A DNA stretch of 64,000 nucleotides, taken from NCBI RefSeq assembly GCF_900292015.1, contig NZ_LR130759.1, positions 1,302,001-1,366,000 of the forward strand. The letters are read 5' to 3'. The notes under the pieces were generated by a model. The model worked only from the letters and a program-made list of their open reading frames with translations, had not been told where the DNA came from and ran no database searches. Origin of the DNA: Mycobacterium basiliense (GTDB taxonomy: Bacteria > Actinomycetota > Actinomycetes > Mycobacteriales > Mycobacteriaceae). Each line of letters opens with the position of its first letter. The stretch's first letter is position 1. Positions 1-64,000 of the stretch are shown piece after piece. A program made the position numbers and the translations under genes.

Positions 1-870
1 ACGGCCAACGGTTCCGGCGCCGGAATAAGCCAATTTATCAGCAGCAAAACCGATTTCGCTGGATCGGACTCGCCACTGAGCAAGGACGAGCACATTAAGG
101 CGGAGCAGCGGTGCGGCTCGCCGGTGTGGAACCTGCCGATGGTATTCGGCCCCATCGCCATCGCTTACCGCGTCAACGGCCTGACTTCGTTGACGCTGGA
201 CGGTCCGACCGCGGCCCGGATCTTCAACGGGGGCGTCACAAACTGGCATGATCCTGCGATCGAGGCACTGAACCCGGGCGCCAGCTTGCCCAATGAGCCG
301 ATCCGTGTCGTTTTCCGCCGCGACGAGTCCGGAACTACGGACAACTTCCAGAGGTATCTCGATACCGCGTCCAAAGGTATGTGGGGCAAGGGTGCTGGGA
401 AGAAATTCAACGGCGGAGTCGGCGAAGCCGCCGAGGGCAACGCCGGTGCCGCCGCCCTCGCCAAGCGCACCGAAGGCTCGATTACCTACGTGGAATGGTC
501 GTTTGCGCAGGCGCAACTCCTGAACATGGCACAGATCGTCACGTCGGCCGGCCCCGAACCGGTAGCGATTAGCGCGGAGTCGGTGGGCAAGACGATTTCG
601 GCCGCATGGTTCATCGGCGAGGACAACGACCTCGCCCTGGACACGATCTCGTTCTACCGGCCAAATCAGCCAGGCTCGTATCCGATCGTCCTGGTGACTT
701 ATGAGATTGTCTGCTCGAAATACCCGCAACCGCAGGTCGGCACGGCGGCGAAGGCATTCCTGCAAAGCACGATCGGCGTCGGACAGGCCGGGCTGGCGGA
801 TCATGGGTATGTTCCGGTCCCGGACGGATTCAAGTCACGGTTGTCGACCGCGGTTCATGCCCTCTCGTGA
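1..870 (+). CDS. pstS: Phosphate ABC transporter substrate-binding protein PstS (5' end outside window)
   Basis: This is the C-terminal part of a periplasmic or lipid-anchored phosphate-binding protein that delivers inorganic phosphate to a PstCAB transporter. The frame is open from the first base, so the start and any lipoprotein signal lie outside the window. The phosphate-binding loop GSGAGI appears near bases 13-30, and the second family motif ([11 protein letters not shown]) near 316-350. The fold continues to a normal end. M. tuberculosis has several PstS paralogues elsewhere in its genome. No pstC or pstA follows here, so this may be an orphan paralogue or the last gene of a pst operon starting upstream. 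Which PstS paralogue it is cannot be decided. Confidence 0.93.
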
Positions 871-967
871 TCTGGCACCATCGCGGCGCGCAATGTTTCA
901 GCTATTTTCGCGCCGTGGTCAACGCAATGTCGCGCGGAATTTCCTCGCGTGGTCTTTGTGAGATGTC

Positions 968-2107
968 ATGGACTTCATTGCATCGCCACCCGAGGTCACC
1001 TCGGCCCTGATCCACGCGGGACCCGGCGCGGACTCACTTGTCGAGGCCGCCCACGCGTGGCAGCGTCTGGGCACCGATTTGGAGGAAACCGTCCGGGCCT
1101 ACGTTCCGGCGTTGGCTACTGCCGCCGACGCGTGGAACGGTCCGTCGTCGGCAGTGATGATCCAGGCCGTCGCGCCCTACCTCGACTGGTTGCGCGGCGC
1201 CGCGCAGCAGTGCCAGCAGCTCAGTGCGGCGGCGCAGCTCGCAGTGGCGGCATTCGGCTCCACCGTCTCGACGGTCGTTTACCCCGCGGAGGTTAGCGCC
1301 AACAGGCTCCAGCTGGCACAGTTGCTGGCCACCAATGGATTCGGCAGAAACCTGGCCGCCATCGCCGAGACCGAAGCGCAGTACCAGAACATGTGGGTGA
1401 GCAATTCGGCGGCCATGTACCGCTACGAGGCGGCCTCGGCTCAAGCCCTCGAGCTGCCCGAATTCTTCTCGCCGCCCTCGATTGTCAGTCCGACGGGGTC
1501 GGCCGCGCAGGCCAGTGTGGTGTCTGCCGCTGCGGTGGCACCGGCGGCCACCGTCTCTCCGTTGGATTCGGTACTGCAGGCGCTGGGCGCCACCTTCGAC
1601 CCCAACGCCGGCTGGTTTGGCCTGACCAACACCTACCTCAACCAGTTCGTTTCGTCCGGATTCCCCATCAACCTGCTCAGCTATTTAGCGCAGAACACTT
1701 CGGCCCAGGCACTGACGTCGGTGGCCCCCGACATCGCCGAGGGTCTCTCGGAGGGGGAGTCGGCCCTGGGGGCATCGGCGGCCACCTTGTCCGGCGCGGC
1801 AAGGGCCGTCGGCGCCGCGGACGCGCCGACTGCTGCGGTGGGCGTTGGCGTTTCGATGGGCAACCTCAAGGCACCGCCAGCGGCGGTCGGCGTATTGACC
1901 GCCGCGCAGTCGCCGGTGCAACTCGCGTCGGCAGCGACGCCGCTTGCCCCCGATGAGGCCGTGCTCCCCATGCTCCCGCCGCTGATGCCGCCGCCGATCT
2001 CGGCGGGCAGTGGTTGGCGCAAGCGAAAACCGCAAAAGTACGAGGACCTTGAATACGGCCTGGAGCTCAAGGGGACGTTCATGCCTCGACCGCCGTCGGC
2101 GGGGTGA
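968..2107 (+). CDS. PPE family protein (379 aa), no PE partner
   Basis: The N-terminus matches the roughly 180-residue PPE domain: an SPPEV motif at residues 6-10, a WNGPSS motif (the WxG turn) near residue 56, and the helical region ending in a YEAASAQA segment. PPE proteins are usually ESX-secreted and surface exposed. The C-terminal half is Ala/Pro-rich. Where PPE-SVP proteins have a GxxSVPxxW motif it reads VSMGNLKAPPA, so the motif is degenerate. The end MPRPPSAG is typical of PPE-SVP C-termini. No PE gene lies directly upstream; the neighbour is pstS, 97 bases away. The ATG at 968 puts the PPE motif at the usual position, but no strong ribosome site precedes it. Confidence 0.93.
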   Translation: MDFIASPPEVTSALIHAGPGADSLVEAAHAWQRLGTDLEETVRAYVPALATAADAWNGPSSAVMIQAVAPYLDWLRGAAQQCQQLSAAAQLAVAAFGSTVSTVVYPAEVSANRLQLAQLLATNGFGRNLAAIAETEAQYQNMWVSNSAAMYRYEAASAQALELPEFFSPPSIVSPTGSAAQASVVSAAAVAPAATVSPLDSVLQALGATFDPNAGWFGLTNTYLNQFVSSGFPINLLSYLAQNTSAQALTSVAPDIAEGLSEGESALGASAATLSGAARAVGAADAPTAAVGVGVSMGNLKAPPAAVGVLTAAQSPVQLASAATPLAPDEAVLPMLPPLMPPPISAGSGWRKRKPQKYEDLEYGLELKGTFMPRPPSAG

Positions 2108-2196
2108 TCCGATGGTGTCTTCGCGTGCCACTGGCGCGTCGCCAAATATCGGAGTTGGTCGACCGCTCCCGGTGGTCAGTCGGTAGTTTGGCCGTC

Positions 2197-3117
2197 ATGC
2201 CAGGGGCGCGGTGGTTGGTGCTGTTCACAGTCATGGTGTGCCTTGTCGGGTGCGGCGAGCACCAAGTATCGGCGGCGCGTTCTCGAGATCAGCCGGGAAC
2301 GCTTCAGTTCGGTGGTCTGAAGCGGACCTACATCGTGCATGTGCCACCCGGGGTGCCGGCTGGGTTGGTGCTCAGCCTGCACGGCGGCGGCAGCAGCGGC
2401 GCCGGGCAGCAAGGCTTGACCGGATTCGACACCGCTGCCGATGCCAACAACCTGCTAGTGGTCTATCCGGACGGCTTCGATAAGAGCTGGGCCGACGGCA
2501 GGGGCGCCTCGCCCGCGGACCGCCGCCATCTCGATGACGTTGGCTTCCTGGTCACCCTGGTGGCCAAGCTGCGCAACGAATTCGATATTCCTGCCGGGCA
2601 TGTGTTCGCTACCGGGATGTCCAACGGGGGGTTTATGTCCAACCGCCTGGCATGCGACCGTGCGGATGTTTTCGCCGCCATTGCGCCGATTGCCGGCACG
2701 CTGGGGGTGGGGGTGGCCTGCAATCCGTCACAGCCGGTGTCGGTTCTGGAAGCGCATGGGACCGCCGATCGGGTGGTTCCGTTCAACGGTGGAGACGTGC
2801 GCGGTCGCGGCGGGCTCAGCCACGCCATCTCGGCGCTCAGCATGGTCGATCGCTGGCGAACCGTCGATGCCTGCCAAGGTGATCCGGTCGTCGAGCAACT
2901 TCCCGACCTACGCGACGGCACCCTGGTGCGCCGTTACGACTACTGGGCGTGTGCTGCGGGCACCGAAGTGGTCTTCTATCGGATCGAGAACGGCGGACAC
3001 ACCTGGCCCGGCGCTAAGCAATATCTACCCAAGCCGGTCATCGGCGCTACTACCCGCGCCCTTGCCGGTTCGGCGGTTATCGCGCAGTTCTTCGCAACGC
3101 ACGGCCGAAACGGGTAG
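2197..3117 (+). CDS. lpqC: LpqC-like esterase lipoprotein (PHB depolymerase/feruloyl esterase family)
   Basis: This is an alpha/beta-hydrolase of the Esterase_PHB type, probably exported and lipid-anchored. The chosen ATG gives a short hydrophobic signal peptide ending in the lipobox LVGC, with Cys19 as the lipidation site. An upstream in-frame GTG at 2104 would add 31 residues and bury the signal peptide, so it was not used. Catalytic residues are visible: Ser142 in GMSNGG, Asp191 in HGTADRVV and His268 in GGHTWPG. The length of 306 residues matches M. tuberculosis LpqC (Rv3298c) as recalled. The natural ester substrate is unknown. It converges on nei2 with six bases between the stops. Confidence 0.9.
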   Translation: MPGARWLVLFTVMVCLVGCGEHQVSAARSRDQPGTLQFGGLKRTYIVHVPPGVPAGLVLSLHGGGSSGAGQQGLTGFDTAADANNLLVVYPDGFDKSWADGRGASPADRRHLDDVGFLVTLVAKLRNEFDIPAGHVFATGMSNGGFMSNRLACDRADVFAAIAPIAGTLGVGVACNPSQPVSVLEAHGTADRVVPFNGGDVRGRGGLSHAISALSMVDRWRTVDACQGDPVVEQLPDLRDGTLVRRYDYWACAAGTEVVFYRIENGGHTWPGAKQYLPKPVIGATTRALAGSAVIAQFFATHGRNG

Positions 3118-3123
3118 GTCGTC

Positions 3124-3879
3124 TCAGCGTTGGCACTCCGGGCACCAGAACCGTACCCGCTCGCCGGCGCCGTCATATTCGATGCGCGTTCCGCACCGGC
3201 GGCAGCCCTGGCCGGCTCGGCCATACACCCACAGCTGCCGACCGGCCCGGGTGTCGCCGGTGGTGCAGCGGTTCCAGCGGGAGCGGTTGGCCCACAGCAT
3301 GTCCCGGGCGCGGGTGACCAGGCGGTGCGGGTCGCCGAGGGCGCGGACCGGAGTGCTGGGCAGATATCCGCTAACGAAACATAATTCGTTGCAGTAGACG
3401 TTGCCGACCCCAGCCAGCACCCGCTGATCGAGTAGTACCTCGGCGATCTTGCGGTTCGGATCGATGGTGAGGTTGGCGGTGGCGACCTGGGGGTCCCAAT
3501 CCTCGCCCAGCAAATCCGGGCCCAAATGCGCGACGACGGCGTCGTCGGTGTCTCGGTCAAGAATCTCCAACACGCCCAGGTCCACGCCGACAGCCCGAAT
3601 AGCACCGGCTTCCAGGATGATTCGAGCTCGGTGATCCACCCGCACGGCCCGCTGTGCGACCCGCCAGCTGCCATCCATCTTCAAATGGGAGTGAATGCTG
3701 ACCGCGCCGATTCTGATAAACAGATGCTTGCCCCGGCTGAACACCTCATCCGTTACCTGCCCGGCGAGGTCTACGGTGGCAAACCTGGGCACACGGATAT
3801 CGCAGCGAGTCAGCGTGCGGCCGGCAAGGTGTCGGTGCAGCACGGCCGCCGTGTGCCATACGGTGTCACCCTCGGGCAT
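3124..3879 (-). CDS. nei: Formamidopyrimidine/endonuclease VIII family DNA glycosylase
   Basis: This is a base-excision repair glycosylase/AP lyase that removes oxidised bases. The N-terminus is MPEGDTV: after Met removal, Pro1 is the expected Schiff-base nucleophile and Glu2 the proton donor. The conserved Lys sits in SRGKHLFIR near residue 51. The C-terminus carries a four-cysteine zinc finger (CRRC, then CPEC). At 251 residues it corresponds to M. tuberculosis nei (Rv3297). It starts three bases after the lhr stop, so the two are probably co-transcribed as a repair pair. Whether it prefers Fpg-type or Nei-type lesions cannot be told from sequence alone. Confidence 0.92.
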
Positions 3880-3882
3880 GGC

Positions 3883-6800
3883 TCACCGCAATCGCAAACC
3901 GCGTGGTGTGCGTGCGAAGCCGGCGTCGGCCAGCGCGTCTGTGACCGGGCCGGGCACGCCGGACTGCAGAACCGGAACACCGTCAACGCGTTCGACCAAG
4001 ATTGACCCCACCCGTCGGTTGGCGACCAGATCGGCCAACGCGACGGCGGCCGCATGGCAGGCGGCCGGGTCGGCGGTGAAGGTCAGCAGGGTGCGTCCGC
4101 CGCGTTCTAGGAACCAGGCCAGGTCACCATCGACCAACACCACCAGTGCGCCGGCCTTGCGGCCCGGCCGGGCCCCGCCGTCGCTCCCAGCCGTGGGCCA
4201 AGGTAGCGCCGCCCCGTAGGGATTGGCCGGGTCGGCGGCGGCCAGTACGACTGCCCGGTACTGCGGCCGTTCCGGGTCGATGCCGTCGAGGTAGCGACGC
4301 AGCCGGTCGACGGTGGACGCGACGGCGAACTGGGCCCCTCCCAACGATTCGACGAAGTAGCCACGCTGGCAGCGGCCCGCGTCCTCGTAGGCGCTCAAGA
4401 CCTTGTACAGGACGGCGAAACCGCCGGGCACGCCCTCGGCCGCGACCGCTCCTTTGGTCAACACTCCGTGGCGATTCAGCAGTAGCTCGGCCTGGTAGTG
4501 GGACCGAAGTGTGGAGTCCGGCTCGGGAGGCGGAAGCGCCGACCACCGGCCCGCCACCGTCGGGTCGACGGTGCGCGACTGCGCGTGCGCGACGGTGTAT
4601 CGGCTCAGGCGTGGCGGGCGATGCGCCCGGTGAGCAGGAGCGGACCGCTTGCGGAACTTCGAGCCGCCGCCGAGCAACGCCCGCACCGGGGCGAAGGTGT
4701 CGCCGGTGACCCAGCCCGCCCAGATCAGTTCCCACAGGGCGGCTTTGAGCGTCGCGTCGTCGGACCCGTCTCCGGTAAGCTGACGAAAGAAATACGCACC
4801 GCCGCCGGCCAGGGTGTCCAGAATCGCCCGGTGGACGTCGGAGAACTCGATCTCCGCCGGCGTGACCAGCGTAAGTGGGGCGGTATCGGCGAGGTGGAGC
4901 GCGATCCAGCCGTCACTGCCCGATATCGACCCAGCCCCCGACCAGGCAACCTCGCCGCTCGCGAGCAGCTCGTCGAGCATGGCCGGCGCATAGTCACCGA
5001 TGCGCGGCGCCAGCACCAGCGGCTCTAGCGCTGAGGCGGGAATCCGCACACCGGCGAGCTGGTCGACTACCGACGCCAGCCGGTCCACGCCGTCGTGGCC
5101 CGACGTAGCGCCGCCCACCTGGTGCCACTCCGGCAAGAACCGGCCGTAGGCGGTGGTGCTGACCGGCTCGACCTGTGCCCGCAGCGCGGCCAGCGAGCGG
5201 CGCCGCAGAATGCGCAACACCTCGGCATCGCACCACTGCTCGGATCTGGTGTCACCGGAGACCCCGGTGGCGATAAAATCGCCGCGCACCAGCCGTCCGT
5301 CACTGGCCAGCCGGCCCAACACGTCGGCGGTCACCCGCAGGCCCAAGCCGAATCTGCCGGCGGCCTCCGCGGTGGTAAACGGTGTGCGAGTGCGTGCGTA
5401 TCGGCCCAACAGTTCACCCAGCGGGTCGAGCACTTCCCCGGTAAAGGCGGCGGGTAACCCGACCGGGACTGCAGCACCCACGCCGTCGCGCAGTCGGCCG
5501 ATGTCCTCGACGGCCACCCACCAGCCACGGCCGGCGAACGACACCGTCAGCGCGCGGCGGGCGGCGCGCAATCCCTCCAACCAGCCCCCGATGTCGGTGC
5601 CGACGGGCGCGCTCGCCCGCGCGGCTACTTCATCCTCGGTAAGTGGGCCCAGGAGCCGCAGCAAATCCGCCACCCCTTCGGCATCACGCGCGGCTCGGTC
5701 GGCCGTTAGGTGCTGTAACTGTCGGCCGGTGGTGGCGATCACATCGGGGTCCAGCAGTTCGCGCAATTCGACGCGGCCCAACAGTTCGGCCAGCAGGGTG
5801 CTGTCCAGGGACAGTGCTGCGGCGCGGCGCTCAGCCAGCGGGACGTCACCCTCGTACATGAAAGCGCCGACATAACCGAACAGCAGCGACGCCGCAAACG
5901 GCGACGGTTTCGCGGTTTCCGCCTCGAGCACTCGAATCCGGCGTCCGGCGATGTCGGTCATGAGCGCGATCAGAGTTGGCACGTCGTAGACATCCTGCAG
6001 GCACTCGCGGACGGTCTCCAACACAATCGGAAAGTCGGGGTATTTGCGGGCCACATCGAGTAACTGGGCGGCGCGCTGGCGCTGATGCCACAACGGTGAC
6101 CGGCGGCCTGGATGGCGACGCGGCAGCAACAGGGCGCGGGCCGCCGATTCCCGGAAGCGTGATGCGAACAGCGCCGAATCGCCGACTTCCGCGGTCACGA
6201 TCGCCTCGATTTCGTCGGAGTCGAACACAAACAGTTCCGCGCCCGGCGGGGTGTCCGAGCCGGTGTCGGACACTGTGTCGGGCAACCGCACGACGATGCC
6301 GTCGTCGGCGGCGGTCGGCTTCTCATCGATGCCGTAGCGTTCCCGCAGCCGTCGGCCCACCGCGAGCGCCAGCGGCCCGTGCACCCGCAACCCGTACGGC
6401 GAATGCAAAATCACCCGCCAATCGCCCAGCTCGTCGCGGAAACGCTCCACCAACAAGGTGGTGTCGGTGGGGACCACCCGGGTGGCGGCCCGCTGATCAT
6501 CGAGCAAGCCCCACAGGTTGTCGGTCGCGAACTCGTCGAAACCCAAATCCACACAACGGTTGTCGAACGTCTTACGGTCCAGACCGGCTAGCTCGCCGGT
6601 GATCGCCCCGAGTGCGGCGCCCAGCTCGGCTGGACGGCCGACATCGTCCCCGCGCCAGAATGGCAACCGGGCCGGCTGGCCGGGTGCGGGGACCACCAGT
6701 ACCCGGTCGTGGGTGATCTCCACGATCCGCCAGCTGGTGGCGCCCAGCGAAATGACGTCACCGGGACGCGACTCGTAGACCATTTCTTCATCGAGTTCGC

Positions 6801-8475
6801 CTACCCGCGATGGCTTTTCGGAATCGCTAGCCAGATAGACGGTGAACAGGCCGCGATCGGGGATGGCGCCGCCGGAGGTGACGGCGAGCCGCTGCGCGCC
6901 CGGCCGTGCGGTCAGCGTTCCGGCATCGCGGTCGTAGACCAACCGCGGTCGCAGCTCAGCGAATTCGGTGGATGGGTATTTGCCCGACAGCAGATCCAGG
7001 GTTGCCTCGAAGACGCTGCGTGGCAGCGCAGCAAAGGGCGCGCTGCGGCGGACGGTGTCGAACCACAAGTCGGCGTTCAGGGGCTCCAGCGCGGCGGCGG
7101 CAACCGTGTGTTGCGCCAGGATGTCGAGCGGGTTGGCGGGCACCCGCATGGTCTCGATCTGACCGGCCAGCATGCGCTGCACGCTCACCGCGCATCCGAT
7201 CAAATCCGTGCGGTGCTTGGGTAATAGCACGCCCCTAGAGATTTCGCCGACCTGATGTCCGGCCCTCCCGATGCGTTGCAGGCCGCTGGCGACCGAGGGC
7301 GGCGCCTCCACCTGGATCACCAGGTCGACGGCTCCCATGTCGATGCCGAGTTCAAGGCTGGACGTTGCCACCACCGCTTTGAGCCGGCCGCGTTTGAGGT
7401 CCTCCTCGACGAGGGCGCGCTGCTCCTTGCTCACCGAGCCGTGGTGGGCGCGGGCCAGCAGTGGGGGCGCCCCGTAGGTTTGGCCGCTTGCCATGATGTA
7501 GGCCGGGGCGCCGCCGGCAACCTGTGGGTTCGGCTCCGACGGGACCGCAGAGCCGGATCTCTCGGCATGAATTTCGTTGAGCCGAGCGGTGAGTCGTTCG
7601 GCTAACCGGCGCGAATTAGCAAACACGATCGTCGAATTGTGCGATGAGATCAGGTCGACGAGCCGTGCCTCGACATCGGGCCAGATGGTGTTGTTGGTTA
7701 GGTTCGCCATGTCGGGCACCGGCACCTGTACCGATAGCTCGAAGGCCTTGACCGACGGGGGCGCCACGATGGTGGTGGGGGAATGCCCGGACAAGAACCG
7801 GGCGAGTTCCTCGGGCGGACGTACAGTCGCCGACAGCCCGATGCGCTGCGCGCGGCGTCCCGGAGTCGAACGCGCGGCGCCCTGAGCCAAGTCGTCCAGG
7901 CGCTCCAGGGATAACGCCAGGTGGGCGCCACGCTTGGAGGCGGCGATGGCGTGAACCTCGTCGACGATGACGGTCTGCACCCCGGCCAGCGTCTCGCGCG
8001 CGACCGACGTCAGCATCAAAAACAATGATTCCGGGGTCGTGATCAACACATCGGGTGGCTTGGTGATGAGTTGCCGGCGCACGGTGGGCGGGGTGTCACC
8101 CGATCGGACCCCTACCCTGATATTCGGTACCGGCAGACCCCGACGCTGCGCGAGTCGGGTCAGCCCCGCCAGCGGGGTGCGGAGATTGCGCTCGACATCG
8201 ACCGCCAGCGCCTTGAGCGGCGACACGTACAGCACCCGGGTGCCGGCAGGCCGATCACCAGCAGCGGAGAAGCTGGCCAGGGAATCCAACGCCCACAGAA
8301 AGGCCGCCAACGTCTTGCCGGAGCCTGTTGGGGCGATGACCAGCGTATTTTCACCTGCGGAGATGGCGGTCCAGGCGCTGGCCTGGGCGGCGGTGGGTGC
8401 GGCGAAGGTGTTGGTGAACCACTCGCGGGTGATCGCGCTGAACCGGTGTAGTGCATCGGGGGGCGCAGTGCTCAC
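3883..8475 (-). CDS. lhr: Large ATP-dependent helicase Lhr
   Basis: This is a superfamily 2 helicase of 1530 residues. The Walker A motif APTGSGKT is at residues 48-55, DEVH at 172-175, a GLSAT motif III follows, and QRIGRAGHQ (motif VI) lies near residue 400. The long remainder matches the winged-helix, beta-barrel and C-terminal domains of full-length Lhr. M. smegmatis Lhr is known as a single-stranded-DNA-dependent ATPase and 3'-5' translocase that unwinds RNA:DNA hybrids and is DNA-damage inducible. The start is a GTG at 8475. It sits 52 bases after the TetR gene and three bases before nei. Confidence 0.95.
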   Translation of the reverse strand: MSTAPPDALHRFSAITREWFTNTFAAPTAAQASAWTAISAGENTLVIAPTGSGKTLAAFLWALDSLASFSAAGDRPAGTRVLYVSPLKALAVDVERNLRTPLAGLTRLAQRRGLPVPNIRVGVRSGDTPPTVRRQLITKPPDVLITTPESLFLMLTSVARETLAGVQTVIVDEVHAIAASKRGAHLALSLERLDDLAQGAARSTPGRRAQRIGLSATVRPPEELARFLSGHSPTTIVAPPSVKAFELSVQVPVPDMANLTNNTIWPDVEARLVDLISSHNSTIVFANSRRLAERLTARLNEIHAERSGSAVPSEPNPQVAGGAPAYIMASGQTYGAPPLLARAHHGSVSKEQRALVEEDLKRGRLKAVVATSSLELGIDMGAVDLVIQVEAPPSVASGLQRIGRAGHQVGEISRGVLLPKHRTDLIGCAVSVQRMLAGQIETMRVPANPLDILAQHTVAAAALEPLNADLWFDTVRRSAPFAALPRSVFEATLDLLSGKYPSTEFAELRPRLVYDRDAGTLTARPGAQRLAVTSGGAIPDRGLFTVYLASDSEKPSRVGELDEEMVYESRPGDVISLGATSWRIVEITHDRVLVVPAPGQPARLPFWRGDDVGRPAELGAALGAITGELAGLDRKTFDNRCVDLGFDEFATDNLWGLLDDQRAATRVVPTDTTLLVERFRDELGDWRVILHSPYGLRVHGPLALAVGRRLRERYGIDEKPTAADDGIVVRLPDTVSDTGSDTPPGAELFVFDSDEIEAIVTAEVGDSALFASRFRESAARALLLPRRHPGRRSPLWHQRQRAAQLLDVARKYPDFPIVLETVRECLQDVYDVPTLIALMTDIAGRRIRVLEAETAKPSPFAASLLFGYVGAFMYEGDVPLAERRAAALSLDSTLLAELLGRVELRELLDPDVIATTGRQLQHLTADRAARDAEGVADLLRLLGPLTEDEVAARASAPVGTDIGGWLEGLRAARRALTVSFAGRGWWVAVEDIGRLRDGVGAAVPVGLPAAFTGEVLDPLGELLGRYARTRTPFTTAEAAGRFGLGLRVTADVLGRLASDGRLVRGDFIATGVSGDTRSEQWCDAEVLRILRRRSLAALRAQVEPVSTTAYGRFLPEWHQVGGATSGHDGVDRLASVVDQLAGVRIPASALEPLVLAPRIGDYAPAMLDELLASGEVAWSGAGSISGSDGWIALHLADTAPLTLVTPAEIEFSDVHRAILDTLAGGGAYFFRQLTGDGSDDATLKAALWELIWAGWVTGDTFAPVRALLGGGSKFRKRSAPAHRAHRPPRLSRYTVAHAQSRTVDPTVAGRWSALPPPEPDSTLRSHYQAELLLNRHGVLTKGAVAAEGVPGGFAVLYKVLSAYEDAGRCQRGYFVESLGGAQFAVASTVDRLRRYLDGIDPERPQYRAVVLAAADPANPYGAALPWPTAGSDGGARPGRKAGALVVLVDGDLAWFLERGGRTLLTFTADPAACHAAAVALADLVANRRVGSILVERVDGVPVLQSGVPGPVTDALADAGFARTPRGLRLR

Positions 8476-8527
8476 CCCGCTATGGTGCCAACGGGCACCG
8501 ACAAAAACTATTGGAAACTAGGGCGGC

Positions 8528-9202
8528 CTATTGCGGCACGTGTCGTGCGGTCATCATCGCTTCGGCCAATTCGTCCGGGATCGCCGGCACCCGCGCAATC
8601 GCATCCAGCAGACCGTGCGCGCATGCGTCGCCGAGTCGTTCGGCATCGATGGCCGGATCCATGATCCGCTGGCGACATATTTCGAAGGTGAACGCCAACC
8701 ATCCGTGGATGATCACCCGCAAGTCGCGCTTGACGTCGGCTTCGAGGGTTCTGTTCCCCGGCAGGCTGCCGAGCACCTCCCCGATCCGGGACATGATGTG
8801 TTCCATTTGGCGGTTCTTGGCTTCGTCGTCGATGCCGAGCAGAACCGGGTCCGAGCGGCCCAGGCCCACATACGCGGCCCACGCGGCCTCCGGGTTTTGT
8901 TGATGATAGGCCATGTATGCCAGCACGCCGGTGCGTACTTCTTCGAACATCGTCATGCCGACGGGAGGCGCGATGTTGGTGGCCTCGTATAGTCGATCCG
9001 CCTCGTCCTTGACGACCGCGGCAAAGAATGCCCGCTTGTCGGGGAAGTAGTGGTACATCAGTGCGCGCGACACCCCGGCCCGCTCCGCGATCTCGTCGAT
9101 GCGGACCTCGTCATACGGTCGCTTCCCGAAAACTTCCGCCCCCAGGGCGAGCAGTTCGGCGCGTCGATCCTCAGGGGATAACCGCCTCCTGGCTGTCGCC
9201 AT
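8528..9202 (-). CDS. TetR/AcrR family transcriptional regulator
   Basis: The N-terminal helix-turn-helix reads IDEIAERAGVSRALMYHYFPDK, and the rest is an alpha-helical ligand-binding domain. The ATG at 9202 was chosen because MATARRRLSPEDRR is the usual start of this family, as in M. tuberculosis Rv3295; an in-frame start at 9226 adds eight residues. The protein is 224 residues. It lies in a same-strand series with pcd upstream (48 bases) and lhr downstream (52 bases). Its target and ligand are not known. Control of lhr-nei, or of its own promoter, would be the simplest guess. Confidence 0.9.
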   Translation of the reverse strand: MATARRRLSPEDRRAELLALGAEVFGKRPYDEVRIDEIAERAGVSRALMYHYFPDKRAFFAAVVKDEADRLYEATNIAPPVGMTMFEEVRTGVLAYMAYHQQNPEAAWAAYVGLGRSDPVLLGIDDEAKNRQMEHIMSRIGEVLGSLPGNRTLEADVKRDLRVIIHGWLAFTFEICRQRIMDPAIDAERLGDACAHGLLDAIARVPAIPDELAEAMMTARHVPQ

Positions 9203-9250
9203 GGGGACGATACTACTCACGGACACCCGGCGCTCCGCTAGAGCGCGTGG

Positions 9251-10765
9251 TCAGCCGAACTGCACGCCCTGAGCAAGTGGCAGCTCGCTCGAGTAGTTGA
9301 TGGTGTTGGTGGCCCGGCGCATGTAGGTCTTCCAGGCATCCGAACCCGACTCACGTCCGCCGCCGGTGTGCTTCTCTCCACCGAACGCACCGCCGATCTC
9401 CGCGCCCGAGGTGCCGATGTTGACATTGGCGATACCGCAGTCGGATCCGCTCAGGAAGCGTTCGGCCTCACGCAGGTCATTGGTGAATATTGCGGACGAA
9501 AGGCCTTGTGGCACCGCATTATTGAGCGCGATGGCGTCGTCCAGGTCATCGTAGGTGAGCACGTAGAGAACGGGTGCGAAGGTTTCGGTCGCCACGACGG
9601 CGGTCTGGGCCGGCATCCGCGCGACCGCCGGCGCGACGTAGTACGCGCCGTGCGGACCTTCCTGTCGTCGATCACCGCCGAAAACCTCACCACCGTCCAA
9701 CCGCGCTTGTTCGAGCGCTCCCACCATGTCGCGGTAAGCGGTCTCGTGGATCAGCGGGCCCACCAGCGTGCCCGGGGCCAGCGGGTCGCCGATCGGCAGC
9801 TGGTCGAAGGCGGCCACGACACGGTCCACCAGGTCGTCGGCAATCGACCGGTGCACGATGAGCCGGCGCAGGCTGGTGCAGCGTTGGCCGGCGGTGCCGG
9901 CGGCGGCGAACACGATGCCACGCAGTGCCAGTTCGATGTCCGCCGACGGCGTCACTATGGCGGCGTTGTTGCCGCCCAGTTCCAACAGGACCCGGCCGAA
10001 GCGTCGGGCCACCCGCGGACCCACCTGCTGGCCCATCCGCACCGAACCGGTCGCCGAAACCAGGGCGACGCGCGGGTCGTCGACGAGTTGCTCGCCGAGG
10101 TCGGCCGCGCCCAACAGCAGGCCACCCACCGACGGCGGCGCACCCACATCGGCGGCCGCCCGGGTCAACAGCGCCTGGCACGCCAGTGCCGTCAGCGGCG
10201 TCAACTCTGAGGGCTTCCACACCACCGTGTCTCCGCACGCCAGCGCCACCGCGGTATTCCACGCCCAAACCGCCACCGGGAAGTTGAACGCGGTGATCAC
10301 GCCCACCACGCCGAGCGGGTGCCAGGTCTCCATGAGCCGATGTTCCGGTCGCTCCGAGGCGATGGTGCGGCCGTAGAGCTGGCGCGACAGGCCGACCGCG
10401 AACTGGCAAATATCGATCATTTCCTGGACTTCACCCAGTGCCTCGGAGGTGATCTTGCCGACCTCGACCGTCACCAACGTCGCCAGATCGGCTTTGTGCT
10501 CAGTGAGCAGTTCGCCGAGACGGGCCACCAGCGCGCCGCGCACCGGGGCCGGGGTAGCTCGCCAGCGCGTGAAGGTCCGTGCTGCCTCGGCGATCGTGTG
10601 GTCAGCTTGCTCATGCGTGGTCTCGGTGAGGGTGAACAGGGTCTTGCCGGTGATCGGCGTACTAACGGGCATTCCGGCTCCGCCCGGCTCGCCAAGGGGG
10701 TCGCGTACGCCCATGGCCGCGATGGCCGTCAACACCTGATCGCGGAGCTGGTCGTCGGTCATCAT
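9251..10765 (-). CDS. pcd: Piperideine-6-carboxylate / aminoadipate semialdehyde dehydrogenase
   Basis: This NAD(P)-dependent aldehyde dehydrogenase (504 residues, ALDH7-like) oxidises the product of lysine 6-aminotransferase to alpha-aminoadipate. Visible motifs are the NFP segment with Asn161, Glu262 in ELGGNN and the catalytic Cys296 in GQRCTSLRR. Its start overlaps the stop of the upstream DUF1338 gene in an ATGA arrangement, so translation is probably coupled. The partner lat lies across the divergent lrpA region. In M. tuberculosis the same gene is Rv3293 (pcd). Substrate assignment rests on homology and context. Confidence 0.92.
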   Translation of the reverse strand: MMTDDQLRDQVLTAIAAMGVRDPLGEPGGAGMPVSTPITGKTLFTLTETTHEQADHTIAEAARTFTRWRATPAPVRGALVARLGELLTEHKADLATLVTVEVGKITSEALGEVQEMIDICQFAVGLSRQLYGRTIASERPEHRLMETWHPLGVVGVITAFNFPVAVWAWNTAVALACGDTVVWKPSELTPLTALACQALLTRAAADVGAPPSVGGLLLGAADLGEQLVDDPRVALVSATGSVRMGQQVGPRVARRFGRVLLELGGNNAAIVTPSADIELALRGIVFAAAGTAGQRCTSLRRLIVHRSIADDLVDRVVAAFDQLPIGDPLAPGTLVGPLIHETAYRDMVGALEQARLDGGEVFGGDRRQEGPHGAYYVAPAVARMPAQTAVVATETFAPVLYVLTYDDLDDAIALNNAVPQGLSSAIFTNDLREAERFLSGSDCGIANVNIGTSGAEIGGAFGGEKHTGGGRESGSDAWKTYMRRATNTINYSSELPLAQGVQFG

Positions 10766-12021
10766 GCGGGCGCCTCCTCGGCGAGTGCTTCGTACAGGGC
10801 ATACGGATCGTGAATGTCGCGCCCGATAGCCCCCGCCAACCGCTGCAGGTCGTAGCGGGAGCCGTCGGCGCCAGCGACCGGGCGCGCATCACTGTCCAGG
10901 TTGGAGCGGAAGATACCGGCCGCCGAGGCCGGCAAGAAGTCTTCGTAGACGATAGGTGCCGCCGGGTTGCCGCCACGATAGTAGGCCAGGCCCTGTGCGG
11001 CCATCTCGGCATCGGTCGACGGGAAATAGCGGCCCCAGACCGAGGCCGCATCACCGGCGCCGACCAGCTGCGCCATCGCGGTGTCGTAGCGCTTACGCCC
11101 GCTTGGGGTCAGCGCGACACCGCGAGCCTCCACCTCGCCGAACCGCACCCGTAGGCTGCCGCTGGCCACCGTGCCGTCGTCGGCACGGAACAGCCGCGGT
11201 TCAGCCAACGCGCGAAATGAGGTCTGCCGCAACAGCACATCGGGTCCCTGGGTGCGGGGTGGACCCTGGATCTTGTCGATCATGGCGACGCCTCGCTCGG
11301 TCATCTTCGCGTAGAGATCGTCGATGTCGAGCACCCGTGGTGTCAGGTGGTTGATGTGGGTCGACCCGACCCCCGCGATGTCGGCGGCTACCGCCGACAC
11401 CCGGGACAGCTCCTGGTACCAGGACGCGTCGATCGGTTCGCGGGATAAGGCGAACGCGGCAACGGCTCGGGCCACGAAAGCCGGCGCCTCCCCGGCGTCG
11501 CAACCGCCGTCGGCCGCGATGATGCGCGCCTGGGCCAGCAGACCGGGGTCGAACAGCTGGCGCTGGTCGAGAAACGCGTGCACGCGCGTGCGCAACCCGA
11601 TATCGAAGAACCGGGTGTCGTCAGTGGTCAGCATCGAGGTAAACACCCGAAACGGGTTATACGCCAGTTCTTTTGCATCGATCGGTCGAAAGGCCGTAGA
11701 CACCACGGGAATTGGTGATTCGGCTGTCCTGAGGTCGTAAAACCCGACCGGCAGCATGCCGAATGCGGCGAACAGGTCGGCGACCGCGGTCAGTTCGGCC
11801 GGGTTGCCGACCCGGATCGCGCCGTGTCGCTCAGCGGTGACGCGCTGCAGCGACCCCAACCGCTCGGCACCCGCATGACGTGTCACATAGTCGGCGTTGA
11901 CCTGGGCGCTGACCGCTACCAGCGTGCTGTACAACGGCACTTCGCTGGCGTACATGGCCGACAATCCCGCCGCGAATCGGGCGCGCAGCTCCGAGGTGAC
12001 CAGCCGCTTCGTCGAGCTCAT
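10762..12021 (-). CDS. DUF1338/YdcJ family protein, probable 2-oxoadipate dioxygenase/decarboxylase
   Basis: The 419-residue protein matches the DUF1338 family, to which Pseudomonas putida HglS belongs. HglS is an Fe(II) enzyme that converts 2-oxoadipate to D-2-hydroxyglutarate in lysine catabolism. Family landmarks seen are SAMYASEVPLYSTL near residue 21, ERHGAIRVG with His66 and Arg70, HINHLTPR with His222, and FGEVEARGVALT with Glu296. These fit, by spacing, the metal and substrate residues I recall for HglS. The ATG at 12021 was chosen; a longer open frame to 12345 would run over lrpA. It overlaps pcd by four bases and diverges from lrpA. The M. tuberculosis counterpart Rv3292 is usually called hypothetical. 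The function here is inferred. Confidence 0.85.
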   Translation of the reverse strand: MSSTKRLVTSELRARFAAGLSAMYASEVPLYSTLVAVSAQVNADYVTRHAGAERLGSLQRVTAERHGAIRVGNPAELTAVADLFAAFGMLPVGFYDLRTAESPIPVVSTAFRPIDAKELAYNPFRVFTSMLTTDDTRFFDIGLRTRVHAFLDQRQLFDPGLLAQARIIAADGGCDAGEAPAFVARAVAAFALSREPIDASWYQELSRVSAVAADIAGVGSTHINHLTPRVLDIDDLYAKMTERGVAMIDKIQGPPRTQGPDVLLRQTSFRALAEPRLFRADDGTVASGSLRVRFGEVEARGVALTPSGRKRYDTAMAQLVGAGDAASVWGRYFPSTDAEMAAQGLAYYRGGNPAAPIVYEDFLPASAAGIFRSNLDSDARPVAGADGSRYDLQRLAGAIGRDIHDPYALYEALAEEAPA

Positions 12022-12051
12022 GGTGGGCCTGCGCTGCGATAGTGTGCGCCC
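12022..12051 (+). promoter_or_regulatory. Short divergent promoter region lrpA / DUF1338 gene
   Basis: Only 30 bases separate the two divergent start codons. A GATAGT hexamer at 12038-12043 is placed like a -10 box for lrpA. It would start transcription at or within a few bases of the ATG at 12052, giving a leaderless mRNA, which is common in mycobacteria. This is a reading by eye with no -35 support. Confidence 0.35.
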
Positions 12052-12504
12052 ATGGGTGAGTCGCTCGACCACATCGACCGGATCCTGGTACGTGAGCTGG
12101 TCGCCGACGGGCGTGCAACGCTTTCCGAGCTGGCCGCCGTCGCCGGCCTCTCGGTCTCTGCGGTCCAGTCCCGGGTGCGCAGGCTGGAGTCGCGCGGGGT
12201 GGTGACGGGATACACCGCGCGGGTCGACCCCGAGGCGGTGGGGCACTTGCTGTCGGCGTTCGTGGCGATAACTCCTCTCGATCCCTCCCAACCTGATGAT
12301 GCGCCCGCCCGTCTGGAGCACATCCAAGAAATCGTGTCGTGTCATTCGGTGGCCGGCGAAGAGAGCTATGTCCTGCTGGTGCGGGTGGTGTCTGCGCGGG
12401 CGCTCGAGGACCTGCTGCAGCGTATCCGAGCAACCGCGAACGTGCGCACGCGGAGCACCATCATATTAAGTACTTATTACAGTGATCGGCAGTTCATGCC
12501 ATAA
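12052..12504 (+). CDS. lrpA: Lrp/AsnC family transcriptional regulator LrpA
   Basis: This 150-residue regulator has an N-terminal helix-turn-helix (about residues 24-45, LSELAAVAGLSVSAVQSRVR) and a C-terminal RAM ligand-binding domain. M. tuberculosis LrpA (Rv3291c) is an amino-acid-responsive octameric regulator induced in starvation and controls lat. The gene stands between the divergent DUF1338-pcd pair and lat, 52 bases upstream of lat on the same strand. It is well placed to sense lysine or another amino acid and set both arms of the pathway. Confidence 0.95.
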   Translation: MGESLDHIDRILVRELVADGRATLSELAAVAGLSVSAVQSRVRRLESRGVVTGYTARVDPEAVGHLLSAFVAITPLDPSQPDDAPARLEHIQEIVSCHSVAGEESYVLLVRVVSARALEDLLQRIRATANVRTRSTIILSTYYSDRQFMP

Positions 12505-12530
12505 TCTTTCCTGTCTACGTATCAGTGCTT

Positions 12531-12542
12531 CGTAAGATTACG
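12531..12542. promoter_or_regulatory. Perfect palindrome before lat, candidate LrpA operator
   Basis: The bases read CGTAA-GA-TTACG, a 5-bp perfect inverted repeat with a 2-bp centre, ending 14 bases before the lat ATG. The size and AT-containing centre are compatible with an Lrp-type half-site pair. Binding is inferred from position only. Confidence 0.4.
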
Positions 12543-12556
12543 GCTAGCATGGTGGT

Positions 12557-13900
12557 ATGACTGCCGCCGTAGAATCCCTTGCAGCCGCTGCTGGCCGGCA
12601 ACTGGCGCCCGACCACGTCCGGGAAGTGCTGGGCCGCAACATGCTGGTCGACGGCTTCGACCTGGTCCTCGACCTGTCCCGGTCGGCCGGCTCGTATCTG
12701 GTCGACGCCCGAACCGGGCGGCGCTACCTCGACATGTTCACCTTCGTTGCCTCGTCGGCGCTGGGTATGAACCATCCGGCGCTGGCCGACGACGAGCAGT
12801 TCCGCGCCGAACTCACCGAGGTTGCGCTGAACAAACCCAGCAATCCCGACGTGTATTCGGTAGCCATGGCCCGCTTCGTGCAGACGTTCGTGCGCGTTTT
12901 GGGCGATCCCAGGCTGCCGCACCTTTTCTTCGTCGAAGGCGGTGCCCTGGCGGTCGAGAACGCGCTCAAGGTCGCCTTCGACTGGAAGAGTCGGCACAAC
13001 GAGGCGCACGGCATCGATCCGGCGTTGGGAACCAGGGTGCTGCACCTGCGGGGGGCGTTTCATGGCCGCAGCGGCTACACCCTGTCGCTGACCAACACCA
13101 AACCGATCAACGTCGCCCGCTTCCCGAAATTCGACTGGCCTCGCATCGATGCGCCCTACCTCCAGCCGGGAGTGGACATGGACGCGGTGGAGGCCGACTC
13201 GCTGCGCCAGGCCCGCGCCGCATTCGATGCGCACCCGCACGACATCGCGTGCTTTCTCGCCGAACCCATTCAGGGCGAGGGCGGCGACCGCCACTTCCGG
13301 CCGGAGTTCTTCGCGGCGATGCGCCGGCTGTGCGACGAATACGATGCCCTGCTGATCTTCGACGAGGTGCAGACCGGTTGCGGGCTGACCGGAACACCGT
13401 GGGCTTATCAGCAACTGGGTGTGCAACCAGACGTGCTGGCCTTCGGCAAAAAGACACAGGTGTGCGGGGTGATGGCGGGCGGCCGGGTCGACGAGATCGC
13501 CGACCATGTGTTCGCGATCAAGTCGCGGCTGAATTCCACCTGGGGTGGCAACCTCGTCGACATGGTTCGCGCTCGCCGCATCCTGGAGGTGATTGAGGCC
13601 GAGGAGCTGTTCGAGCGGGCGGCCGAGCGGGGCCGCTACCTGCGCTCCCAGCTCGACGAGCTGGCCGCAGACTTTCCGGGCGTCGTCCTTCATCCGCGCG
13701 GTCGCGGCCTCATGTGCGCGTTTAGCCTGCCGACCGCCGACTGCCGCGACGAATTGATCCGCCAGATGTGGCAGCGCTCGGTGATCGTGCTGCCGTCCGG
13801 CCAAGACGGCGTGCGATTTAGGCCCGCGTTGACGGTCAGTCGAGCCGACATCGACGAGGCGATAGCCGCCCTGCGGGGTGCGTTGACGGTTGTGACCTAA
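12557..13900 (+). CDS. lat: L-lysine 6-aminotransferase
   Basis: This PLP-dependent class III aminotransferase (447 residues) moves the epsilon-amino group of lysine to 2-oxoglutarate, yielding allysine/piperideine-6-carboxylate. The PLP lysine is in FGKKTQVCG (Lys298, matching Lys300 of the M. tuberculosis enzyme with a two-residue offset). Glu241 in QGEGGD matches the Glu243 gate residue. IFDEVQTG at residues 267-274 holds the PLP-contacting Asp. M. tuberculosis lat (Rv3290c) is strongly induced in nutrient starvation. Together with pcd and the DUF1338 gene it forms a lysine-degradation module. Confidence 0.96.
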   Translation: MTAAVESLAAAAGRQLAPDHVREVLGRNMLVDGFDLVLDLSRSAGSYLVDARTGRRYLDMFTFVASSALGMNHPALADDEQFRAELTEVALNKPSNPDVYSVAMARFVQTFVRVLGDPRLPHLFFVEGGALAVENALKVAFDWKSRHNEAHGIDPALGTRVLHLRGAFHGRSGYTLSLTNTKPINVARFPKFDWPRIDAPYLQPGVDMDAVEADSLRQARAAFDAHPHDIACFLAEPIQGEGGDRHFRPEFFAAMRRLCDEYDALLIFDEVQTGCGLTGTPWAYQQLGVQPDVLAFGKKTQVCGVMAGGRVDEIADHVFAIKSRLNSTWGGNLVDMVRARRILEVIEAEELFERAAERGRYLRSQLDELAADFPGVVLHPRGRGLMCAFSLPTADCRDELIRQMWQRSVIVLPSGQDGVRFRPALTVSRADIDEAIAALRGALTVVT

Positions 13901-13910
13901 ACCGCAGACC

Positions 13911-13935
13911 GTTTACCCAGCTCACGCCGGGGTAT
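13911..13935 (+). promoter_or_regulatory. SigF-type promoter in front of the sigF operon
   Basis: A GTTT at 13911-13914 is followed, 15 bases later, by GGGTAT at 13930-13935. This fits the mycobacterial SigF consensus GTTT-N15-17-GGGTA. The start of transcription would fall near 13942. That makes an ATG at 13946 unlikely and favours the ATG at 13979. The promoter implies that SigF activates its own operon. Confidence 0.75.
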
Positions 13936-13978
13936 TCAATTTGCTATGTATCCGCCGAACGCAAGATTGGGGTTCAGG

Positions 13979-14392
13979 ATGCAGAAAATATTTGAGCGAT
14001 CAGGTGGTGATGATCGGCTGGGGGAGGACGACGCGGAGGTTCGCGCGGCCATCCGGTTTGCCGTCCTAGCCGCTGCCGGCGGCGTCGGCTTCCTCATCAT
14101 GGCGGCGTTATGGGTCAGCACGTGCGGCGGAAGGGCCGGTATCGATACGGCCGCCTGCGGGCCGCCGCAGCGCACCCTGCTCGCCTTCGGCGCCCCGCTG
14201 ATCCTCTTTGCCAGCGGGGTGTGGGCGTTCGTGCGCACCTATCGGGTGTGGCGTGGCGGAGGCACCTGGTGGGGCTGGCACGGTGCCGGTTGGTTTCTGC
14301 TGACGCTGATGGTGGTGGCGGTGTCTTTGGGAGTCCCTTCGATCGCCGGCCCGGCGCTGGCCTCGACGCTGGGCTCAGCGCTGCTGGAGTGA
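13979..14392 (+). CDS. Small membrane protein of the sigF operon (Rv3289c-like)
   Basis: The product is a 137-residue protein with about three membrane segments (roughly residues 25-48, 65-84 and 100-125) and an acidic N-terminus. No catalytic motif is seen. The ATG at 13979 was chosen over the in-frame ATG at 13946 because a GGGG ribosome-site-like run precedes it and because the likely SigF transcript starts near 13942. It corresponds in position to M. tuberculosis Rv3289c, a membrane protein of unknown function. It is the first gene of the likely operon with usfY, rsbW and sigF. A role in stress sensing at the membrane is possible but untested. Confidence 0.82.
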   Translation: MQKIFERSGGDDRLGEDDAEVRAAIRFAVLAAAGGVGFLIMAALWVSTCGGRAGIDTAACGPPQRTLLAFGAPLILFASGVWAFVRTYRVWRGGGTWWGWHGAGWFLLTLMVVAVSLGVPSIAGPALASTLGSALLE

Positions 14393-14495
14393 AAAATAGT
14401 TTGGCGATACCCCTCCACATCCGCATCCGCGAGTTCTACCGTTGGTTGTATTGCCTGGTAATGGGCATCAAATCGGGAGAAAGGATGAGTGAGCC

Positions 14496-14807
14496 ATGGG
14501 GGACACTTATCGAGACCCCGTCGACCACTTGCGGACGACGCGGCCACTTGCTGGCGAGTCTCTGATCGATGTGCTGCATTGGCCCGGGTACCTCCTGGTG
14601 GTGGCGGGTGTTATCGGTGGCGTCGGAGCCCTTGCGGCCTTCGGTACCGGACATCACGCGGAAGGCATGGCCTCGGGTGTGGTGGCGGTCATCGTTGCTG
14701 TGGTGGGTCTGATGTGGCTGGCCTTCGAACACCGCCGAGTCCGCAGGATCGCCAATCGGTGGTACGCCGAACATCCCGAAGTCCGGCGGCAGCGGCTTGC
14801 CAGTTAG
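14496..14807 (+). CDS. usfY: UsfY-like membrane protein of the sigF operon
   Basis: This 103-residue protein has two predicted membrane helices (about residues 28-50 and 58-77) and a basic C-terminal tail. A GGAGAAAGG segment lies upstream as a ribosome site. Position between the Rv3289c-like gene and rsbW matches M. tuberculosis usfY (Rv3288c), although that protein is annotated somewhat longer. The function is unknown. Expression with SigF is expected from the upstream SigF-type promoter. Confidence 0.82.
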   Translation: MGDTYRDPVDHLRTTRPLAGESLIDVLHWPGYLLVVAGVIGGVGALAAFGTGHHAEGMASGVVAVIVAVVGLMWLAFEHRRVRRIANRWYAEHPEVRRQRLAS

Positions 14808-14980
14808 CCGCCCCGGGCCGGTCCTGTCAATTGCTAATCGCCTTGAATACCAGTGACTTCGGTATTCCGGGCGGCGGGGACGGGTCGGTTCGCGCCCGGC
14901 GGGGTGCGCGTGCGTCCGGGCGTGCTGCCGTGCAAGTTCGGCAGAAAATCACGGGAAATGCACCGGAAATGCCAAATCAC

Positions 14981-15007
14981 GTTTTGCCGTCCGCGCCGAC
15001 GGGGTAT
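14981..15007 (+). promoter_or_regulatory. Second SigF-like promoter, upstream of rsbW-sigF
   Basis: A GTTT at 14981-14984 and a GGGTAT at 15002-15007 are separated by 17 bases, within the mycobacterial SigF range. The transcript would begin near 15014 and run about 300 bases before rsbW, crossing the small opposite-strand gene at 15053-15187. It is the natural candidate for the internal promoter known in front of usfX in M. tuberculosis. Confidence 0.6.
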
Positions 15008-15052
15008 CACGAGTGCACCATGATGAGCACCGGCATTGTTGCGTTAACGCTA

Positions 15053-15187
15053 TTACCCCATCATGGGGGACAGAATCGTGAAGGCACCGACATAGATACC
15101 TACTACGACCACGATAAATACGACCAACGTTATCCCGGCGATCACCGCGATGCGCCTCAGCCTGCGCATCGCGACTGTGTCGGTCAT
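15053..15187 (-). CDS. 44-residue single-pass membrane protein opposite the rsbW leader
   Basis: A short frame reads MTDTVAMRRLRRIAVI, continues into a long Val/Ile/Leu helix (about residues 13-37) and ends in SPMMG and TAA. The positive Arg cluster before the helix predicts an inside N-terminus. A SigF-type promoter sits just upstream on the same strand, giving a leader of about 20 bases with a GGACGAG segment near the right distance for ribosome binding. The gene lies between usfY and rsbW on the opposite strand. Nothing equivalent is known to me at the M. tuberculosis locus. The function is unknown. That it is coding is supported by the promoter, the start context and the membrane-protein composition. 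Confidence 0.62.
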   Translation of the reverse strand: MTDTVAMRRLRRIAVIAGITLVVFIVVVVGIYVGAFTILSPMMG

Positions 15188-15212
15188 GTCACGCTCGTCC
15201 ACAGCTGGTTGA

Positions 15213-15238
15213 ATACCCGGTGGCGATCATGACAAACC
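15213..15238 (-). promoter_or_regulatory. SigF-type promoter for the 44-residue membrane gene
   Basis: Read on the minus strand, GGTTT (15238-15234) is followed by GGGTAT (15218-15213), with 15 bases between GTTT and GGGTAT. The spacing is the same as at the operon promoter at 13911-13935. The start of transcription would be near 15206, about 20 bases before the ATG at 15187. Confidence 0.65.
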
Positions 15239-15321
15239 GGCTAGAACCCAGGGCCCAAGGCGGGGACCGAGGTGGGTCCCAACGTGGGAGTAGTGTCGGT
15301 CGAAAATTGCCGGGAGGCCAC

Positions 15322-15759
15322 ATGACCGATGCGGATTCGCGCTCCAACGGGCGCCAACGCGGCCATCGTGCCGTGGAGTTAAACGTTGCTGCCCGTTTGG
15401 AGAACCTGGCGATGCTTCGAACCTTGGTCGGCGCCATCGGTACCTTCGAGGACCTGGATTTCGACGCCGTTGCGGACCTGCGGCTGGCGGTAGATGAAGT
15501 TTGCACCCGGTTGATTCGCTCGGCCACCCCAAACGCCACCCTGACGCTGGTGGTTGATCCACACGAGGACGAACTGGTCGTGGAGGCTTCTACGGCGTGC
15601 GACACCCACGACGTCGTCGCACCAGGCAGTTTCAGTTGGCATGTTCTGACGTCGCTGGCCGACGACGTTCAGACCTTTCACGACGGTCGCGAGCCCGATG
15701 CAGCCGGCAGCGTGTTCGGCATTACGTTGACGGCTCGACGGGCGGCCACTAGCAGGTGA
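15322..15759 (+). CDS. rsbW: Anti-sigma F factor RsbW/UsfX
   Basis: This 145-residue GHKL-fold protein binds and inactivates SigF. The ATG at 15322 has a GGGAGG ribosome site four bases upstream; a longer frame to 15220 lacks one. The N-box region reads AVDEVCTRL. The family consensus is ExxxN, but here Glu59 is followed four residues later by Arg63, so the Mg-ATP ligand Asn is not at its usual place. The M. tuberculosis protein, as I recall it, reads the same. Release of SigF comes from STAS-domain anti-anti-sigma factors. The stop overlaps the sigF start (GTGA), so the two are translationally coupled. Confidence 0.95.
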   Translation: MTDADSRSNGRQRGHRAVELNVAARLENLAMLRTLVGAIGTFEDLDFDAVADLRLAVDEVCTRLIRSATPNATLTLVVDPHEDELVVEASTACDTHDVVAPGSFSWHVLTSLADDVQTFHDGREPDAAGSVFGITLTARRAATSR

Positions 15760-16550
15760 CCTCGCGCGCTGCCGGCGGTTCTGCTTCACGACCCAACGAA
15801 TACGCCGATGTCCCGGAGATGTTTCGTGAGTTGGCCGGCTTCGGCGCCGACTCGCCTGACTTTCAGCGCCATCGGGACAAGATCGTGGAGCGATGCTTGC
15901 CGCTGGCCGACCACATCGCCCGGCGTTTCGAAGGTCGTGGCGAACCACGCGATGACCTAGTTCAGGTTGCGCGGGTCGGATTGGTCAACGCCGTAGTCCG
16001 CTTCGACGTGGAGACCGGGTCGGACTTCGTCTCTTTTGCGGTGCCAACCATCATGGGTGAGGTCCGACGGCACTTCCGGGACAACAGCTGGTCGGTCAAG
16101 GTTCCGCGACGGTTGAAGGAATTGCACCTGCGGTTGGGCGCCGCCACCGCGGAGTTGTCGCAGCGACTCGGCAGGGCCCCCACCGCGACGGAACTCGCGG
16201 CAGAGCTCGACATGGACCGTGCGGAGGTCGTTGAAGGCCTGGTGGCGGGCAGCTCTTATAACACCTTGTCGATCGACAGCGGTGGCGGCGGCGGTGGCGA
16301 CGACGACGACGCCCGCGCCATCGCCGACACGTTGGGAGACATGGATGCCGGCCTTGATCGGATCGAAGATCGGGAGTCGCTTCGCCCGTTGCTGGAGGCG
16401 TTACCGGAGCGTGAACGAACCGTATTGGTACTCAGGTTTTTTGAGTCCATGACGCAAACACAGATCGCCGAGCGAGTGGGCATCTCACAGATGCACGTGT
16501 CCCGATTGTTGGCCAAGTCGCTAGCTCGGCTGCGGGACCAGTTGGAGTAG
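15756..16550 (+). CDS. sigF: RNA polymerase sigma factor SigF
   Basis: This is a group 3 sigma factor of 264 residues, related to SigB/SigF of Gram-positive stress and sporulation systems. Region 2 contains DDLVQVARVGLVNAVVRFD and region 4.2 the helix-turn-helix TQTQIAERVGISQMHVSRLL. A Gly/Asp-rich linker (GGGGGGDDDD near residues 174-183) joins regions 3 and 4. The GTG start at 15756 overlaps the rsbW stop by four bases. In M. tuberculosis SigF is a stationary-phase and stress sigma factor controlling envelope genes. The last 30 bases overlap a convergent STAS gene. Confidence 0.97.
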   Translation: MTSRAAGGSASRPNEYADVPEMFRELAGFGADSPDFQRHRDKIVERCLPLADHIARRFEGRGEPRDDLVQVARVGLVNAVVRFDVETGSDFVSFAVPTIMGEVRRHFRDNSWSVKVPRRLKELHLRLGAATAELSQRLGRAPTATELAAELDMDRAEVVEGLVAGSSYNTLSIDSGGGGGGDDDDARAIADTLGDMDAGLDRIEDRESLRPLLEALPERERTVLVLRFFESMTQTQIAERVGISQMHVSRLLAKSLARLRDQLE

Positions 16551-16934
16551 TCGCGGTTTCGCCGCGTTAGCGTCGTTGATCGTCCCCGTGTCGTTGATCG
16601 TCCCCGTGGTGGGCAGTGCGCCGTCGGGGTCGCAGACCATTAGTAACCGCAACACCGCACGGCTGGGCACCATCGCCCATTGCGTGTCGGCCGCCGAGCA
16701 GGCCACATTGATCCGGTGTAGCACGGAAAACCCGGCAGTACCAATGAATTCCAAGCCGGTGAGGTCAAGGACCAGCCATCGGCAGTACTTTAGGCAGTGC
16801 TGGACGTACTCGCCGAGTTGATCTGCGTTAGCGGCATCGAGTTCACCTTGCGCGGTGATCACGCCGGTGGATGGCCCGCAGCGAGCGGTGAAGGTAGCGG
16901 TTCGGCATTTCTTCCAGGATTGGATCACAGACAT
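16521..16934 (-). CDS. STAS-domain protein, probable anti-anti-sigma factor
   Basis: This 137-residue protein has the STAS fold signature WLVLDLTGLEFIGTAGF (about residues 53-69). The phosphorylatable Ser of SpoIIAA-type proteins (DSSG) corresponds here to Thr66 in GTAG, and the preceding Asp is Gly65. The ATG at 16934 was chosen for its GGAG ribosome site; an in-frame GTG at 16976 adds 14 residues. A 12-bp palindrome (16952-16963) lies just upstream. Near the C-terminus an 18-bp tandem repeat encodes GTINDTGTIND. The gene overlaps the sigF 3' end by 30 bases. It is absent from this spot in M. tuberculosis as I recall it. Action on RsbW is inferred from location. Confidence 0.83.
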   Translation of the reverse strand: MSVIQSWKKCRTATFTARCGPSTGVITAQGELDAANADQLGEYVQHCLKYCRWLVLDLTGLEFIGTAGFSVLHRINVACSAADTQWAMVPSRAVLRLLMVCDPDGALPTTGTINDTGTINDANAAKPRLLQLVPQPS

Positions 16935-17154
16935 TGCGACTCCATCAGTCGACGAACGTTCGTAGCTGTGGATCACATCGAGCGTGCGAAGCGCCGCCGC
17001 GCAGGGAATTCACTCCTATTGCGGCCCGACACACTGACAGGACGTGATTCCGGGAGGCTGTGAACTCAACCTGTCTTCAACCGTACGCGGGGCGCGCGGG
17101 GGCGACAACAATCACTGGTCAGGCCGGTGAGCGGGGAACGGTTCGCCGCGCCGG

Positions 17155-18951
17155 CTACTTGATCTCGGCGAGCACGGTGCCTTGGGTGATGGCTGCTCCG
17201 GCCTCCACCGCAAGACCGGTGATGACGCCGTCCTTGTGGGCGGTGACGGGGTTCTCCATCTTCATCGCTTCGAGGACTACCACCAGCTCGCCGACCGCGA
17301 CCTCTTGCCCTTCTTCCACCGCCACCTTCACCACGGTGCCTTGCATGGGCGCCGTCACGGCGTCGCCGGAAGCTGCCGCACCGGTGTGCGCACCACGCTT
17401 GCGCGGCTTGGGCTTGCGCCGAATCACCCCGGCCGGGTCGCAACCGCCACCGTTGGATAGCGCAAGATCGGCGGGCAGCGACACTTCGACCCGGCGGCCG
17501 TCGATTTCCACGACCACCTTCTGTCGTGGCCGGGCGTCCTCGTCGTCGAGGGCTTCGCCCCCGGTGAACGGTTCGATGGTGTTGTTCCACTCGGTCTCGA
17601 TCCAGCGGGTGTGCACCGAGAAGCCGTTGTCGTCGCCGATGAATGCCGGGTCGGACACCACAGCACGGTGGAATGGGATCACGGTGGCCAGTCCCTCGAT
17701 CTGGAACTCATCGAGTGCGCGACGGGCCCGCTCGAGCGCCTCGGTGCGGTTGGCCCCGTACACAATCAGTTTGGCCAGCATCGAGTCGAACTGGCCGCCG
17801 ATCACCGAGCCGGTCTCCACGCCGGAGTCCAGCCGCACGCCGGGACCGCTGGGCGGGTGGAACTTGGTGACCGGACCGGGGGCGGGCAAAAAGCCCCGTC
17901 CGGCGTCCTCGCCGTTGATCCGGAATTCGATTGCGTGCCCCCGCGGGGTGGGGTCCTCGGCCAGATCCAGTTTCTCGCCGTTGGCGATGCGGAACTGTTC
18001 ACGGACCAAGTCGATGCCCGCGGTTTCCTCGGTGACCGGGTGTTCGACCTGAAGGCGAGTGTTGACCTCCAGGAAAGAGATCAGGCCGTCCTGGCCGACC
18101 AGGTATTCGACGGTTCCTGCGCCGTAGTAGTGAGCCTCTTTGCAGATCCGCTTTGCCGATTCGTGGATTTCCTTGCGCTGGGCATCGCTCAGGAACGGCG
18201 CGGGCGCCTCTTCGACCAGCTTCTGGTAACGACGTTGCAGTGAGCAGTCTCGGGTGCCGGCGACTACCACATTGCCGTGCTGGTCGGCGATCACCTGGGC
18301 TTCCACGTGCCGTGGTTTATCCAAGTAGCGCTCGACAAAGCACTCGCCGCGGCCGAACGCCGCGGTGGCCTCCCGCACGGCCGATTCGAAGGACTCCGGA
18401 ATCTCCTCCATGGTGCGGGCGACCTTCATGCCGCGGCCGCCACCGCCGAAGGCGGCCTTGATCGCGATCGGCAGGCCGTGCTCCTTGGCAAAGGCGACCA
18501 CTTCGTCGGCGTTTTTGACCGGGTCCGGAGTGCCGGGCACCAGGGGCGCCTTGGCGCGTGCGGCGATATGGCGGGCGGTGACCTTGTCGCCGAGGTCGCG
18601 GATGGACTGCGGGCTGGGGCCGATCCAGATCAGCCCGGCGTCGATCACCGCCTGGGCGAAGTCGGCGTTCTCGGAGAGGAAACCGTAACCGGGGTGGACG
18701 GCGTTCGCGCCGGACTTGGCCGCCGCGTCGAGCAGCTTTTCAAAATCCAGGTACGACTCGGCGGAGGTCTGCCCGCCCAGTGCGAACGCCTCGTCGGCCA
18801 AGCCGACGTGCGGAGCCTCCGCGTCGGGTTCGGCATAGACCGCCACACTGGCCAGCCCGGCATCGCGGGCTGCCCGGATCACCCGGACGGCAATCTCACC
18901 GCGATTGGCGACGAGAACCTTGGAGATCCTGGAGCTGGCGTGACTGGCCAC
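17155..18951 (-). CDS. accA3: Acyl-CoA carboxylase alpha subunit (biotin carboxylase + BCCP)
   Basis: This 598-residue protein joins an ATP-dependent biotin carboxylase to a C-terminal biotin carrier domain. The N-terminus [13 protein letters not shown] and the glycine-rich ATP-grasp loop GGGGRGMK near residue 170 mark the carboxylase. The biotinylated lysine is Lys564 in EAMKMEN. In M. tuberculosis AccA3 (Rv3285) serves several complexes, supplying carboxybiotin to AccD4, AccD5 and AccD6. The beta and epsilon partners accD5 and accE5 are 3-5 kb away on the same strand, and birA, which would biotinylate it, is divergent from accD5. Confidence 0.97.
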
Positions 18952-18986
18952 TGCGCCTCCTGTAGGGCTGAGCGTCTCTTGGTCTC

Positions 18987-19001
18987 TAAGAGAATTTCTT
19001 A
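18987..19001. promoter_or_regulatory. 15-bp near-palindrome upstream of accA3
   Basis: TAAGAGAATTTCTTA is symmetric at all but one base pair and lies 36 bases before the accA3 start. It has the size of a dimeric repressor or activator site. A fatty-acid-responsive TetR regulator would be a reasonable candidate, but nothing in the sequence names the protein. Confidence 0.35.
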
Positions 19002-19062
19002 CAAGTCTTGTCCGGGGAAGTTTATGCGCCGCGCCGTAGCCGCGGTCACGCGGTTCCCCTAT

Positions 19063-19494
19063 TCATGCCGCCTCGCGCAGCCGATGCTTGATCCGGGCGA
19101 GCATCGCCGACATGCCGCGCAGCCGCAACGGGCTGATCAGATCCGCTAAGCCCAGTTCTCGGTAGAAATCCTCGGGCACGGCCAGGATGTCTGCCGCGGG
19201 CTGCTCGTCGAGGCCGGCGGCCAGGATCGCGGCAAACCCGCGGGTGGTCGGCGCTTGCTCCGGCGCGCTGAAATGCAGCCGCACTCGCTCGGGATTGCTG
19301 AGGTCGACGTGCAGGAACAATGGGGACTGGCACTCGGGTACCGGCTCCATGGCCGCCTCGGCCAGGTGGGGCGGCAGAGCCGGAAGCTCGTTGGCGAATT
19401 CCAACAGCAGCTTCAGCTTGTCCTGACCCTGGACTTCGGCGAAGTCGGATACCACCTCCGCCAGGGCGGCGGGCAGACTCGCGGGCGTGGTCAT
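19063..19494 (-). CDS. SufE-like sulfur acceptor protein
   Basis: This 143-residue protein matches the SufE/CsdE fold, which accepts persulfide sulfur from a donor and passes it to an assembly system. The likely active cysteine is Cys55 in [10 protein letters not shown]. The ATG at 19494 overlaps the sseA stop in an ATGA arrangement, so the two are very probably translated together. A sulfurtransferase coupled to a SufE-type acceptor suggests a sulfur relay. The M. tuberculosis equivalent is Rv3284. The final acceptor is unknown. Confidence 0.87.
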
Positions 19495-20396
19495 CGGGCC
19501 GGCACTGATCCATCGACGGAGCCCGGGGCCTCGCCCGCAACGATCGGTACCCGCACGGTATTGCCCCACTCGGTCCACGATCCGTCGTAGTTGCGCACGC
19601 CGGGCTTGCCCAACAAATGAGTCAGCACAAACCACGTGTGGCTGGAGCGCTCTCCGATGCGGCAATAGACGATGGTCTTGTCGTCGGGATCAATGAAGTC
19701 ATAGAGCCGTTCCAACTCTTCGCGCTCGCGGAATCGCCCGTTCTCGTCAACCGCCTTGCCCCACGGAATCGATCGTGCGGTCGGGATGTGGCCGCCGCGA
19801 AGGACCCCTTCTTCCGGGTATTCGGGCATGTGGGTGCGCTTGCCGGTGTACTCGTCGGGTGAGCGCACATCGATCAGGGGTTGAGCACCCAGCGTCGCCA
19901 GCACGTCGTCCTTGTACGCGCGAATCGGAGCATCATTGCGCTGCACGACGGGATAGCCGGTCGACGTCTTGGTCGGTACGGCGAGCGTCGTATCTCGGCG
20001 TTCGGCGAGCCACAGATCACGCCCACCATTGAGCAGGCGCACATCGGGGTGCCCGAACAAGGTGAATACCCAGAGCGCATAGGCCGCCCACCAGTTGCTC
20101 TTGTCGCCGTAGATCACCACGGTGTCGTCTCGGGCGATGCCCTTGCGATCCATCAACGCCGCGAACTGCGCGCCGTCGATGTAGTCACGGACCGTTGGGT
20201 CGTTGAGATCGGTGTGCCAATCGACCTTCACGGAGCCCGGAATATGGCCGATGTCGTAGAGCAACACGTCCTCGTCGGATTCCACAATCGCCAGCCCCGG
20301 TGCACCCAAATTGGCTGACAGCCAGTCGGCGGTTACCAGCCGTTCGGGGTGGGCATAAGCAGACAAGGTCGGGCTCGGATCTGCGGGAAGCGGCAC
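19491..20396 (-). CDS. sseA: Thiosulfate/3-mercaptopyruvate sulfurtransferase (rhodanese)
   Basis: This 301-residue protein has two rhodanese domains. The C-terminal one holds the active loop YCRIGERS with catalytic Cys245, while the N-terminal domain lacks a cysteine in the corresponding loop. The CRIGER loop is typical of the thiosulfate-type active site. In M. tuberculosis SseA (Rv3283) has been linked to the oxidative-stress network. It is translationally coupled to the SufE-like gene by a four-base overlap. Confidence 0.94.
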
Positions 20397-20435
20397 ATCA
20401 TCGAGCCTACCGCTGGCCGGGAAACCGCTGTTGGC

Positions 20436-20924
20436 TCAGTGCTTGCGCACCACCCGTTCCGGTCCACCCCGATTCCACACCGTGATGTCCAGATGGCCGT
20501 CACGGACCTGGACCGCCGATGCTCCGGTGATGTCTGTGTCGTAGAGGGCGAAGATTTCCCCGCGAAGGTCAAATCCGGTGTCCTCGAACAGGGCGGCCGC
20601 AAACCGCTGGCGTAGCGCGTGGTCGGCCACGTCGTGGGCCAGGCCCCACAGCTTGGCGTCGCCGTCGGTCACTTTCGTGTCGACGGTCGCAGTGTGCAGG
20701 CAAAACCGTGGATTGCGGGTGAGATCCCGGAATTTCGTGGTGTCCGGCATCCCCGGGAGCCACAGCCGGTCTTCGAAGATCAGCGGCTCCATTGGGCTGA
20801 TCCGTGGGAAACCGTCAGAACGAATAGTGCCGAGCAAACACAGGTTGCCGGCGGCGCGATGGCGACGGGTGAAGACGGTGCTGATCTGCGGAGCGGCGGC
20901 GGCGAATGTGGTCCATGCGGTCAT
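20436..20924 (-). CDS. Pyridoxamine 5'-phosphate oxidase-like split beta-barrel protein
   Basis: This 162-residue protein resembles flavin/F420-binding split-barrel oxidoreductases. The N-terminal part has the strand pattern LCLLGTIRSDGFPRISPMEPLIFEDRLWL, followed by KFRDLTRNPRFCLHT, the usual cofactor-side segment. No substrate residues can be assigned, and it could use FMN, F420 or heme, or none. It lies 39 bases after sseA's upstream side and 29 bases from maf, all on the minus strand. In M. tuberculosis, sseA and maf are adjacent as I recall, so this gene looks like an insertion or a loss there. Confidence 0.8.
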   Translation of the reverse strand: MTAWTTFAAAAPQISTVFTRRHRAAGNLCLLGTIRSDGFPRISPMEPLIFEDRLWLPGMPDTTKFRDLTRNPRFCLHTATVDTKVTDGDAKLWGLAHDVADHALRQRFAAALFEDTGFDLRGEIFALYDTDITGASAVQVRDGHLDITVWNRGGPERVVRKH

Positions 20925-20953
20925 GCCCTGACACTAGGACCGCCGTGCGTGCG

Positions 20954-21595
20954 CTAGTCGCCGGCGTTGCCTGCCCACAATGCCGCGACCGACAGCCCGA
21001 CCCTTCGCAGAAGGGACCGCAAGGTTGGCAGGCTCAGCCCGATCACGTTGGACGGATCACCGTCGATCCGGTCGACGAACCAACCGCCCAGGCCGTCAAG
21101 GGTAAACGCTCCGGCTACCTGCAAAGACTCCCCGCTGGCCAGATACGCTTCCAGATCGGCCGCTGAGGGTTTTCCGAAATACACTGTGGTTATTGTTGTT
21201 TCGTCGGTACGGCGCACTGTTTCGGCATCCAACAGCCGGATGACGCAGTGCCCGGTGTACAGTTCGCCGCGCTGTCCGGCCATTGACTGCCACTGCCGGC
21301 GCGCCTCGGCGACGGACTGCGGTTTGCCCGATAACTGGCCATTGACGTAGAGCATGGAATCGCAGCCGACGACGACCGCATCCGCGGCGAACGGCGGATT
21401 CAGCGCAGCCGCGACCTGCTCGGCTTTAGCTCGGGCCAACGCACGCACCACGTCGCCGGGCGCAACAGGTGATCTCAGTTCGGCGACAACAGCGTCCTCA
21501 TCGACCCCGGAGATCACCACCAGCGGCTCCACCCCGGCCTGGCGCAGGACATTAAGCCGTGCGGGTGAGGCGGACCCGAGCACCAGCCGGGTCAT
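20954..21595 (-). CDS. maf: Maf family nucleotide pyrophosphatase
   Basis: Maf proteins hydrolyse non-canonical or modified nucleoside triphosphates and were first linked to septum inhibition. The N-terminal motif [18 protein letters not shown] is diagnostic, and ATTDA-type and catalytic Asp segments follow (CDSML near residue 80). The ATG at 21595 overlaps the accE5 stop by four bases; the longer open frame upstream lies inside accE5. The protein is 213 residues, close to Rv3282 of M. tuberculosis. It is in an apparent operon accD5-accE5-maf. Confidence 0.92.
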
Positions 21596-21900
21596 ATGCG
21601 CATGTGTGTCATTTCCTGCAACGTGATCCGCTGCCAGCTGAAGACGGGATAGCGCAGCTTGTCGACCGGGAGCCCCCACCGGGTGGGTTCGGGCGCCGGG
21701 GGCGGGGCCGGGCCGCCGATGCTGCCCAGCACCGCAACCAACGCGGCCAACTCCTGATCGGTCGGCCGCCCCTTGAGCACTTCGATGTGCGGCTCGTGCC
21801 GGTGCGATGTAGGCGCGCCCAGCCCCGGTTCGTCATCCATGCCGCTCGGGGCCGAATTGTTCGGCTCGTTCCCGTCACTCACTGCGTTCGTTCCGCTCAC
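21592..21900 (-). CDS. accE5: Acyl-CoA carboxylase epsilon subunit AccE5
   Basis: AccE5 is the small subunit that stimulates the AccA3-AccD5 propionyl/acyl-CoA carboxylase. The conserved core is [24 protein letters not shown], and the tail ends with [18 protein letters not shown]. The GTG at 21900 is in the last 64-bp repeat unit and gives 102 residues with the repeat-encoded N-terminus [16 protein letters not shown]. An ATG at 21840 would give 82 residues without it. The M. tuberculosis protein, as I recall, also begins with VSDGNE-type repeats, which favours the GTG. In this genome a TGA stop precedes that GTG by two codons. Confidence 0.88.
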
Positions 21901-22169
21901 TCGACCTCACAGGTGCCGAATTGTTCGGCTCGTTCCCGTCACTCACTGCGTTCGTTCCGCTCACTCGACCTCACAGGTGCCGAATTGTTCGGCTCGTTCC
22001 CGTCACTCACTGCGTTCGTTCCGCTCACTCGACCTCACAGGTGCCGAATTGTTCGGCTCGTTCCCGTCACTCACTGCGTTCGTTCCGCTCACTCGATCTC
22101 ACAGGTGCCGAATTGTTCGGCTCGTTCCCGTCACTCACTGCGTTCGTTCCGCTCACTCGACCTCACAGG
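21850..22169. repeat. 64-bp tandem repeat, five copies, accD5-accE5 junction
   Basis: Five units of exactly 64 bp begin at 21850/51, 21914, 21978, 22042 and 22106. They are almost identical; the visible differences are a C/T change near 22097 and the first base of the first unit. The array includes the accD5 stop at one end and the accE5 start at the other. 64 is not a multiple of three, so no single frame on the coding strand can read through. Each unit has, in coding orientation, a TGA followed two codons later by a GTG. The near-identity indicates recent expansion or homogenisation, typical of a variable-number locus. Confidence 0.95.
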
Positions 22170-23812
22170 GGAATATTCCCGTGCTTCTTTGGCGGCTGCT
22201 GCGCGATCTTGCGTTCCAGCAGGCGCAGCGCAGTGCCGATGTAGCCGCGGGTGTGCGACGGGGGGATGACCGCGTCGACGTAGCCGCGTTCGGCAGCGAT
22301 GTACGGGTTGACCAGGGTGTCCTCGTATTCCTGCTGCAGCTGCAGCCGTAGCGCATCGACATCCTGGCCGGCTTGGGCCGCTTCCTTCAGCTTCTGTCGA
22401 TAGACGAATCCGACCGCGCCGGAGGCGCCCATCACCGCAATCTGCGCGGAGGGCCAGGCCAGGTTGACATCGCAACCCATATCCTTGGAGCCCATCACGC
22501 AGTAGGCGCCGCCGTAGGCTTTGCGGGTGATGACGGTGACCTTGGGCACGGTGGCCTCACCGTAGGCGTAGAGCAGCTTGGCGCCGCGCCGAATGATGCC
22601 GTTGTATTCCTGGCCGGTACCCGGCAGGAAGCCTGGAACGTCGACCAGCATCACGATTGGGATGTTGAAGCAGTCGCAAGTTCGCACAAATCGAGCGGCC
22701 TTCTCCGAGGCGTCGATATCCAGGCAACCCGCGAAGTGCGTCGGCTGGTTGGCGACAATGCCTACCGGTCGGCCCTCGATCCGCCCGAAACCGACCAGGA
22801 TGTTTTGGGCATAACCGGCCTGGATCTCCAGGAACTCGTCGTCATCGAGGATGCGGGTGACCACCTCGTGCATGTCGTAGGGCTGGTTGGGTGAGTCCGG
22901 GATCAACGTGTCCAGCTCGAGGTCCTCGTCGGTGAGGTTGTCCTCAATGGGCCCCGCGGGAATAGGCGCGGGGTAGCGCGGCGCGTCGGTGTAGTTGTTG
23001 GGCGGCAGGTAGCCGAGCAGTTCGCGCACGTAGTCGAACGCGTCCTGCTCACCGGAGGCCACGTAGTGCGCGGTACCGGACTTGGCCATGTGGGTGTGGG
23101 CGCCACCGAGTTCTTCCATGGTGACGTCCTCGCCGGTGACAGTCTTGATGACGTCGGGCCCGGTGATGAACATCTGGCTGGTCTGGTCGACCATGATGAC
23201 AAAATCGGTGAGCGCGGGAGAGTAAACGTGTCCACCCGCGGCCGCCCCCATGATCAACGAGATTTGCGGCACGACGCCGGAAGCCAAGATGTTGTTGCGG
23301 AAGATCCGGCTGTACAGGCCCAGCGAGACGACGCCTTCCTGAATACGTGCGCCGGCGCCATCGTTGATGCCGATGAGCGGACGTCCGGTTTTGACCGCCA
23401 GTTCTTGGACCTTGACGATCTTCTCCCCGTACACCTCGCCCAGGCTGCCGCCGAACACCGTGGCGTCCTGGCTGAAAATGCACACGTCGCGGCCATCGAT
23501 GGTGCCGTAGCCGGTCACTACGCCATCGCCCAGCGGTCGGTTGCTTTCCAGGCCGAAGTTGGTGCTGCGGTGCCTTGCTAGCGCGTCCAGCTCGACGAAC
23601 GAGTCCTCGTCCAGCAGCGCGTAGATCCGCTCCCGGGCCGTCAGCTTGCCCTTGGCGTGTACCTTCTCGATGGCGGCCTCACCGACCGGATGCAACGACT
23701 CTGCGCGGCGCTTGTGCAGCTCGGCGAGCTTGCCGGCCGTGGTGTGGATATCGATGGTGTGCTCGGCGGCAGGCTCTGCGGAATGAGCCGAGTGGTCGGT
23801 AACGCTGGTCAT
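22163..23812 (-). CDS. accD5: Acyl-CoA carboxylase beta subunit (carboxyltransferase) AccD5
   Basis: This 549-residue carboxyltransferase moves CO2 from carboxybiotin to propionyl-CoA, making methylmalonyl-CoA for methyl-branched lipids. It has the two crotonase-like halves; the oxyanion segments [13 protein letters not shown] and [20 protein letters not shown], and the C-terminal [14 protein letters not shown], are clear. The ATG at 23812 ([12 protein letters not shown]) matches the known M. tuberculosis start; an in-frame start at 23863 adds 17 residues. Its stop codon falls inside the outermost 64-bp repeat unit. It diverges from birA across a 251-base region. Confidence 0.97.
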
Positions 23813-23845
23813 GGGTTTGATGGTATCGGCAGCGACATTTTTGAT

Positions 23846-23891
23846 CGGTCCGGCGTCCCACACAACATCGGTCGGGCGTCCCGCACAACAT
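23846..23891. repeat. Two tandem 23-bp direct repeats between accD5 and birA
   Basis: The stretches 23846-23868 and 23869-23891 match at 21 of 23 positions (core GGCGTCCC, then CACAACAT). They abut with no spacer, which places equivalent bases about two helical turns apart on one face of the DNA. They start 34 bases upstream of the accD5 start, a plausible regulator site for accD5, birA or both. Confidence 0.55.
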
Positions 23892-24063
23892 TGCCGATAA
23901 ATCGGAGCAAACGCTCCGGTTCCGCGTTACGCTGCCGCTTCTGGCAGGTGGGGTGCTCACCTCATGGCGAACCGCCCCGTGGCCGCCGCCGGCACCGGCG
24001 GGCACAAACGGGCGCTCGTCGGAACAGCGGGTTAGCGGGGCGCTTGCCCTCTAGGCTGACCGG

Positions 24064-24888
24064 GTGAGGCAACGCGACCCGCTGGATGTGCATGCGCTGC
24101 GCGACGAGGTGCTCGGCGCGGAATCGGCGTGGCGACAACTCGATGTCGTCGAGCAGACCGGTTCCACCAACGCCGATCTGCTGGCACGCGCGGCCGCAGG
24201 AGTCGACATCGGCGCGAGTGTGCTGATCGCCGAACACCAGACCGCCGGGCGGGGGCGTCTTGGTCGCAGCTGGTCGGCGGCGCCCCGGGCGCAGCTCACC
24301 ATGTCGGTCGGCGTGGTTGTGCGCGACGTCCCGACGGTGCGGTGGGGCTGGCTGCCCCTGGCCACCGGATTGGCGGTGCTCGACGCCGTGGCCCCCTTGC
24401 TGGCGCCCACCGCCGTCGAAACGGGCCTGAAGTGGCCCAACGACGTCTTGGCCGGCTCGGCAGCCGCCAAGGCGAAGCTGGCGGGCATTCTGGTCGAGAT
24501 CGCACAGCCGTTCGCCGTGATCGGTGTGGGCCTCAACGTCACACAGGCGCCGGAGGAGGTCGACGGTCCCGGGGCGACCTCTCTGTTCGACCTCGGTGTC
24601 TCCGCGCCCGATCGCGACCAACTTGCCTGCCGGCTCCTGCGCGAGCTGGCGGCGCGGATCGCCCAGTGGCGGCTAGCCGATCCGCAGCTGATCACCGCCT
24701 ACCGGGCCGTCAGCCTGACGATTGGCTCGAGGGTGTGCGCTCAGCTGCCCGGTGGCCGTGAACTGGTCGGCACCGCGTTGGACATCGACGAACAGGGCCG
24801 GCTGTGTGTGCAAACCCGCGCCGGCGGGCCAGACGCATCGCAGGAGAGCGTCTTGGTTTCGGCCGGCGACGTGGTGCATTTGCGGTAG
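24064..24888 (+). CDS. birA: Biotin-[acetyl-CoA-carboxylase] ligase BirA
   Basis: BirA activates biotin to biotinyl-AMP and attaches it to carrier lysines such as Lys564 of AccA3. The biotin/ATP loop GRGRLGR is at residues 62-68 and KWPNDV at 123-128. There is no N-terminal helix-turn-helix, so this is the non-repressor class of BirA. The start is a GTG at 24064 and the protein has 274 residues. It diverges from accD5, close to its main substrate genes. The next gene begins 62 bases on. Confidence 0.95.
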   Translation: MRQRDPLDVHALRDEVLGAESAWRQLDVVEQTGSTNADLLARAAAGVDIGASVLIAEHQTAGRGRLGRSWSAAPRAQLTMSVGVVVRDVPTVRWGWLPLATGLAVLDAVAPLLAPTAVETGLKWPNDVLAGSAAAKAKLAGILVEIAQPFAVIGVGLNVTQAPEEVDGPGATSLFDLGVSAPDRDQLACRLLRELAARIAQWRLADPQLITAYRAVSLTIGSRVCAQLPGGRELVGTALDIDEQGRLCVQTRAGGPDASQESVLVSAGDVVHLR

Positions 24889-24950
24889 TAACTGCCCTCC
24901 CAGGGCCATCAACAAGCGAACGGCAGCCCGGGACGGCTAAGGTCGCCACC

Positions 24951-25469
24951 ATGCGCTATCCGGACAATTCCATGGCTGCGGGTGAGCGGGTCGTCCTGCA
25001 TCGTCACCCACACTGGAATCGGTTGATCTGGCCGGTCGTGGTGCTGATTCTGGTTACCGGGCTGGCCGCATTGGGGTCAGGGTTCGTCAACTCCACCCCG
25101 TGGCAGCAGCTGGCGAAGAACATCATTCACGGTGTCATTTGGGGCATCTGGCTGGTGATCGTTGGCTGGCTCACGCTCTGGCCGTTCCTGACTTGGCTGA
25201 CCACACATTTCGTGGTGACCAATCGGCGGGTGATGTATCGGAGCGGAGTGCTCACCCGAAGTGGGATCGACATACCGTTGGCGCGGATCAACAGTGTGGA
25301 GTTCCGGGACCGGATTCTCGAACGGATGTTTCGCACCGGGACGCTGATTATCGAGTCAGCGTCACATGATCCGCTGGAGTTCTACAACATTCCGCGCCTG
25401 CGTGAAGTGCACGCGCTGCTGTATCACGAGGTCTTTGACACCCTGGGTTCAGAGGAAGCCCCCAGCTGA
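24951..25469 (+). CDS. PH-domain membrane protein (Rv3278c-like)
   Basis: This 172-residue protein has two membrane helices (about residues 26-46 and 62-86) followed by a bacterial PH-like domain with the segment FVVTNRRVMYRSGVL and SVEFRDRILERMFRTGTLII. Such proteins are found near envelope and lipid genes, but their roles are largely unknown. The ATG at 24951 was chosen over longer frames running back into birA. Its final 46 bases overlap the convergent GtrA gene. Confidence 0.88.
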   Translation: MRYPDNSMAAGERVVLHRHPHWNRLIWPVVVLILVTGLAALGSGFVNSTPWQQLAKNIIHGVIWGIWLVIVGWLTLWPFLTWLTTHFVVTNRRVMYRSGVLTRSGIDIPLARINSVEFRDRILERMFRTGTLIIESASHDPLEFYNIPRLREVHALLYHEVFDTLGSEEAPS

Positions 25470-26107
25470 GCCGCCGACCGCAGATCCGCGCGGTTGGCCC
25501 GGCCGGCCCTATGACGCCAGGAGCGCAGCAGGGTGACGTTGCCGCCCTCGATCTCGTCCTCGAAGACCTCGGCGATGCCGCCCGCGGTGAGGGCCGATTC
25601 CAGCGCCTTGTCCGGGTTGCGCGCGAACTCGTCGGGGAACACCCAGCGCCGGAAAGCCCAGAAGCGGAACGCCATCTGCAACAGGTTGCCGATGATGTAG
25701 GCCGAGATGAAGTCCGCGATGTTTTCCAAGGTCAGTGACACCATGGGCACCCGCAGCTGCAAGACGTAGCTGGAGATCCATAGCGGCGCCATGCTCAACA
25801 GCACCCCGACGCCGCTGAAGGCGAAGAACAGCAGCGCCTCATGGTGGCGCTCGCGGCCGCCGCGGTCGCGGAAGCTCCATTCCCGGTTCAACACGTAGGA
25901 GGCGATGACCGCGACGATCCCGGCGATTACCTTTGCGGTGACCGGCTTGGGTTCCAGAATGGTCAGCTTCAGCGTGTAGAAGATCGCTGAGTCGATGATG
26001 AACGTGGTGCCGCCGACGATGGCAAATTTGATCAGTTCATGGTGACGCTGCGCGTAGGGCTGAACCACCCCCGGAAGACGCGCGATCGTGGCATCGGCAA
26101 AGGACAC
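25424..26107 (-). CDS. GtrA family membrane protein (Rv3277-like)
   Basis: This 227-residue protein has four hydrophobic helices between about residues 25 and 150 with the GtrA signature FAIVGGTTFIIDSAIFYTL and ASYVLNREWSFR. GtrA-type proteins are thought to help flip polyprenyl-linked sugars in envelope polysaccharide synthesis. The C-terminal tail is charged and cytosolic. It overlaps the neighbouring gene's 3' end by 46 bases. The nearest glycosyltransferases of this window are 14 kb away, so the partner is unknown. Confidence 0.88.
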   Translation of the reverse strand: MSFADATIARLPGVVQPYAQRHHELIKFAIVGGTTFIIDSAIFYTLKLTILEPKPVTAKVIAGIVAVIASYVLNREWSFRDRGGRERHHEALLFFAFSGVGVLLSMAPLWISSYVLQLRVPMVSLTLENIADFISAYIIGNLLQMAFRFWAFRRWVFPDEFARNPDKALESALTAGGIAEVFEDEIEGGNVTLLRSWRHRAGRANRADLRSAAQLGASSEPRVSKTS

Positions 26108-26191
26108 AACACGTCAGTGTACGGATCGACACGAAAACGACGCAAAATGATATATAACGATTCGGTGCCATAGCCGCCAAACACGCCGGTC

Positions 26192-27466
26192 ATGGGCCAT
26201 GACACCATGATGGCCGTGCCGAAACCCCGCACCCCCGTGGTCGCCATGATTGGCGGTGGCCAACTAGCCCGAATGACCCATCAGGCCGCGATCGCGCTGG
26301 GGCAGAACCTGCGCGTGCTGGCCGAGGGGGCCGACGATCCCGCAGCGCAGGTGACGCCCAACGTGGTGCTCGGATCGCACACCGATCTGGAAGACCTGCG
26401 CCGTGTCGCTGCCGGAGCCGACGTGCTGACATTCGATCACGAGCACGTGCCCGCCGAATTGCTGGACAAGCTGGTGGCCGAAGGTGTGTCGGTGGCACCA
26501 CCCCCACACGCTTTGGTACATGCCCAGGACAAGCTCATCATGCGACACCGGCTGCAGGAGCTGGGTGTGCCGGTGCCGCGATATGTGGGCATCGACCGTC
26601 TCGATGGCCTGGCGGAACTCGACGCATTTGCCGGGCGGGTAGACGCACCGCTGGTGGTCAAGGCGGTACGGGGCGGCTACGACGGCCGTGGCGTGCGGAT
26701 GGCCCGCGATCTGGCGGATGCCCGCGACATCGCCCGCGACTACCTGGCTGGCGGAGTCCCGGTGCTGGTTGAGGAGCGAGTGCAGCTGCGCCGGGAGTTG
26801 TCGGCGCTGGTGGCGCGCTCGCCATTCGGCCAAGGCGCGGCGTGGCCGGTGGTGGAGACGGTGCAGCGGAATGGCATCTGCGTGCTGGTTATCGCGCCCG
26901 CGCCGGCGTTGTCCGACGATTCGGCCGGCGCCGCGCAGCGGCTGGCCTTGCGGCTGGCCGCCGAGCTCGGAGTGGTCGGTGTGCTGGCCGTCGAGCTTTT
27001 CGAGACCACCGAGGGCACCTTGGTGGTCAACGAGCTCGCGATGCGCCCGCACAACTCCGGCCACTGGACCATGGACGGGTCGCGGACCAGCCAATTCGAG
27101 CAGCACTTGCGTGCGGTGCTGGACTACCCGCTCGGGGACACCGACGCCATCGTCCCGGTGACGGTGATGGCCAACGTGCTGGGTGCGGCCCAGCCGCCGG
27201 CGATGGCCCTGGATGAGCGGTTGCATCACCTGCTGGCACGCATGCCCGATGCCCGGGTGCACCTGTACGGCAAGATGGAACGCCCCGGGCGCAAGGTGGG
27301 GCACATCAACTTACTCGGCATGGACCCGGCAAGCGTCGCCGTGCTGGGTGAACGGGCGGAGCTAGCGGCACACTGGTTGTCACACGGACAGTGGACGGAC
27401 GGATGGGATCCGCACGCGGTCGGTGACGATGGGGAGCGCGGCGAGGCGAAGGAGCGGCGGATATGA
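26192..27466 (+). CDS. purK: N5-carboxyaminoimidazole ribonucleotide synthase PurK
   Basis: PurK uses ATP and bicarbonate to make N5-CAIR from AIR in purine synthesis. It is an ATP-grasp protein with the start [15 protein letters not shown], the lid segment [11 protein letters not shown] and the metal-binding [13 protein letters not shown]. The ATG at 26192 gives 424 residues; one at 26207 gives 419 and is equally possible. Its stop overlaps the purE start by four bases. A TATATAA-containing AT-rich stretch lies about 40 bases upstream, between this gene and the divergent GtrA gene. Confidence 0.95.
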
Positions 27467-27978
27467 CCCGACAGGCCCGGGTCGCGGTGATCATGGGCAG
27501 CGACAGCGACTGGTCGGTGATGGCCGATGCCGCCACGGCGCTGGCCGAATTCGACATCCCGATCGAGGTTCGGGTGGTTTCCGCGCATCGCACCCCGGAT
27601 GTGATGTTCGACTACGCGCGCGGCGCCGCCGACCGCGGCATTGAGGTGATCATCGCCGGCGCCGGCGGTGCGGCCCACCTGCCCGGCATGGTCGCCTCCG
27701 CCACGCCGCTGCCGGTGATCGGGGTGCCGGTGCCGCTGGCGCGGCTCGACGGCCTGGACTCGCTGCTGTCGATCGTGCAAATGCCGGCCGGGGTGCCGGT
27801 GGCCACGGTGTCCATCGGCGGTGCCCGCAACGCCGGCCTGCTGGCCGTGCGGATACTGGGATCAACCGATCCGCGGTTGCGGGCACGGATCGTCGCATTT
27901 CAAGACCAGCTGGCACAGACCGTGCGGGCCAAGGATGCGGAACTGCAGAGGCTTGCGGGTAAGTTAACCCGCGACTAG
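27463..27978 (+). CDS. purE: N5-CAIR mutase PurE
   Basis: PurE rearranges N5-CAIR to CAIR, the step after PurK. The N-terminal GSDSDW and the SAHRTPD loop mark the class I enzyme, and GGAAHLPGM near residue 68 completes the site. The protein is 171 residues. The ATG overlaps the purK stop, giving coupled synthesis of two consecutive enzymes. A strong ribosome site for the next gene lies immediately after its stop. Confidence 0.96.
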
Positions 27979-27990
27979 AAGGAGGCCGTC

Positions 27991-29160
27991 ATGGCTGGTT
28001 GGGCCGGAAACCCGACATTCGATTTGTTCCAGCTCCCTGAGGAGCACCAGGAGTTGCGGGCGGCGATTCGTGCACTGGCGGAAAAGGAAATCGCTCCGCA
28101 CGCCGCGGACGTGGACGAGAATTCGCGGTTCCCGCAGGAGGCCTTGGAGGCGCTGAATGCATCGGGCTTCAACGCCGTGCACGTGCCCGAGGAGTACGGC
28201 GGCCAGGGTGCCGACTCGGTGGCTGCCTGCATTGTCATCGAAGAGGTCGCCCGGGTCGACACATCGGCGTCGCTCATCCCCGCGGTCAACAAGCTGGGCA
28301 CCATGGGTCTGATCCTGCGCGGCTCAGACGACCTCAAAAAGCAGGTATTGCCATCGCTGGCCGATGGCAGCGCGATGGCCTCCTACGCCCTGAGTGAGCG
28401 CGAGGCAGGTTCGGATGCCGGGTCGATGCGCACCCGCGCCAAGGCGGACGGTGACGACTGGATCCTCAACGGCGCGAAGTGCTGGATCACCAACGGCGGT
28501 AAATCAACGTGGTACACCGTGATGGCGGTGACCGATCCGGACAAGGGTGCCAACGGTATTTCGGCGTTCATGGTGCACAAGGACGACGAAGGCTTTGCGG
28601 TCGGCCCCAAGGAACGCAAGCTGGGTATCAAGGGCTCGCCCACCACCGAGCTGTACTTCGAGAACTGCCGGGTTCCCGGTGACCGGATCATTGGTGAGCC
28701 GGGCACCGGTTTCAAGACCGCGTTGGCCACCCTGGATCACACTCGCCCGACCATCGGTGCCCAGGCGGTAGGTATCGCGCAGGGGGCTTTGGATGCCGCG
28801 ATCGCCTACACCAAGGACCGCAAGCAGTTCGGGCAGGCGGTGAGTGATTTCCAGGCGGTGCAGTTCATGCTCGCCGACATGGCGATGAAGGTGGAGGCCG
28901 CCCGATTGATGGTTTACAGCGCTGCCGCCCGCGCCGAGCGCGGCGAATCGAACCTGGGGTTCATCTCAGCGGCGTCGAAGTGCATGGCCTCAGATGTGGC
29001 GATGGAAGTCACCACCGACGCGGTGCAGTTGTTCGGCGGCGCCGGCTACACCGTCGATTTTCCGGTCGAGCGGATGATGCGGGACGCCAAAATCACCCAG
29101 ATCTACGAGGGCACCAACCAGATCCAGCGCGTGGTGATGTCGCGGGCGCTGTTGCGCTGA
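27991..29160 (+). CDS. fadE25: Acyl-CoA dehydrogenase FadE25
   Basis: This FAD-dependent acyl-CoA dehydrogenase has 389 residues, the same as M. tuberculosis FadE25 (Rv3274c). The catalytic base is Glu373 in IYEGTNQIQ, and the FAD-binding YALSEREAGSDAGSM and WITNGG segments are present. An AAGGAGG ribosome site lies five bases before the ATG, the best in this part of the window, which suggests high expression. It follows purE by 12 bases and may be read from the same transcript. The chain-length preference is unknown. Confidence 0.95.
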   Translation: MAGWAGNPTFDLFQLPEEHQELRAAIRALAEKEIAPHAADVDENSRFPQEALEALNASGFNAVHVPEEYGGQGADSVAACIVIEEVARVDTSASLIPAVNKLGTMGLILRGSDDLKKQVLPSLADGSAMASYALSEREAGSDAGSMRTRAKADGDDWILNGAKCWITNGGKSTWYTVMAVTDPDKGANGISAFMVHKDDEGFAVGPKERKLGIKGSPTTELYFENCRVPGDRIIGEPGTGFKTALATLDHTRPTIGAQAVGIAQGALDAAIAYTKDRKQFGQAVSDFQAVQFMLADMAMKVEAARLMVYSAAARAERGESNLGFISAASKCMASDVAMEVTTDAVQLFGGAGYTVDFPVERMMRDAKITQIYEGTNQIQRVVMSRALLR

Positions 29161-29208
29161 CGGCGCCCGCGGGGACTGGGCCGCACCACGGCGGATCCGC
29201 CAGTGGGA

Positions 29209-29264
29209 GTCGACGCCATCTGCTGCCAACGATCTGGGGTGGGCAGGCGTAGTTGGGCGTCGAC
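29209..29264. terminator. Possible hairpin between convergent fadE25 and SulP genes
   Basis: GTCGACGCC at 29209-29217 pairs perfectly with GGCGTCGAC at 29256-29264, with a 38-base loop. A compact palindrome, GGCGGATCCGCC, precedes it at 29190-29201. The position between two convergent stop codons suits a bidirectional terminator. There is no U-run, which is usual in mycobacteria. Confidence 0.35.
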
Positions 29265-29307
29265 GGCTTTCGTCTGACTCGAGCAAGCTGGCGGACGTGG
29301 ACGACCG

Positions 29308-31545
29308 TTATTGTTTGCTCAGTGGTTGAGCGGACGAGACGATGCCGCTCCCATTCACCTCATGGACGTGGACCGTGTTGAAATCGAAGAAAATACCGTG
29401 GACCTTGACCGCGCCAGAAGCCAATGCGGCCGCCAAGATTGGACGGCGAGCGAGCCGTTCAAGCTGGACGGACACGTTGACGATCGCCAGCTGGTCCACC
29501 TCGCCGAAGCCGTTGGACATCGCGCTCAGCCGCGCCGGATGGTGATCCCGATATGCGGCCAGGCTTTCGCCGGCATGTGCTAGCCACTGGTCCATCGGGG
29601 TCGCGGAGTTGCCGCCGTTCTCCAGTAGTGCCGCCATCGCGCGGCACGACGAATGTCCGCAGACGACAACCGAACTCACGCCAAGCTGGTTGACCGCGAA
29701 GTCCAGCGCGGCGTCGACCGACCGTTCGGCCGGGTCGGTGGGTACCAAGTTGCCGACGTTTCGCACGATGTAGAGGTCACCGGGCCGGCTCGCGGTGATG
29801 ACGTCGGGCAGGATTCGGGAATCGGCACAGGTGAGGAACACCGTGTCCGGGTTCGCCGGATCTATCAGCTCGGGCACGTGGTGGTGCAGCGTGTTAACGC
29901 CATTGCGGTGGTATTCCTCGACGCCGTCGAGTATGGAGGCGTCATTGTCCGGCTGCTTGTCGCGTCGGGAGGGCCACGGTCCAGACTTGGAAACGTAGTG
30001 ACGTTTTGGTGGGCTGCTGTGGGCGCTGACCAGGTTTGCCGGCGAGTGCTCGATGATGGTCACCGTGCCGCCGGTCGCTTCGTGGGCAGTCTTCCAATCG
30101 GAGATGGCTTCGGAGATGGAGTGATCGATGTAATCCGCGTTCAGTGTCAGCGTCACGTCCGTTGCCTTCGGCAGCGTGGAGAGCACCTTGGTCAGACGTG
30201 GCAACAGCAAGAAGCTCAACGTGCCGTCGATATCGACGCGCCAATGCTTGGCTTCCTCGCTTACCAGCTGGGCCTCAATGGGAGCGCGTACCACCCGGAT
30301 CAGCAGGAAGGCGATCGCAACGGCAAGCCCGATAATCACGCCCTCCAGCAAATTGAGAAAGACGACGCACACGATGGTGATGGCGTAGATCGCGAAGTTG
30401 CCGGTGCGCCAGGCGATCTTGATGTGGGCCAATCGGACGAGCTGGGCGCCGATCACGATGAGCAGGCCGGCCAGCGCCGCCTTGGGTATGAGCTCCACAA
30501 GGTTGGTGAAGAGCGAGGCAAACAGCAGGACCCATACGCCGTGCAGCACCGCTGACATTCGGGTGCGAGCGCCGGCGGCCACGTTGGCCGAGCTGCGCAC
30601 GATGACCCCGGTGACGGGCAGGCCACCCAGCACTCCGGACACCACGTTGGCGCTGCCCTGCCCGATCATTTCCCGGTTGAAATTCGTGCGCGGTCCCTGG
30701 TGCAGTTTGTCGACGCCGACCGCGCACAGCAGCGATTCGACGCTGGCGATGAGCGCGATTGTCAGGACACCGACGGCTATGACGCTGATGTCCGTGGACC
30801 ACGGCTGCCCGTTGGGGGCCAGCTGGGCCAGATGGGGTAGCTGGATCGCCTCGAAGAAGTTGCCGGAAAGGTTGATTCGCTCCACGTGCAGGTCGATAAC
30901 CAGCGACAGCGCGGTCGCCCCGGCGATAGCGACCAGTGGGCCGGGAATGATGCGCACCCTCGCGGGCAGCTTCGACCACGCCAACAAGATGACGATGACC
31001 GTTGCGCCAACGATCACTTCATGCAGTTCGTGATGGAGGACGCCGTTCGGCAACGCGGCGATGTTTTGCCACGCGGAGCTGTGCGACGAACCGCCCATCA
31101 GAACGTGAACCTGCTGCAATGCGATGGTGACACCGATGCCCGCCAGCATGGCGTGCACCACGACCGGGGCGATGGCCAGCGCCGCGCGCGCCAACCGGCT
31201 CAGGCCGAATGCGATCTGCAGCACACCCGCGCCGATGGTCATTAGGCACAACATCGGCCAACCGACCTGATCGATCAGTCCGGCGACCACCACGGTCAGA
31301 CCCGCGGCCGGACCACTGACCTGAACCGACGACCCGCCCAGCGATCCGGCGACGATGCCACCCACCACTGCAGCGATCAAGCCGGCCATCAGCGGAGCCC
31401 CGGAGGCGATGGCGATTCCTAGCGAGAGCGGCAGTGCGACCAGGAAGACCACCAGAGACGCGGGAAAGTCGTGCCTCAGATCGGTCAGGATCGACCGAGA
31501 CCGCGATTCCGGGGTGTCGACGGGTTTCTTGATAGCGGTGCTCAT
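29308..31545 (-). CDS. SulP anion transporter fused to a beta-carbonic anhydrase
   Basis: This 745-residue protein begins with a SulP transporter (about 10-14 helices, residues 30-420, with SSVQVSGPAAGLTVVVAG early) and continues through a STAS-like segment (about 440-530) to a beta-carbonic anhydrase domain. Zinc ligands are Cys573, His631 and Cys634 (CADSR and HSSC), with Asp575 and Arg577 as the dyad. The fusion suggests bicarbonate import coupled to CO2 hydration. M. tuberculosis Rv3273 has the same architecture and measured carbonic anhydrase activity, as I recall. The ATG at 31545 has a GAGGAG ribosome site; longer frames do not. Confidence 0.93.
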   Translation of the reverse strand: MSTAIKKPVDTPESRSRSILTDLRHDFPASLVVFLVALPLSLGIAIASGAPLMAGLIAAVVGGIVAGSLGGSSVQVSGPAAGLTVVVAGLIDQVGWPMLCLMTIGAGVLQIAFGLSRLARAALAIAPVVVHAMLAGIGVTIALQQVHVLMGGSSHSSAWQNIAALPNGVLHHELHEVIVGATVIVILLAWSKLPARVRIIPGPLVAIAGATALSLVIDLHVERINLSGNFFEAIQLPHLAQLAPNGQPWSTDISVIAVGVLTIALIASVESLLCAVGVDKLHQGPRTNFNREMIGQGSANVVSGVLGGLPVTGVIVRSSANVAAGARTRMSAVLHGVWVLLFASLFTNLVELIPKAALAGLLIVIGAQLVRLAHIKIAWRTGNFAIYAITIVCVVFLNLLEGVIIGLAVAIAFLLIRVVRAPIEAQLVSEEAKHWRVDIDGTLSFLLLPRLTKVLSTLPKATDVTLTLNADYIDHSISEAISDWKTAHEATGGTVTIIEHSPANLVSAHSSPPKRHYVSKSGPWPSRRDKQPDNDASILDGVEEYHRNGVNTLHHHVPELIDPANPDTVFLTCADSRILPDVITASRPGDLYIVRNVGNLVPTDPAERSVDAALDFAVNQLGVSSVVVCGHSSCRAMAALLENGGNSATPMDQWLAHAGESLAAYRDHHPARLSAMSNGFGEVDQLAIVNVSVQLERLARRPILAAALASGAVKVHGIFFDFNTVHVHEVNGSGIVSSAQPLSKQ

Positions 31546-31679
31546 TCTTGGCTCCTCGAAACCGGTCAACATGGTCGTCCGGGCGGACGGGCAACCGTGA
31601 GCTGACGACCTTTCAGCACCGGCCTCAACGTGGTGTTTCCATCCAGTGTCCACCGAGCGTTGCGAACAAGGCAGGTCAT

Positions 31680-31696
31680 ATTTGCGTTGCGCAAAT
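31680..31696. promoter_or_regulatory. 17-bp perfect inverted repeat upstream of the SulP-carbonic anhydrase gene
   Basis: ATTTGCG and CGCAAAT flank a TTG centre. The site lies 135 bases before the gene start in an otherwise unassigned 270-base region. The symmetry and size fit a dimeric regulator; a bicarbonate or sulfate-responsive factor would make sense but cannot be named. Nothing else could be recognised between 31546 and 31815. Confidence 0.4.
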
Positions 31697-31815
31697 CTAT
31701 GAAGCTTGGCAGGGCGTCTGGTCAAAATCCTGCATGATTGCTGGTGCGATTCGCCGAGGCCGGGTGCGGATTCATCGGCAATTCAAAACTAGGGCATGGC
31801 TGGCAACTAGATAAC

Positions 31816-33000
31816 TTAGGATTCGGTCAGAAACAGGTCATTGTGCTGGCCAGGCGCCGGCGGGGGATCGGCGAGTACGGCTCTGAAGCTCGCGTAGCGT
31901 GCCGGGGTGCGAATCACGGTGACGGCGTGCTCGCCGCTGCCGACCGGGAGGGCAAGGTCATTCTCGGCGAACAGCGGGGTTTCCACGACCTGTTTCCAGG
32001 TGTAGGCGAGGCACGCCATCAGGCCGCCTTCGTGCAGCAGCTCGACCCATTCGGCGGCGGTCCTTGCCGCCAGGGCCGACTCGAGTTCTTCGGTCAGCTC
32101 GGGGTAGTTGACCGCACGCGCTCGCTGGTCGATGAACCGCTCGTCGTCCAAAAGATCCGGACGGCCGATGATGTGGCACAGCTTGTGCCAATGCTTAGGC
32201 ACGTATGCGCTGATCAGCAGGTAACCGTCGGCGGCCCGAAACGCATCCGATGGCTGGGTGGCGAAACCGACCCGCTTGCGTCGCTTGCCGGTCGGTGCCT
32301 CCTCGGGTTTCGGACGATCGTCGCTGCGGCGGTTGAGGTGCATGGTCAGCTGGTTGGCCTGCAGTCCCACCGCAACGTCGTACATCGCCACTCGGACGGT
32401 GTCGGCCACACCGTGGCGTTCGCGGTTGAGTAGCGCGGCCAGCACCGCCTGGGCCAACACGTGGCCACTGGCGTTGTCCACCAGTTGGAATGGAATGATC
32501 TGCGGTTTGCCATCCGGGGTGGGCATGCCGGTGGTCATGCCGGCCTCAGCGGCGACCATCAGGTCGACCCCGGGCCGCGTGCCGTGCGGACCGTTGCCGC
32601 CGAACGCCGAAAGGCGGGCGTAGATCAGTTTGGGATTGCGTGATCGCAAGTCGTCGGGGCCAAGGCCCATGCGTTCCATCACCCCGGGACGAAACCCCTC
32701 CAGCACGACGTCGGCGGTGTCGGCGAGTCGCACTATCTGTTGTCTGGCCGCGTCGTTGGTCAGGTCCACCGCCACCGACTTTTTTCCCCGGTTGTTGGGC
32801 AGAAAGTAGGTGGCTAGCGGGGGGCGTCCGGGAAGTACCGCGGTGATCTGGCGGGCCGCTTCACCGCCCGGCGCCTCGACCTTGATGACCTCGGCCCCCA
32901 GATCCGCCAGCACCTGTCCAGCCAGGGGGCCAGCGACGTTCTGGGTGAAATCAAGCACCCGGAAGCCGTCAAGTGGTTTGGCGGGATTGTCCTTCAGCAT
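31816..33000 (-). CDS. Class III CoA-transferase (CaiB/BaiF family)
   Basis: The 394-residue protein matches family III CoA-transferases, which move CoA between carboxylic acids through an aspartyl-CoA ester. The N-terminal LDFTQNVAGPLAGQVLADLGAEVIKVE and the NRGKKSVAVDL segment are typical, and the catalytic Asp is probably in GVDLMVAAEAG near residue 166. It has the same length as Rv3272 of M. tuberculosis. Donor and acceptor acids are unknown. It diverges from the CDF-like gene over a 242-base gap in which no clear signal was seen. Confidence 0.9.
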   Translation of the reverse strand: MLKDNPAKPLDGFRVLDFTQNVAGPLAGQVLADLGAEVIKVEAPGGEAARQITAVLPGRPPLATYFLPNNRGKKSVAVDLTNDAARQQIVRLADTADVVLEGFRPGVMERMGLGPDDLRSRNPKLIYARLSAFGGNGPHGTRPGVDLMVAAEAGMTTGMPTPDGKPQIIPFQLVDNASGHVLAQAVLAALLNRERHGVADTVRVAMYDVAVGLQANQLTMHLNRRSDDRPKPEEAPTGKRRKRVGFATQPSDAFRAADGYLLISAYVPKHWHKLCHIIGRPDLLDDERFIDQRARAVNYPELTEELESALAARTAAEWVELLHEGGLMACLAYTWKQVVETPLFAENDLALPVGSGEHAVTVIRTPARYASFRAVLADPPPAPGQHNDLFLTES

Positions 33001-33242
33001 GGCCGGCCCTTCCCTAGTGCGCCATCCGAATGTCCGGGTTCTCCTGGCGCAGCACAGCGGCGCGATAGCCCGGTGTCGTTCGGGTGCACATCATCGGAAA
33101 TCTCCTCAAGGAGCTGTTGGTTAGACACATTAACCACAAGCGCTGCCGGCGCCTCGAGCCCCGGGGCCGCGAACAGTCATCGGCACACCCGCCGAGCTGG
33201 ACAAACCACCGCCGCACCGGTCTTGCATCTAACATCGTCGGG

Positions 33243-33923
33243 GTGGATGCCAGGACCTCGCCGCAAGCCGGCTGCTGCGATGTGACCACGCTGGAGACAT
33301 CGGCCGGGGTCGCGCGGGATGCCGACTGGCAGCGGAATGTCGGGTGGGCGCGCCGGCTGGCCTGGGTCAGCCTGGTGGTGTTGCTGGTCGAAGGCGGCAT
33401 CGGGCTGTGGCAGGGCCTGGCGGTCGGGTCCATCGCACTGACCGCGTGGGCGCTGGGTGGCGGATCTGAGGGCCTGGCCAGCGCGATGGTGCTGTGGCGC
33501 TTCACCGGTGACCGCACGATGTCCGAAACGGCCGAGCGATTCGCGCAGCGTGGAGTGGCGGTGTCGTTCTGGTTGACGGCACCCTATATCGCTGTGGAAT
33601 CCATCCGCGACCTGGCCGGCGGGTGCCGGGCTGAGACCTCAGTGATCGGCATCGGGTTGACCGCGAGCGCCCTGGTGCTGATGCCAGTTCTCGGTTGGGC
33701 CAACCGCCGGCTGGGCGCACGGCTGGCTTCTGGGGCCACGGAGGGCGAGGGCACCCAAAATTACCTGTGTGCCGCACAGGCCGCCGCGGTCTTGGTCGGC
33801 CTCGCGGTAACTGCCGGCTGGCCGGGCGGATGGTGGATCGATCCGGCGATCGGGCTGGTCATCGCGGCGATCGCGCTTTGGCAGGGCGTCCGAGCCTGGC
33901 GAGGTCACGACTGCGGCTGCTGA
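33243..33923 (+). CDS. CDF-like cation transporter homologue, metal ligands degenerate
   Basis: This 226-residue membrane protein has about five to six helices and resembles the transmembrane part of cation diffusion facilitators, ending before any cytosolic dimer domain. Where family members carry the Asp-containing metal site in helix 2, this one reads GGGSEGLASAMVLWRF. The later helix reads TQNYLCAAQAAAVLVGL. The expected metal Asp/His residues are therefore mostly absent. The C-terminal CGC could bind metal. The GTG at 33243 was chosen; a GTG at 33282 is an alternative. It converges on ctpC, 41 bases apart. M. tuberculosis Rv3271c is similar in size. Confidence 0.75.
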   Translation: MDARTSPQAGCCDVTTLETSAGVARDADWQRNVGWARRLAWVSLVVLLVEGGIGLWQGLAVGSIALTAWALGGGSEGLASAMVLWRFTGDRTMSETAERFAQRGVAVSFWLTAPYIAVESIRDLAGGCRAETSVIGIGLTASALVLMPVLGWANRRLGARLASGATEGEGTQNYLCAAQAAAVLVGLAVTAGWPGGWWIDPAIGLVIAAIALWQGVRAWRGHDCGC

Positions 33924-33964
33924 GGCTGTGGCGAGCCCTGCACCGGCGGCGATCCCGCTGGGCC

Positions 33965-36163
33965 TCAGTCGAGCCGGTAGCGGATCAGCCGGGAGCTGTT
34001 GGCCACCACCGCCACCGACGAGGCGTTGTGCAGAATCGCGGCCAGCACCGGCGAGAGTGCGCCACCGGCGCCGATCAATAGACCGGCGGCGTTCACGGCG
34101 ATCGACATGCCGTAGTTCTCCCGGATTACCTCCACTGCCCGGGCGCCGAGGTCCCGCACGTCGAGCAGCCGGTGCAGATCGTCGTTGGCCAGCGCCACGT
34201 CGGCGGTCTCGACGGCGACGTCGGTGCCAGCCAGGCCCATCGCTATCCCGATGTCGGCGGCGGCCAGCGCCGGGGCATCGTTGACGCCGTCCCCGACCAT
34301 CCCGACCACGTAGCCGTCGCTCTGCAGCTCACGCACCACCTCGAGCTTGTCTTCGGGCATCACCTCGGCGCGCCACTCGTCGATGCCCAGCTCGTCGGCG
34401 ACTACCTCGGCGATGTCGGGGTGGTCGCCGGTGAGCATGACAATCCGGCGGATGCCGCTGTCCCGCAGCTTCGTCAGCACCTCGGCCGCCTCGGGACGGA
34501 CCTCGTCTCGGAGGCTGATCAGGCCAACCAGGGTGCCGTCCACGGCGAGCAGCAGCGGGGTTTCCGCCTGGCGGCGCAGCGTGTCGACCCACTCCGATGC
34601 CTTCTTGGACACCTTGACTTTCTCGGAGCGCAGCAGCGATGGGCTGCCCAGCAGCAGGGTCCTGCCGTCGGCCCAGGTTCGCATGCCCAGGCCGACCAAG
34701 ACTTCGCACTCCTCGTGTGGGGGAATGCTGATGCGGCGTTCTTCGGTCGAGCGGATCACCGCTTCGGCCAGCGGGTGTCGCGAGTGGATCTCCGAGCTGG
34801 CGGCGTATGCCAGCACCTGCTCGGGTTCCCAATCTTTGTGCATGGCAATGATATTGGTGACTACTGGGCGGCCGACGGTCAGCGTCCCGGTCTTGTCGAA
34901 GACGATCGCGTCCACCCGGCCCGCCTGTTCGAGGTGGGATCCGCCCTTGATCAGGATCCCGCGGCGGGCACCGTTTCCGATTGCCGCGCTGATCGCAGTC
35001 GGGGTGGACAGGCCCACCGCGCACGGGCAGGCGATCAGCAGCATGGTCATCGCGCGGCGCACATCCCCAGTCAGCAGCAAGGTGATACCGGAGACGATGA
35101 ACGAGGTGGGCACGAAGCGGCGGGAGAAGTTCTCGCCGACCGTCTGAATGGGCGCCCGGTCCAGCTGGGCCTCTTCGACTCGGGTGATGATGCGCCCGAT
35201 GGTGGTTTGGTTGCCGACCGCCTGGGCCCGCACCACCAACCGTCCACGCACCACCACCGAACCCGCGTGTACGTACATTCCGGGAGTGATGCTGACCGGC
35301 AGGTTTTCGCCGGTGATCGCGGACTGGTTGACGATGGCTTCACCGTCGACCGCCTCACCGTCGACCGGGATGGCGACGTGGTCATGGACGACGACCTCGT
35401 CACCGATCTGCAAACTATCGATCGGCACCTGCACTTCGGTCCCGGCGGTGGCGCCCTCGGTGAGGCGGATCCACGCCGTGTCCTGGTTGCCGCGCAGCAG
35501 CTCGGAGATCGCCCGTCGGGTCCGCCGCAGGGTCAGATCCTGCAGGTATTCGCCTATATTGAGCAGCCATAGCACGGTCAGCGCGACGACGTTCTCGCGC
35601 AGGATGAGGCTTGCCACCGTCGCCGCCGACACCAGCGCATCGGTGCCGGCCTTCCCGGAACGCAGCGAACGCAGGGCGCCACGCAGGAACGGGTAGCCGG
35701 TGAAGATGGTCACGCCGGTGGCGACCATCCGGCCGCTGGGTCCGAGCAGCGGTGGGCGGGCGAAGACGTAGCGGCGTACCCCGAGCAGGGCCAGCGCCGC
35801 ACCCCCGATGACCATGCGAAGAACATCGGCATTGCGGATCTCCGAGGAATGCGGCGCGCGCGTCGGGATCAGCTCCGCGGCCACGTGTTCGGCACCCCTG
35901 ATCGCCTCCAGTACCAAGGAGCGTTCGCATCGTCGCGGCGAGTACCACACCACGACCGACCCGGTACGCGGATAGGCATGCACGACGCGCACGCCGGTCT
36001 GCTTGGCCACGGCCTCCTCGACTGCCACGGCCCGCCGGGGATTGCCGCGGACCCAGTCGACCTGCACCCGCATCCGTCCGGCCGCGTCGGAGACTACGAC
36101 CAGGTCGGCGGTCTCGGTGGCGTCGTCGCTGGTGGCAACGTCCTTAACGATGGCGAGGGACAT
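33965..36163 (-). CDS. ctpC: Metal-exporting P1B-type ATPase CtpC
   Basis: This 732-residue ATPase has eight predicted helices. The transmembrane metal site CPC is at residues 379-381, and the phosphorylated Asp423 is in DKTGTLT. The N-terminal region lacks the CxxC of typical heavy-metal domains. In M. tuberculosis CtpC (Rv3270) protects against zinc and has also been linked to manganese. Its start lies nine bases after the stop of pacL1, which encodes its partner in that species. A short internal duplication (VDGEAVDGEA) is seen near residue 270. Confidence 0.95.
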   Translation of the reverse strand: MSLAIVKDVATSDDATETADLVVVSDAAGRMRVQVDWVRGNPRRAVAVEEAVAKQTGVRVVHAYPRTGSVVVWYSPRRCERSLVLEAIRGAEHVAAELIPTRAPHSSEIRNADVLRMVIGGAALALLGVRRYVFARPPLLGPSGRMVATGVTIFTGYPFLRGALRSLRSGKAGTDALVSAATVASLILRENVVALTVLWLLNIGEYLQDLTLRRTRRAISELLRGNQDTAWIRLTEGATAGTEVQVPIDSLQIGDEVVVHDHVAIPVDGEAVDGEAIVNQSAITGENLPVSITPGMYVHAGSVVVRGRLVVRAQAVGNQTTIGRIITRVEEAQLDRAPIQTVGENFSRRFVPTSFIVSGITLLLTGDVRRAMTMLLIACPCAVGLSTPTAISAAIGNGARRGILIKGGSHLEQAGRVDAIVFDKTGTLTVGRPVVTNIIAMHKDWEPEQVLAYAASSEIHSRHPLAEAVIRSTEERRISIPPHEECEVLVGLGMRTWADGRTLLLGSPSLLRSEKVKVSKKASEWVDTLRRQAETPLLLAVDGTLVGLISLRDEVRPEAAEVLTKLRDSGIRRIVMLTGDHPDIAEVVADELGIDEWRAEVMPEDKLEVVRELQSDGYVVGMVGDGVNDAPALAAADIGIAMGLAGTDVAVETADVALANDDLHRLLDVRDLGARAVEVIRENYGMSIAVNAAGLLIGAGGALSPVLAAILHNASSVAVVANSSRLIRYRLD

Positions 36164-36172
36164 ATCGCCGGA

Positions 36173-36451
36173 TCAGTGGTCGTGGTCGTGGACTGCGACG
36201 GCAGGAGTGGGCGCCTCCTCGCCGATGCGCTCACGCGCCTCCGACATCACGTCGGAAATCTTGAGCCGGGCCGACTCCGCGGCTTCCTCAGCCTTGCGGG
36301 TGCCGCGCAAGCCCAGCTCGGCCGCCGATACGGCGGTCTGGTGCAGTGGAGCCTTCTTCGCGGCCTTGCGGACCACGTCGTATGCGGCCGCCCCGACCAC
36401 CCCGTGCACTACCAATGTGGCCGCCTTTGCCAACAGTCCATACGCCGCCAT
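36173..36451 (-). CDS. pacL1: PacL1-like DUF1490 membrane scaffold for CtpC
   Basis: This 92-residue protein has an N-terminal membrane helix and a charged helical tail that ends in VAVHDHDH, a likely metal-binding motif. In M. tuberculosis the corresponding PacL1 (Rv3269) clusters with CtpC in the membrane and binds zinc through its C-terminal motif. Here it precedes ctpC in the same operon with nine bases between. The presence of the full HDHDH tail supports retention of that function. Confidence 0.9.
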   Translation of the reverse strand: MAAYGLLAKAATLVVHGVVGAAAYDVVRKAAKKAPLHQTAVSAAELGLRGTRKAEEAAESARLKISDVMSEARERIGEEAPTPAVAVHDHDH

Positions 36452-36570
36452 GGCTGCAACCTTCCTATCGTCGTTGTCGGTCTATCGCTGTGTCATTCAG
36501 CGTCGGCCACGACGTTAACATCGAAATATCGCGATATCAACATGAATAGTGGACGCGTTGGTCGCCCGGC

Positions 36571-37287
36571 TCACAGCGCGCGAGTGACCTTTTCGGTCTC
36601 GATCTTGCGTGGCAGCGCGGCCGGATCGGGGTTGGCGACCTGCACCAGCGACGCGCCCACCGACAAGATCGCCAGCAAGCCGTCCACCAACTCGCCGGGA
36701 CCGGGCCAAGATGCGGTGGAGAGCACCCGATCCGTTGCCGTGATACCCGTCCGTGCCGCCGATTCCGCGCAGTCGGCCAGCACTCGATCGACGGCTCGGC
36801 CGGCCAGCGCCGGGCCGGGGTGGCGTTCGGCAATGATCTGGTCGCCGTGCACCCGTACGGCGGTCGCGTAGTCGGTGACGCCGACCGGCAAGTCGGCCGC
36901 CGGCCGGCCGAACGGGTCCAGCGACAGCACGGCCACCTCGCCGCCGGAGACCGCGTTGTCGGCTTCGTCCAGCCGATCTGCGGTGCACAGGGCCAGATCG
37001 GCCGCGCCGTCGAGAACCACCTCGGCGCCGATCCACCACACGCCGAACAGGACCGCCGCAGTCTGCCAGTGGGCGGGCAGCAGCACCGCGACCCGGCTGG
37101 TCGGTCCGGCGGCCAGCTCGTCACGCAACAGATTGCCGGTCTTGGCCGCCCAATTGGCCATGGTCACCGCGGACAGCTCGATGCGCTCGCCGGTGGCGTC
37201 GTCGTAGTACGTAATGCGCGGCCCGACCGGATCGGCCCGCACTATCGGGTCGAGAATCGCTTCGCTTAGAGTGGTCAGTTGATGCAT
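36571..37287 (-). CDS. TIGR03089 family protein (truncated acyl-adenylate-like)
   Basis: This 238-residue protein resembles the N-terminal part of AMP-binding acyl-CoA synthetases (ITYYDDATGERIELS, then ANWAAKTGNLLRDEL) but ends before the adenylation core. No ATP-binding loop is visible, so enzymatic activity is doubtful. Its start overlaps the lcp1 stop by 13 bases, suggesting cotranscription with lcp1. M. tuberculosis Rv3268 is similar. The function is unknown; the location suggests an envelope role. Confidence 0.85.
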   Translation of the reverse strand: MHQLTTLSEAILDPIVRADPVGPRITYYDDATGERIELSAVTMANWAAKTGNLLRDELAAGPTSRVAVLLPAHWQTAAVLFGVWWIGAEVVLDGAADLALCTADRLDEADNAVSGGEVAVLSLDPFGRPAADLPVGVTDYATAVRVHGDQIIAERHPGPALAGRAVDRVLADCAESAARTGITATDRVLSTASWPGPGELVDGLLAILSVGASLVQVANPDPAALPRKIETEKVTRAL

Positions 37288-38750
37288 TCCGGCTGGTCGG
37301 AACCGGCGGTGAGGATCGGCGACGGCGGGGGAGCGGTGTCCGAGGACCCGGTGCTCGCCGCACGGGCGGATGATACGGAGCCGCCGCCCCCGAGGCCGGA
37401 GCCCGGGCCGCTGTAGTCGTTGGCCAGCACCACCCGCACCGATCCGGCCGGTACCGACTGGTCGGCGACGACCGGCAACCCGCCCAGCTCCGTGGCCACC
37501 TGCTGCGCGCCCAGGTCGTCTGTCTTGGCGGCCCGCACCTGGCTGCCCTGCACGTGTCCGCCATCGTTGTTGCCCACCATGCCGGTGGCAAATCCCTTGG
37601 CGGTCAGCACCTCCGACACCGCCGCCGCCAGGCCGTTGATGTCGGTGTCGTTGACCACATTGGCGGTGGTCTTGGCCGGCGTGTAGGCCAGCTGTTCGGT
37701 CTTGCCCTCATTCTGCTCGTGCAACAGACCGGCCACCCAGTCGGCAACCTGGTGCGGGTCCACCCGAACCACACTTTGCATGCCGTCGTCACTCCAGCCG
37801 GACCCGTCGAGCACCGGGATGGTGGCGAACGCGACGTTGCCGCCAGCCAGCTCCTGTAGCTGCTGCACGAAGTCCATGATGTCCCAGCCAGAGGACAGCA
37901 CCACCGAGCGCTGCACCGCCTGCTGCAAGCGTCTCAGCGTGGCCGGGCTGGACAGCGTTTTGCCGGATATCACCCGGTGCGCCAGCGTGGCCATCACGGC
38001 TTGCTGACGCACCACGCGGTCGAGGTCGCCCCGGGGCAACTCGTGGCGCTGCCGGACGAAACTGAGCGCCTGCGGACCGTTGAGTTTTTGCCGCCCGGCC
38101 GGGAAGTCGGCGCCCGAAAGCGGCTCGTAGACAGCCTCTTTGAGGCAGACGTCGACGCCACCGAGTGCGTCGGCGATCAACGCGAAACCGAGCAGTCCGA
38201 TCTCGGCGTAGTGATCGACGGTGACTCCGGTGAGATCGGCCACGGTCTTGATCAGCGCCTCGCGCCCAGCCTCGGTACCCGCGGCCGCAGCTTCGGCGGC
38301 CGAGGCGCCGGCTTGGACCAGATTGGCTCGCTTGGTCTCTCGGGTTTGGCCGTAGACGCCATTGATCTTGGTCTTGCCCAGGCCCGGGGCCTGGACGTAG
38401 GAATCGCGCGGAATGGAGATCGCGGTGGCCGATTTCCCGTTGTTGGGGATCCGGATCAGGATGATCGTGTCGGTATTGGTCGCTTCCTCGTCGCCGGCTC
38501 GCAGGGTCGCCAGTTCCTGCGCGGTTAGTGGGTTGCCATGTGCGTCGGTGCGGCTGTCCAGGCCAACCAACAGAATGTCGATCGCACCGTCGTCGCCGCC
38601 GTGCCCCAGCGAGGGGGCGGACATGTGGAAGATGCCGTCTTCGAAGGACCGAACGCTGGTCCATGCCAGTCCGGTGCCGAGGACGACGACGACGGCCAAT
38701 GCCGTGGAAACCGCACGGGCCGCACGAGCCACACGTTGCACAGGCATCAC
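37275..38750 (-). CDS. lcp1: LytR-CpsA-Psr ligase Lcp1 (arabinogalactan-peptidoglycan attachment)
   Basis: This 491-residue membrane-anchored protein has an N-terminal helix (about residues 13-30), the LCP domain with ILLVGLDSRTD and ISIPRDSYV, and a C-terminal LytR_C domain. LCP proteins transfer polymers from polyprenyl phosphate carriers to peptidoglycan. M. tuberculosis Lcp1 (Rv3267) joins arabinogalactan to peptidoglycan and is essential. It diverges from rmlD and wbbL, which make the arabinogalactan linker, over a 64-base gap. Confidence 0.93.
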   Translation of the reverse strand: MMPVQRVARAARAVSTALAVVVVLGTGLAWTSVRSFEDGIFHMSAPSLGHGGDDGAIDILLVGLDSRTDAHGNPLTAQELATLRAGDEEATNTDTIILIRIPNNGKSATAISIPRDSYVQAPGLGKTKINGVYGQTRETKRANLVQAGASAAEAAAAGTEAGREALIKTVADLTGVTVDHYAEIGLLGFALIADALGGVDVCLKEAVYEPLSGADFPAGRQKLNGPQALSFVRQRHELPRGDLDRVVRQQAVMATLAHRVISGKTLSSPATLRRLQQAVQRSVVLSSGWDIMDFVQQLQELAGGNVAFATIPVLDGSGWSDDGMQSVVRVDPHQVADWVAGLLHEQNEGKTEQLAYTPAKTTANVVNDTDINGLAAAVSEVLTAKGFATGMVGNNDGGHVQGSQVRAAKTDDLGAQQVATELGGLPVVADQSVPAGSVRVVLANDYSGPGSGLGGGGSVSSARAASTGSSDTAPPPSPILTAGSDQPECIN

Positions 38751-38814
38751 TGTAGGTTACTTGTATCACAGCCGGTTTCTTTGTAGCTCGGTCCGGCGTG
38801 CCAGACTCAAACAC

Positions 38815-39738
38815 ATGTCGAGCACGTCGGGACGGCTGGTTATCACCGGCGCAGGTGGGCAGCTGGGCGGCTTCTTGGCCGCTCTGTCAGCCGGTCAGGA
38901 CCGCACGATGTTGGCAAAGACGTCGTCGCAATGGGACATCACCGACCCCGCGGCGGCCGATCGGATCATCCAAACCGGCGATGTGGTGATCAACTGCGCG
39001 GCCTACACCGATGTCGACGGCGCCGAGACGGAGGAATCACGGGCCTACGCCGTTAATGCCACCGGACCGGAAATCCTCGCCCGCGCGTGCGCGCGCGTAG
39101 GTGCGCGGCTCATCCACGTCTCCACCGACTACGTATTTGACGGCGTGTTCGACGGCACCGAGCCGCGTCCCTATGAACCCAGCGACCACACCGCACCCCA
39201 AGGGGTGTACGCGCGCAGCAAGCTCGCCGGCGAACGGGCCGTGCTAGCGGCACATTCCGAGGCCGTCGTGGTGCGAACCGCCTGGGTGTACACCGGTGGA
39301 GCCGGCAAGGATTTTGTTGCTGTGATGCAACGGTTGGCCGGAGGCGACGGTCCCATCGATGTGGTGGACGACCAGATCGGCTCACCGACCTATGTCGCCG
39401 ACCTTGCCGCTGCCTTGCTGGAGGTGGCCGACACCGGTCTGCGGGGGTGCGTCCTGCACGCCGCCAACTCCGGTGCAGTCTCCCGCTTCGAGCAGGCTCG
39501 CGCGGTCTTCGAAGCGTGCGGTGCCGAGACCCAGCGGGTCCGGCCGGTTAGCAGTGCCCAATTTCCCCGGCCGGCGCCGCGGCCGAGCTACTCCGCGCTG
39601 TCCGGTGGGCAGTGGGCCGCGGCGGGCCTGACGCCGCTACGGCCCTGGCGCGCAGCGCTCGTCGCCGCCTTGGCCGCGGCATGCAGCGGAACGCAGGGAG
39701 CGCCGCCCGGACGACCGTTACCCTCTACGCGTGACTGA
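38815..39738 (+). CDS. rmlD: dTDP-4-dehydrorhamnose reductase RmlD
   Basis: RmlD makes dTDP-L-rhamnose, the donor for the arabinogalactan linker. This 307-residue short-chain dehydrogenase has the NADPH loop GAGGQLG, the STDYVFDG segment with Thr and Asp, and the catalytic YARSK. The ATG at 38815 starts directly with the nucleotide-binding fold; longer frames run back into the divergent lcp1. It overlaps wbbL by eight bases. Confidence 0.94.
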   Translation: MSSTSGRLVITGAGGQLGGFLAALSAGQDRTMLAKTSSQWDITDPAAADRIIQTGDVVINCAAYTDVDGAETEESRAYAVNATGPEILARACARVGARLIHVSTDYVFDGVFDGTEPRPYEPSDHTAPQGVYARSKLAGERAVLAAHSEAVVVRTAWVYTGGAGKDFVAVMQRLAGGDGPIDVVDDQIGSPTYVADLAAALLEVADTGLRGCVLHAANSGAVSRFEQARAVFEACGAETQRVRPVSSAQFPRPAPRPSYSALSGGQWAAAGLTPLRPWRAALVAALAAACSGTQGAPPGRPLPSTRD

Positions 39739-40621
39739 CGTTCTGCCGGTCGTCGCGGTGACCTACTCGCCGGGCCCGCACTTGGAGCGGTTTCTGGCCT
39801 CCCTGACGCTGGCTACGGAGCGTCCGGTGAGTGTCGTGTTGGCCGACAATGGTTCCATCGACGGAGCGCCAGAGGCCGCAGTCGAGCGTTACCCCAACGT
39901 GCGGCTGCACCCGACGGGATCCAATCTCGGATATGGAACCGCGGTGAACCGCGCGGTCGCCCAGCTCGACGCGGTCGACGAACGCTGGGTGGACAACTGG
40001 GTGATCGTGGCAAACCCCGACGTGCAATGGGGTCCGGGAAGTATTGACGCACTATTGGAGGCCGCTGAGCGTTGGCCCCAAGCCGGAGCGTTGGGGCCGC
40101 TTATCCGGGATCCGGACGGGTCGGTGTACCCGTCGGCGCGGCTGCTGCCCAGCTTCATCCGGGGCGGCATGCACGCGGTGCTCGGGCCGATGTGGCCGGG
40201 CAACCCGTGGACAAGGGCCTATCGTCAGGAGCACCTCGAGCCCAGCGAACGGCCGGTGGGGTGGTTGTCGGGGTCGTGCCTGCTGGTGCGACGGGCGGCA
40301 TTCACCGAAGTCGGCGGCTTCGATGAGCGTTACTTCATGTATATGGAGGACGTGGATCTGGGCGACCGGCTCGGCAGGGCCGGCTGGCTCAACGTGTACG
40401 TACCGTCGGCCGAGGTGCTGCATCACAAGGGCCATTCCACCGGGCGTGATCCGGCGCATCACCTGGCGGCACATCACAAAAGCACATATATATTCCTTGC
40501 AGATCGGCATCCTGGTTGGTGGTGGGCACCGTTGCGCTGGATTTTTCGAGGATCGCTGGCCGTTCGCTCCCGGCTGATGGTGCGCGGGTCGCGGCGAAAG
40601 CTGACAGAAGGGCGGCACTGA
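39731..40621 (+). CDS. wbbL: Rhamnosyltransferase WbbL
   Basis: This GT2 glycosyltransferase adds L-rhamnose from dTDP-rhamnose to decaprenyl-PP-GlcNAc, completing the linker of arabinogalactan. Substrate segments are ADNGSIDGAPE and NPDVQWGPG, with MYMEDVDL as the acceptor-side acidic motif. The start is a GTG at 39731 inside the rmlD end. M. tuberculosis WbbL1 (Rv3265c) is essential. It is followed after one base by manB, so the three genes are probably one operon. Confidence 0.94.
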   Translation: MTDVLPVVAVTYSPGPHLERFLASLTLATERPVSVVLADNGSIDGAPEAAVERYPNVRLHPTGSNLGYGTAVNRAVAQLDAVDERWVDNWVIVANPDVQWGPGSIDALLEAAERWPQAGALGPLIRDPDGSVYPSARLLPSFIRGGMHAVLGPMWPGNPWTRAYRQEHLEPSERPVGWLSGSCLLVRRAAFTEVGGFDERYFMYMEDVDLGDRLGRAGWLNVYVPSAEVLHHKGHSTGRDPAHHLAAHHKSTYIFLADRHPGWWWAPLRWIFRGSLAVRSRLMVRGSRRKLTEGRH

Positions 40622-40622
40622 G

Positions 40623-41699
40623 TTGGCAACCAAGGACGTCGACGCGGTGGTCTTGGTCGGCGGCAAGGGCACCAGGCTGCGCCCGCTGACGTTGTCGGCG
40701 CCCAAGCCCATGTTGCCGACGGCGGGGCTGCCTTTTCTCACCCATCTGCTGTCGCGCATCGCCGCAGCGGGAATCGAACACGTGATCCTGAGCACGTCCT
40801 ACCGGGCCGAGGTGTTTGAGGCCGAATTCGGCGACGGGTCGAAGCTGGGTCTGCAGATTGACTACGTCACCGAAGACAGTCCATTGGGTACCGGTGGTGG
40901 CATCGCCAATGTCGCCGGACAGCTTCGTCATGACACCGTGATGGTGTTCAACGGCGACGTACTTTCCGGTGCCGACCTGGGCCAGGTGCTGGAATTTCAC
41001 CAAACCAACCAAGCGGATGTCACCCTGCACCTGGTGCGGGTGGGCGACCCGCGGGCTTTCGGCTGTGTTCCCACCGCGGACGGCCGGGTGACGGCGTTTC
41101 TGGAAAAGACACAAGATCCGCCCACCGATCAGATCAACGCGGGCTGTTACGTCTTCCGGCGCAAAGTCATCGACCGGATTCCGCGGGGCCGCGAAGTCTC
41201 GGTGGAACGGGAGGTGTTCCCGTCGTTGCTGGCCGATCCCGGCGTCAAAATGTGCGGCTATGTCGATGCCACCTACTGGCGCGACATGGGGACACCGGAG
41301 GATTTTGTGCGTGGCTCGGCCGATCTGGTGCGTGGGATCGCCCCCTCGCCGGCCCTGCACGGCCACCGCGGCGAACAGCTGGTACACGACGGCGCGGCGA
41401 TTTCTCCCGGGGCGCTGTTGATCGGCGGCACGGTCGTCGGACGGGGTGCCGAGATCGGTCCCGGCGCCCGGCTGGACGGGGCAGTCATCTTCGACGGCGT
41501 CAAGGTCGAGGCGGGCAGCGTCATCGAGCGATCGATCATCGGCTTCGGAGCGCGTATTGGTCCGCGGGCGCTGATCCGCGACGGGGTGATCGGCGACGGT
41601 GCCGACATCGGCGCGCGTTGCGAATTGCTGCGCGGCGCCCGGGTGTGGCCCGGGGTGTGCATTCCCGACGGCGGCATCCGTTACTCGTCTGATGTGTGA
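40623..41699 (+). CDS. manB: Mannose-1-phosphate guanylyltransferase
   Basis: The 358-residue protein has the nucleotidyltransferase signature GGKGTRLRPLT, the metal-binding FNGDV and a C-terminal left-handed beta-helix of hexapeptide repeats (IGPGARLDGAVI and on). It makes GDP-mannose, the mannosyl donor for PIM, LM/LAM and glycoprotein synthesis. The start codon is an unusual TTG at 40623, one base after the wbbL stop, consistent with coupled translation. M. tuberculosis calls the gene manB (Rv3264c); the name is used for phosphomannomutase elsewhere. Confidence 0.93.
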   Translation: MATKDVDAVVLVGGKGTRLRPLTLSAPKPMLPTAGLPFLTHLLSRIAAAGIEHVILSTSYRAEVFEAEFGDGSKLGLQIDYVTEDSPLGTGGGIANVAGQLRHDTVMVFNGDVLSGADLGQVLEFHQTNQADVTLHLVRVGDPRAFGCVPTADGRVTAFLEKTQDPPTDQINAGCYVFRRKVIDRIPRGREVSVEREVFPSLLADPGVKMCGYVDATYWRDMGTPEDFVRGSADLVRGIAPSPALHGHRGEQLVHDGAAISPGALLIGGTVVGRGAEIGPGARLDGAVIFDGVKVEAGSVIERSIIGFGARIGPRALIRDGVIGDGADIGARCELLRGARVWPGVCIPDGGIRYSSDV

Positions 41700-42274
41700 T
41701 TCCGCATTGCGCGCTTGACCAGGTAGTCCAGCGCGTGGTCGGTTCCCGGTGGCAATGCGTCGGCCGGCCACCACCGCAGGTCTTCGGATTCCTCGCTGAC
41801 GGCGATGCGGGCACCGGCCGGCGCATGCGCGGCGAACTGCAGGTCGAGGTGGCGGGTCGGTACGCCCAGTGAGCACGTCACTGGGTGCACATGGACGGCC
41901 ACCAGCTGTGGCACGATGCGCAGGCCGGTGATCCCGGATTCCTCGGTGGCTTCGCGCAAGGCCGCCGCGACGATGTCGTCGTCGTCGTCTTCGCAGTGGC
42001 CGCCGAGCTGCACCCAGCGGCCAAGCCGGCGATGCAAGCACAGCAGCACCCGATCGCTGGCCGAATCGACCACCAGTGTCGACGCGGTGACGTGGCCGGG
42101 TTCGCACGCGCGGCGACAGGCATCGCGTCGTCCGTGGACAAAGGCCAGCACGGAGTGCCGCAACGAATCCTGAGCAGGATCGGGGGCCCGCCAATGGGTG
42201 AGGATCTCAATGGTCGACTCTCGGATACTCAACGGGCTCCTCGCTTGGTCCGGCGATCGCGCAGCGTCATCCAT
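41681..42274 (-). CDS. Nudix hydrolase
   Basis: A Nudix fold is indicated by WVQLGGHCEDDDD and a Nudix-box end REATEESGI. The box is shifted: the region before RE has Asp where the canonical Glu stands and carries one extra residue. A flanking RLLLCLHRRLG strand is typical. The ATG at 42274 gives 197 residues; a TTG at 42286 gives 201, and shorter starts are possible. It overlaps the mamA 3' end by 46 bases and the convergent manB end by 19. I recall no such gene between Rv3264c and Rv3263 in M. tuberculosis. The substrate is unknown. Confidence 0.83.
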   Translation of the reverse strand: MDDAARSPDQARSPLSIRESTIEILTHWRAPDPAQDSLRHSVLAFVHGRRDACRRACEPGHVTASTLVVDSASDRVLLCLHRRLGRWVQLGGHCEDDDDDIVAAALREATEESGITGLRIVPQLVAVHVHPVTCSLGVPTRHLDLQFAAHAPAGARIAVSEESEDLRWWPADALPPGTDHALDYLVKRAMRNHTSDE

Positions 42275-43815
42275 GCCGATCGACAATCTGTCACGATCTG
42301 CGGCGAAAAGCCGAGCTCGTCGATCAGGATATGTCGGTCCACGATGTCGAGCGCCTTGTCAATTTCGTTGGCCTTCAGCAGCAGGTCGACGTCGCGCGCC
42401 AATTCGGCACAGGCGGGTGTGGGTGGTGGAATGGGGAGCTGCTCGGCCTCGCCGGGTTCGAGCTCCAAGATGCCGCCGCCGTAACTGCGGCCCATGATCT
42501 CGGCAAAAGCAAATGTCACGCTGTTGTGAAACGCGGTGGCCAGTGCGGTGGCGTCGAGCTGTGGCGGCGTTGCCTTGAGCCGGACCCGATGCACGGTGTC
42601 GGTGCTCGTTGCCGCCGCGGTGTTGACGGTCAGGCGCGGGGCGCGGTGAATCTGGCGCAGCATGAACAGGTCTGGGATCCATAGCGACGGTGTGCGCCAC
42701 CACGGCTTGCGGATGGAGCATTTGTAGCCGCGGTGGACGCCGGCGGCCTCGCCGGCTTCGATGTGCGCGACCAGGGCTGGGTCGGTGGGTTCGCGGGCAG
42801 CGTCAAGCAGCCAGGTGCGGTGCTGTGCGGCGACATCGCCGGCTCGGCAATCGAGGTCGTAGACCAGGCCGCGCAGTTGTGCGCTGCGTGAAACGAGGGG
42901 CACGCAATGCTGTTTTAGCCGCAATTGCCGGGCCTGGTCGTCGGTGAACGTGAAGAAGGTGTTGCGGCCCGTCACGATTCCGACGTCCACCTCGGCGACC
43001 CTGCCCAGGCTGGTCATGGTGTCGCACTGCCTGAGCGTGCGCAGCGTCTGGATCGCGGTGGGGCGGAGAAAGTATTTGGTCCACTTCTCCGATTCGTGCA
43101 TGAGCGCTGGAGCCGCCTCGCCACCGAAGTCGGTGCCGGCAAGAGCGTCTGCGTCGCGGAGATTGATCGTGCGGATCCGTGCGGTGCCACGGCCGACCAC
43201 GCCGCAGAACAACACGACCTCCTGCAGAACTCCGTCGAACACCAATCGTTCGAAGGTCACCAGCGTGATGTCACGGAAGCGGCTCAACAGAAATTGGCGC
43301 AATTGTTCGGCATAGGTGACCTGAAGCAGTTCGGCGGGTAGCACCAGACCCACCCGTCCGCCCTCGCGTACCAACGTGGTGCTTGCCACGACGAACGGAA
43401 CCCACGCGTTGGTCAGTCTGGTGGGGCGCAGGCCCGCGCGGCGCATTAGGTCCATTGCCGGAGATCGTTGGTCTGCCGGCCAGTTCCCGAACCGGATATA
43501 CGGCGGATTGCCTGCCACCCCATCCCAGCTGCCGCCCCTGGCGGTGCCGAGCCAGGTGAACAGGTCCTCGGTGTCCACTGGCGCGAACTTGCGTGCCTTG
43601 GCGGCCTCGTGCGCGACGAGTTCCACACCGCGGGCGTCACGACTGGCGCTGGCCAGTTCACGCAGGATTCGGCCGTCACCGCAGGAGGGATCTAGAATCT
43701 TGGGCCCGGCTTGCAGCACCCAGCGGGCAAGAAAGCGGGCCACCGGCGCCGGCGTGTAGTAGCCGCCGCGAACCTTGTCGGCCGACGCGGCGCTCTTGCC
43801 CGCGAACGTCTTCAT
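42229..43815 (-). CDS. mamA: Adenine DNA methyltransferase MamA
   Basis: This 528-residue N6-adenine methyltransferase has the SAM motif LDPSCGDGR (residues 41-49) and catalytic NPPY at 103-106, followed by a long target-recognition region. In M. tuberculosis MamA (Rv3263) methylates CTGGAG and affects expression of genes whose promoters overlap that site. No restriction endonuclease is seen nearby, so it appears as a solitary methyltransferase. It lies downstream of fbiB on the same strand, 28 bases after its stop. Confidence 0.9.
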   Translation of the reverse strand: MKTFAGKSAASADKVRGGYYTPAPVARFLARWVLQAGPKILDPSCGDGRILRELASASRDARGVELVAHEAAKARKFAPVDTEDLFTWLGTARGGSWDGVAGNPPYIRFGNWPADQRSPAMDLMRRAGLRPTRLTNAWVPFVVASTTLVREGGRVGLVLPAELLQVTYAEQLRQFLLSRFRDITLVTFERLVFDGVLQEVVLFCGVVGRGTARIRTINLRDADALAGTDFGGEAAPALMHESEKWTKYFLRPTAIQTLRTLRQCDTMTSLGRVAEVDVGIVTGRNTFFTFTDDQARQLRLKQHCVPLVSRSAQLRGLVYDLDCRAGDVAAQHRTWLLDAAREPTDPALVAHIEAGEAAGVHRGYKCSIRKPWWRTPSLWIPDLFMLRQIHRAPRLTVNTAAATSTDTVHRVRLKATPPQLDATALATAFHNSVTFAFAEIMGRSYGGGILELEPGEAEQLPIPPPTPACAELARDVDLLLKANEIDKALDIVDRHILIDELGFSPQIVTDCRSAWMTLRDRRTKRGAR

Positions 43816-43843
43816 GGCGTCCAGTACCGCCGCCTCATCCCGC

Positions 43844-45217
43844 TCACTTGCGGATCAACAAATCCCCGACGAGCGCCGGGTCGCGCGGTGCGGGTGGATC
43901 GGAACCATAGCCGATGGCGATGGCGCCCAGCGGCTCCCAGTCCGCCGGCAACCCCAGCTCTTCGCGAACCAGGTCGGCCGCGAAGATGGTCGAGCCGATC
44001 CAGCAACTACCCAGTCCGCGCACCGCCAGCGCGACCAGCAGGGCTTGCACGGCGGCTCCCACCGCGACGGTGAACATGGTGTGCTCGGCTTGGGTGCGGG
44101 CGGCGTCGGGGTAGGCATGTGCGCCTTCGGGCACCAGCATCGGGATGACGACTTCGGGAGCGTCGTAGAGGATCTGGCCGCGAGCCACCCGGCGTTCAAC
44201 GGCGTCGGCGGGCCGGCCGTCGCCGGCGAGATCGGCTCGCCACTTGTCCTTCATGCGATCGAGCAGCCGAGTGCGGGTGTCGTCGGTCTGCAGCCAGACG
44301 AACCGCACCGGCCGAGTGTGATGCGGGGCCGGCGCGGTGAGCGCCTCGGCGATGGCGGACTCGACGAGCTGCGCATCGACCGGTTGGTCGGCAAAGCTAC
44401 GGACCGACCGGCGCAACAGTTGGGCCTGCTGGCGGCCCAGGTCGATGGCCTCGGCGGTGCCCAACCAGAAGAGGTCGTCGGCGCCAGGCCGCAGCAGCTG
44501 TCGAGCCGTCGCGTCGGGGTCGCCCACCACATGTTCTGGAAGACCGCGAACCACCGCCACCGGCATCGCGGTCAGTTTGCCTTTGACCAGATCGGCGGCG
44601 GCGGCTACCTCGTCGGCAACCGCGATTTCGGTGACGACCAACTCGTTGCCATATCGGTCCACGGCACCCGAATAGTTGTGCAGCACCGCCAGGCCGGCGG
44701 CCCCGACCGCGGCGTCGATCTGCCCGTTACGCCAGGCGCGGCCCATGGTGTCGGTGACGACCACCGCGACAGTGACGCCCAGCCGCTCGCGCAGCCCGGC
44801 ACGCAGGGTGGCCGCACTGGCATCGGGATCGATTGGCAGCAAAGCGAGTTCGGATCTGCCCACGTTGGATCCGTCCACGCCGGCAGCGGCCTGCACCAGC
44901 CCGAGCCGGTTCTCGGTGATCAGGGTCCGGCCCTTGCGTGCCAGCACCCGCACCGCCTCATCGTCGACCAGCTTGCGACGTAGCTGATCTCGCTGCTCCG
45001 GGTCTTCGGGAGCCGCCACCAGCCGTCCCTCGCACTTGGACACCACCTTGCTGGTGACCACGACGACATCACCGTCGCGCAGCCACGGTGCGGCGGTCGC
45101 CACGGCCGCAACGAGATCGTCGCCGGGGCGGAAGTCGGGAAGGCCGGCAATGGGTAGAATCTGGATGGCCGAGGCGGTGCCGTGTTCGCCCGTCGGCGGC
45201 AGCTTGGCATCGGTCAC
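43844..45217 (-). CDS. fbiB: Coenzyme F420:L-glutamate ligase FbiB
   Basis: This 457-residue two-domain protein has an N-terminal F420:gamma-glutamyl ligase domain ([17 protein letters not shown], then [17 protein letters not shown]) and a C-terminal nitroreductase-like FMN domain ([11 protein letters not shown] near residue 270). It adds the polyglutamate tail to F420 and reduces dehydro-F420. The GTG at 45217 overlaps the fbiA stop by four bases. Loss-of-function changes in fbiA/fbiB are linked to nitroimidazole resistance in M. tuberculosis. Confidence 0.95.
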
Positions 45218-46203
45218 GGCGCCACACCCATCAGGTCGAACCCGGCTCGCACCATGGCGGCCGTTGCCTTCGGGTCGCTCATCAGCAGGGGTATCGATGC
45301 CACCGCGACGCCTTCGATGTCGGCGCTGTCGCCCTCGGCGACCAGCCAGCCATCGAGGATCCCGGTGGCGCTGCGGGCCCCATAGTGCCGGCCAACCGCC
45401 GCGGCGGTGGAATCCACTCCGATCACCGAGAGGCATGCATCAGCCATGCCACGCAATGGTTTTCCGTCGATGATCGGCGAGTAGCCGACGATCGGAGCGG
45501 TGGTGGCCCGCAGCGCGGCACGCATACCGGGCACCGCCAGGATGGCGCCGATGCTAACCACTGGGTTGGACGGTGCCAGCATGACGAGGTCGGCTGCCTT
45601 TATCGCTTCTACCGCTTCGGTTGTGGCGCTGGCTTTTTCGGCGCCGACGTAGGCGAAGCTGTGCGTGGGCAGCTGGGCGCGATAGCGCACCCACCACTCC
45701 TGAAAGTGGATGGCCCGAGGCGAATTATCCACGGGGTCAGTAATTACCGCATGAGTCTCGCAACGATCGTTGCTGGCGGGAAGCAGCGTCGCGCCGGGCC
45801 GCCAGCGGTCGCACAGCGCCGTGGTGACCTGCGAAAGCGGGTAGCCGGCCCCCAGCATCTGGGTGCGCACCAGGTGCGTGGCCAGGTCCCGGTCGCCGAG
45901 TTGGAACCAGTCGGGTTGCACGCCGTAGTGCGCGAGTTCCTCTCTGGCGTGCCAGGTTTCGTCACGGTGGCCCCAGCCGCGTTCCGGATCGACGCCGCCA
46001 CCCAGGGTGTACATGCAGGTGTCCAGGTCGGGGCAGATACGCAGCCCGTGGATCCAGGCGTCGTCGCCGATGTTGACTATTGCGGTCAATTCGTGCCGCG
46101 CGTCATCGTCGGGTGTGGCAAACTGGCCCAGGTCCAGTAAGTGCTGGACCCCGAGTAGGAAGCGGGCGCCGCCGACTCCGCCGACCAGAACGGTGACCTT
46201 CAC
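45214..46203 (-). CDS. fbiA: Phosphoenolpyruvyl/phospholactate transferase FbiA
   Basis: FbiA joins EPPG to FO in F420 synthesis, giving dehydro-F420-0 in mycobacteria. The N-terminal [16 protein letters not shown] is the diagnostic substrate-binding start, and [11 protein letters not shown] lies further in. The GTG at 46203 begins exactly at that segment; longer frames run into the whiB2 upstream region. The protein is 329 residues. It is coupled to fbiB by a four-base overlap. Confidence 0.95.
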
Positions 46204-46549
46204 ATCGCAGGACAGTACCTGCCGGCGGCGGAGCGCTCGTGGGCCGCTAGGGTAGCCCGGGACAAAGCTGGGCCATGCCCGCTTCACCCACTGTGATGAG
46301 ATCCACTCGACACGCCGAAGGCTCAACTGAAACAGAATCGCGGAAATTCGATCACGAGATGATATGGAAATGCGCCGAAGTGCTTGACCAGGCTGGCCAA
46401 GCCGTGTCTAATCACATCAGTGTCATTTCCCGGTTGGCCGGCCGGTTTCGGTGTCGCAGACCGAGATTCGATCACTAGTTCGAATTGGGTTAGCTGCACA
46501 TCAAAACAGTGGGAAACCATTTCAGTACCTATTAGGAGGAGGCGGAGGC
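46204..46549. other. Divergent regulatory region fbiA / whiB2
   Basis: This 346-base stretch has no convincing gene. Its right end is a purine-rich ribosome site (AGGAGGAGGCGGAGG, about 46533-46547). The middle holds a GGCCGGCC palindrome near 46437. No promoter box could be fixed with confidence. The long leader is consistent with complex control of whiB2. Confidence 0.45.
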
Positions 46550-46945
46550 ATGCCCTATGAGCACCTTCGGGGCGTAATGGGAGGCACACCGCACACCGTT
46601 GCCGGTTCGGCTGTCGATGCGATGACAGTGCCATCGATGGAAATTGGTCGACCGCATTTGAGTTTGGTTCCCGATGCGCCCGCCGCATTCGAGCCCGAAC
46701 CCCTGCCGGTCTCCGCAGAACCGCCGAGTGAGCAATGGCAAGACCGTGCCCTTTGTGCGCAAACGGATCCCGAGGCGTTTTTCCCGGAGAAGGGTGGCTC
46801 CACCCGGGAGGCTAAGAAGATCTGCCTGGGGTGCGAGGTGCGCCATGAGTGCCTGGAGTACGCGCTGGCGCACGACGAGCGTTTCGGCATCTGGGGTGGC
46901 TTGTCCGAGCGCGAGCGTCGACGCCTCAAACGCGGCATCATCTGA
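46550..46945 (+). CDS. whiB2: Iron-sulfur transcriptional regulator WhiB2
   Basis: This Wbl protein binds a [4Fe-4S] cluster through Cys69, Cys92, Cys95 and Cys101, has the GIWGG turn at residues 113-117 and ends in the basic RERRRLKRG helix. WhiB2 (WhmD in M. smegmatis) is needed for septation and cell division. The start at 46550 has a very strong purine-rich ribosome site and gives 131 residues. M. tuberculosis WhiB2 is annotated from a later start at 89 residues, so the N-terminal 42 residues may have been missed there or may be specific to this group. Confidence 0.94.
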   Translation: MPYEHLRGVMGGTPHTVAGSAVDAMTVPSMEIGRPHLSLVPDAPAAFEPEPLPVSAEPPSEQWQDRALCAQTDPEAFFPEKGGSTREAKKICLGCEVRHECLEYALAHDERFGIWGGLSERERRRLKRGII

Positions 46946-46977
46946 TCCGAGTCCAGCCCGACCGGCGGGACGGCCGG

Positions 46978-47484
46978 TCAGTCGTCGTCGATCGTCGGAT
47001 CGATGACCGTGGGATCTACGTCCAGGTAAATTGCCACCTGGGCCACCAGAATCTCATGAAGCAATTCGCCAAGCTCGAGCGTGTCTTTTGCGCGCCGCTC
47101 GATTGGCTTGCGGAACAAGACAATTCGCGCCCGTGTAGCGTTTCCGCGGACATCGACCCCAGCCGGGATCAGCCGGGCCAGCGCGATCGGACCGTCCGCA
47201 ATGACCTCCGGTGGCCACTGCACACTCTCCGGGTCCTTGGCCGCGATGCGGGGAATCTCATCGACCGCGATGTCCAGTTCGGACACCCGATCCTGCCAAC
47301 GACGCTCGATGGGTTCGTAGGCCTCCAGAACCGCCATATCAAACCGTTCGGCCCGGCTACGCCATCCGGGCACCGTCGGCGGCAGCAGCGGACCTCGCAA
47401 ATCGCGGCCCCGACGCCTCGGTCGACGCGATGCGGATCTGCCGTCTGGCCGACCGCTGCGTCCGAAGCTGCGGGAATCGCTCAC
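46978..47484 (-). CDS. Zincin-like/metallopeptidase-family protein (Rv3259-like), active site doubtful
   Basis: The conserved part (about 120 residues from MAVLEAYEPIERRWQDRV) matches M. tuberculosis Rv3259, annotated as a metallopeptidase-family protein. The expected HExxH reads HEILVAQVA, so the second His is missing and protease activity is uncertain. The N-terminus is Arg-rich. The start is not certain: GTG at 47484 gives 168 residues; an ATG at 47508 and a TTG near 47400 are also possible. It diverges from the DUF3499 gene. No function is assigned. Confidence 0.72.
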   Translation of the reverse strand: MSDSRSFGRSGRPDGRSASRRPRRRGRDLRGPLLPPTVPGWRSRAERFDMAVLEAYEPIERRWQDRVSELDIAVDEIPRIAAKDPESVQWPPEVIADGPIALARLIPAGVDVRGNATRARIVLFRKPIERRAKDTLELGELLHEILVAQVAIYLDVDPTVIDPTIDDD

Positions 47485-47573
47485 GCGCCGATGGTAACGG
47501 TTGTACATCGCGCTCCGAACGGTTGCGCGTGTCCGACACTTCGGCGGGGTTTCCGCACGATAGCCTTTCGATC

Positions 47574-48029
47574 GTGAACGTACCCCGTCGCTGTTGCCGG
47601 CCCGGGTGTCCGCACTATGCAGTGGCAACGTTGACGTTTGTCTACTCGGATTCGACGGCGGTGGTCGGTCCGCTCGCCACTGCGCGGGAACCGCACTCCT
47701 GGGATCTATGCGTGGGACATGCCGGGCGTATCACGGCTCCGCGCGGGTGGGAATTGGTTCGGCACGCCGGGCCGCTACCCACCCATCCCGATGAAGACGA
47801 CCTGGTGGCGCTGGCCGACGCGGTGCGCGAGGGCGGCCCAGACGCGGAGACGTCCTACGCGGGCAGGGATGGTGCACGGTTGAACGGCTACGACGGATTT
47901 GCCGACCCCGTCGTACAGCATGCCGGGGCGCACGCCACCGCGCCGAGTGGCGGCGTGTTCGCACCGTCCGAACCACGCTCCGGACGCCGTCGCGGACACC
48001 TGCGGGTTTTACCCGACCCCGCTGACTAG
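47574..48029 (+). CDS. DUF3499 family protein with Cys-rich N-terminus
   Basis: The 151-residue protein begins VNVPRRCCRPGCPHYAVATL and continues with a strand carrying YSDSTAVVGPL; a later CVGHAGRITAPRGWELVRH fits the DUF3499 domain, which is limited to actinobacteria. The cysteine and histidine residues (CCxxxC, CxxH) are arranged like a small metal-binding site. The C-terminal third is low-complexity. It lies 107 bases upstream of pmmA on the same strand. The GTG at 47574 is the only start that begins at the conserved region. The function is unknown; the M. tuberculosis gene is Rv3258c. Confidence 0.85.
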   Translation: MNVPRRCCRPGCPHYAVATLTFVYSDSTAVVGPLATAREPHSWDLCVGHAGRITAPRGWELVRHAGPLPTHPDEDDLVALADAVREGGPDAETSYAGRDGARLNGYDGFADPVVQHAGAHATAPSGGVFAPSEPRSGRRRGHLRVLPDPAD

Positions 48030-48136
48030 CCGCGGGCGGTGACCAGACGGTTCGAGACCGTTGGGGTCCGCACTGTTGGTGGGCGGATAGGCTGGCGGAC
48101 AACAGCCGAAGAAAACTAGGTCGTCAGGAGCCCGCC

Positions 48137-49540
48137 ATGTCTTGGCCCGCCGCGGCTATCAATCGTGTCATCAAGGCATACGACGTTCGCGGGTTGGTCG
48201 GTGAGGAGATCGATGAATCGCTCACGGCCGATATCGGCGCCGCGTTCGCTCGATTGATGGCTGTCGAAGGTGCGCGCCAGGTGGTGATCGGCCACGATAT
48301 GCGCGATAGCTCACCGTCGTTGGCTGCCGCGTTCGCAAACGGGGTGACCGGCCAGGGCCTGGACGTGCTGCGGGTCGGTCTGGCGTCTACCGATCAGCTT
48401 TATTTCGCCTCAGGCAATCTGGATTGTCCCGGCGCCATGTTTACCGCCAGCCACAATCCGGCGGCCTACAACGGCATCAAGCTGTGCCGGGCCGGCGCCA
48501 AACCGGTGGGCGCCGACACCGGGCTGAACGCCATCCGTGAGGATCTTATCGACGCTGAGCCGGTGGCCGCGGGCGATGGATTGGTGGGGACGATTGCCGA
48601 CAAGGATGTGCTCGGCGACTACGGGGTGTTCTTACGATCGCTGGTGAACACCGACGGGTTGCGGCCACTGCGGGTGGCCGTGGACGCCGGCAACGGCATG
48701 GCCGGCCACACCGCTCCTGCGGTGCTCGGTCCGATCGACTCGATCACCTTATTGCCGTTGTACTTTGAGCTCGACGGATCCTTCCCGAACCATGAGGCAA
48801 ACCCGCTTGATCCGGCGAACTTGGTGGACCTACAGGCGTACGTGCGTGAAACCGGCGCGGATATCGGATTGGCTTTCGACGGAGACGCTGACCGCTGCTT
48901 TGTGGTAGATGAACGTGGCGAGCCGGTCTCGCCGTCCACGGTGACCAGCCTGGTGGCCGCGCGCGAACTCAAGCGAGAGATCGGGGCCACCGTAATCCAC
49001 AACGTGATCACCTCGCGTGCGGTGCCAGAACTGGTCATCGAACGCGGCGGCACGCCACTGCGTTCGCGCGTAGGGCACTCCTACATCAAGGCGCTGATGG
49101 CCGATACCGGCGCGATATTCGGTGGCGAACACTCAGCGCACTACTACTTCCGTGACTTCTGGGGCGCCGATTCCGGAATGCTGGCCGCACTGTACGTGCT
49201 GGCCGCCCTTGGCGAGCAGGGCCGGCCATTGTCGGAACTCACCGCCGACTATCAACGCTATGCATCGTCCGGCGAGATCAACTTTCGGGTGGCCGACGCA
49301 TCGTTATGTGTGGATGCGGTACTGAAGTCCTTTGGTACCGGGATCGTCGCCATCGACCGTTTGGACGGGGTGACGGTGGACTTGGGTGGCGACAGCTGGT
49401 TCAACCTGCGTAGCTCCAACACCGAGCCCTTGCTGCGGCTCAACGTGGAGGCGCGCACCGGTGATGATGTCGACGCGCTGGTTCGGCAGGTCAGCGACGA
49501 GATCGCCGCCCAGCAACCGGGGGGAGAGACGGGAACGTGA
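48137..49540 (+). CDS. pmmA: Phosphomannomutase PmmA
   Basis: This alpha-D-phosphohexomutase of 467 residues converts mannose-6-phosphate to mannose-1-phosphate. The phosphoserine is Ser105 in FTASHNPAAYNG, the metal site DGDADR is at 248-253, and the phosphate-binding loop RSSNTEP is near the C-terminus. A CAGGAG ribosome site precedes the ATG. It forms a cluster with manA and a SIS-domain gene, and the product feeds manB, 7 kb away. Confidence 0.95.
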   Translation: MSWPAAAINRVIKAYDVRGLVGEEIDESLTADIGAAFARLMAVEGARQVVIGHDMRDSSPSLAAAFANGVTGQGLDVLRVGLASTDQLYFASGNLDCPGAMFTASHNPAAYNGIKLCRAGAKPVGADTGLNAIREDLIDAEPVAAGDGLVGTIADKDVLGDYGVFLRSLVNTDGLRPLRVAVDAGNGMAGHTAPAVLGPIDSITLLPLYFELDGSFPNHEANPLDPANLVDLQAYVRETGADIGLAFDGDADRCFVVDERGEPVSPSTVTSLVAARELKREIGATVIHNVITSRAVPELVIERGGTPLRSRVGHSYIKALMADTGAIFGGEHSAHYYFRDFWGADSGMLAALYVLAALGEQGRPLSELTADYQRYASSGEINFRVADASLCVDAVLKSFGTGIVAIDRLDGVTVDLGGDSWFNLRSSNTEPLLRLNVEARTGDDVDALVRQVSDEIAAQQPGGETGT

Positions 49541-50649
49541 ACGCCACCCAGGCGATCGATCTCGAAGACACCGATGGCCTGATTGCTGCGGATCGGGAAG
49601 GCCTGCTGCGAGCCGCATCGACCGCGGGTGCACACGTGCGTGCCGTTGCCGCCGCTCGAGACGAGGGCGAACTCGACTCACTGCACGGCCACGACCGGCC
49701 CCGCACGGTGATTTGGGTGGCCGGCCGGGGTACCGCCGAAGCGGCGGGGGTCATGCTGGCCGCTACCTTGGGTGCGGCGGCCAGTGCGCCGATCGTGATC
49801 GCGCGCGAAGCGCCACCCTGGGTCGGGCCGCTGGACGTGGTGGTCGTTGCCGGTGACGACCCGTGTGATCCCGCTCTGGTCACCGCCACCGCGACCGGCG
49901 TGCGCCGCGGGGCGAGGGTGGTCGTGGTGGCTCCGTACCAGGGGCCGCTGCGCGACTGCTCGGCCGGCCGGGTTGCGGTGTTGGCGCCACGGTTGCCGGT
50001 ACCAGACGCATTCGGATTCTCCCGGTACCTGGCCGCCGGGTTGGCCGTGCTCAGGACGGTTGATCACCGGCTGAGTATCGACCTGTCATCGCTCGCCGAC
50101 GAGCTTGATGCCGAGGCACTCCGTAACGGTGCCGGCCGCGAGGTGTTCACCAACCCAGCCAAGACGCTTGCCGCCCGCATCACCGGCCGCCGGGTCGCTT
50201 TGGTTGGCGACAACGCCGCCACACTGGCGCTGGCCAGACACGGCAGTTCGGTGTTGTTGCGGGTCGCGCATCAGGTGGCCGCGGCCAGCTGGCTGGCCGA
50301 CGCGATGGTGGCACTGCGGACGGGTATGACGTCGGGCGTCGGCGATGACGGCTACTCGGCGAATGCGCTATTCCATGATGAGCAGATCGACGGACCGCTG
50401 CCCGAGCGGATGCGGGTGCTGGCGCTGACGTTGGCCGAGGAGCGGGCGGTCGTGGGCGCTCGGGTTGCCGGGCTTAGTGACGTCTATGTGGTGGCGGCGG
50501 AGGATGCGGCACAGGTCCCGGGTGTGCCCGGTGCCCTCGCCGGGTCGGATGGGGCGATGACCGGCACACAACAGGCCGAGCAGCAACTGGCAGTATTGGC
50601 CGTTCGGCTGGAGATGGCCGCGGTGTATCAGCGACTCGTGCGGGGATAG
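49537..50649 (+). CDS. SIS-domain protein between pmmA and manA (Rv3256c-like)
   Basis: The 370-residue protein has a sugar-isomerase-type fold, with IWVAGRGTAEAAGVMLAATLG as the nearest sugar-phosphate loop and VVVAGDDPCDPALVTAT and ARVVVVAPYQG following. It resembles TobH or the bifunctional phosphoglucose/phosphomannose isomerase family but lacks clear catalytic residues. A GTG start overlaps the pmmA stop by four bases, so it is made with PmmA; manA follows after seven bases. A sugar-phosphate-sensing role in GDP-mannose supply is inferred from context. Confidence 0.82.
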   Translation: MNATQAIDLEDTDGLIAADREGLLRAASTAGAHVRAVAAARDEGELDSLHGHDRPRTVIWVAGRGTAEAAGVMLAATLGAAASAPIVIAREAPPWVGPLDVVVVAGDDPCDPALVTATATGVRRGARVVVVAPYQGPLRDCSAGRVAVLAPRLPVPDAFGFSRYLAAGLAVLRTVDHRLSIDLSSLADELDAEALRNGAGREVFTNPAKTLAARITGRRVALVGDNAATLALARHGSSVLLRVAHQVAAASWLADAMVALRTGMTSGVGDDGYSANALFHDEQIDGPLPERMRVLALTLAEERAVVGARVAGLSDVYVVAAEDAAQVPGVPGALAGSDGAMTGTQQAEQQLAVLAVRLEMAAVYQRLVRG

Positions 50650-50656
50650 GTAGAAA

Positions 50657-51883
50657 GTGGAACTGCTACGCGGAGCGTTACGGACGTACGCCTGGGGATC
50701 GCGCACCGCCATCGCTGAGTTCACCGGGAGGCCGGTGCCGGCGGCCCACCCCGAGGCTGAACTCTGGTTTGGCGCGCACCCGGGGGACCCGGCCTGGTTG
50801 GAAACCGAGAACGGCGAAACCTCGCTGCTTGAAGCGTTGTCCGCCGATCCGGAGGGACAACTCGGTCCCGGCTCGCGGGCGCGGTTCGGCGATGTGCTCC
50901 CGTTCCTGGTCAAGGTGCTTGCCGCCGACGAACCACTATCGTTGCAGGCGCATCCCAGCGCCGAGCAGGCGGTCGAGGGCTACCGGCGTGAGGAACGGCT
51001 TGGCATTCCGGTGTCCTCACCGGTCCGCAACTATCGCGACACCAGCCACAAGCCGGAGTTGCTGGTGGCACTGCAGCCCTTTACGGCGCTCGCCGGATTC
51101 CGGCCGGCGGCTCGCACCAGCGAGCTGTTGCAGGCGCTGGCCGTGTCCGACCTCGACCCGTTCATCGATTTGCTGAGCGACCAGTCCGACGCTGACGGTT
51201 TGCGCGCGCTGTTCACCACCTGGATCACCGCGCCGCAGCCCGATATCGACGTGCTGGTGCCGGCCGTGCTCGACGGGGCCATTCACTATGTCAGCTCTGG
51301 CGCTATGGAATTCCAGTCCGAAGCCAAGACGGTACTTGAACTGGGTGAGCGCTATCCCGGTGACGCCGGCGTGCTGGCAGCGTTGTTGCTTAACTGCATC
51401 AGCCTGTCTCCCGGCGAGGCGATATTTCTGCCGGCCGGCAATTTGCATGCCTATATGCGGGGTTTTGCCCTTGAGGTAATGGCCAACTCCGACAACGTCT
51501 TACGAGGCGGACTCACCCCCAAACACGTCGATGTGCCGGAGCTGTTGCGGGTGCTCGATTTCACCCCGACCGCCGAGTCCGAGCTGCGGCCAGCGGTCCG
51601 CCACGACGGGCTGGAGCTGATCTATGACACCCCGACCGACGAGTTCGCAGTCGCGCTGTTGGCGCTCGACGGTGATCATGTCGGCCACGAGATCGATGCA
51701 TCCTGCAGCCACGACGGTCCCCAGATCTTGTTGTGCACGGAAGGTTCGACGATGGTGCACGGGAAGTCCAAGTCGCTGTTGCTCGAACATGGCCAGGCCG
51801 CTTGGGTAGCCGCCGACGACGGACCGATCCGGCTGCTGGCATCGGAACCGGCCAAGCTGTTTAGGGCGACGGTTGGGCTGTGA
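50657..51883 (+). CDS. manA: Mannose-6-phosphate isomerase ManA
   Basis: This type I phosphomannose isomerase has 408 residues, the same as Rv3255c. Zinc ligands come from SLQAHPS (Gln and His) and from HKPELL (Glu) near residues 100-140, with the GNLHAYMRG His further on. The enzyme links fructose-6-phosphate to mannose-6-phosphate, the entry to GDP-mannose. The start is GTG, seven bases after the SIS-domain gene. The last 23 bases overlap the convergent FAD monooxygenase gene. Confidence 0.95.
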   Translation: MELLRGALRTYAWGSRTAIAEFTGRPVPAAHPEAELWFGAHPGDPAWLETENGETSLLEALSADPEGQLGPGSRARFGDVLPFLVKVLAADEPLSLQAHPSAEQAVEGYRREERLGIPVSSPVRNYRDTSHKPELLVALQPFTALAGFRPAARTSELLQALAVSDLDPFIDLLSDQSDADGLRALFTTWITAPQPDIDVLVPAVLDGAIHYVSSGAMEFQSEAKTVLELGERYPGDAGVLAALLLNCISLSPGEAIFLPAGNLHAYMRGFALEVMANSDNVLRGGLTPKHVDVPELLRVLDFTPTAESELRPAVRHDGLELIYDTPTDEFAVALLALDGDHVGHEIDASCSHDGPQILLCTEGSTMVHGKSKSLLLEHGQAAWVAADDGPIRLLASEPAKLFRATVGL

Positions 51884-53294
51884 GAGCTCGTCGTCGCTTT
51901 TTGGCGGCGTGCCGACGCTCACCAACCCAGAGCCGCAAATTGTGGGCAATGGCACGGCCGAGGATCCGGGGCGGCGGAATCATGTACAGGCTGTCGAGCA
52001 GGGAGAATCGGCGCAAAAACCATTCCGCGAGAACGGGCTCGGTCTCTGCGGCCCCGAGGAATTGGTCGAATAGCGCACCGGATGGTCGCCACCACCACGG
52101 GATTTGACCGGCGGCGGCGTGGTGGAAGGTGATGTCGCCGATGGCGTTCATCATCCACACCGGATAGGTGGTCTTCGCCGTTAGCCGGTTGAACTGTTCG
52201 GCAACGTCGACGTCGGGCGCTCGGTGTGAAGATGCCAACGCCCGACGCAGATGACCGGCTTGCAGCGACGTCATCGTCATACCCTGACCGAACGTCGGGT
52301 TGAAACTGGCTACCGCATCCCCGAACGGCACGATCCCGGCCGGGAAGCGATTCAGCTTGTGGTACCGGCGCCATTTGCTGGCCGGAAATGCGTGGTATGC
52401 CGGTTCGCCGACGGGTTCCGCGTGCGCCAGCGCCGCGTTGAAATGGTCGGGCAGTAGTTGCTCGGCGAGGGCGAGCATGTCGGGAAAGGTCCTCGGCGGC
52501 TTGGCATTTGCCACCCCGAAGGTTGTCAGCACCCACGTACCGTCCTCGTAATGCAGCATGCCCAAACCCAGCGATTGGTCGTGGGACGCGCCGGCGACCA
52601 CCACTTTCTCCCGGAGCAACCCTTCCGGGATGCGGAACTGGTGGGTGGCGTAGTGGATGCCGATGTCCACGGTTGCCTCCGGTGCACGCTGATAGCCCCA
52701 CCGCTCCAACCACGCCGGCAACCGGGTACCCCGGCCGGCGGCATCGACGACTAACTCGGCAGTCACGAATTCGGGCGCACCGGTCTGGCCATCGGCTGCG
52801 GGATCGAGCAGCACGCCGGTCACCCGCTGCTGGGCGGTGTCGAACCGTGGCTCGGCGACCGACCGCTGCACAATCTCGACGTTGTCAAGCTCGAGAACTC
52901 GCCGCCGGATCTGCCATTCCAGATGTGGTCGGCTGGGCACATAGGCGGTGAATTCGTCGCGCAGGGTGTGTCCGGTGCCCAGCACATGCCCGCCGGCGCC
53001 CAGATAGATACAGTCCGGCCGGTTTTCCAGCATCGGCACTCCGGCGGCCACCATGTCGCCCAGCAGACCCGGGAAAAGCCGTTCGAACTCGTCGGCCCCG
53101 CGTGCCATCAACATGTGCAGGTGCTGGTCTTGTGGAACGGTGGCGCGGTTGGCCGGTGTGGTCGGCAGCTGGTCGCGCTCGAACAGCGTCACCCGGCGGT
53201 AATAATCGGCAAGCACGCGCGCCGCGCACAGACCGGCGATGCTGGCGCCGATGACCACCGCGTGGTCCTTGGTGTCTATCGAGTTCCCCCTCAT
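51861..53294 (-). CDS. FAD-dependent monooxygenase-like protein, copy A
   Basis: The N-terminal VVIGASIAGLCAARVL is the FAD-binding GxGxxG-type loop (reading GASIAG), and GDAVASFNPTFGQGMTMT is the second FAD segment of group A flavin monooxygenases. The protein has 477 residues from the ATG at 53294; an upstream start at 53339 is in the leader of the next copy. It is a close relative of the adjacent copy B, and both resemble Rv3254 of M. tuberculosis. The substrate is unknown; a lipid or polyketide is possible. It is separated from copy B by 60 bases. Confidence 0.88.
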   Translation of the reverse strand: MRGNSIDTKDHAVVIGASIAGLCAARVLADYYRRVTLFERDQLPTTPANRATVPQDQHLHMLMARGADEFERLFPGLLGDMVAAGVPMLENRPDCIYLGAGGHVLGTGHTLRDEFTAYVPSRPHLEWQIRRRVLELDNVEIVQRSVAEPRFDTAQQRVTGVLLDPAADGQTGAPEFVTAELVVDAAGRGTRLPAWLERWGYQRAPEATVDIGIHYATHQFRIPEGLLREKVVVAGASHDQSLGLGMLHYEDGTWVLTTFGVANAKPPRTFPDMLALAEQLLPDHFNAALAHAEPVGEPAYHAFPASKWRRYHKLNRFPAGIVPFGDAVASFNPTFGQGMTMTSLQAGHLRRALASSHRAPDVDVAEQFNRLTAKTTYPVWMMNAIGDITFHHAAAGQIPWWWRPSGALFDQFLGAAETEPVLAEWFLRRFSLLDSLYMIPPPRILGRAIAHNLRLWVGERRHAAKKRRRALTAQPSP

Positions 53295-53354
53295 GCCCGC
53301 AGAGTACCCACTACGGTGCCGTGCGTAATTTGATTGCACCGAGGGGAATTTGCG

Positions 53355-54737
53355 TCAAACCGCGGCGGTGCGCCGTTTCTGGTTGCGTTCGCGAAGCCAC
53401 AGCCGCACGTTGTGCGCCACGGCGCGGCCGACGATCGGAGCCGACGGCACCAGGTAGAGGCTGTCGAGGAGTGAGACCCGACGCAAGAACCATTCGGCGA
53501 GCACGGGATCGCTTTCGGCGGCCCCGAGAAATTGGTCGTAGAGCGCCCCGACGGGTCGATACCACCTGGGCATGTGCCCATCGGCGTGTTGGAAGCAAAG
53601 GTCGGCGACCGCGTTCATCGTCCACACCGGTCGGGTGGTCTTGGCTGTGGCCCGGTTGAGTTTGCCGGCTGGTTCCCGGTCCGGGGGCCGCAGGGCGCGC
53701 CGCAGATGGCCGGCCTGGAGAAACGCCATCGTCATGCCCTGCCCGAAGGTGGGATTGAAGCTGGCGACGGCATCCCCGAACGGAACGATTCCGCCCGGGA
53801 AGCGCCTCAGTTTGTCGTAGCGTCGCCATCGGCTGGCCGGAAAGGCGTGGAATGCCGGGCCACCGATGGGTTGGGCCCGGGAAAGTGCGGCCGTGAACCG
53901 GTTCGGCAGCAGCCGGCACGCGAGCTCACGGATCTCTTCGAATGTTGCCGGCGGTTTGGCTTTGGCCACCCCAAAGGTTGTCAAGATCCAGTTGCCGTCT
54001 TCGTAGCACAACATTCCCAACCCGAGCGATCGCTCGCCGCGGACGCCGGTCACCACCATCTTCTCCCGGATGAGGCCGTCGGGAATGCTGATCCGGTGAG
54101 TGGCGTAGTTGATGCCGATGTCCACGATTTCCTCGGCCGGGCGTTGATATCCCCATTGCGTCAACCACACTGGCAGCCGGCTACCTCGGCCCGCGGCGTC
54201 GACGACGAGATCGGCCGCCACGAATTCCGGATCACCGCTCCCGCAGTCCAATACCAGGCCGGTAACCCGCTCGTGGGTGCGGTCGAACCGCGGTTCGCGC
54301 ACGGCGCGTTGTTGGATGGTGACGTTGTCGAGGGCCAGCACCCGCCGTCGCATCTGCCACTCCAAATGGGGCCGGCTCGGGAGGTAGGCGGTGTACGGCT
54401 GGCGAAGCCGCTGTCCGGTTCCCAATACGTGACCCAGCGCACCCAGGTAGATGCAGTCCGGACGGTTGTCCAGCATGGGCACACCCGCAGCCACCAGATC
54501 GCTCAACAGTCCGGGGAACAGGCTGTCCAGCTCCACCGCGCCGCGCGCCATCAGCAGATGCAAGTGCCGGTCCTGGGGCACCGTGGCGCGCGATGACGGC
54601 GTGTTCGGCAGGTCGTCGCGTTCGAAGACGGTCACCTTGGCGTAGCGGTCCGAGAGCACGCGTGCGGCGCACAGACCCGCGATGCTGGCACCGATCACCA
54701 GCGCGTGGTCGTTCCGGTTTTGCACGGTCGAACGCAT
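53355..54737 (-). CDS. FAD-dependent monooxygenase-like protein, copy B
   Basis: This 460-residue protein is closest in length to Rv3254 (462). It has LVIGASIAGLCAARVL, ATVPQDRHLHLLMARGA, and GDAVASFNPTFGQGMTMA, all shared with copy A. The two copies stand head-to-tail and almost certainly arose by tandem duplication. Differences are scattered, so the event is not recent. It diverges from the amino-acid permease over 65 bases. One of the pair may be redundant or have taken a new substrate. Confidence 0.88.
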   Translation of the reverse strand: MRSTVQNRNDHALVIGASIAGLCAARVLSDRYAKVTVFERDDLPNTPSSRATVPQDRHLHLLMARGAVELDSLFPGLLSDLVAAGVPMLDNRPDCIYLGALGHVLGTGQRLRQPYTAYLPSRPHLEWQMRRRVLALDNVTIQQRAVREPRFDRTHERVTGLVLDCGSGDPEFVAADLVVDAAGRGSRLPVWLTQWGYQRPAEEIVDIGINYATHRISIPDGLIREKMVVTGVRGERSLGLGMLCYEDGNWILTTFGVAKAKPPATFEEIRELACRLLPNRFTAALSRAQPIGGPAFHAFPASRWRRYDKLRRFPGGIVPFGDAVASFNPTFGQGMTMAFLQAGHLRRALRPPDREPAGKLNRATAKTTRPVWTMNAVADLCFQHADGHMPRWYRPVGALYDQFLGAAESDPVLAEWFLRRVSLLDSLYLVPSAPIVGRAVAHNVRLWLRERNQKRRTAAV

Positions 54738-54802
54738 TCCCCGCAGCGTACCCAGTACTGTGCGGTCACAGCAGGCTGGAAACGTGCGTGAGAGGGATGT
54801 GA

Positions 54803-56287
54803 ATGGGCGGTCGATGGCGTACTAAGTCGGTAGAACAATCGATCGCCGACACCGACGAGCCGGAGACTCGGCTGCGGAAGGACCTCACCTGGCGCGACCT
54901 GGTGGTTTTCGGTGTCTCGGTGGTGATTGGCGCCGGCATTTTCACGGTGACCGCATCGACTGCCGGTGACATCACCGGCCCAGCCATCTGGGTATCGTTC
55001 TTGATGGCTGCGGCCACCTGTGCGCTGGCGGCGCTTTGCTACGCCGAGTTCGCCTCGACGCTGCCGGTAGCCGGCAGCGCGTATACCTTCTCCTATGCCA
55101 CCTTCGGTGAGTTTTTGGCCTGGGTGATCGGCTGGAATCTGGTGCTGGAGTTAGCCGTCGGTGCGGCCGTCGTCGCCAAAGGCTGGTCCAGCTACCTCGG
55201 CACGGTCTTCGGATTCGCAGGTGGCACAGTCCATCTCGGCTCGATGACGGTCGACTGGGGCGCCCTGCTGATCGTCTCGGTGGTGGCTACCCTGGTGGCG
55301 TTGGGCACCAAGTTGTCGTCACGGTTTTCCGCGGTTGTCACGGGGATCAAGGTGTCGGTGGTGATCTTGGTCGTGGTGGTCGGCGCCTTCTACATCAAGA
55401 CCGCCAACTACTCGCCGTTCATCCCCAAACCTGAGGCCGGCCACAACGACAGGGGCGCCGACCAGTCCGTTCTGTCGTTGCTGACCGGAGCCGCCGGGAG
55501 TCACTACGGCTGGTACGGGGTATTGGCCGGGGCGTCGATCGTCTTCTTTGCGTTCATCGGGTTCGACATCGTGGCCACCATGGCCGAGGAGACCAAACAT
55601 CCCCAGCGCGATGTCCCGCGGGGCATTTTGGTTTCACTGGGCATCGTCACCCTGCTGTACGTCGCGGTATCGGTGGTGCTGTCCGGCATGGTTTCCTACA
55701 CGCAGCTGCGCTCGGTCCCGGGCGGTGGGCACGCGAACCTGGCCACCGCGTTCACGGCCAACGGGGTGTACTGGGCCAGCGGCATCATCTCCGTGGGAGC
55801 GCTGGCCGGACTGACCACCGTGGTGATGGTGCTGATGCTCGGGCAGTGCCGGGTGTTGTTCGCGATGGCGCGCGACGGGCTCTTGCCGCGGCAGTTGGCC
55901 AAGACCGGGTCACGCGGCACCCCGGTCCGGATTACCGTGCTGGTCGCGGTGGCAGTGGGTGCGACGGCATCGGTATTCCCGATCACCAAGCTCGAAGAGA
56001 TGGTCAACGTCGGCACCCTGTTCGCGTTCCTGCTGGTGTCCGCGGGCGTGATCATTCTGCGCAGGAGCCGGCCCGATCTGGAACGTGGGTTTCGGGTGCC
56101 CTGGGTGCCGCTGCTGCCGATCGCCTCGTTGTGCGCCTGCCTGTGGTTGATGTTGAACCTGACGGCTCTGACCTGGATCCGGTTTGCCGTGTGGCTACTG
56201 GTCGGCACGGCGATCTACCTCGGCTACGGGCGCAAACACTCGGTGCAGGGGCGAAGGGAGCTCGCCAACGCGGCTGTCGACAAATAG
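54803..56287 (+). CDS. APC-family cationic amino-acid permease
   Basis: This 494-residue protein has 12 or so helices and the N-terminal GAGIFTVTA of the cationic amino-acid transporter branch, with EFASTLPVAGSAYTFSYATFGE following. The loop EETKHPQRDVPRGIL is typical of CAT proteins. Arg or Lys transport would be expected, but specificity cannot be read. The M. tuberculosis equivalent is Rv3253c. It has a GAGAGGGA ribosome site and ends 111 bases before alkB. Confidence 0.92.
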   Translation: MGGRWRTKSVEQSIADTDEPETRLRKDLTWRDLVVFGVSVVIGAGIFTVTASTAGDITGPAIWVSFLMAAATCALAALCYAEFASTLPVAGSAYTFSYATFGEFLAWVIGWNLVLELAVGAAVVAKGWSSYLGTVFGFAGGTVHLGSMTVDWGALLIVSVVATLVALGTKLSSRFSAVVTGIKVSVVILVVVVGAFYIKTANYSPFIPKPEAGHNDRGADQSVLSLLTGAAGSHYGWYGVLAGASIVFFAFIGFDIVATMAEETKHPQRDVPRGILVSLGIVTLLYVAVSVVLSGMVSYTQLRSVPGGGHANLATAFTANGVYWASGIISVGALAGLTTVVMVLMLGQCRVLFAMARDGLLPRQLAKTGSRGTPVRITVLVAVAVGATASVFPITKLEEMVNVGTLFAFLLVSAGVIILRRSRPDLERGFRVPWVPLLPIASLCACLWLMLNLTALTWIRFAVWLLVGTAIYLGYGRKHSVQGRRELANAAVDK

Positions 56288-56317
56288 GGGACTTTTGGAA
56301 AGTCTTTTTACAAATTG

Positions 56318-56345
56318 ATTGTCTGTGTCTAGACAGCAGACGAAT
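56318..56345. promoter_or_regulatory. Dyad operator candidate upstream of alkB
   Basis: A perfect 10-bp palindrome TGTCTAGACA (56326-56335) is embedded in an imperfect dyad that extends through ATTGTCTG on the left and GCAGACGAAT on the right. It lies 54-81 bases before the alkB ATG. The TetR gene at the end of the same operon is the obvious candidate to bind it. Confidence 0.55.
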
Positions 56346-56398
56346 CGATAAGTATTGTCCAACCTCAACGTGGTGTGACTCACAAGGAGGTTTGGCAT

Positions 56399-57685
56399 AT
56401 GACCACACAGTTCAGCTCCGATGCGCCTGGTGCGCCGGCTCGAGACCCCGAGGTGGGGGAGTGGCGGGATAAGAAGCGCTACCTATGGCTGATGGGCTTG
56501 ATCGCCCCCACGGCGTTGTTCGTGATGCTGCCGCTCGTTTGGGGGATCAACCAGCTGGGCTGGCATACCGCCGCCCAACTGCCGTTGTGGATCGGGCCGA
56601 TCCTGGTCTATGGCTTGTTGCCGTTGCTGGACCTGCGGTTCGGGCCCGATGGGCAGAACCCACCCGACGAGGTGATGGAGCGGCTGGAAAACGATAAGTA
56701 CTACCGCTACTGCACCTACATATACATCCCGTTCCAGTACCTCAGCGTGGTGCTGGGTGCCTACCTGTTCACCGCGTCGAACCTCAGTTGGCTCGGCTTC
56801 CCGGACACCCACGGCGGTTTGGGCTGGGTGGGCAAGATCGGCGTGGCGCTGACCATCGGTGTGCTAGGCGGCGTCGGCATCAACACCGCCCACGAGATGG
56901 GGCACAAGAAGGAGTCGCTGGAACGCTGGCTGTCCAAGATCACCCTGGCACAGACCTGCTACGGCCACTTCTATATCGAGCACAACCGGGGTCACCACGT
57001 CCGTGTCTCCACCCCGGAGGACCCAGCATCGGCCCGTTTCGGGGAGACGTTCTGGGAATTCTTGCCCCGGACGGTGTTCGGCAGCCTGCGCTCCGCGGTC
57101 GGGCTGGAGGCGCAGCGGATCCGCCGGCTGGGCCGCAGCCCTTGGGACCCGAGGACATATCCGGGCAACGACGTGCTCAATGCGTGGGCCATGTCAGTCG
57201 TGCTGTGGGGTGCGCTGATCGCGATCTTCGGGGTGGGCCTGATTCCGTTTGTGGTCATCCAGGCGGTGTTCGGGTTCAGCCTGCTCGAGGCCGTGAACTA
57301 CCTGGAGCACTACGGACTTTTGCGGCAGCAGATCGCCACCGCTGCTGGAAAAGGCCGCTACGAGCGCTGCGCGCCGATGCACAGCTGGAACTCTGACCAC
57401 ATTGTCACCAACCTGTTCCTGTATCACCTGCAGCGGCACAGTGATCACCACGCCAACCCCACCCGCCGCTACCAGACGTTGCGCAGCATGTCGGGTGCGC
57501 CCAACCTGCCCAGTGGGTACGCGTCGATGATCTCGCTCACCTACTTCCCGCCGCTGTGGCGCAAGGTGATGGATCACCGGGTGCTAGAGCACTACGACGG
57601 TGACATCAGCAGGGTCAATCTGCACCCGCGGGTCCGGACCAAGATGCTGGCGCGGTACGGGGCCGGGCAAGAGGGTTCGGCATGA
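56399..57685 (+). CDS. alkB: Alkane 1-monooxygenase AlkB
   Basis: This integral-membrane non-heme diiron hydroxylase oxidises medium-chain alkanes at the terminal carbon. The histidine boxes are HEMGH at 165-169, HNRGHH at 195-200 and LQRHSDHH around 344-351, with NYLEHYG at 300-306. Six membrane helices are predicted. The ATG at 56399 has an AAGGAGG ribosome site; an upstream in-frame ATG at 56375 does not. The stop overlaps rubA by four bases. It needs electrons from rubredoxin, encoded next. Confidence 0.97.
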   Translation: MTTQFSSDAPGAPARDPEVGEWRDKKRYLWLMGLIAPTALFVMLPLVWGINQLGWHTAAQLPLWIGPILVYGLLPLLDLRFGPDGQNPPDEVMERLENDKYYRYCTYIYIPFQYLSVVLGAYLFTASNLSWLGFPDTHGGLGWVGKIGVALTIGVLGGVGINTAHEMGHKKESLERWLSKITLAQTCYGHFYIEHNRGHHVRVSTPEDPASARFGETFWEFLPRTVFGSLRSAVGLEAQRIRRLGRSPWDPRTYPGNDVLNAWAMSVVLWGALIAIFGVGLIPFVVIQAVFGFSLLEAVNYLEHYGLLRQQIATAAGKGRYERCAPMHSWNSDHIVTNLFLYHLQRHSDHHANPTRRYQTLRSMSGAPNLPSGYASMISLTYFPPLWRKVMDHRVLEHYDGDISRVNLHPRVRTKMLARYGAGQEGSA

Positions 57686-57858
57686 CCCAAGTCAAGATCA
57701 ACGCCTTCCAGTGCCCGGTCTGCGACTACGTCTACGACGAGGCTAAAGGCGACCCCAGGGAAGGATTTCCAGCCGGCACCCGATGGGACCAGATTCCCGA
57801 CGATTGGTGCTGTCCGGATTGCGCAGTGCGCGAGAAAGTTGATTTCGAAAGGATCTAG
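57682..57858 (+). CDS. rubA: Rubredoxin RubA
   Basis: This 58-residue protein has the two rubredoxin knuckles CPVC (residues 11-14) and CPDC (44-47), which hold one iron. It passes electrons to AlkB. The ATG overlaps the alkB stop in an ATGA arrangement. The sequence between the knuckles includes [17 protein letters not shown], typical of AlkG-type rubredoxins. It is the first of two rubredoxins in the operon. Confidence 0.96.
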
Positions 57859-57925
57859 TTCGGTGACGATGCTTGTCGTGCACACGGCGGGCGGAGGAGT
57901 CGGGCTGTTGAAAGGAGGCACCTCA

Positions 57926-58108
57926 GTGAGTGATTACAAGTTGTATCAATGTGTCCAATGCGGCTTCGAGTACGACGAGGAGCTGGGCTGGCCGGATGAA
58001 GGCATTGCGCCCGGCACCCGGTGGGAGGACATCCCGGAGGACTGGAGTTGCCCGGACTGTGGCGCCGCGAAGACGGACTTTGTGATGGTTGAGGTGGCTC
58101 GCTCATGA
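57926..58108 (+). CDS. rubB: Rubredoxin RubB
   Basis: A 60-residue rubredoxin with knuckles CVQC (residues 9-12) and CPDC (near 42-45). The GTG at 57926 has an AAAGGAGG ribosome site eight bases upstream; a longer frame to 57839 overlaps rubA and was rejected. It is distinct from RubA in sequence, so the two may serve different steps or conditions. It shares an ATGA overlap with the following TetR gene. Confidence 0.95.
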
Positions 58109-58755
58109 TCAGCACCAACTTCGCTACCAAAACAGATATGGTCGCGCCTGTGAAGCGTATTCCCTACGCCGAAGCATCCCGGGTCTTGCTGCGGGATTCG
58201 GTGCTGGATGCAATGCGGGATCTGCTGCTGACCCGCGACTGGTCGGCGATCACATTGTCCGACGTTGCCCGTGCCGCGGGCGTGAGCCGTCAGACCATCT
58301 ATAACGAGTTCGGTTCGCGACAGGGGCTGGCGCAGGGGTACGCGCTGCGCCTGGCCGACCGCCTGGTTGACAAGGTGCACGCCGCGCTGGATGCCAACGT
58401 GGGCAACATTTACGAATCGTTCCTGCAAGGCTTCCGGTCGTTCTTCAGCGAATCGGCGGCCGATCCGCTGGTCGTCTCGCTGTTGACCGGGGTCGCGAAG
58501 CCCGACTTATTGCAGCTCATCACCACCGACAGCGCTCCGATCATCACCCGTGCGTCGGCCCGACTGGCAACGGCATTCACCCAGACCTGGGTGGCCACCA
58601 GCGACGACGACGCCAACGTGCTGGCGCGAGCGATCGTGCGGCTGTCGTTGAGCTACGTGTCGATGCCACCAGAGGCGGACCACGACGTGGCTGCGGATTT
58701 GGCCAGGTTGATGACGCCGTTCGCAGAGCGTCACGGTGTGATTAATGTCCCCTGA
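58105..58755 (+). CDS. TetR-family regulator of the alkane operon
   Basis: The helix-turn-helix is [24 protein letters not shown] (about residues 52-75). The protein is 216 residues from the ATG at 58105 that overlaps the rubB stop; an in-frame ATG at 58138 would give 205. It is the last gene of the alkB operon, so it likely controls its own operon through the dyad upstream of alkB. The inducer is probably an alkane or a fatty acid derived from it. The M. tuberculosis gene is Rv3249c. Confidence 0.9.
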
Positions 58756-58802
58756 CCTGCGAGGCTTGGGGTCGGCGGCTACAGTGGCACAAGAGCATAT
58801 TT

Positions 58803-58816
58803 AGGCTAAGTAGCCT
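58803..58816. promoter_or_regulatory. Inverted repeat upstream of sahH
   Basis: AGGCTA and TAGCCT flank an AG centre; a further TAGCCT follows at 58821-58826. It lies 65-78 bases before the sahH start and could be a protein site or a small hairpin in the leader. No SAH-riboswitch architecture was recognised. Confidence 0.35.
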
Positions 58817-58880
58817 TGAGTAGCCTCTAGCCACCCGTTGAGTGCCCCTCGACCCCCAAAGTAAGAAGGATGAAACACGT

Positions 58881-60359
<1,479 letters not shown>

Positions 60360-60843
60360 CCTAGGCGGTTTCCCGCACTCCAGCTGTGGCGGGACCCGAC
60401 GTCGCCGCGGTGCCGCAGCAGGCCAACCGCAGCAATGTCGTACTCACCGGCGCGCGCGGGCGCACCCGACCCGACCGCCCGCGTCACCGCTACTGACGGC
60501 GGTGCGTCCGGCGACGCCGCCCCGGTCCGTCCGCGGGCCGGGGCGCGCTCTGCGATTAACTCGCCATCGATGGCGGTGTCGCCGTGCATGTATTTCATGT
60601 AACTGTGAATTCCTAAGCGGTCCATGCAATTCTGAAACTGGGAACTCCGGCTGAATTCGCCGATGTCTGAATTGCTAAGAGATCCACTTTATTACGTGCA
60701 TCTCATGAGCTACGAATAATGTCATCGAACTATGAATTATTAAGTGTCCCAAAGCTATTCCGGTTTACTCGAGGCTATGTAGACTCCGTCGCAATGCTGG
60801 GCGTAGCGGTCGCCAATAGTCACGACCGGAAGGGGAAATTGCA
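60360..60843. other. Intergenic region sahH / PPE-MPTR with AT-rich segment and hairpin
   Basis: No gene is supported in these 484 bases. A stem at 60518-60525/60538-60545 (CGCCCCGG and CCGGGGCG, 12-base loop) may end sahH transcription. From about 60590 to 60790 the sequence becomes much richer in A and T than the genome, with repeated CTATGAATTATTA-like words, as is common upstream of pe/ppe genes. A TATGTA near 60775 is a possible -10 box for the PPE gene. Confidence 0.5.
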
Positions 60844-62928
60844 GTGAATTTTTCAGTAATGCCACCGGAAATCAATTCGATGTTGATGTTTGCCGGTGCG
60901 GGCCCCGAGCCGATGCTGGTGGCTGCCGAAGCTTGGGGTGAATTGGCCGCCGAATTGCAGTCGGCGGCGGCCGGGTTTTCCGCGCTGACCTCGGGGCTGA
61001 CCGGTCAGTTTTGGCAAGGTCCTGCGGCCCAGGCGATGACGGGTGTGGCGCAGGCCTACGCTGGGCACCTGACCGCGACTGCGGCTCAAGCCGACCAGGT
61101 GTCGGCCCAAGCCAACGGGGTGGCCGCCGTCTTTGATGCGGCGCGGGCGGCGATCGTCCATCCGCTGGCGGTGGCGGCCAACCGCACCCAGCTGGTGTCC
61201 TTGGTGTTTTCGAATCTGTTCGGTCAAAACGCGCCGGCGATTGCGGCGGTCGAGGCCAACTACGAGGAGATGTGGGCCCAGGACGTGTCCGCCATGTCCG
61301 GTTACCACGCCGGAGCGTCGGCGGCCGCCGCGCAGTTGGCACCGTGGGAGCTGACGTCGCGGGGAATCGTCATACCGCTGCCGGACAACATCGGCATCCT
61401 CAACTTCACCCCGGGCAACATCGGTGACTTCAACCTGGGCATCGGCAATATCGGAGATCTCAATCTGGGTAGCGGAAACACGGGCAACAACAATCTGGGT
61501 AACGGCAACTTCGGCAATCTCAACCTGGGCAGCGGAAACGGCAACTCGGGCAACGGGGACTCCACGGCACAGCTCCTGTCCAGCTTCAACCTGGGCAGCG
61601 GAAACCTGGGCGATTTCAACGTGGGCAGCGGCAATTTGGGCATGTTCAACCTGGGTAGCGGCAACACCGGTGACACCAACTTTGGCTTCGGCAACATCGG
61701 CGACTTGAACCTCGGTAGTGGGAACATCGGCAGCCACAACTTTGGTTCCGGGAACAGCGGCAACGCGAACTTGGGCAGCGGAAACACCGGAGACTCCAAC
61801 TTTGGTTTGGGGAATACCGGAAGCACCAACTTCGGCAGTGGGAACACGGGCTCTGTCAACGTCGGCAGTGGCAACCTTGGGGACGGCAACGTCGGTTGGG
61901 GGAACCTGGGTAGTCACAACATCGGGTTCGGAAACAAAGGCAGCAACAACATTGGCTTCGGGCTGACCGGCGACAACCAGATCGGTATCAATTTCGGCGG
62001 GCTGAACAGTGGCCACGGAAATATTGGCCTCTTCAACTCCGGCAACGACAACGTGGGTTTCTTCAACTCCGGAGACAAGAACATCGGAATCGCCAACTCG
62101 GGCTTGGGAGTTGGTCCACTGAGCACCGAATTCTTCACTTCGGGCGAATTCAACTCCGGCGTCGGCAGCTCGGGCACGCTCAACACTGGCTGGGGCAACT
62201 CGGGTTCCACCAACAGCGGCTACTTCAACTCCGGTGACACCAACACCGGCCTGTTCAATTCGGGCGACACCAACACCGGTTTGTTCAACTCGGGTGACAC
62301 CAACACGGGTTTCTTCAATTCGGGTGACACCAACACGGGATCGTTCAATGCCGGAACTGCAAACTTTGGCAGCTTCAACGGCGGCAGCATCAATACCGGT
62401 GGCTTCAACTCGGGCAGCATCAATACCGGCTACGCCAACTCCGGCGGCACAAATACGGGCGTTCTCAATGCGGGCAATCTCAACACCGGCCCGTTCAGCC
62501 CCTTTGATCAACCGGTGGTGAACTCGGGCTTCTCCAATGACTTCGACGGACCATTCGGCAAAGGGGGGGTCAACCAATCGGGCGCCTTTAATCAAGGCAA
62601 CGGCAACTCGGGCTTTGACTCCGGTGACAACATAGAAGGGGGCACCATTAGCTCCTCGGGCTTCGAGAACCATGGCAACTTCGGTTCTGGTTTCTTGAAT
62701 GCCGGCTCGTTTAGCTCGGGCTTCCGAAACACCGGCCCCGAGGGCATCAACCCCGGCTTCATGTCGGGCTTCGTCAACAGCTCGGGGACGTTCATCTCCG
62801 GATTCTTCAACGCGGGTACCTTTACCCCGGGGTTGTTGGAGACGTTCAACTCGGGCTTCGGGAACCTGGGCAACCAGGTATCGGGCTTGTTCAACGCGCA
62901 GAACGTCAAGTCCGGGCCGTTCCACTGA
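60844..62928 (+). CDS. PPE-MPTR family protein (694 aa)
   Basis: The protein starts with the PPE domain ([22 protein letters not shown] near residue 57, the [19 protein letters not shown] helix), then from about residue 190 carries tandem NxGxGNxG pentapeptide-type repeats, first of the NLGSGNTG form and then of the FNSGDTNTG form. This is the MPTR subclass, secreted through ESX-5 in M. tuberculosis. It starts with a GTG preceded by an AAGGGGAAA ribosome site. It interrupts the sahH-tmk order of M. tuberculosis. The antisense strand is also open through nearly its whole length, a by-product of the repeats. Confidence 0.95.
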
Positions 62929-62988
62929 GGCTGACGGTGGGTTACCGACCCGCTCCGCGGCGGTTCCGCATGTCGCGCATTAGCCGCG

Positions 62989-63060
62989 CCCTACGCCCGC
63001 CCTACGCCCGCCCTACGCCCGCCCTACGCCCGCAATGGCCCGCAATAGGCCCGCAATAGG
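62989..63060. repeat. 11-bp minisatellite between PPE-MPTR and tmk
   Basis: Four exact copies of an 11-bp unit (CCCTACGCCCG) cover 62989-63032. They run into three copies of a related CCCGCAATAGG unit (first one 10 bp) to 63060. The array ends eight bases before the tmk start, so it forms most of the tmk leader region. Copy number is likely to vary between strains. Confidence 0.9.
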
Positions 63061-63068
63061 CTGATGCG

Positions 63069-63722
63069 GTGCTGATCGCGATCGAAGGCGTGGACGGCGC
63101 GGGTAAGCGAACCCTGTCCGAGGGCCTGCGCACGGAGTTCGAGGCCGCCGGAAAGTCGGTGGCCACGCTGGCCTTCCCCCGTTACGGGAGCTCGGTCACG
63201 GCCGATATCGCCGCAGAGGCTCTGCATGGCGAGCACGGTGATCTTGCGTCGTCGGTGTTCGCGATGGCGACGCTGTTCGCGCTGGATCGGGCCGCCGCAG
63301 TAGAGGAGATCCACGGTTTGTGTCTGGCCTACGAGGTGGTGCTGCTGGACCGCTACGTGGCCTCCAACGCAGCCTACAGCGCGGCTCGCCTGCATGAGGG
63401 CTCCGCCGGCGCGGCGGTGGCCTGGGTGCGGCGGATGGAGTATCAACGGTTCGGGTTGCCGGAGCCCGACTGGCAGGTGCTGCTCGCGGTGCCCGTCGAG
63501 CTCGCCGGGGAAAGGTCGCGTGGGCGGGCCCGCGAGGACCCCGGCCGGCCGCGCGACAGCTACGAACGCGACGCCGAACTGCAGCGGCGCACCGGCCTGG
63601 TGTATACCGAGTTGGCCGCCGCCGGATGGGGCGGACCCTGGCTGGTCGTCGACGCGGATGTCGATCCGGGTGATCTGGCGGCGACTTTGATGTCGCCGAC
63701 GGCCCCGGACGGGAGAATTTGA
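63069..63722 (+). CDS. tmk: Thymidylate kinase
   Basis: Tmk phosphorylates dTMP to dTDP and is essential. The P-loop reads EGVDGAGKRT near residues 6-15, followed by the DRYVASNAAYSAARL motif with the conserved DRY and the lid RGRAREDPGR. The Arg in GKRT is the special feature of M. tuberculosis TMK. The GTG at 63069 starts at the conserved MLIAIEG. It is 217 residues long. The short 11-bp repeat array ends directly before it. Confidence 0.96.
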   Translation: MLIAIEGVDGAGKRTLSEGLRTEFEAAGKSVATLAFPRYGSSVTADIAAEALHGEHGDLASSVFAMATLFALDRAAAVEEIHGLCLAYEVVLLDRYVASNAAYSAARLHEGSAGAAVAWVRRMEYQRFGLPEPDWQVLLAVPVELAGERSRGRAREDPGRPRDSYERDAELQRRTGLVYTELAAAGWGGPWLVVDADVDPGDLAATLMSPTAPDGRI

Positions 63723-63791
63723 CAGTATTTGCCCTAATCAAGCAAGAAACGCCCGTGTGGCGCGTCAGTTTTATACCGAACTGGTGCCACC

Positions 63792-64000
63792 ATGGAGATC
63801 ATGAGGCAAAGGATTCTTGTCGTCGATGACGACGCTTCGCTGGCTGAGATGCTGACCATCGTGTTGCGTGGGGAGGGCTTCGACACCGCGGTCATCGGCG
63901 ACGGTACTCAGGCCCTGACTGCGGTGCGTGAATTGCGCCCCGACTTGGTGCTATTGGATTTGATGCTGCCCGGCATGAACGGCATCGACGTGTGTCGGGT
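63792..64000 (+). CDS. mtrA: Response regulator MtrA (3' end outside window)
   Basis: The receiver domain begins RILVVDDDASLAEML; Asp56 in LLDLMLPG is the phosphorylation site. The frame is open to the window edge, so the DNA-binding OmpR domain is missing. MtrA with its kinase MtrB controls division, envelope and oriC-linked functions, and is essential in M. tuberculosis. The ATG at 63792 gives Asp56 as in that protein; an in-frame ATG at 63801 would remove three residues. The 69-base gap after tmk holds a TTGACA (63719-63724) and a TATACC (about 63772), but the promoter could not be fixed. Confidence 0.95.
   Translation, partial: MEIMRQRILVVDDDASLAEMLTIVLRGEGFDTAVIGDGTQALTAVRELRPDLVLLDLMLPGMNGIDVCR

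Follow-up and report, generated by a model that had tools for sequence, protein, structure and literature searches.

The minus-strand frame at 15053-15202 of the window (the whole stretch of 64,000 nucleotides of Mycobacterium basiliense DNA that was analyzed) is a real gene inside the sigF locus, coding for a small, probably membrane-spanning protein, to which we will refer as "the microprotein". On balance, we favor slightly its interpretation as a SigF-regulon gene whose 49-residue, single-pass membrane product would belong to the SigF module, with both a brake and a membrane role. SigF is one of the principal sigma factors that mycobacteria use under stress and in stationary phase, and work on the signal side of its switch is ongoing. 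The locus brings together a small membrane protein that accompanies SigF in a large part of the genus, a predicted leader ORF whose stop overlaps the start of a longer RsbW, and two opposed promoters predicted to be under one sigma factor. The SigF switch may come with a brake of its own or with a helper in the membrane, and the position of the true RsbW start could be relevant to the design of RsbW constructs.

The genes of the locus are arranged in the order lat-like, Rv3289c-like, usfY, rsbW and sigF, together with a STAS-domain gene on the opposite strand; lat and Rv3289c are the names that we presume for the two upstream genes. The sequence places the sigF start at the GTG at 15756, overlapping the rsbW stop. 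Neither a sigma-70-like site nor a terminator was found in the scan of 14400-15400.

Coordinates of the features discussed in the text (positions in the window)
Feature	Position	Strand	Basis or detail
SigF-type promoter GTTT-N15-GGGTAT of upstream unit	13911..13935	+	GGGTAT-N10-ATG(13946)
usfY	14496..14807	+	NCBIfam UsfY, E=6.4e-42
Facing SigF-type promoter GTTT-N17-GGGTAT of rsbW-sigF transcript	14981..15007	+	Motif match
Predicted near-leaderless leader ORF (uORF, 70 aa) of rsbW mRNA	15020..15232	+	Stop TGA 15230-15232 overlaps ATG 15229 (ATGA)
Microprotein gene, probably 49 aa	15053..15202	-	GTG 15202-15200; genus-wide tblastn/profile matches, dN/dS, column shuffle, start geometry
SigF-type promoter GGTTT-N15-GGGTAT of microprotein gene	15213..15238	-	-10 15218-15213, -35 15238-15234
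rsbW (anti-SigF), probably N-terminally extended	15229..15759	+	HATPase_c_2 match; extension reads MTNRLE...
sigF	15756..16550	+	NCBIfam SigF, E=1.4e-148

The small minus-strand frame described in an earlier note on this DNA (15053-15187, 44 aa from an ATG) is present and complete as described, with the translation MTDTVAMRRLRRIAVIAGITLVVFIVVVVGIYVGAFTILSPMMG. Of 148 relatives searched by tblastn with these 44 aa, 31 gave a match, and a profile built from 32 copies detected the microprotein in 123 of 396 Mycobacterium genomes (E<=1e-5). When 401 genomes drawn from the family were searched, every match better than 1e-7 was inside the genus, the best one elsewhere having 2.4e-5; the non-genus matches (E 2.4e-5 to 0.01), which lie in open frames of at least 88 aa, were dropped, and the 17 loci around weak matches (L240-L256) are devoid of rsbW. 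The genome of the window contains the microprotein gene only once (next match E=0.018). The protein database contains 844 relatives at E<=1e-3; among the 120 listed, 70 have exactly 49 aa, and some bear the annotation hypothetical protein (M. decipiens, M. xenopi, M. noviomagense, M. marseillense). The microprotein is already annotated in part, but it has no Pfam or NCBIfam family, the best match being 10.1 bits vs. a cut-off of 27 in Pfam-A, and E=0.11 and 11.3 bits vs. a cut-off of 386 in NCBIfam; no family match was found in Rfam. The automatic labels carried by small relatives (GDT1 antiporter, FliL, PspC) were set aside.

The earlier note had proposed looking for the same frame in other mycobacteria together with a bias toward synonymous substitution, and both were found in 58 of 149 distinct rsbW-upstream loci, a non-random sample drawn by us from the rsbW and microprotein match lists plus named loci. 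These 58 loci are intact according to a mechanical rule which takes in some doubtful copies (L150, L083, L015, L022, L012); a further 41 are broken or partial, 49 show no recognized copy, and in one (L030) a co-directional copy just enters the stretch at its border. Among the named loci (n=80, a set outside which M. tuberculosis falls), the intact copies include those of M. gastri, M. persicum, M. szulgai, M. scrofulaceum and M. lepraemurium, and the broken ones those of M. gordonae (2/2), M. asiaticum (4/5) and M. colombiense (5/5). For the intact set, the median dN/dS is ~0.36 and pN/pS is 0.45 (649 pairs), and the differences are distributed as 33/18/49% over codon positions 1/2/3. In a column-shuffle test (54 sequences, 43 codons), the synonymous fraction of the minus frame was 0.61, compared with a shuffled mean of 0.285 (sd 0.045, maximum 0.438), and none of 300 shuffles reached the observed value. 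Plus frame +1 scored 0.457, above the shuffle maximum, yet it contains 48 stops, and its high score arises because its third positions coincide with variable columns; the remaining four frames gave 0.13-0.24. The conservation of the frame, the codon pattern and the promoter-to-start geometry described below goes beyond chance. The gene is old but dispensable: it must be regarded as accessory, since the copy is broken (41) or unrecognized (49) in 90/149 loci. A quickly built sigF tree (124 rows) requires 20 or more switches between presence and absence, probably losses for the most part, the count itself being blind to gain vs. loss; the gene is therefore inessential to SigF control.

As for the start of the gene, ATG or GTG is situated 9-10 nt past GGGTA[TCA] in 29 of 35 microprotein ORFs examined with a script that took whichever in-frame RTG came first after the motif; the exceptions comprise four ORFs without the motif, one without a nearby RTG, and one where the script chose an earlier GTG. 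The same geometry (GGGTA[TCA]-N9/10-RTG) recurs in 17/20 further loci outside the alignment of this survey. In the window frame, the conserved RTG lies five codons upstream of the ATG first read as the start. Alignment position 6 (32 rows) is occupied by V, T, I, A, M and others, and this variation, together with the recurrence of RTG 9-10 nt past the -10, indicates that the first-read ATG is not the conserved start. The gene is thus probably 15053-15202, near-leaderless and encoding 49 aa from GTG; the ATG start, the 44 aa and the leader of about 20 bases claimed before are given up, as the GTG at 15202 leaves almost no leader. The single membrane helix that had also been claimed agrees with the hydropathy of the protein (mean 3.02 for the best 21-residue stretch) and with an AlphaFold2 model of the 44-aa version (11 sequences), which consists of a single helix spanning residues 2-43 (mean pLDDT 91). 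The first dozen residues have a median net charge of +2 and the tail one of 0. At the C-terminus, 76 of 80 distinct stretches match a search string whose key place is restricted to Y, D or C; Tyr occupies this place in 75 of them, and 53 of the 76 have small residues on either side of it (Tyr-2 and Tyr+2). A single-pass topology, with the basic N-terminus inside and the short PMMG/Q tail outside, is predicted with good confidence.

The promoters of the microprotein gene and of the upstream unit share an identical N15 spacing, in keeping with the GGTTT/GGGTAT pair and the 15-base spacing of a sigF-locus promoter pointed out previously; in the Rv3289c-like gene, the arrangement GGGTAT-TCAATTTGCT-ATG equals the geometry of the microprotein gene. 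The promoter at 15238-15213 fits the form GTTT-N14-19-GGGTA described for M. smegmatis SigF in the accessible part of PMC4694148, whose SigF gene table includes several starts 8-11 nt past the motif, and is one base short of the consensus GGWWT-N16-17-GGGTAY (PMC7693655, excerpts). At the -10 place, [GC]GGTA[TCA] occurs in 37/47 intact, 23/33 broken and 5/22 gene-less loci, counting those with an in-frame MTN-type RsbW start (intact vs. absent, Fisher p=1.4e-5, uncorrected for relatedness). This -10, which is non-coding, tracks the presence of the microprotein gene, and SigF dependence of the gene seems very probable from these motifs. Two other lines were discarded: conservation of the -35, which overlaps RsbW-extension codons 1-4 (ATGACnAACC) and persists where the gene is missing too, and the promoter string as stand-alone evidence, with 35 genome sites vs. 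39 for a reversed-pattern control. In the window, the string occurs once vs. 0.30 expected, and the form GTTT-N15-18-GGGTAY is enriched (4 vs. 0.32 expected), with three of the four sites between 13911 and 15237. A copy from M. lepraemurium (L205) is intact although its -10 is altered to GGGAGT.

The opposition to the rsbW-sigF transcript suggested in the earlier note can now be given a definite form, as a SigF-type promoter at 14981-15007 faces the microprotein gene head-on. That reading had missed this promoter, the leader ORF coupled to the extended RsbW and the co-directional version of the operon. The plus-strand motif GTT[TA]-N14-18-GGGTA[TC] is present in 52/58 intact-gene loci and in 43/49 gene-less loci. 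Behind the promoter, a predicted leader ORF runs codon-aligned and antisense to the whole microprotein gene, so that two small ORFs, the leader ORF by prediction, overlap head-on at one locus. Both the plus promoter and an ATG behind it were found in 127/149 loci (the other 22, 20 without the plus promoter and two without the ATG, were left unscored for overlap), with the ATG exactly 12 nt past the -10 in 124 of the 127. The leader-ORF stop overlaps the rsbW-frame start in 104/127 loci, vs. 25.4 expected after shuffling the intervening bases with the letters of ATGACTAAC kept fixed; the offset is -1 (RTGA) in 73, -5 in 31 and neither in 23, and both overlaps are partly automatic, because ATGACTAAC carries stops in both other frames. 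By class, the overlap is found in 46/51 intact, 26/34 broken and 32/42 gene-less loci, and in 16 of the 29 loci of a second set (mostly fast growers, partly from the same genomes). It is absent in the deep-branching loci L285-L291 and L293, in three chaB-type loci, and in L237 and L297. The amino acid sequence of the leader ORF gave no signal of selection across the microprotein overlap (column shuffle, codon-aligned frame); therefore, the overlap, and not the peptide, seems to be kept. At its beginning (15020-15060, +), an (M)MSxG start is common to many loci, with or without the microprotein gene, and beyond it the leader ORF varies in length and sequence.

The rsbW-frame start on which the leader ORF ends lies upstream of the usual one (15322, with a strong Shine-Dalgarno GGGAGG at 15312-15317), and RsbW probably carries an N-terminal extension, MTNRLE... 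(15229-15321), fixed by the stop-start overlap. The motif [AG]TGACnAAC is in the rsbW phase in 74/74 occurrences, and the database contains RsbW proteins of 172-180 aa with the extension, many others having 145 aa, so that gene callers differ on the start. A coding test of the extension was weak, as 40/500 (codons 5-27) and 15/500 (codons 5-22) shuffles reached the observed value, compared with 0/500 for codons 1-20 of the usual rsbW used as a positive control; the claim thus rests on the 74/74 phase and on the coupling. The second SigF-type promoter facing the gene, together with the leader ORF overlapping the start of the extended RsbW, is what the sequence appears to add as new.

In the mechanism that we propose, RsbW would release SigF, and SigF-RNA polymerase would start at 15238-15213, the product of this promoter being an almost leaderless microprotein mRNA. 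SigF would also fire at 14981-15007, yielding an mRNA that would open with the leader ORF coupled to rsbW, followed by sigF, and the two units would run head-on over ~200 bp. Expression of the microprotein gene, with RNA pairing over the coupled leader, would damp rsbW-sigF transcription and coupled translation, and the microprotein would tune membrane or respiratory-chain signaling during the SigF response. Taken separately, both components are tentative: the cis brake on rsbW-sigF is rather less likely than not, and so, to the same degree, is the protein-level role at SigF or at a respiratory signal; a feedback role of the microprotein is a guess. The cis brake cannot be general, because the co-directional loci lack the head-on geometry and the deep-branching fast growers lack the leader-ORF overlap. 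MgrB is a small bacterial membrane protein that feeds back on its regulator PhoQ, and the microprotein resembles it in its one short helix, in being a candidate product of its regulator's own regulon and in the suspected feedback, no sequence relation being claimed. A membrane protein at the SigF switch is plausible, because respiratory inhibition raises the SigF regulon (PMC7693655, as far as its excerpts go) and SigF receives information on the respiratory state through a two-component system (PMC10950880, likewise in part). A broader idea, which we consider rather unlikely, is a self-limiting switch in which SigF starts two facing, overlapping near-leaderless ORFs in much of the genus: ribosomes would have to traverse the leader ORF to make RsbW and SigF, free SigF would fire its own brake via transcription, mRNA pairing and coupled translation, and the microprotein would report to, or act on, the membrane signal that freed SigF.

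All 61 loci around strong genome-wide matches hold rsbW (L227-L239, L257-L304), 59 with the microprotein gene in opposite orientation at 77-296 nt and two on the same strand at 609-652 nt; L029 contains a microprotein match but no rsbW. Co-directional copies were found in the fast-grower loci L133 (3839-3970, -), L238 (~1490-1620, +) and L292, as the first gene ahead of chaB-rsbW-sigF, with GGGTAC 9 nt (L133, L292) or 10 nt (L238) before the ATG. In L133, GTTT-N16-GGGCA, matched by eye, stands directly behind the microprotein gene and ahead of chaB, and the same string is reported for M. smegmatis chaB in the accessible part of PMC4694148. The gene could be a SigF-regulon membrane effector without feedback, stabilizing a complex of respiration or transport during stress, placed beside sigF by descent and with an inert overlap, which seems to us somewhat unlikely. 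Such an effector agrees with the existence of the gene in either orientation, in most cases behind a SigF-type -10 and with a near-leaderless start, with the many species that have rsbW and sigF but are without the gene, and with the induction of the SigF regulon by respiratory inhibition (PMC7693655, excerpts); nonetheless, the linkage to rsbW is retained in 61/61 loci despite the flip of the gene, and the protein has neither a family in Pfam or NCBIfam nor a known partner. The strict linkage itself could be a matter of simple descent.

Transcription from 15213-15238 might instead regulate the rsbW leader as antisense RNA only, the protein being incidental. The facing -10s are separated by 165-253 nt (median 205, n=41 intact loci), the antisense would span most of the coupled leader ORF, and the -10 is kept in 23/33 broken loci. 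There is also a precedent in AscarD, a SigF-driven antisense RNA, induced in stationary phase, that lowers CarD in M. smegmatis (PMC8820732, excerpts); AscarD and the microprotein locus have in common a SigF-type promoter opposite a regulator gene and an antisense direction with respect to a global regulator. However, AscarD is described there as an RNA, whereas the antisense transcript here would carry a conserved ORF, and, unlike in AscarD, the leader on the other strand is part of the sigF operon itself. Moreover, the minus frame is under protein-level selection and three loci encode the protein co-directionally, with no overlap; as the protein is linked to SigF in both arrangements, antisense RNA alone would not be enough, and we deem it improbable. 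Finally, a shadow ORF, open merely through the plus-strand leader ORF or base composition, is very improbable: although the opposite codon-aligned frame is likewise open in 57/58 sequences and the leader ORF ends on the RsbW start, the synonymous fraction is 0.61 in the minus frame vs. 0.235 in that opposite frame, co-directional homologues exist and the helix and PMM tail are conserved, and both this reading and chance were rejected by column shuffling and the other five frames.

Excludons are opposed units with overlapping antisense mRNAs, in which expression of one can repress the other. The favored reading, a SigF-regulon microprotein with a brake and a membrane role, resembles them in that the opposed mRNAs would overlap, as predicted from the overlapping ORFs and facing promoter motifs, and expression of one might repress the other; it differs in that one and the same sigma factor seems to drive both arms (compared with the accessible text of PMC7154746). 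Mycobacteria translate leaderless RTG starts, and RTGA-coupled small ORFs are known (PMC4633059, excerpts). The microprotein is like the leaderless small proteins described there in its RTG close past the -10, its 49 aa and its conserved coding, and the ATGA at 15229-15232, with its predicted coupling, is like the RTGA-coupled leader ORFs; compared with those cases, both kinds are found here on opposite strands of one stretch, under promoters assigned to one sigma factor. In the literature searched, mostly open-access articles without their supplements, there is no description of the microprotein, the rsbW leader ORF or the facing promoters, and the accessible parts of PMC12781872, PMC6448022, PMC8022548, PMC9094748 and PMC4974804 do not mention them.

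Regarding the neighbors of the locus, a STAS-domain, anti-sigma-antagonist-like gene (16521-16976, -) overlaps the 3' end of sigF, and a similar neighbor is found in many relatives; in two loci (L131:2867-3172 and L017:2377-2631), a usfY-like gene is inverted with respect to rsbW.
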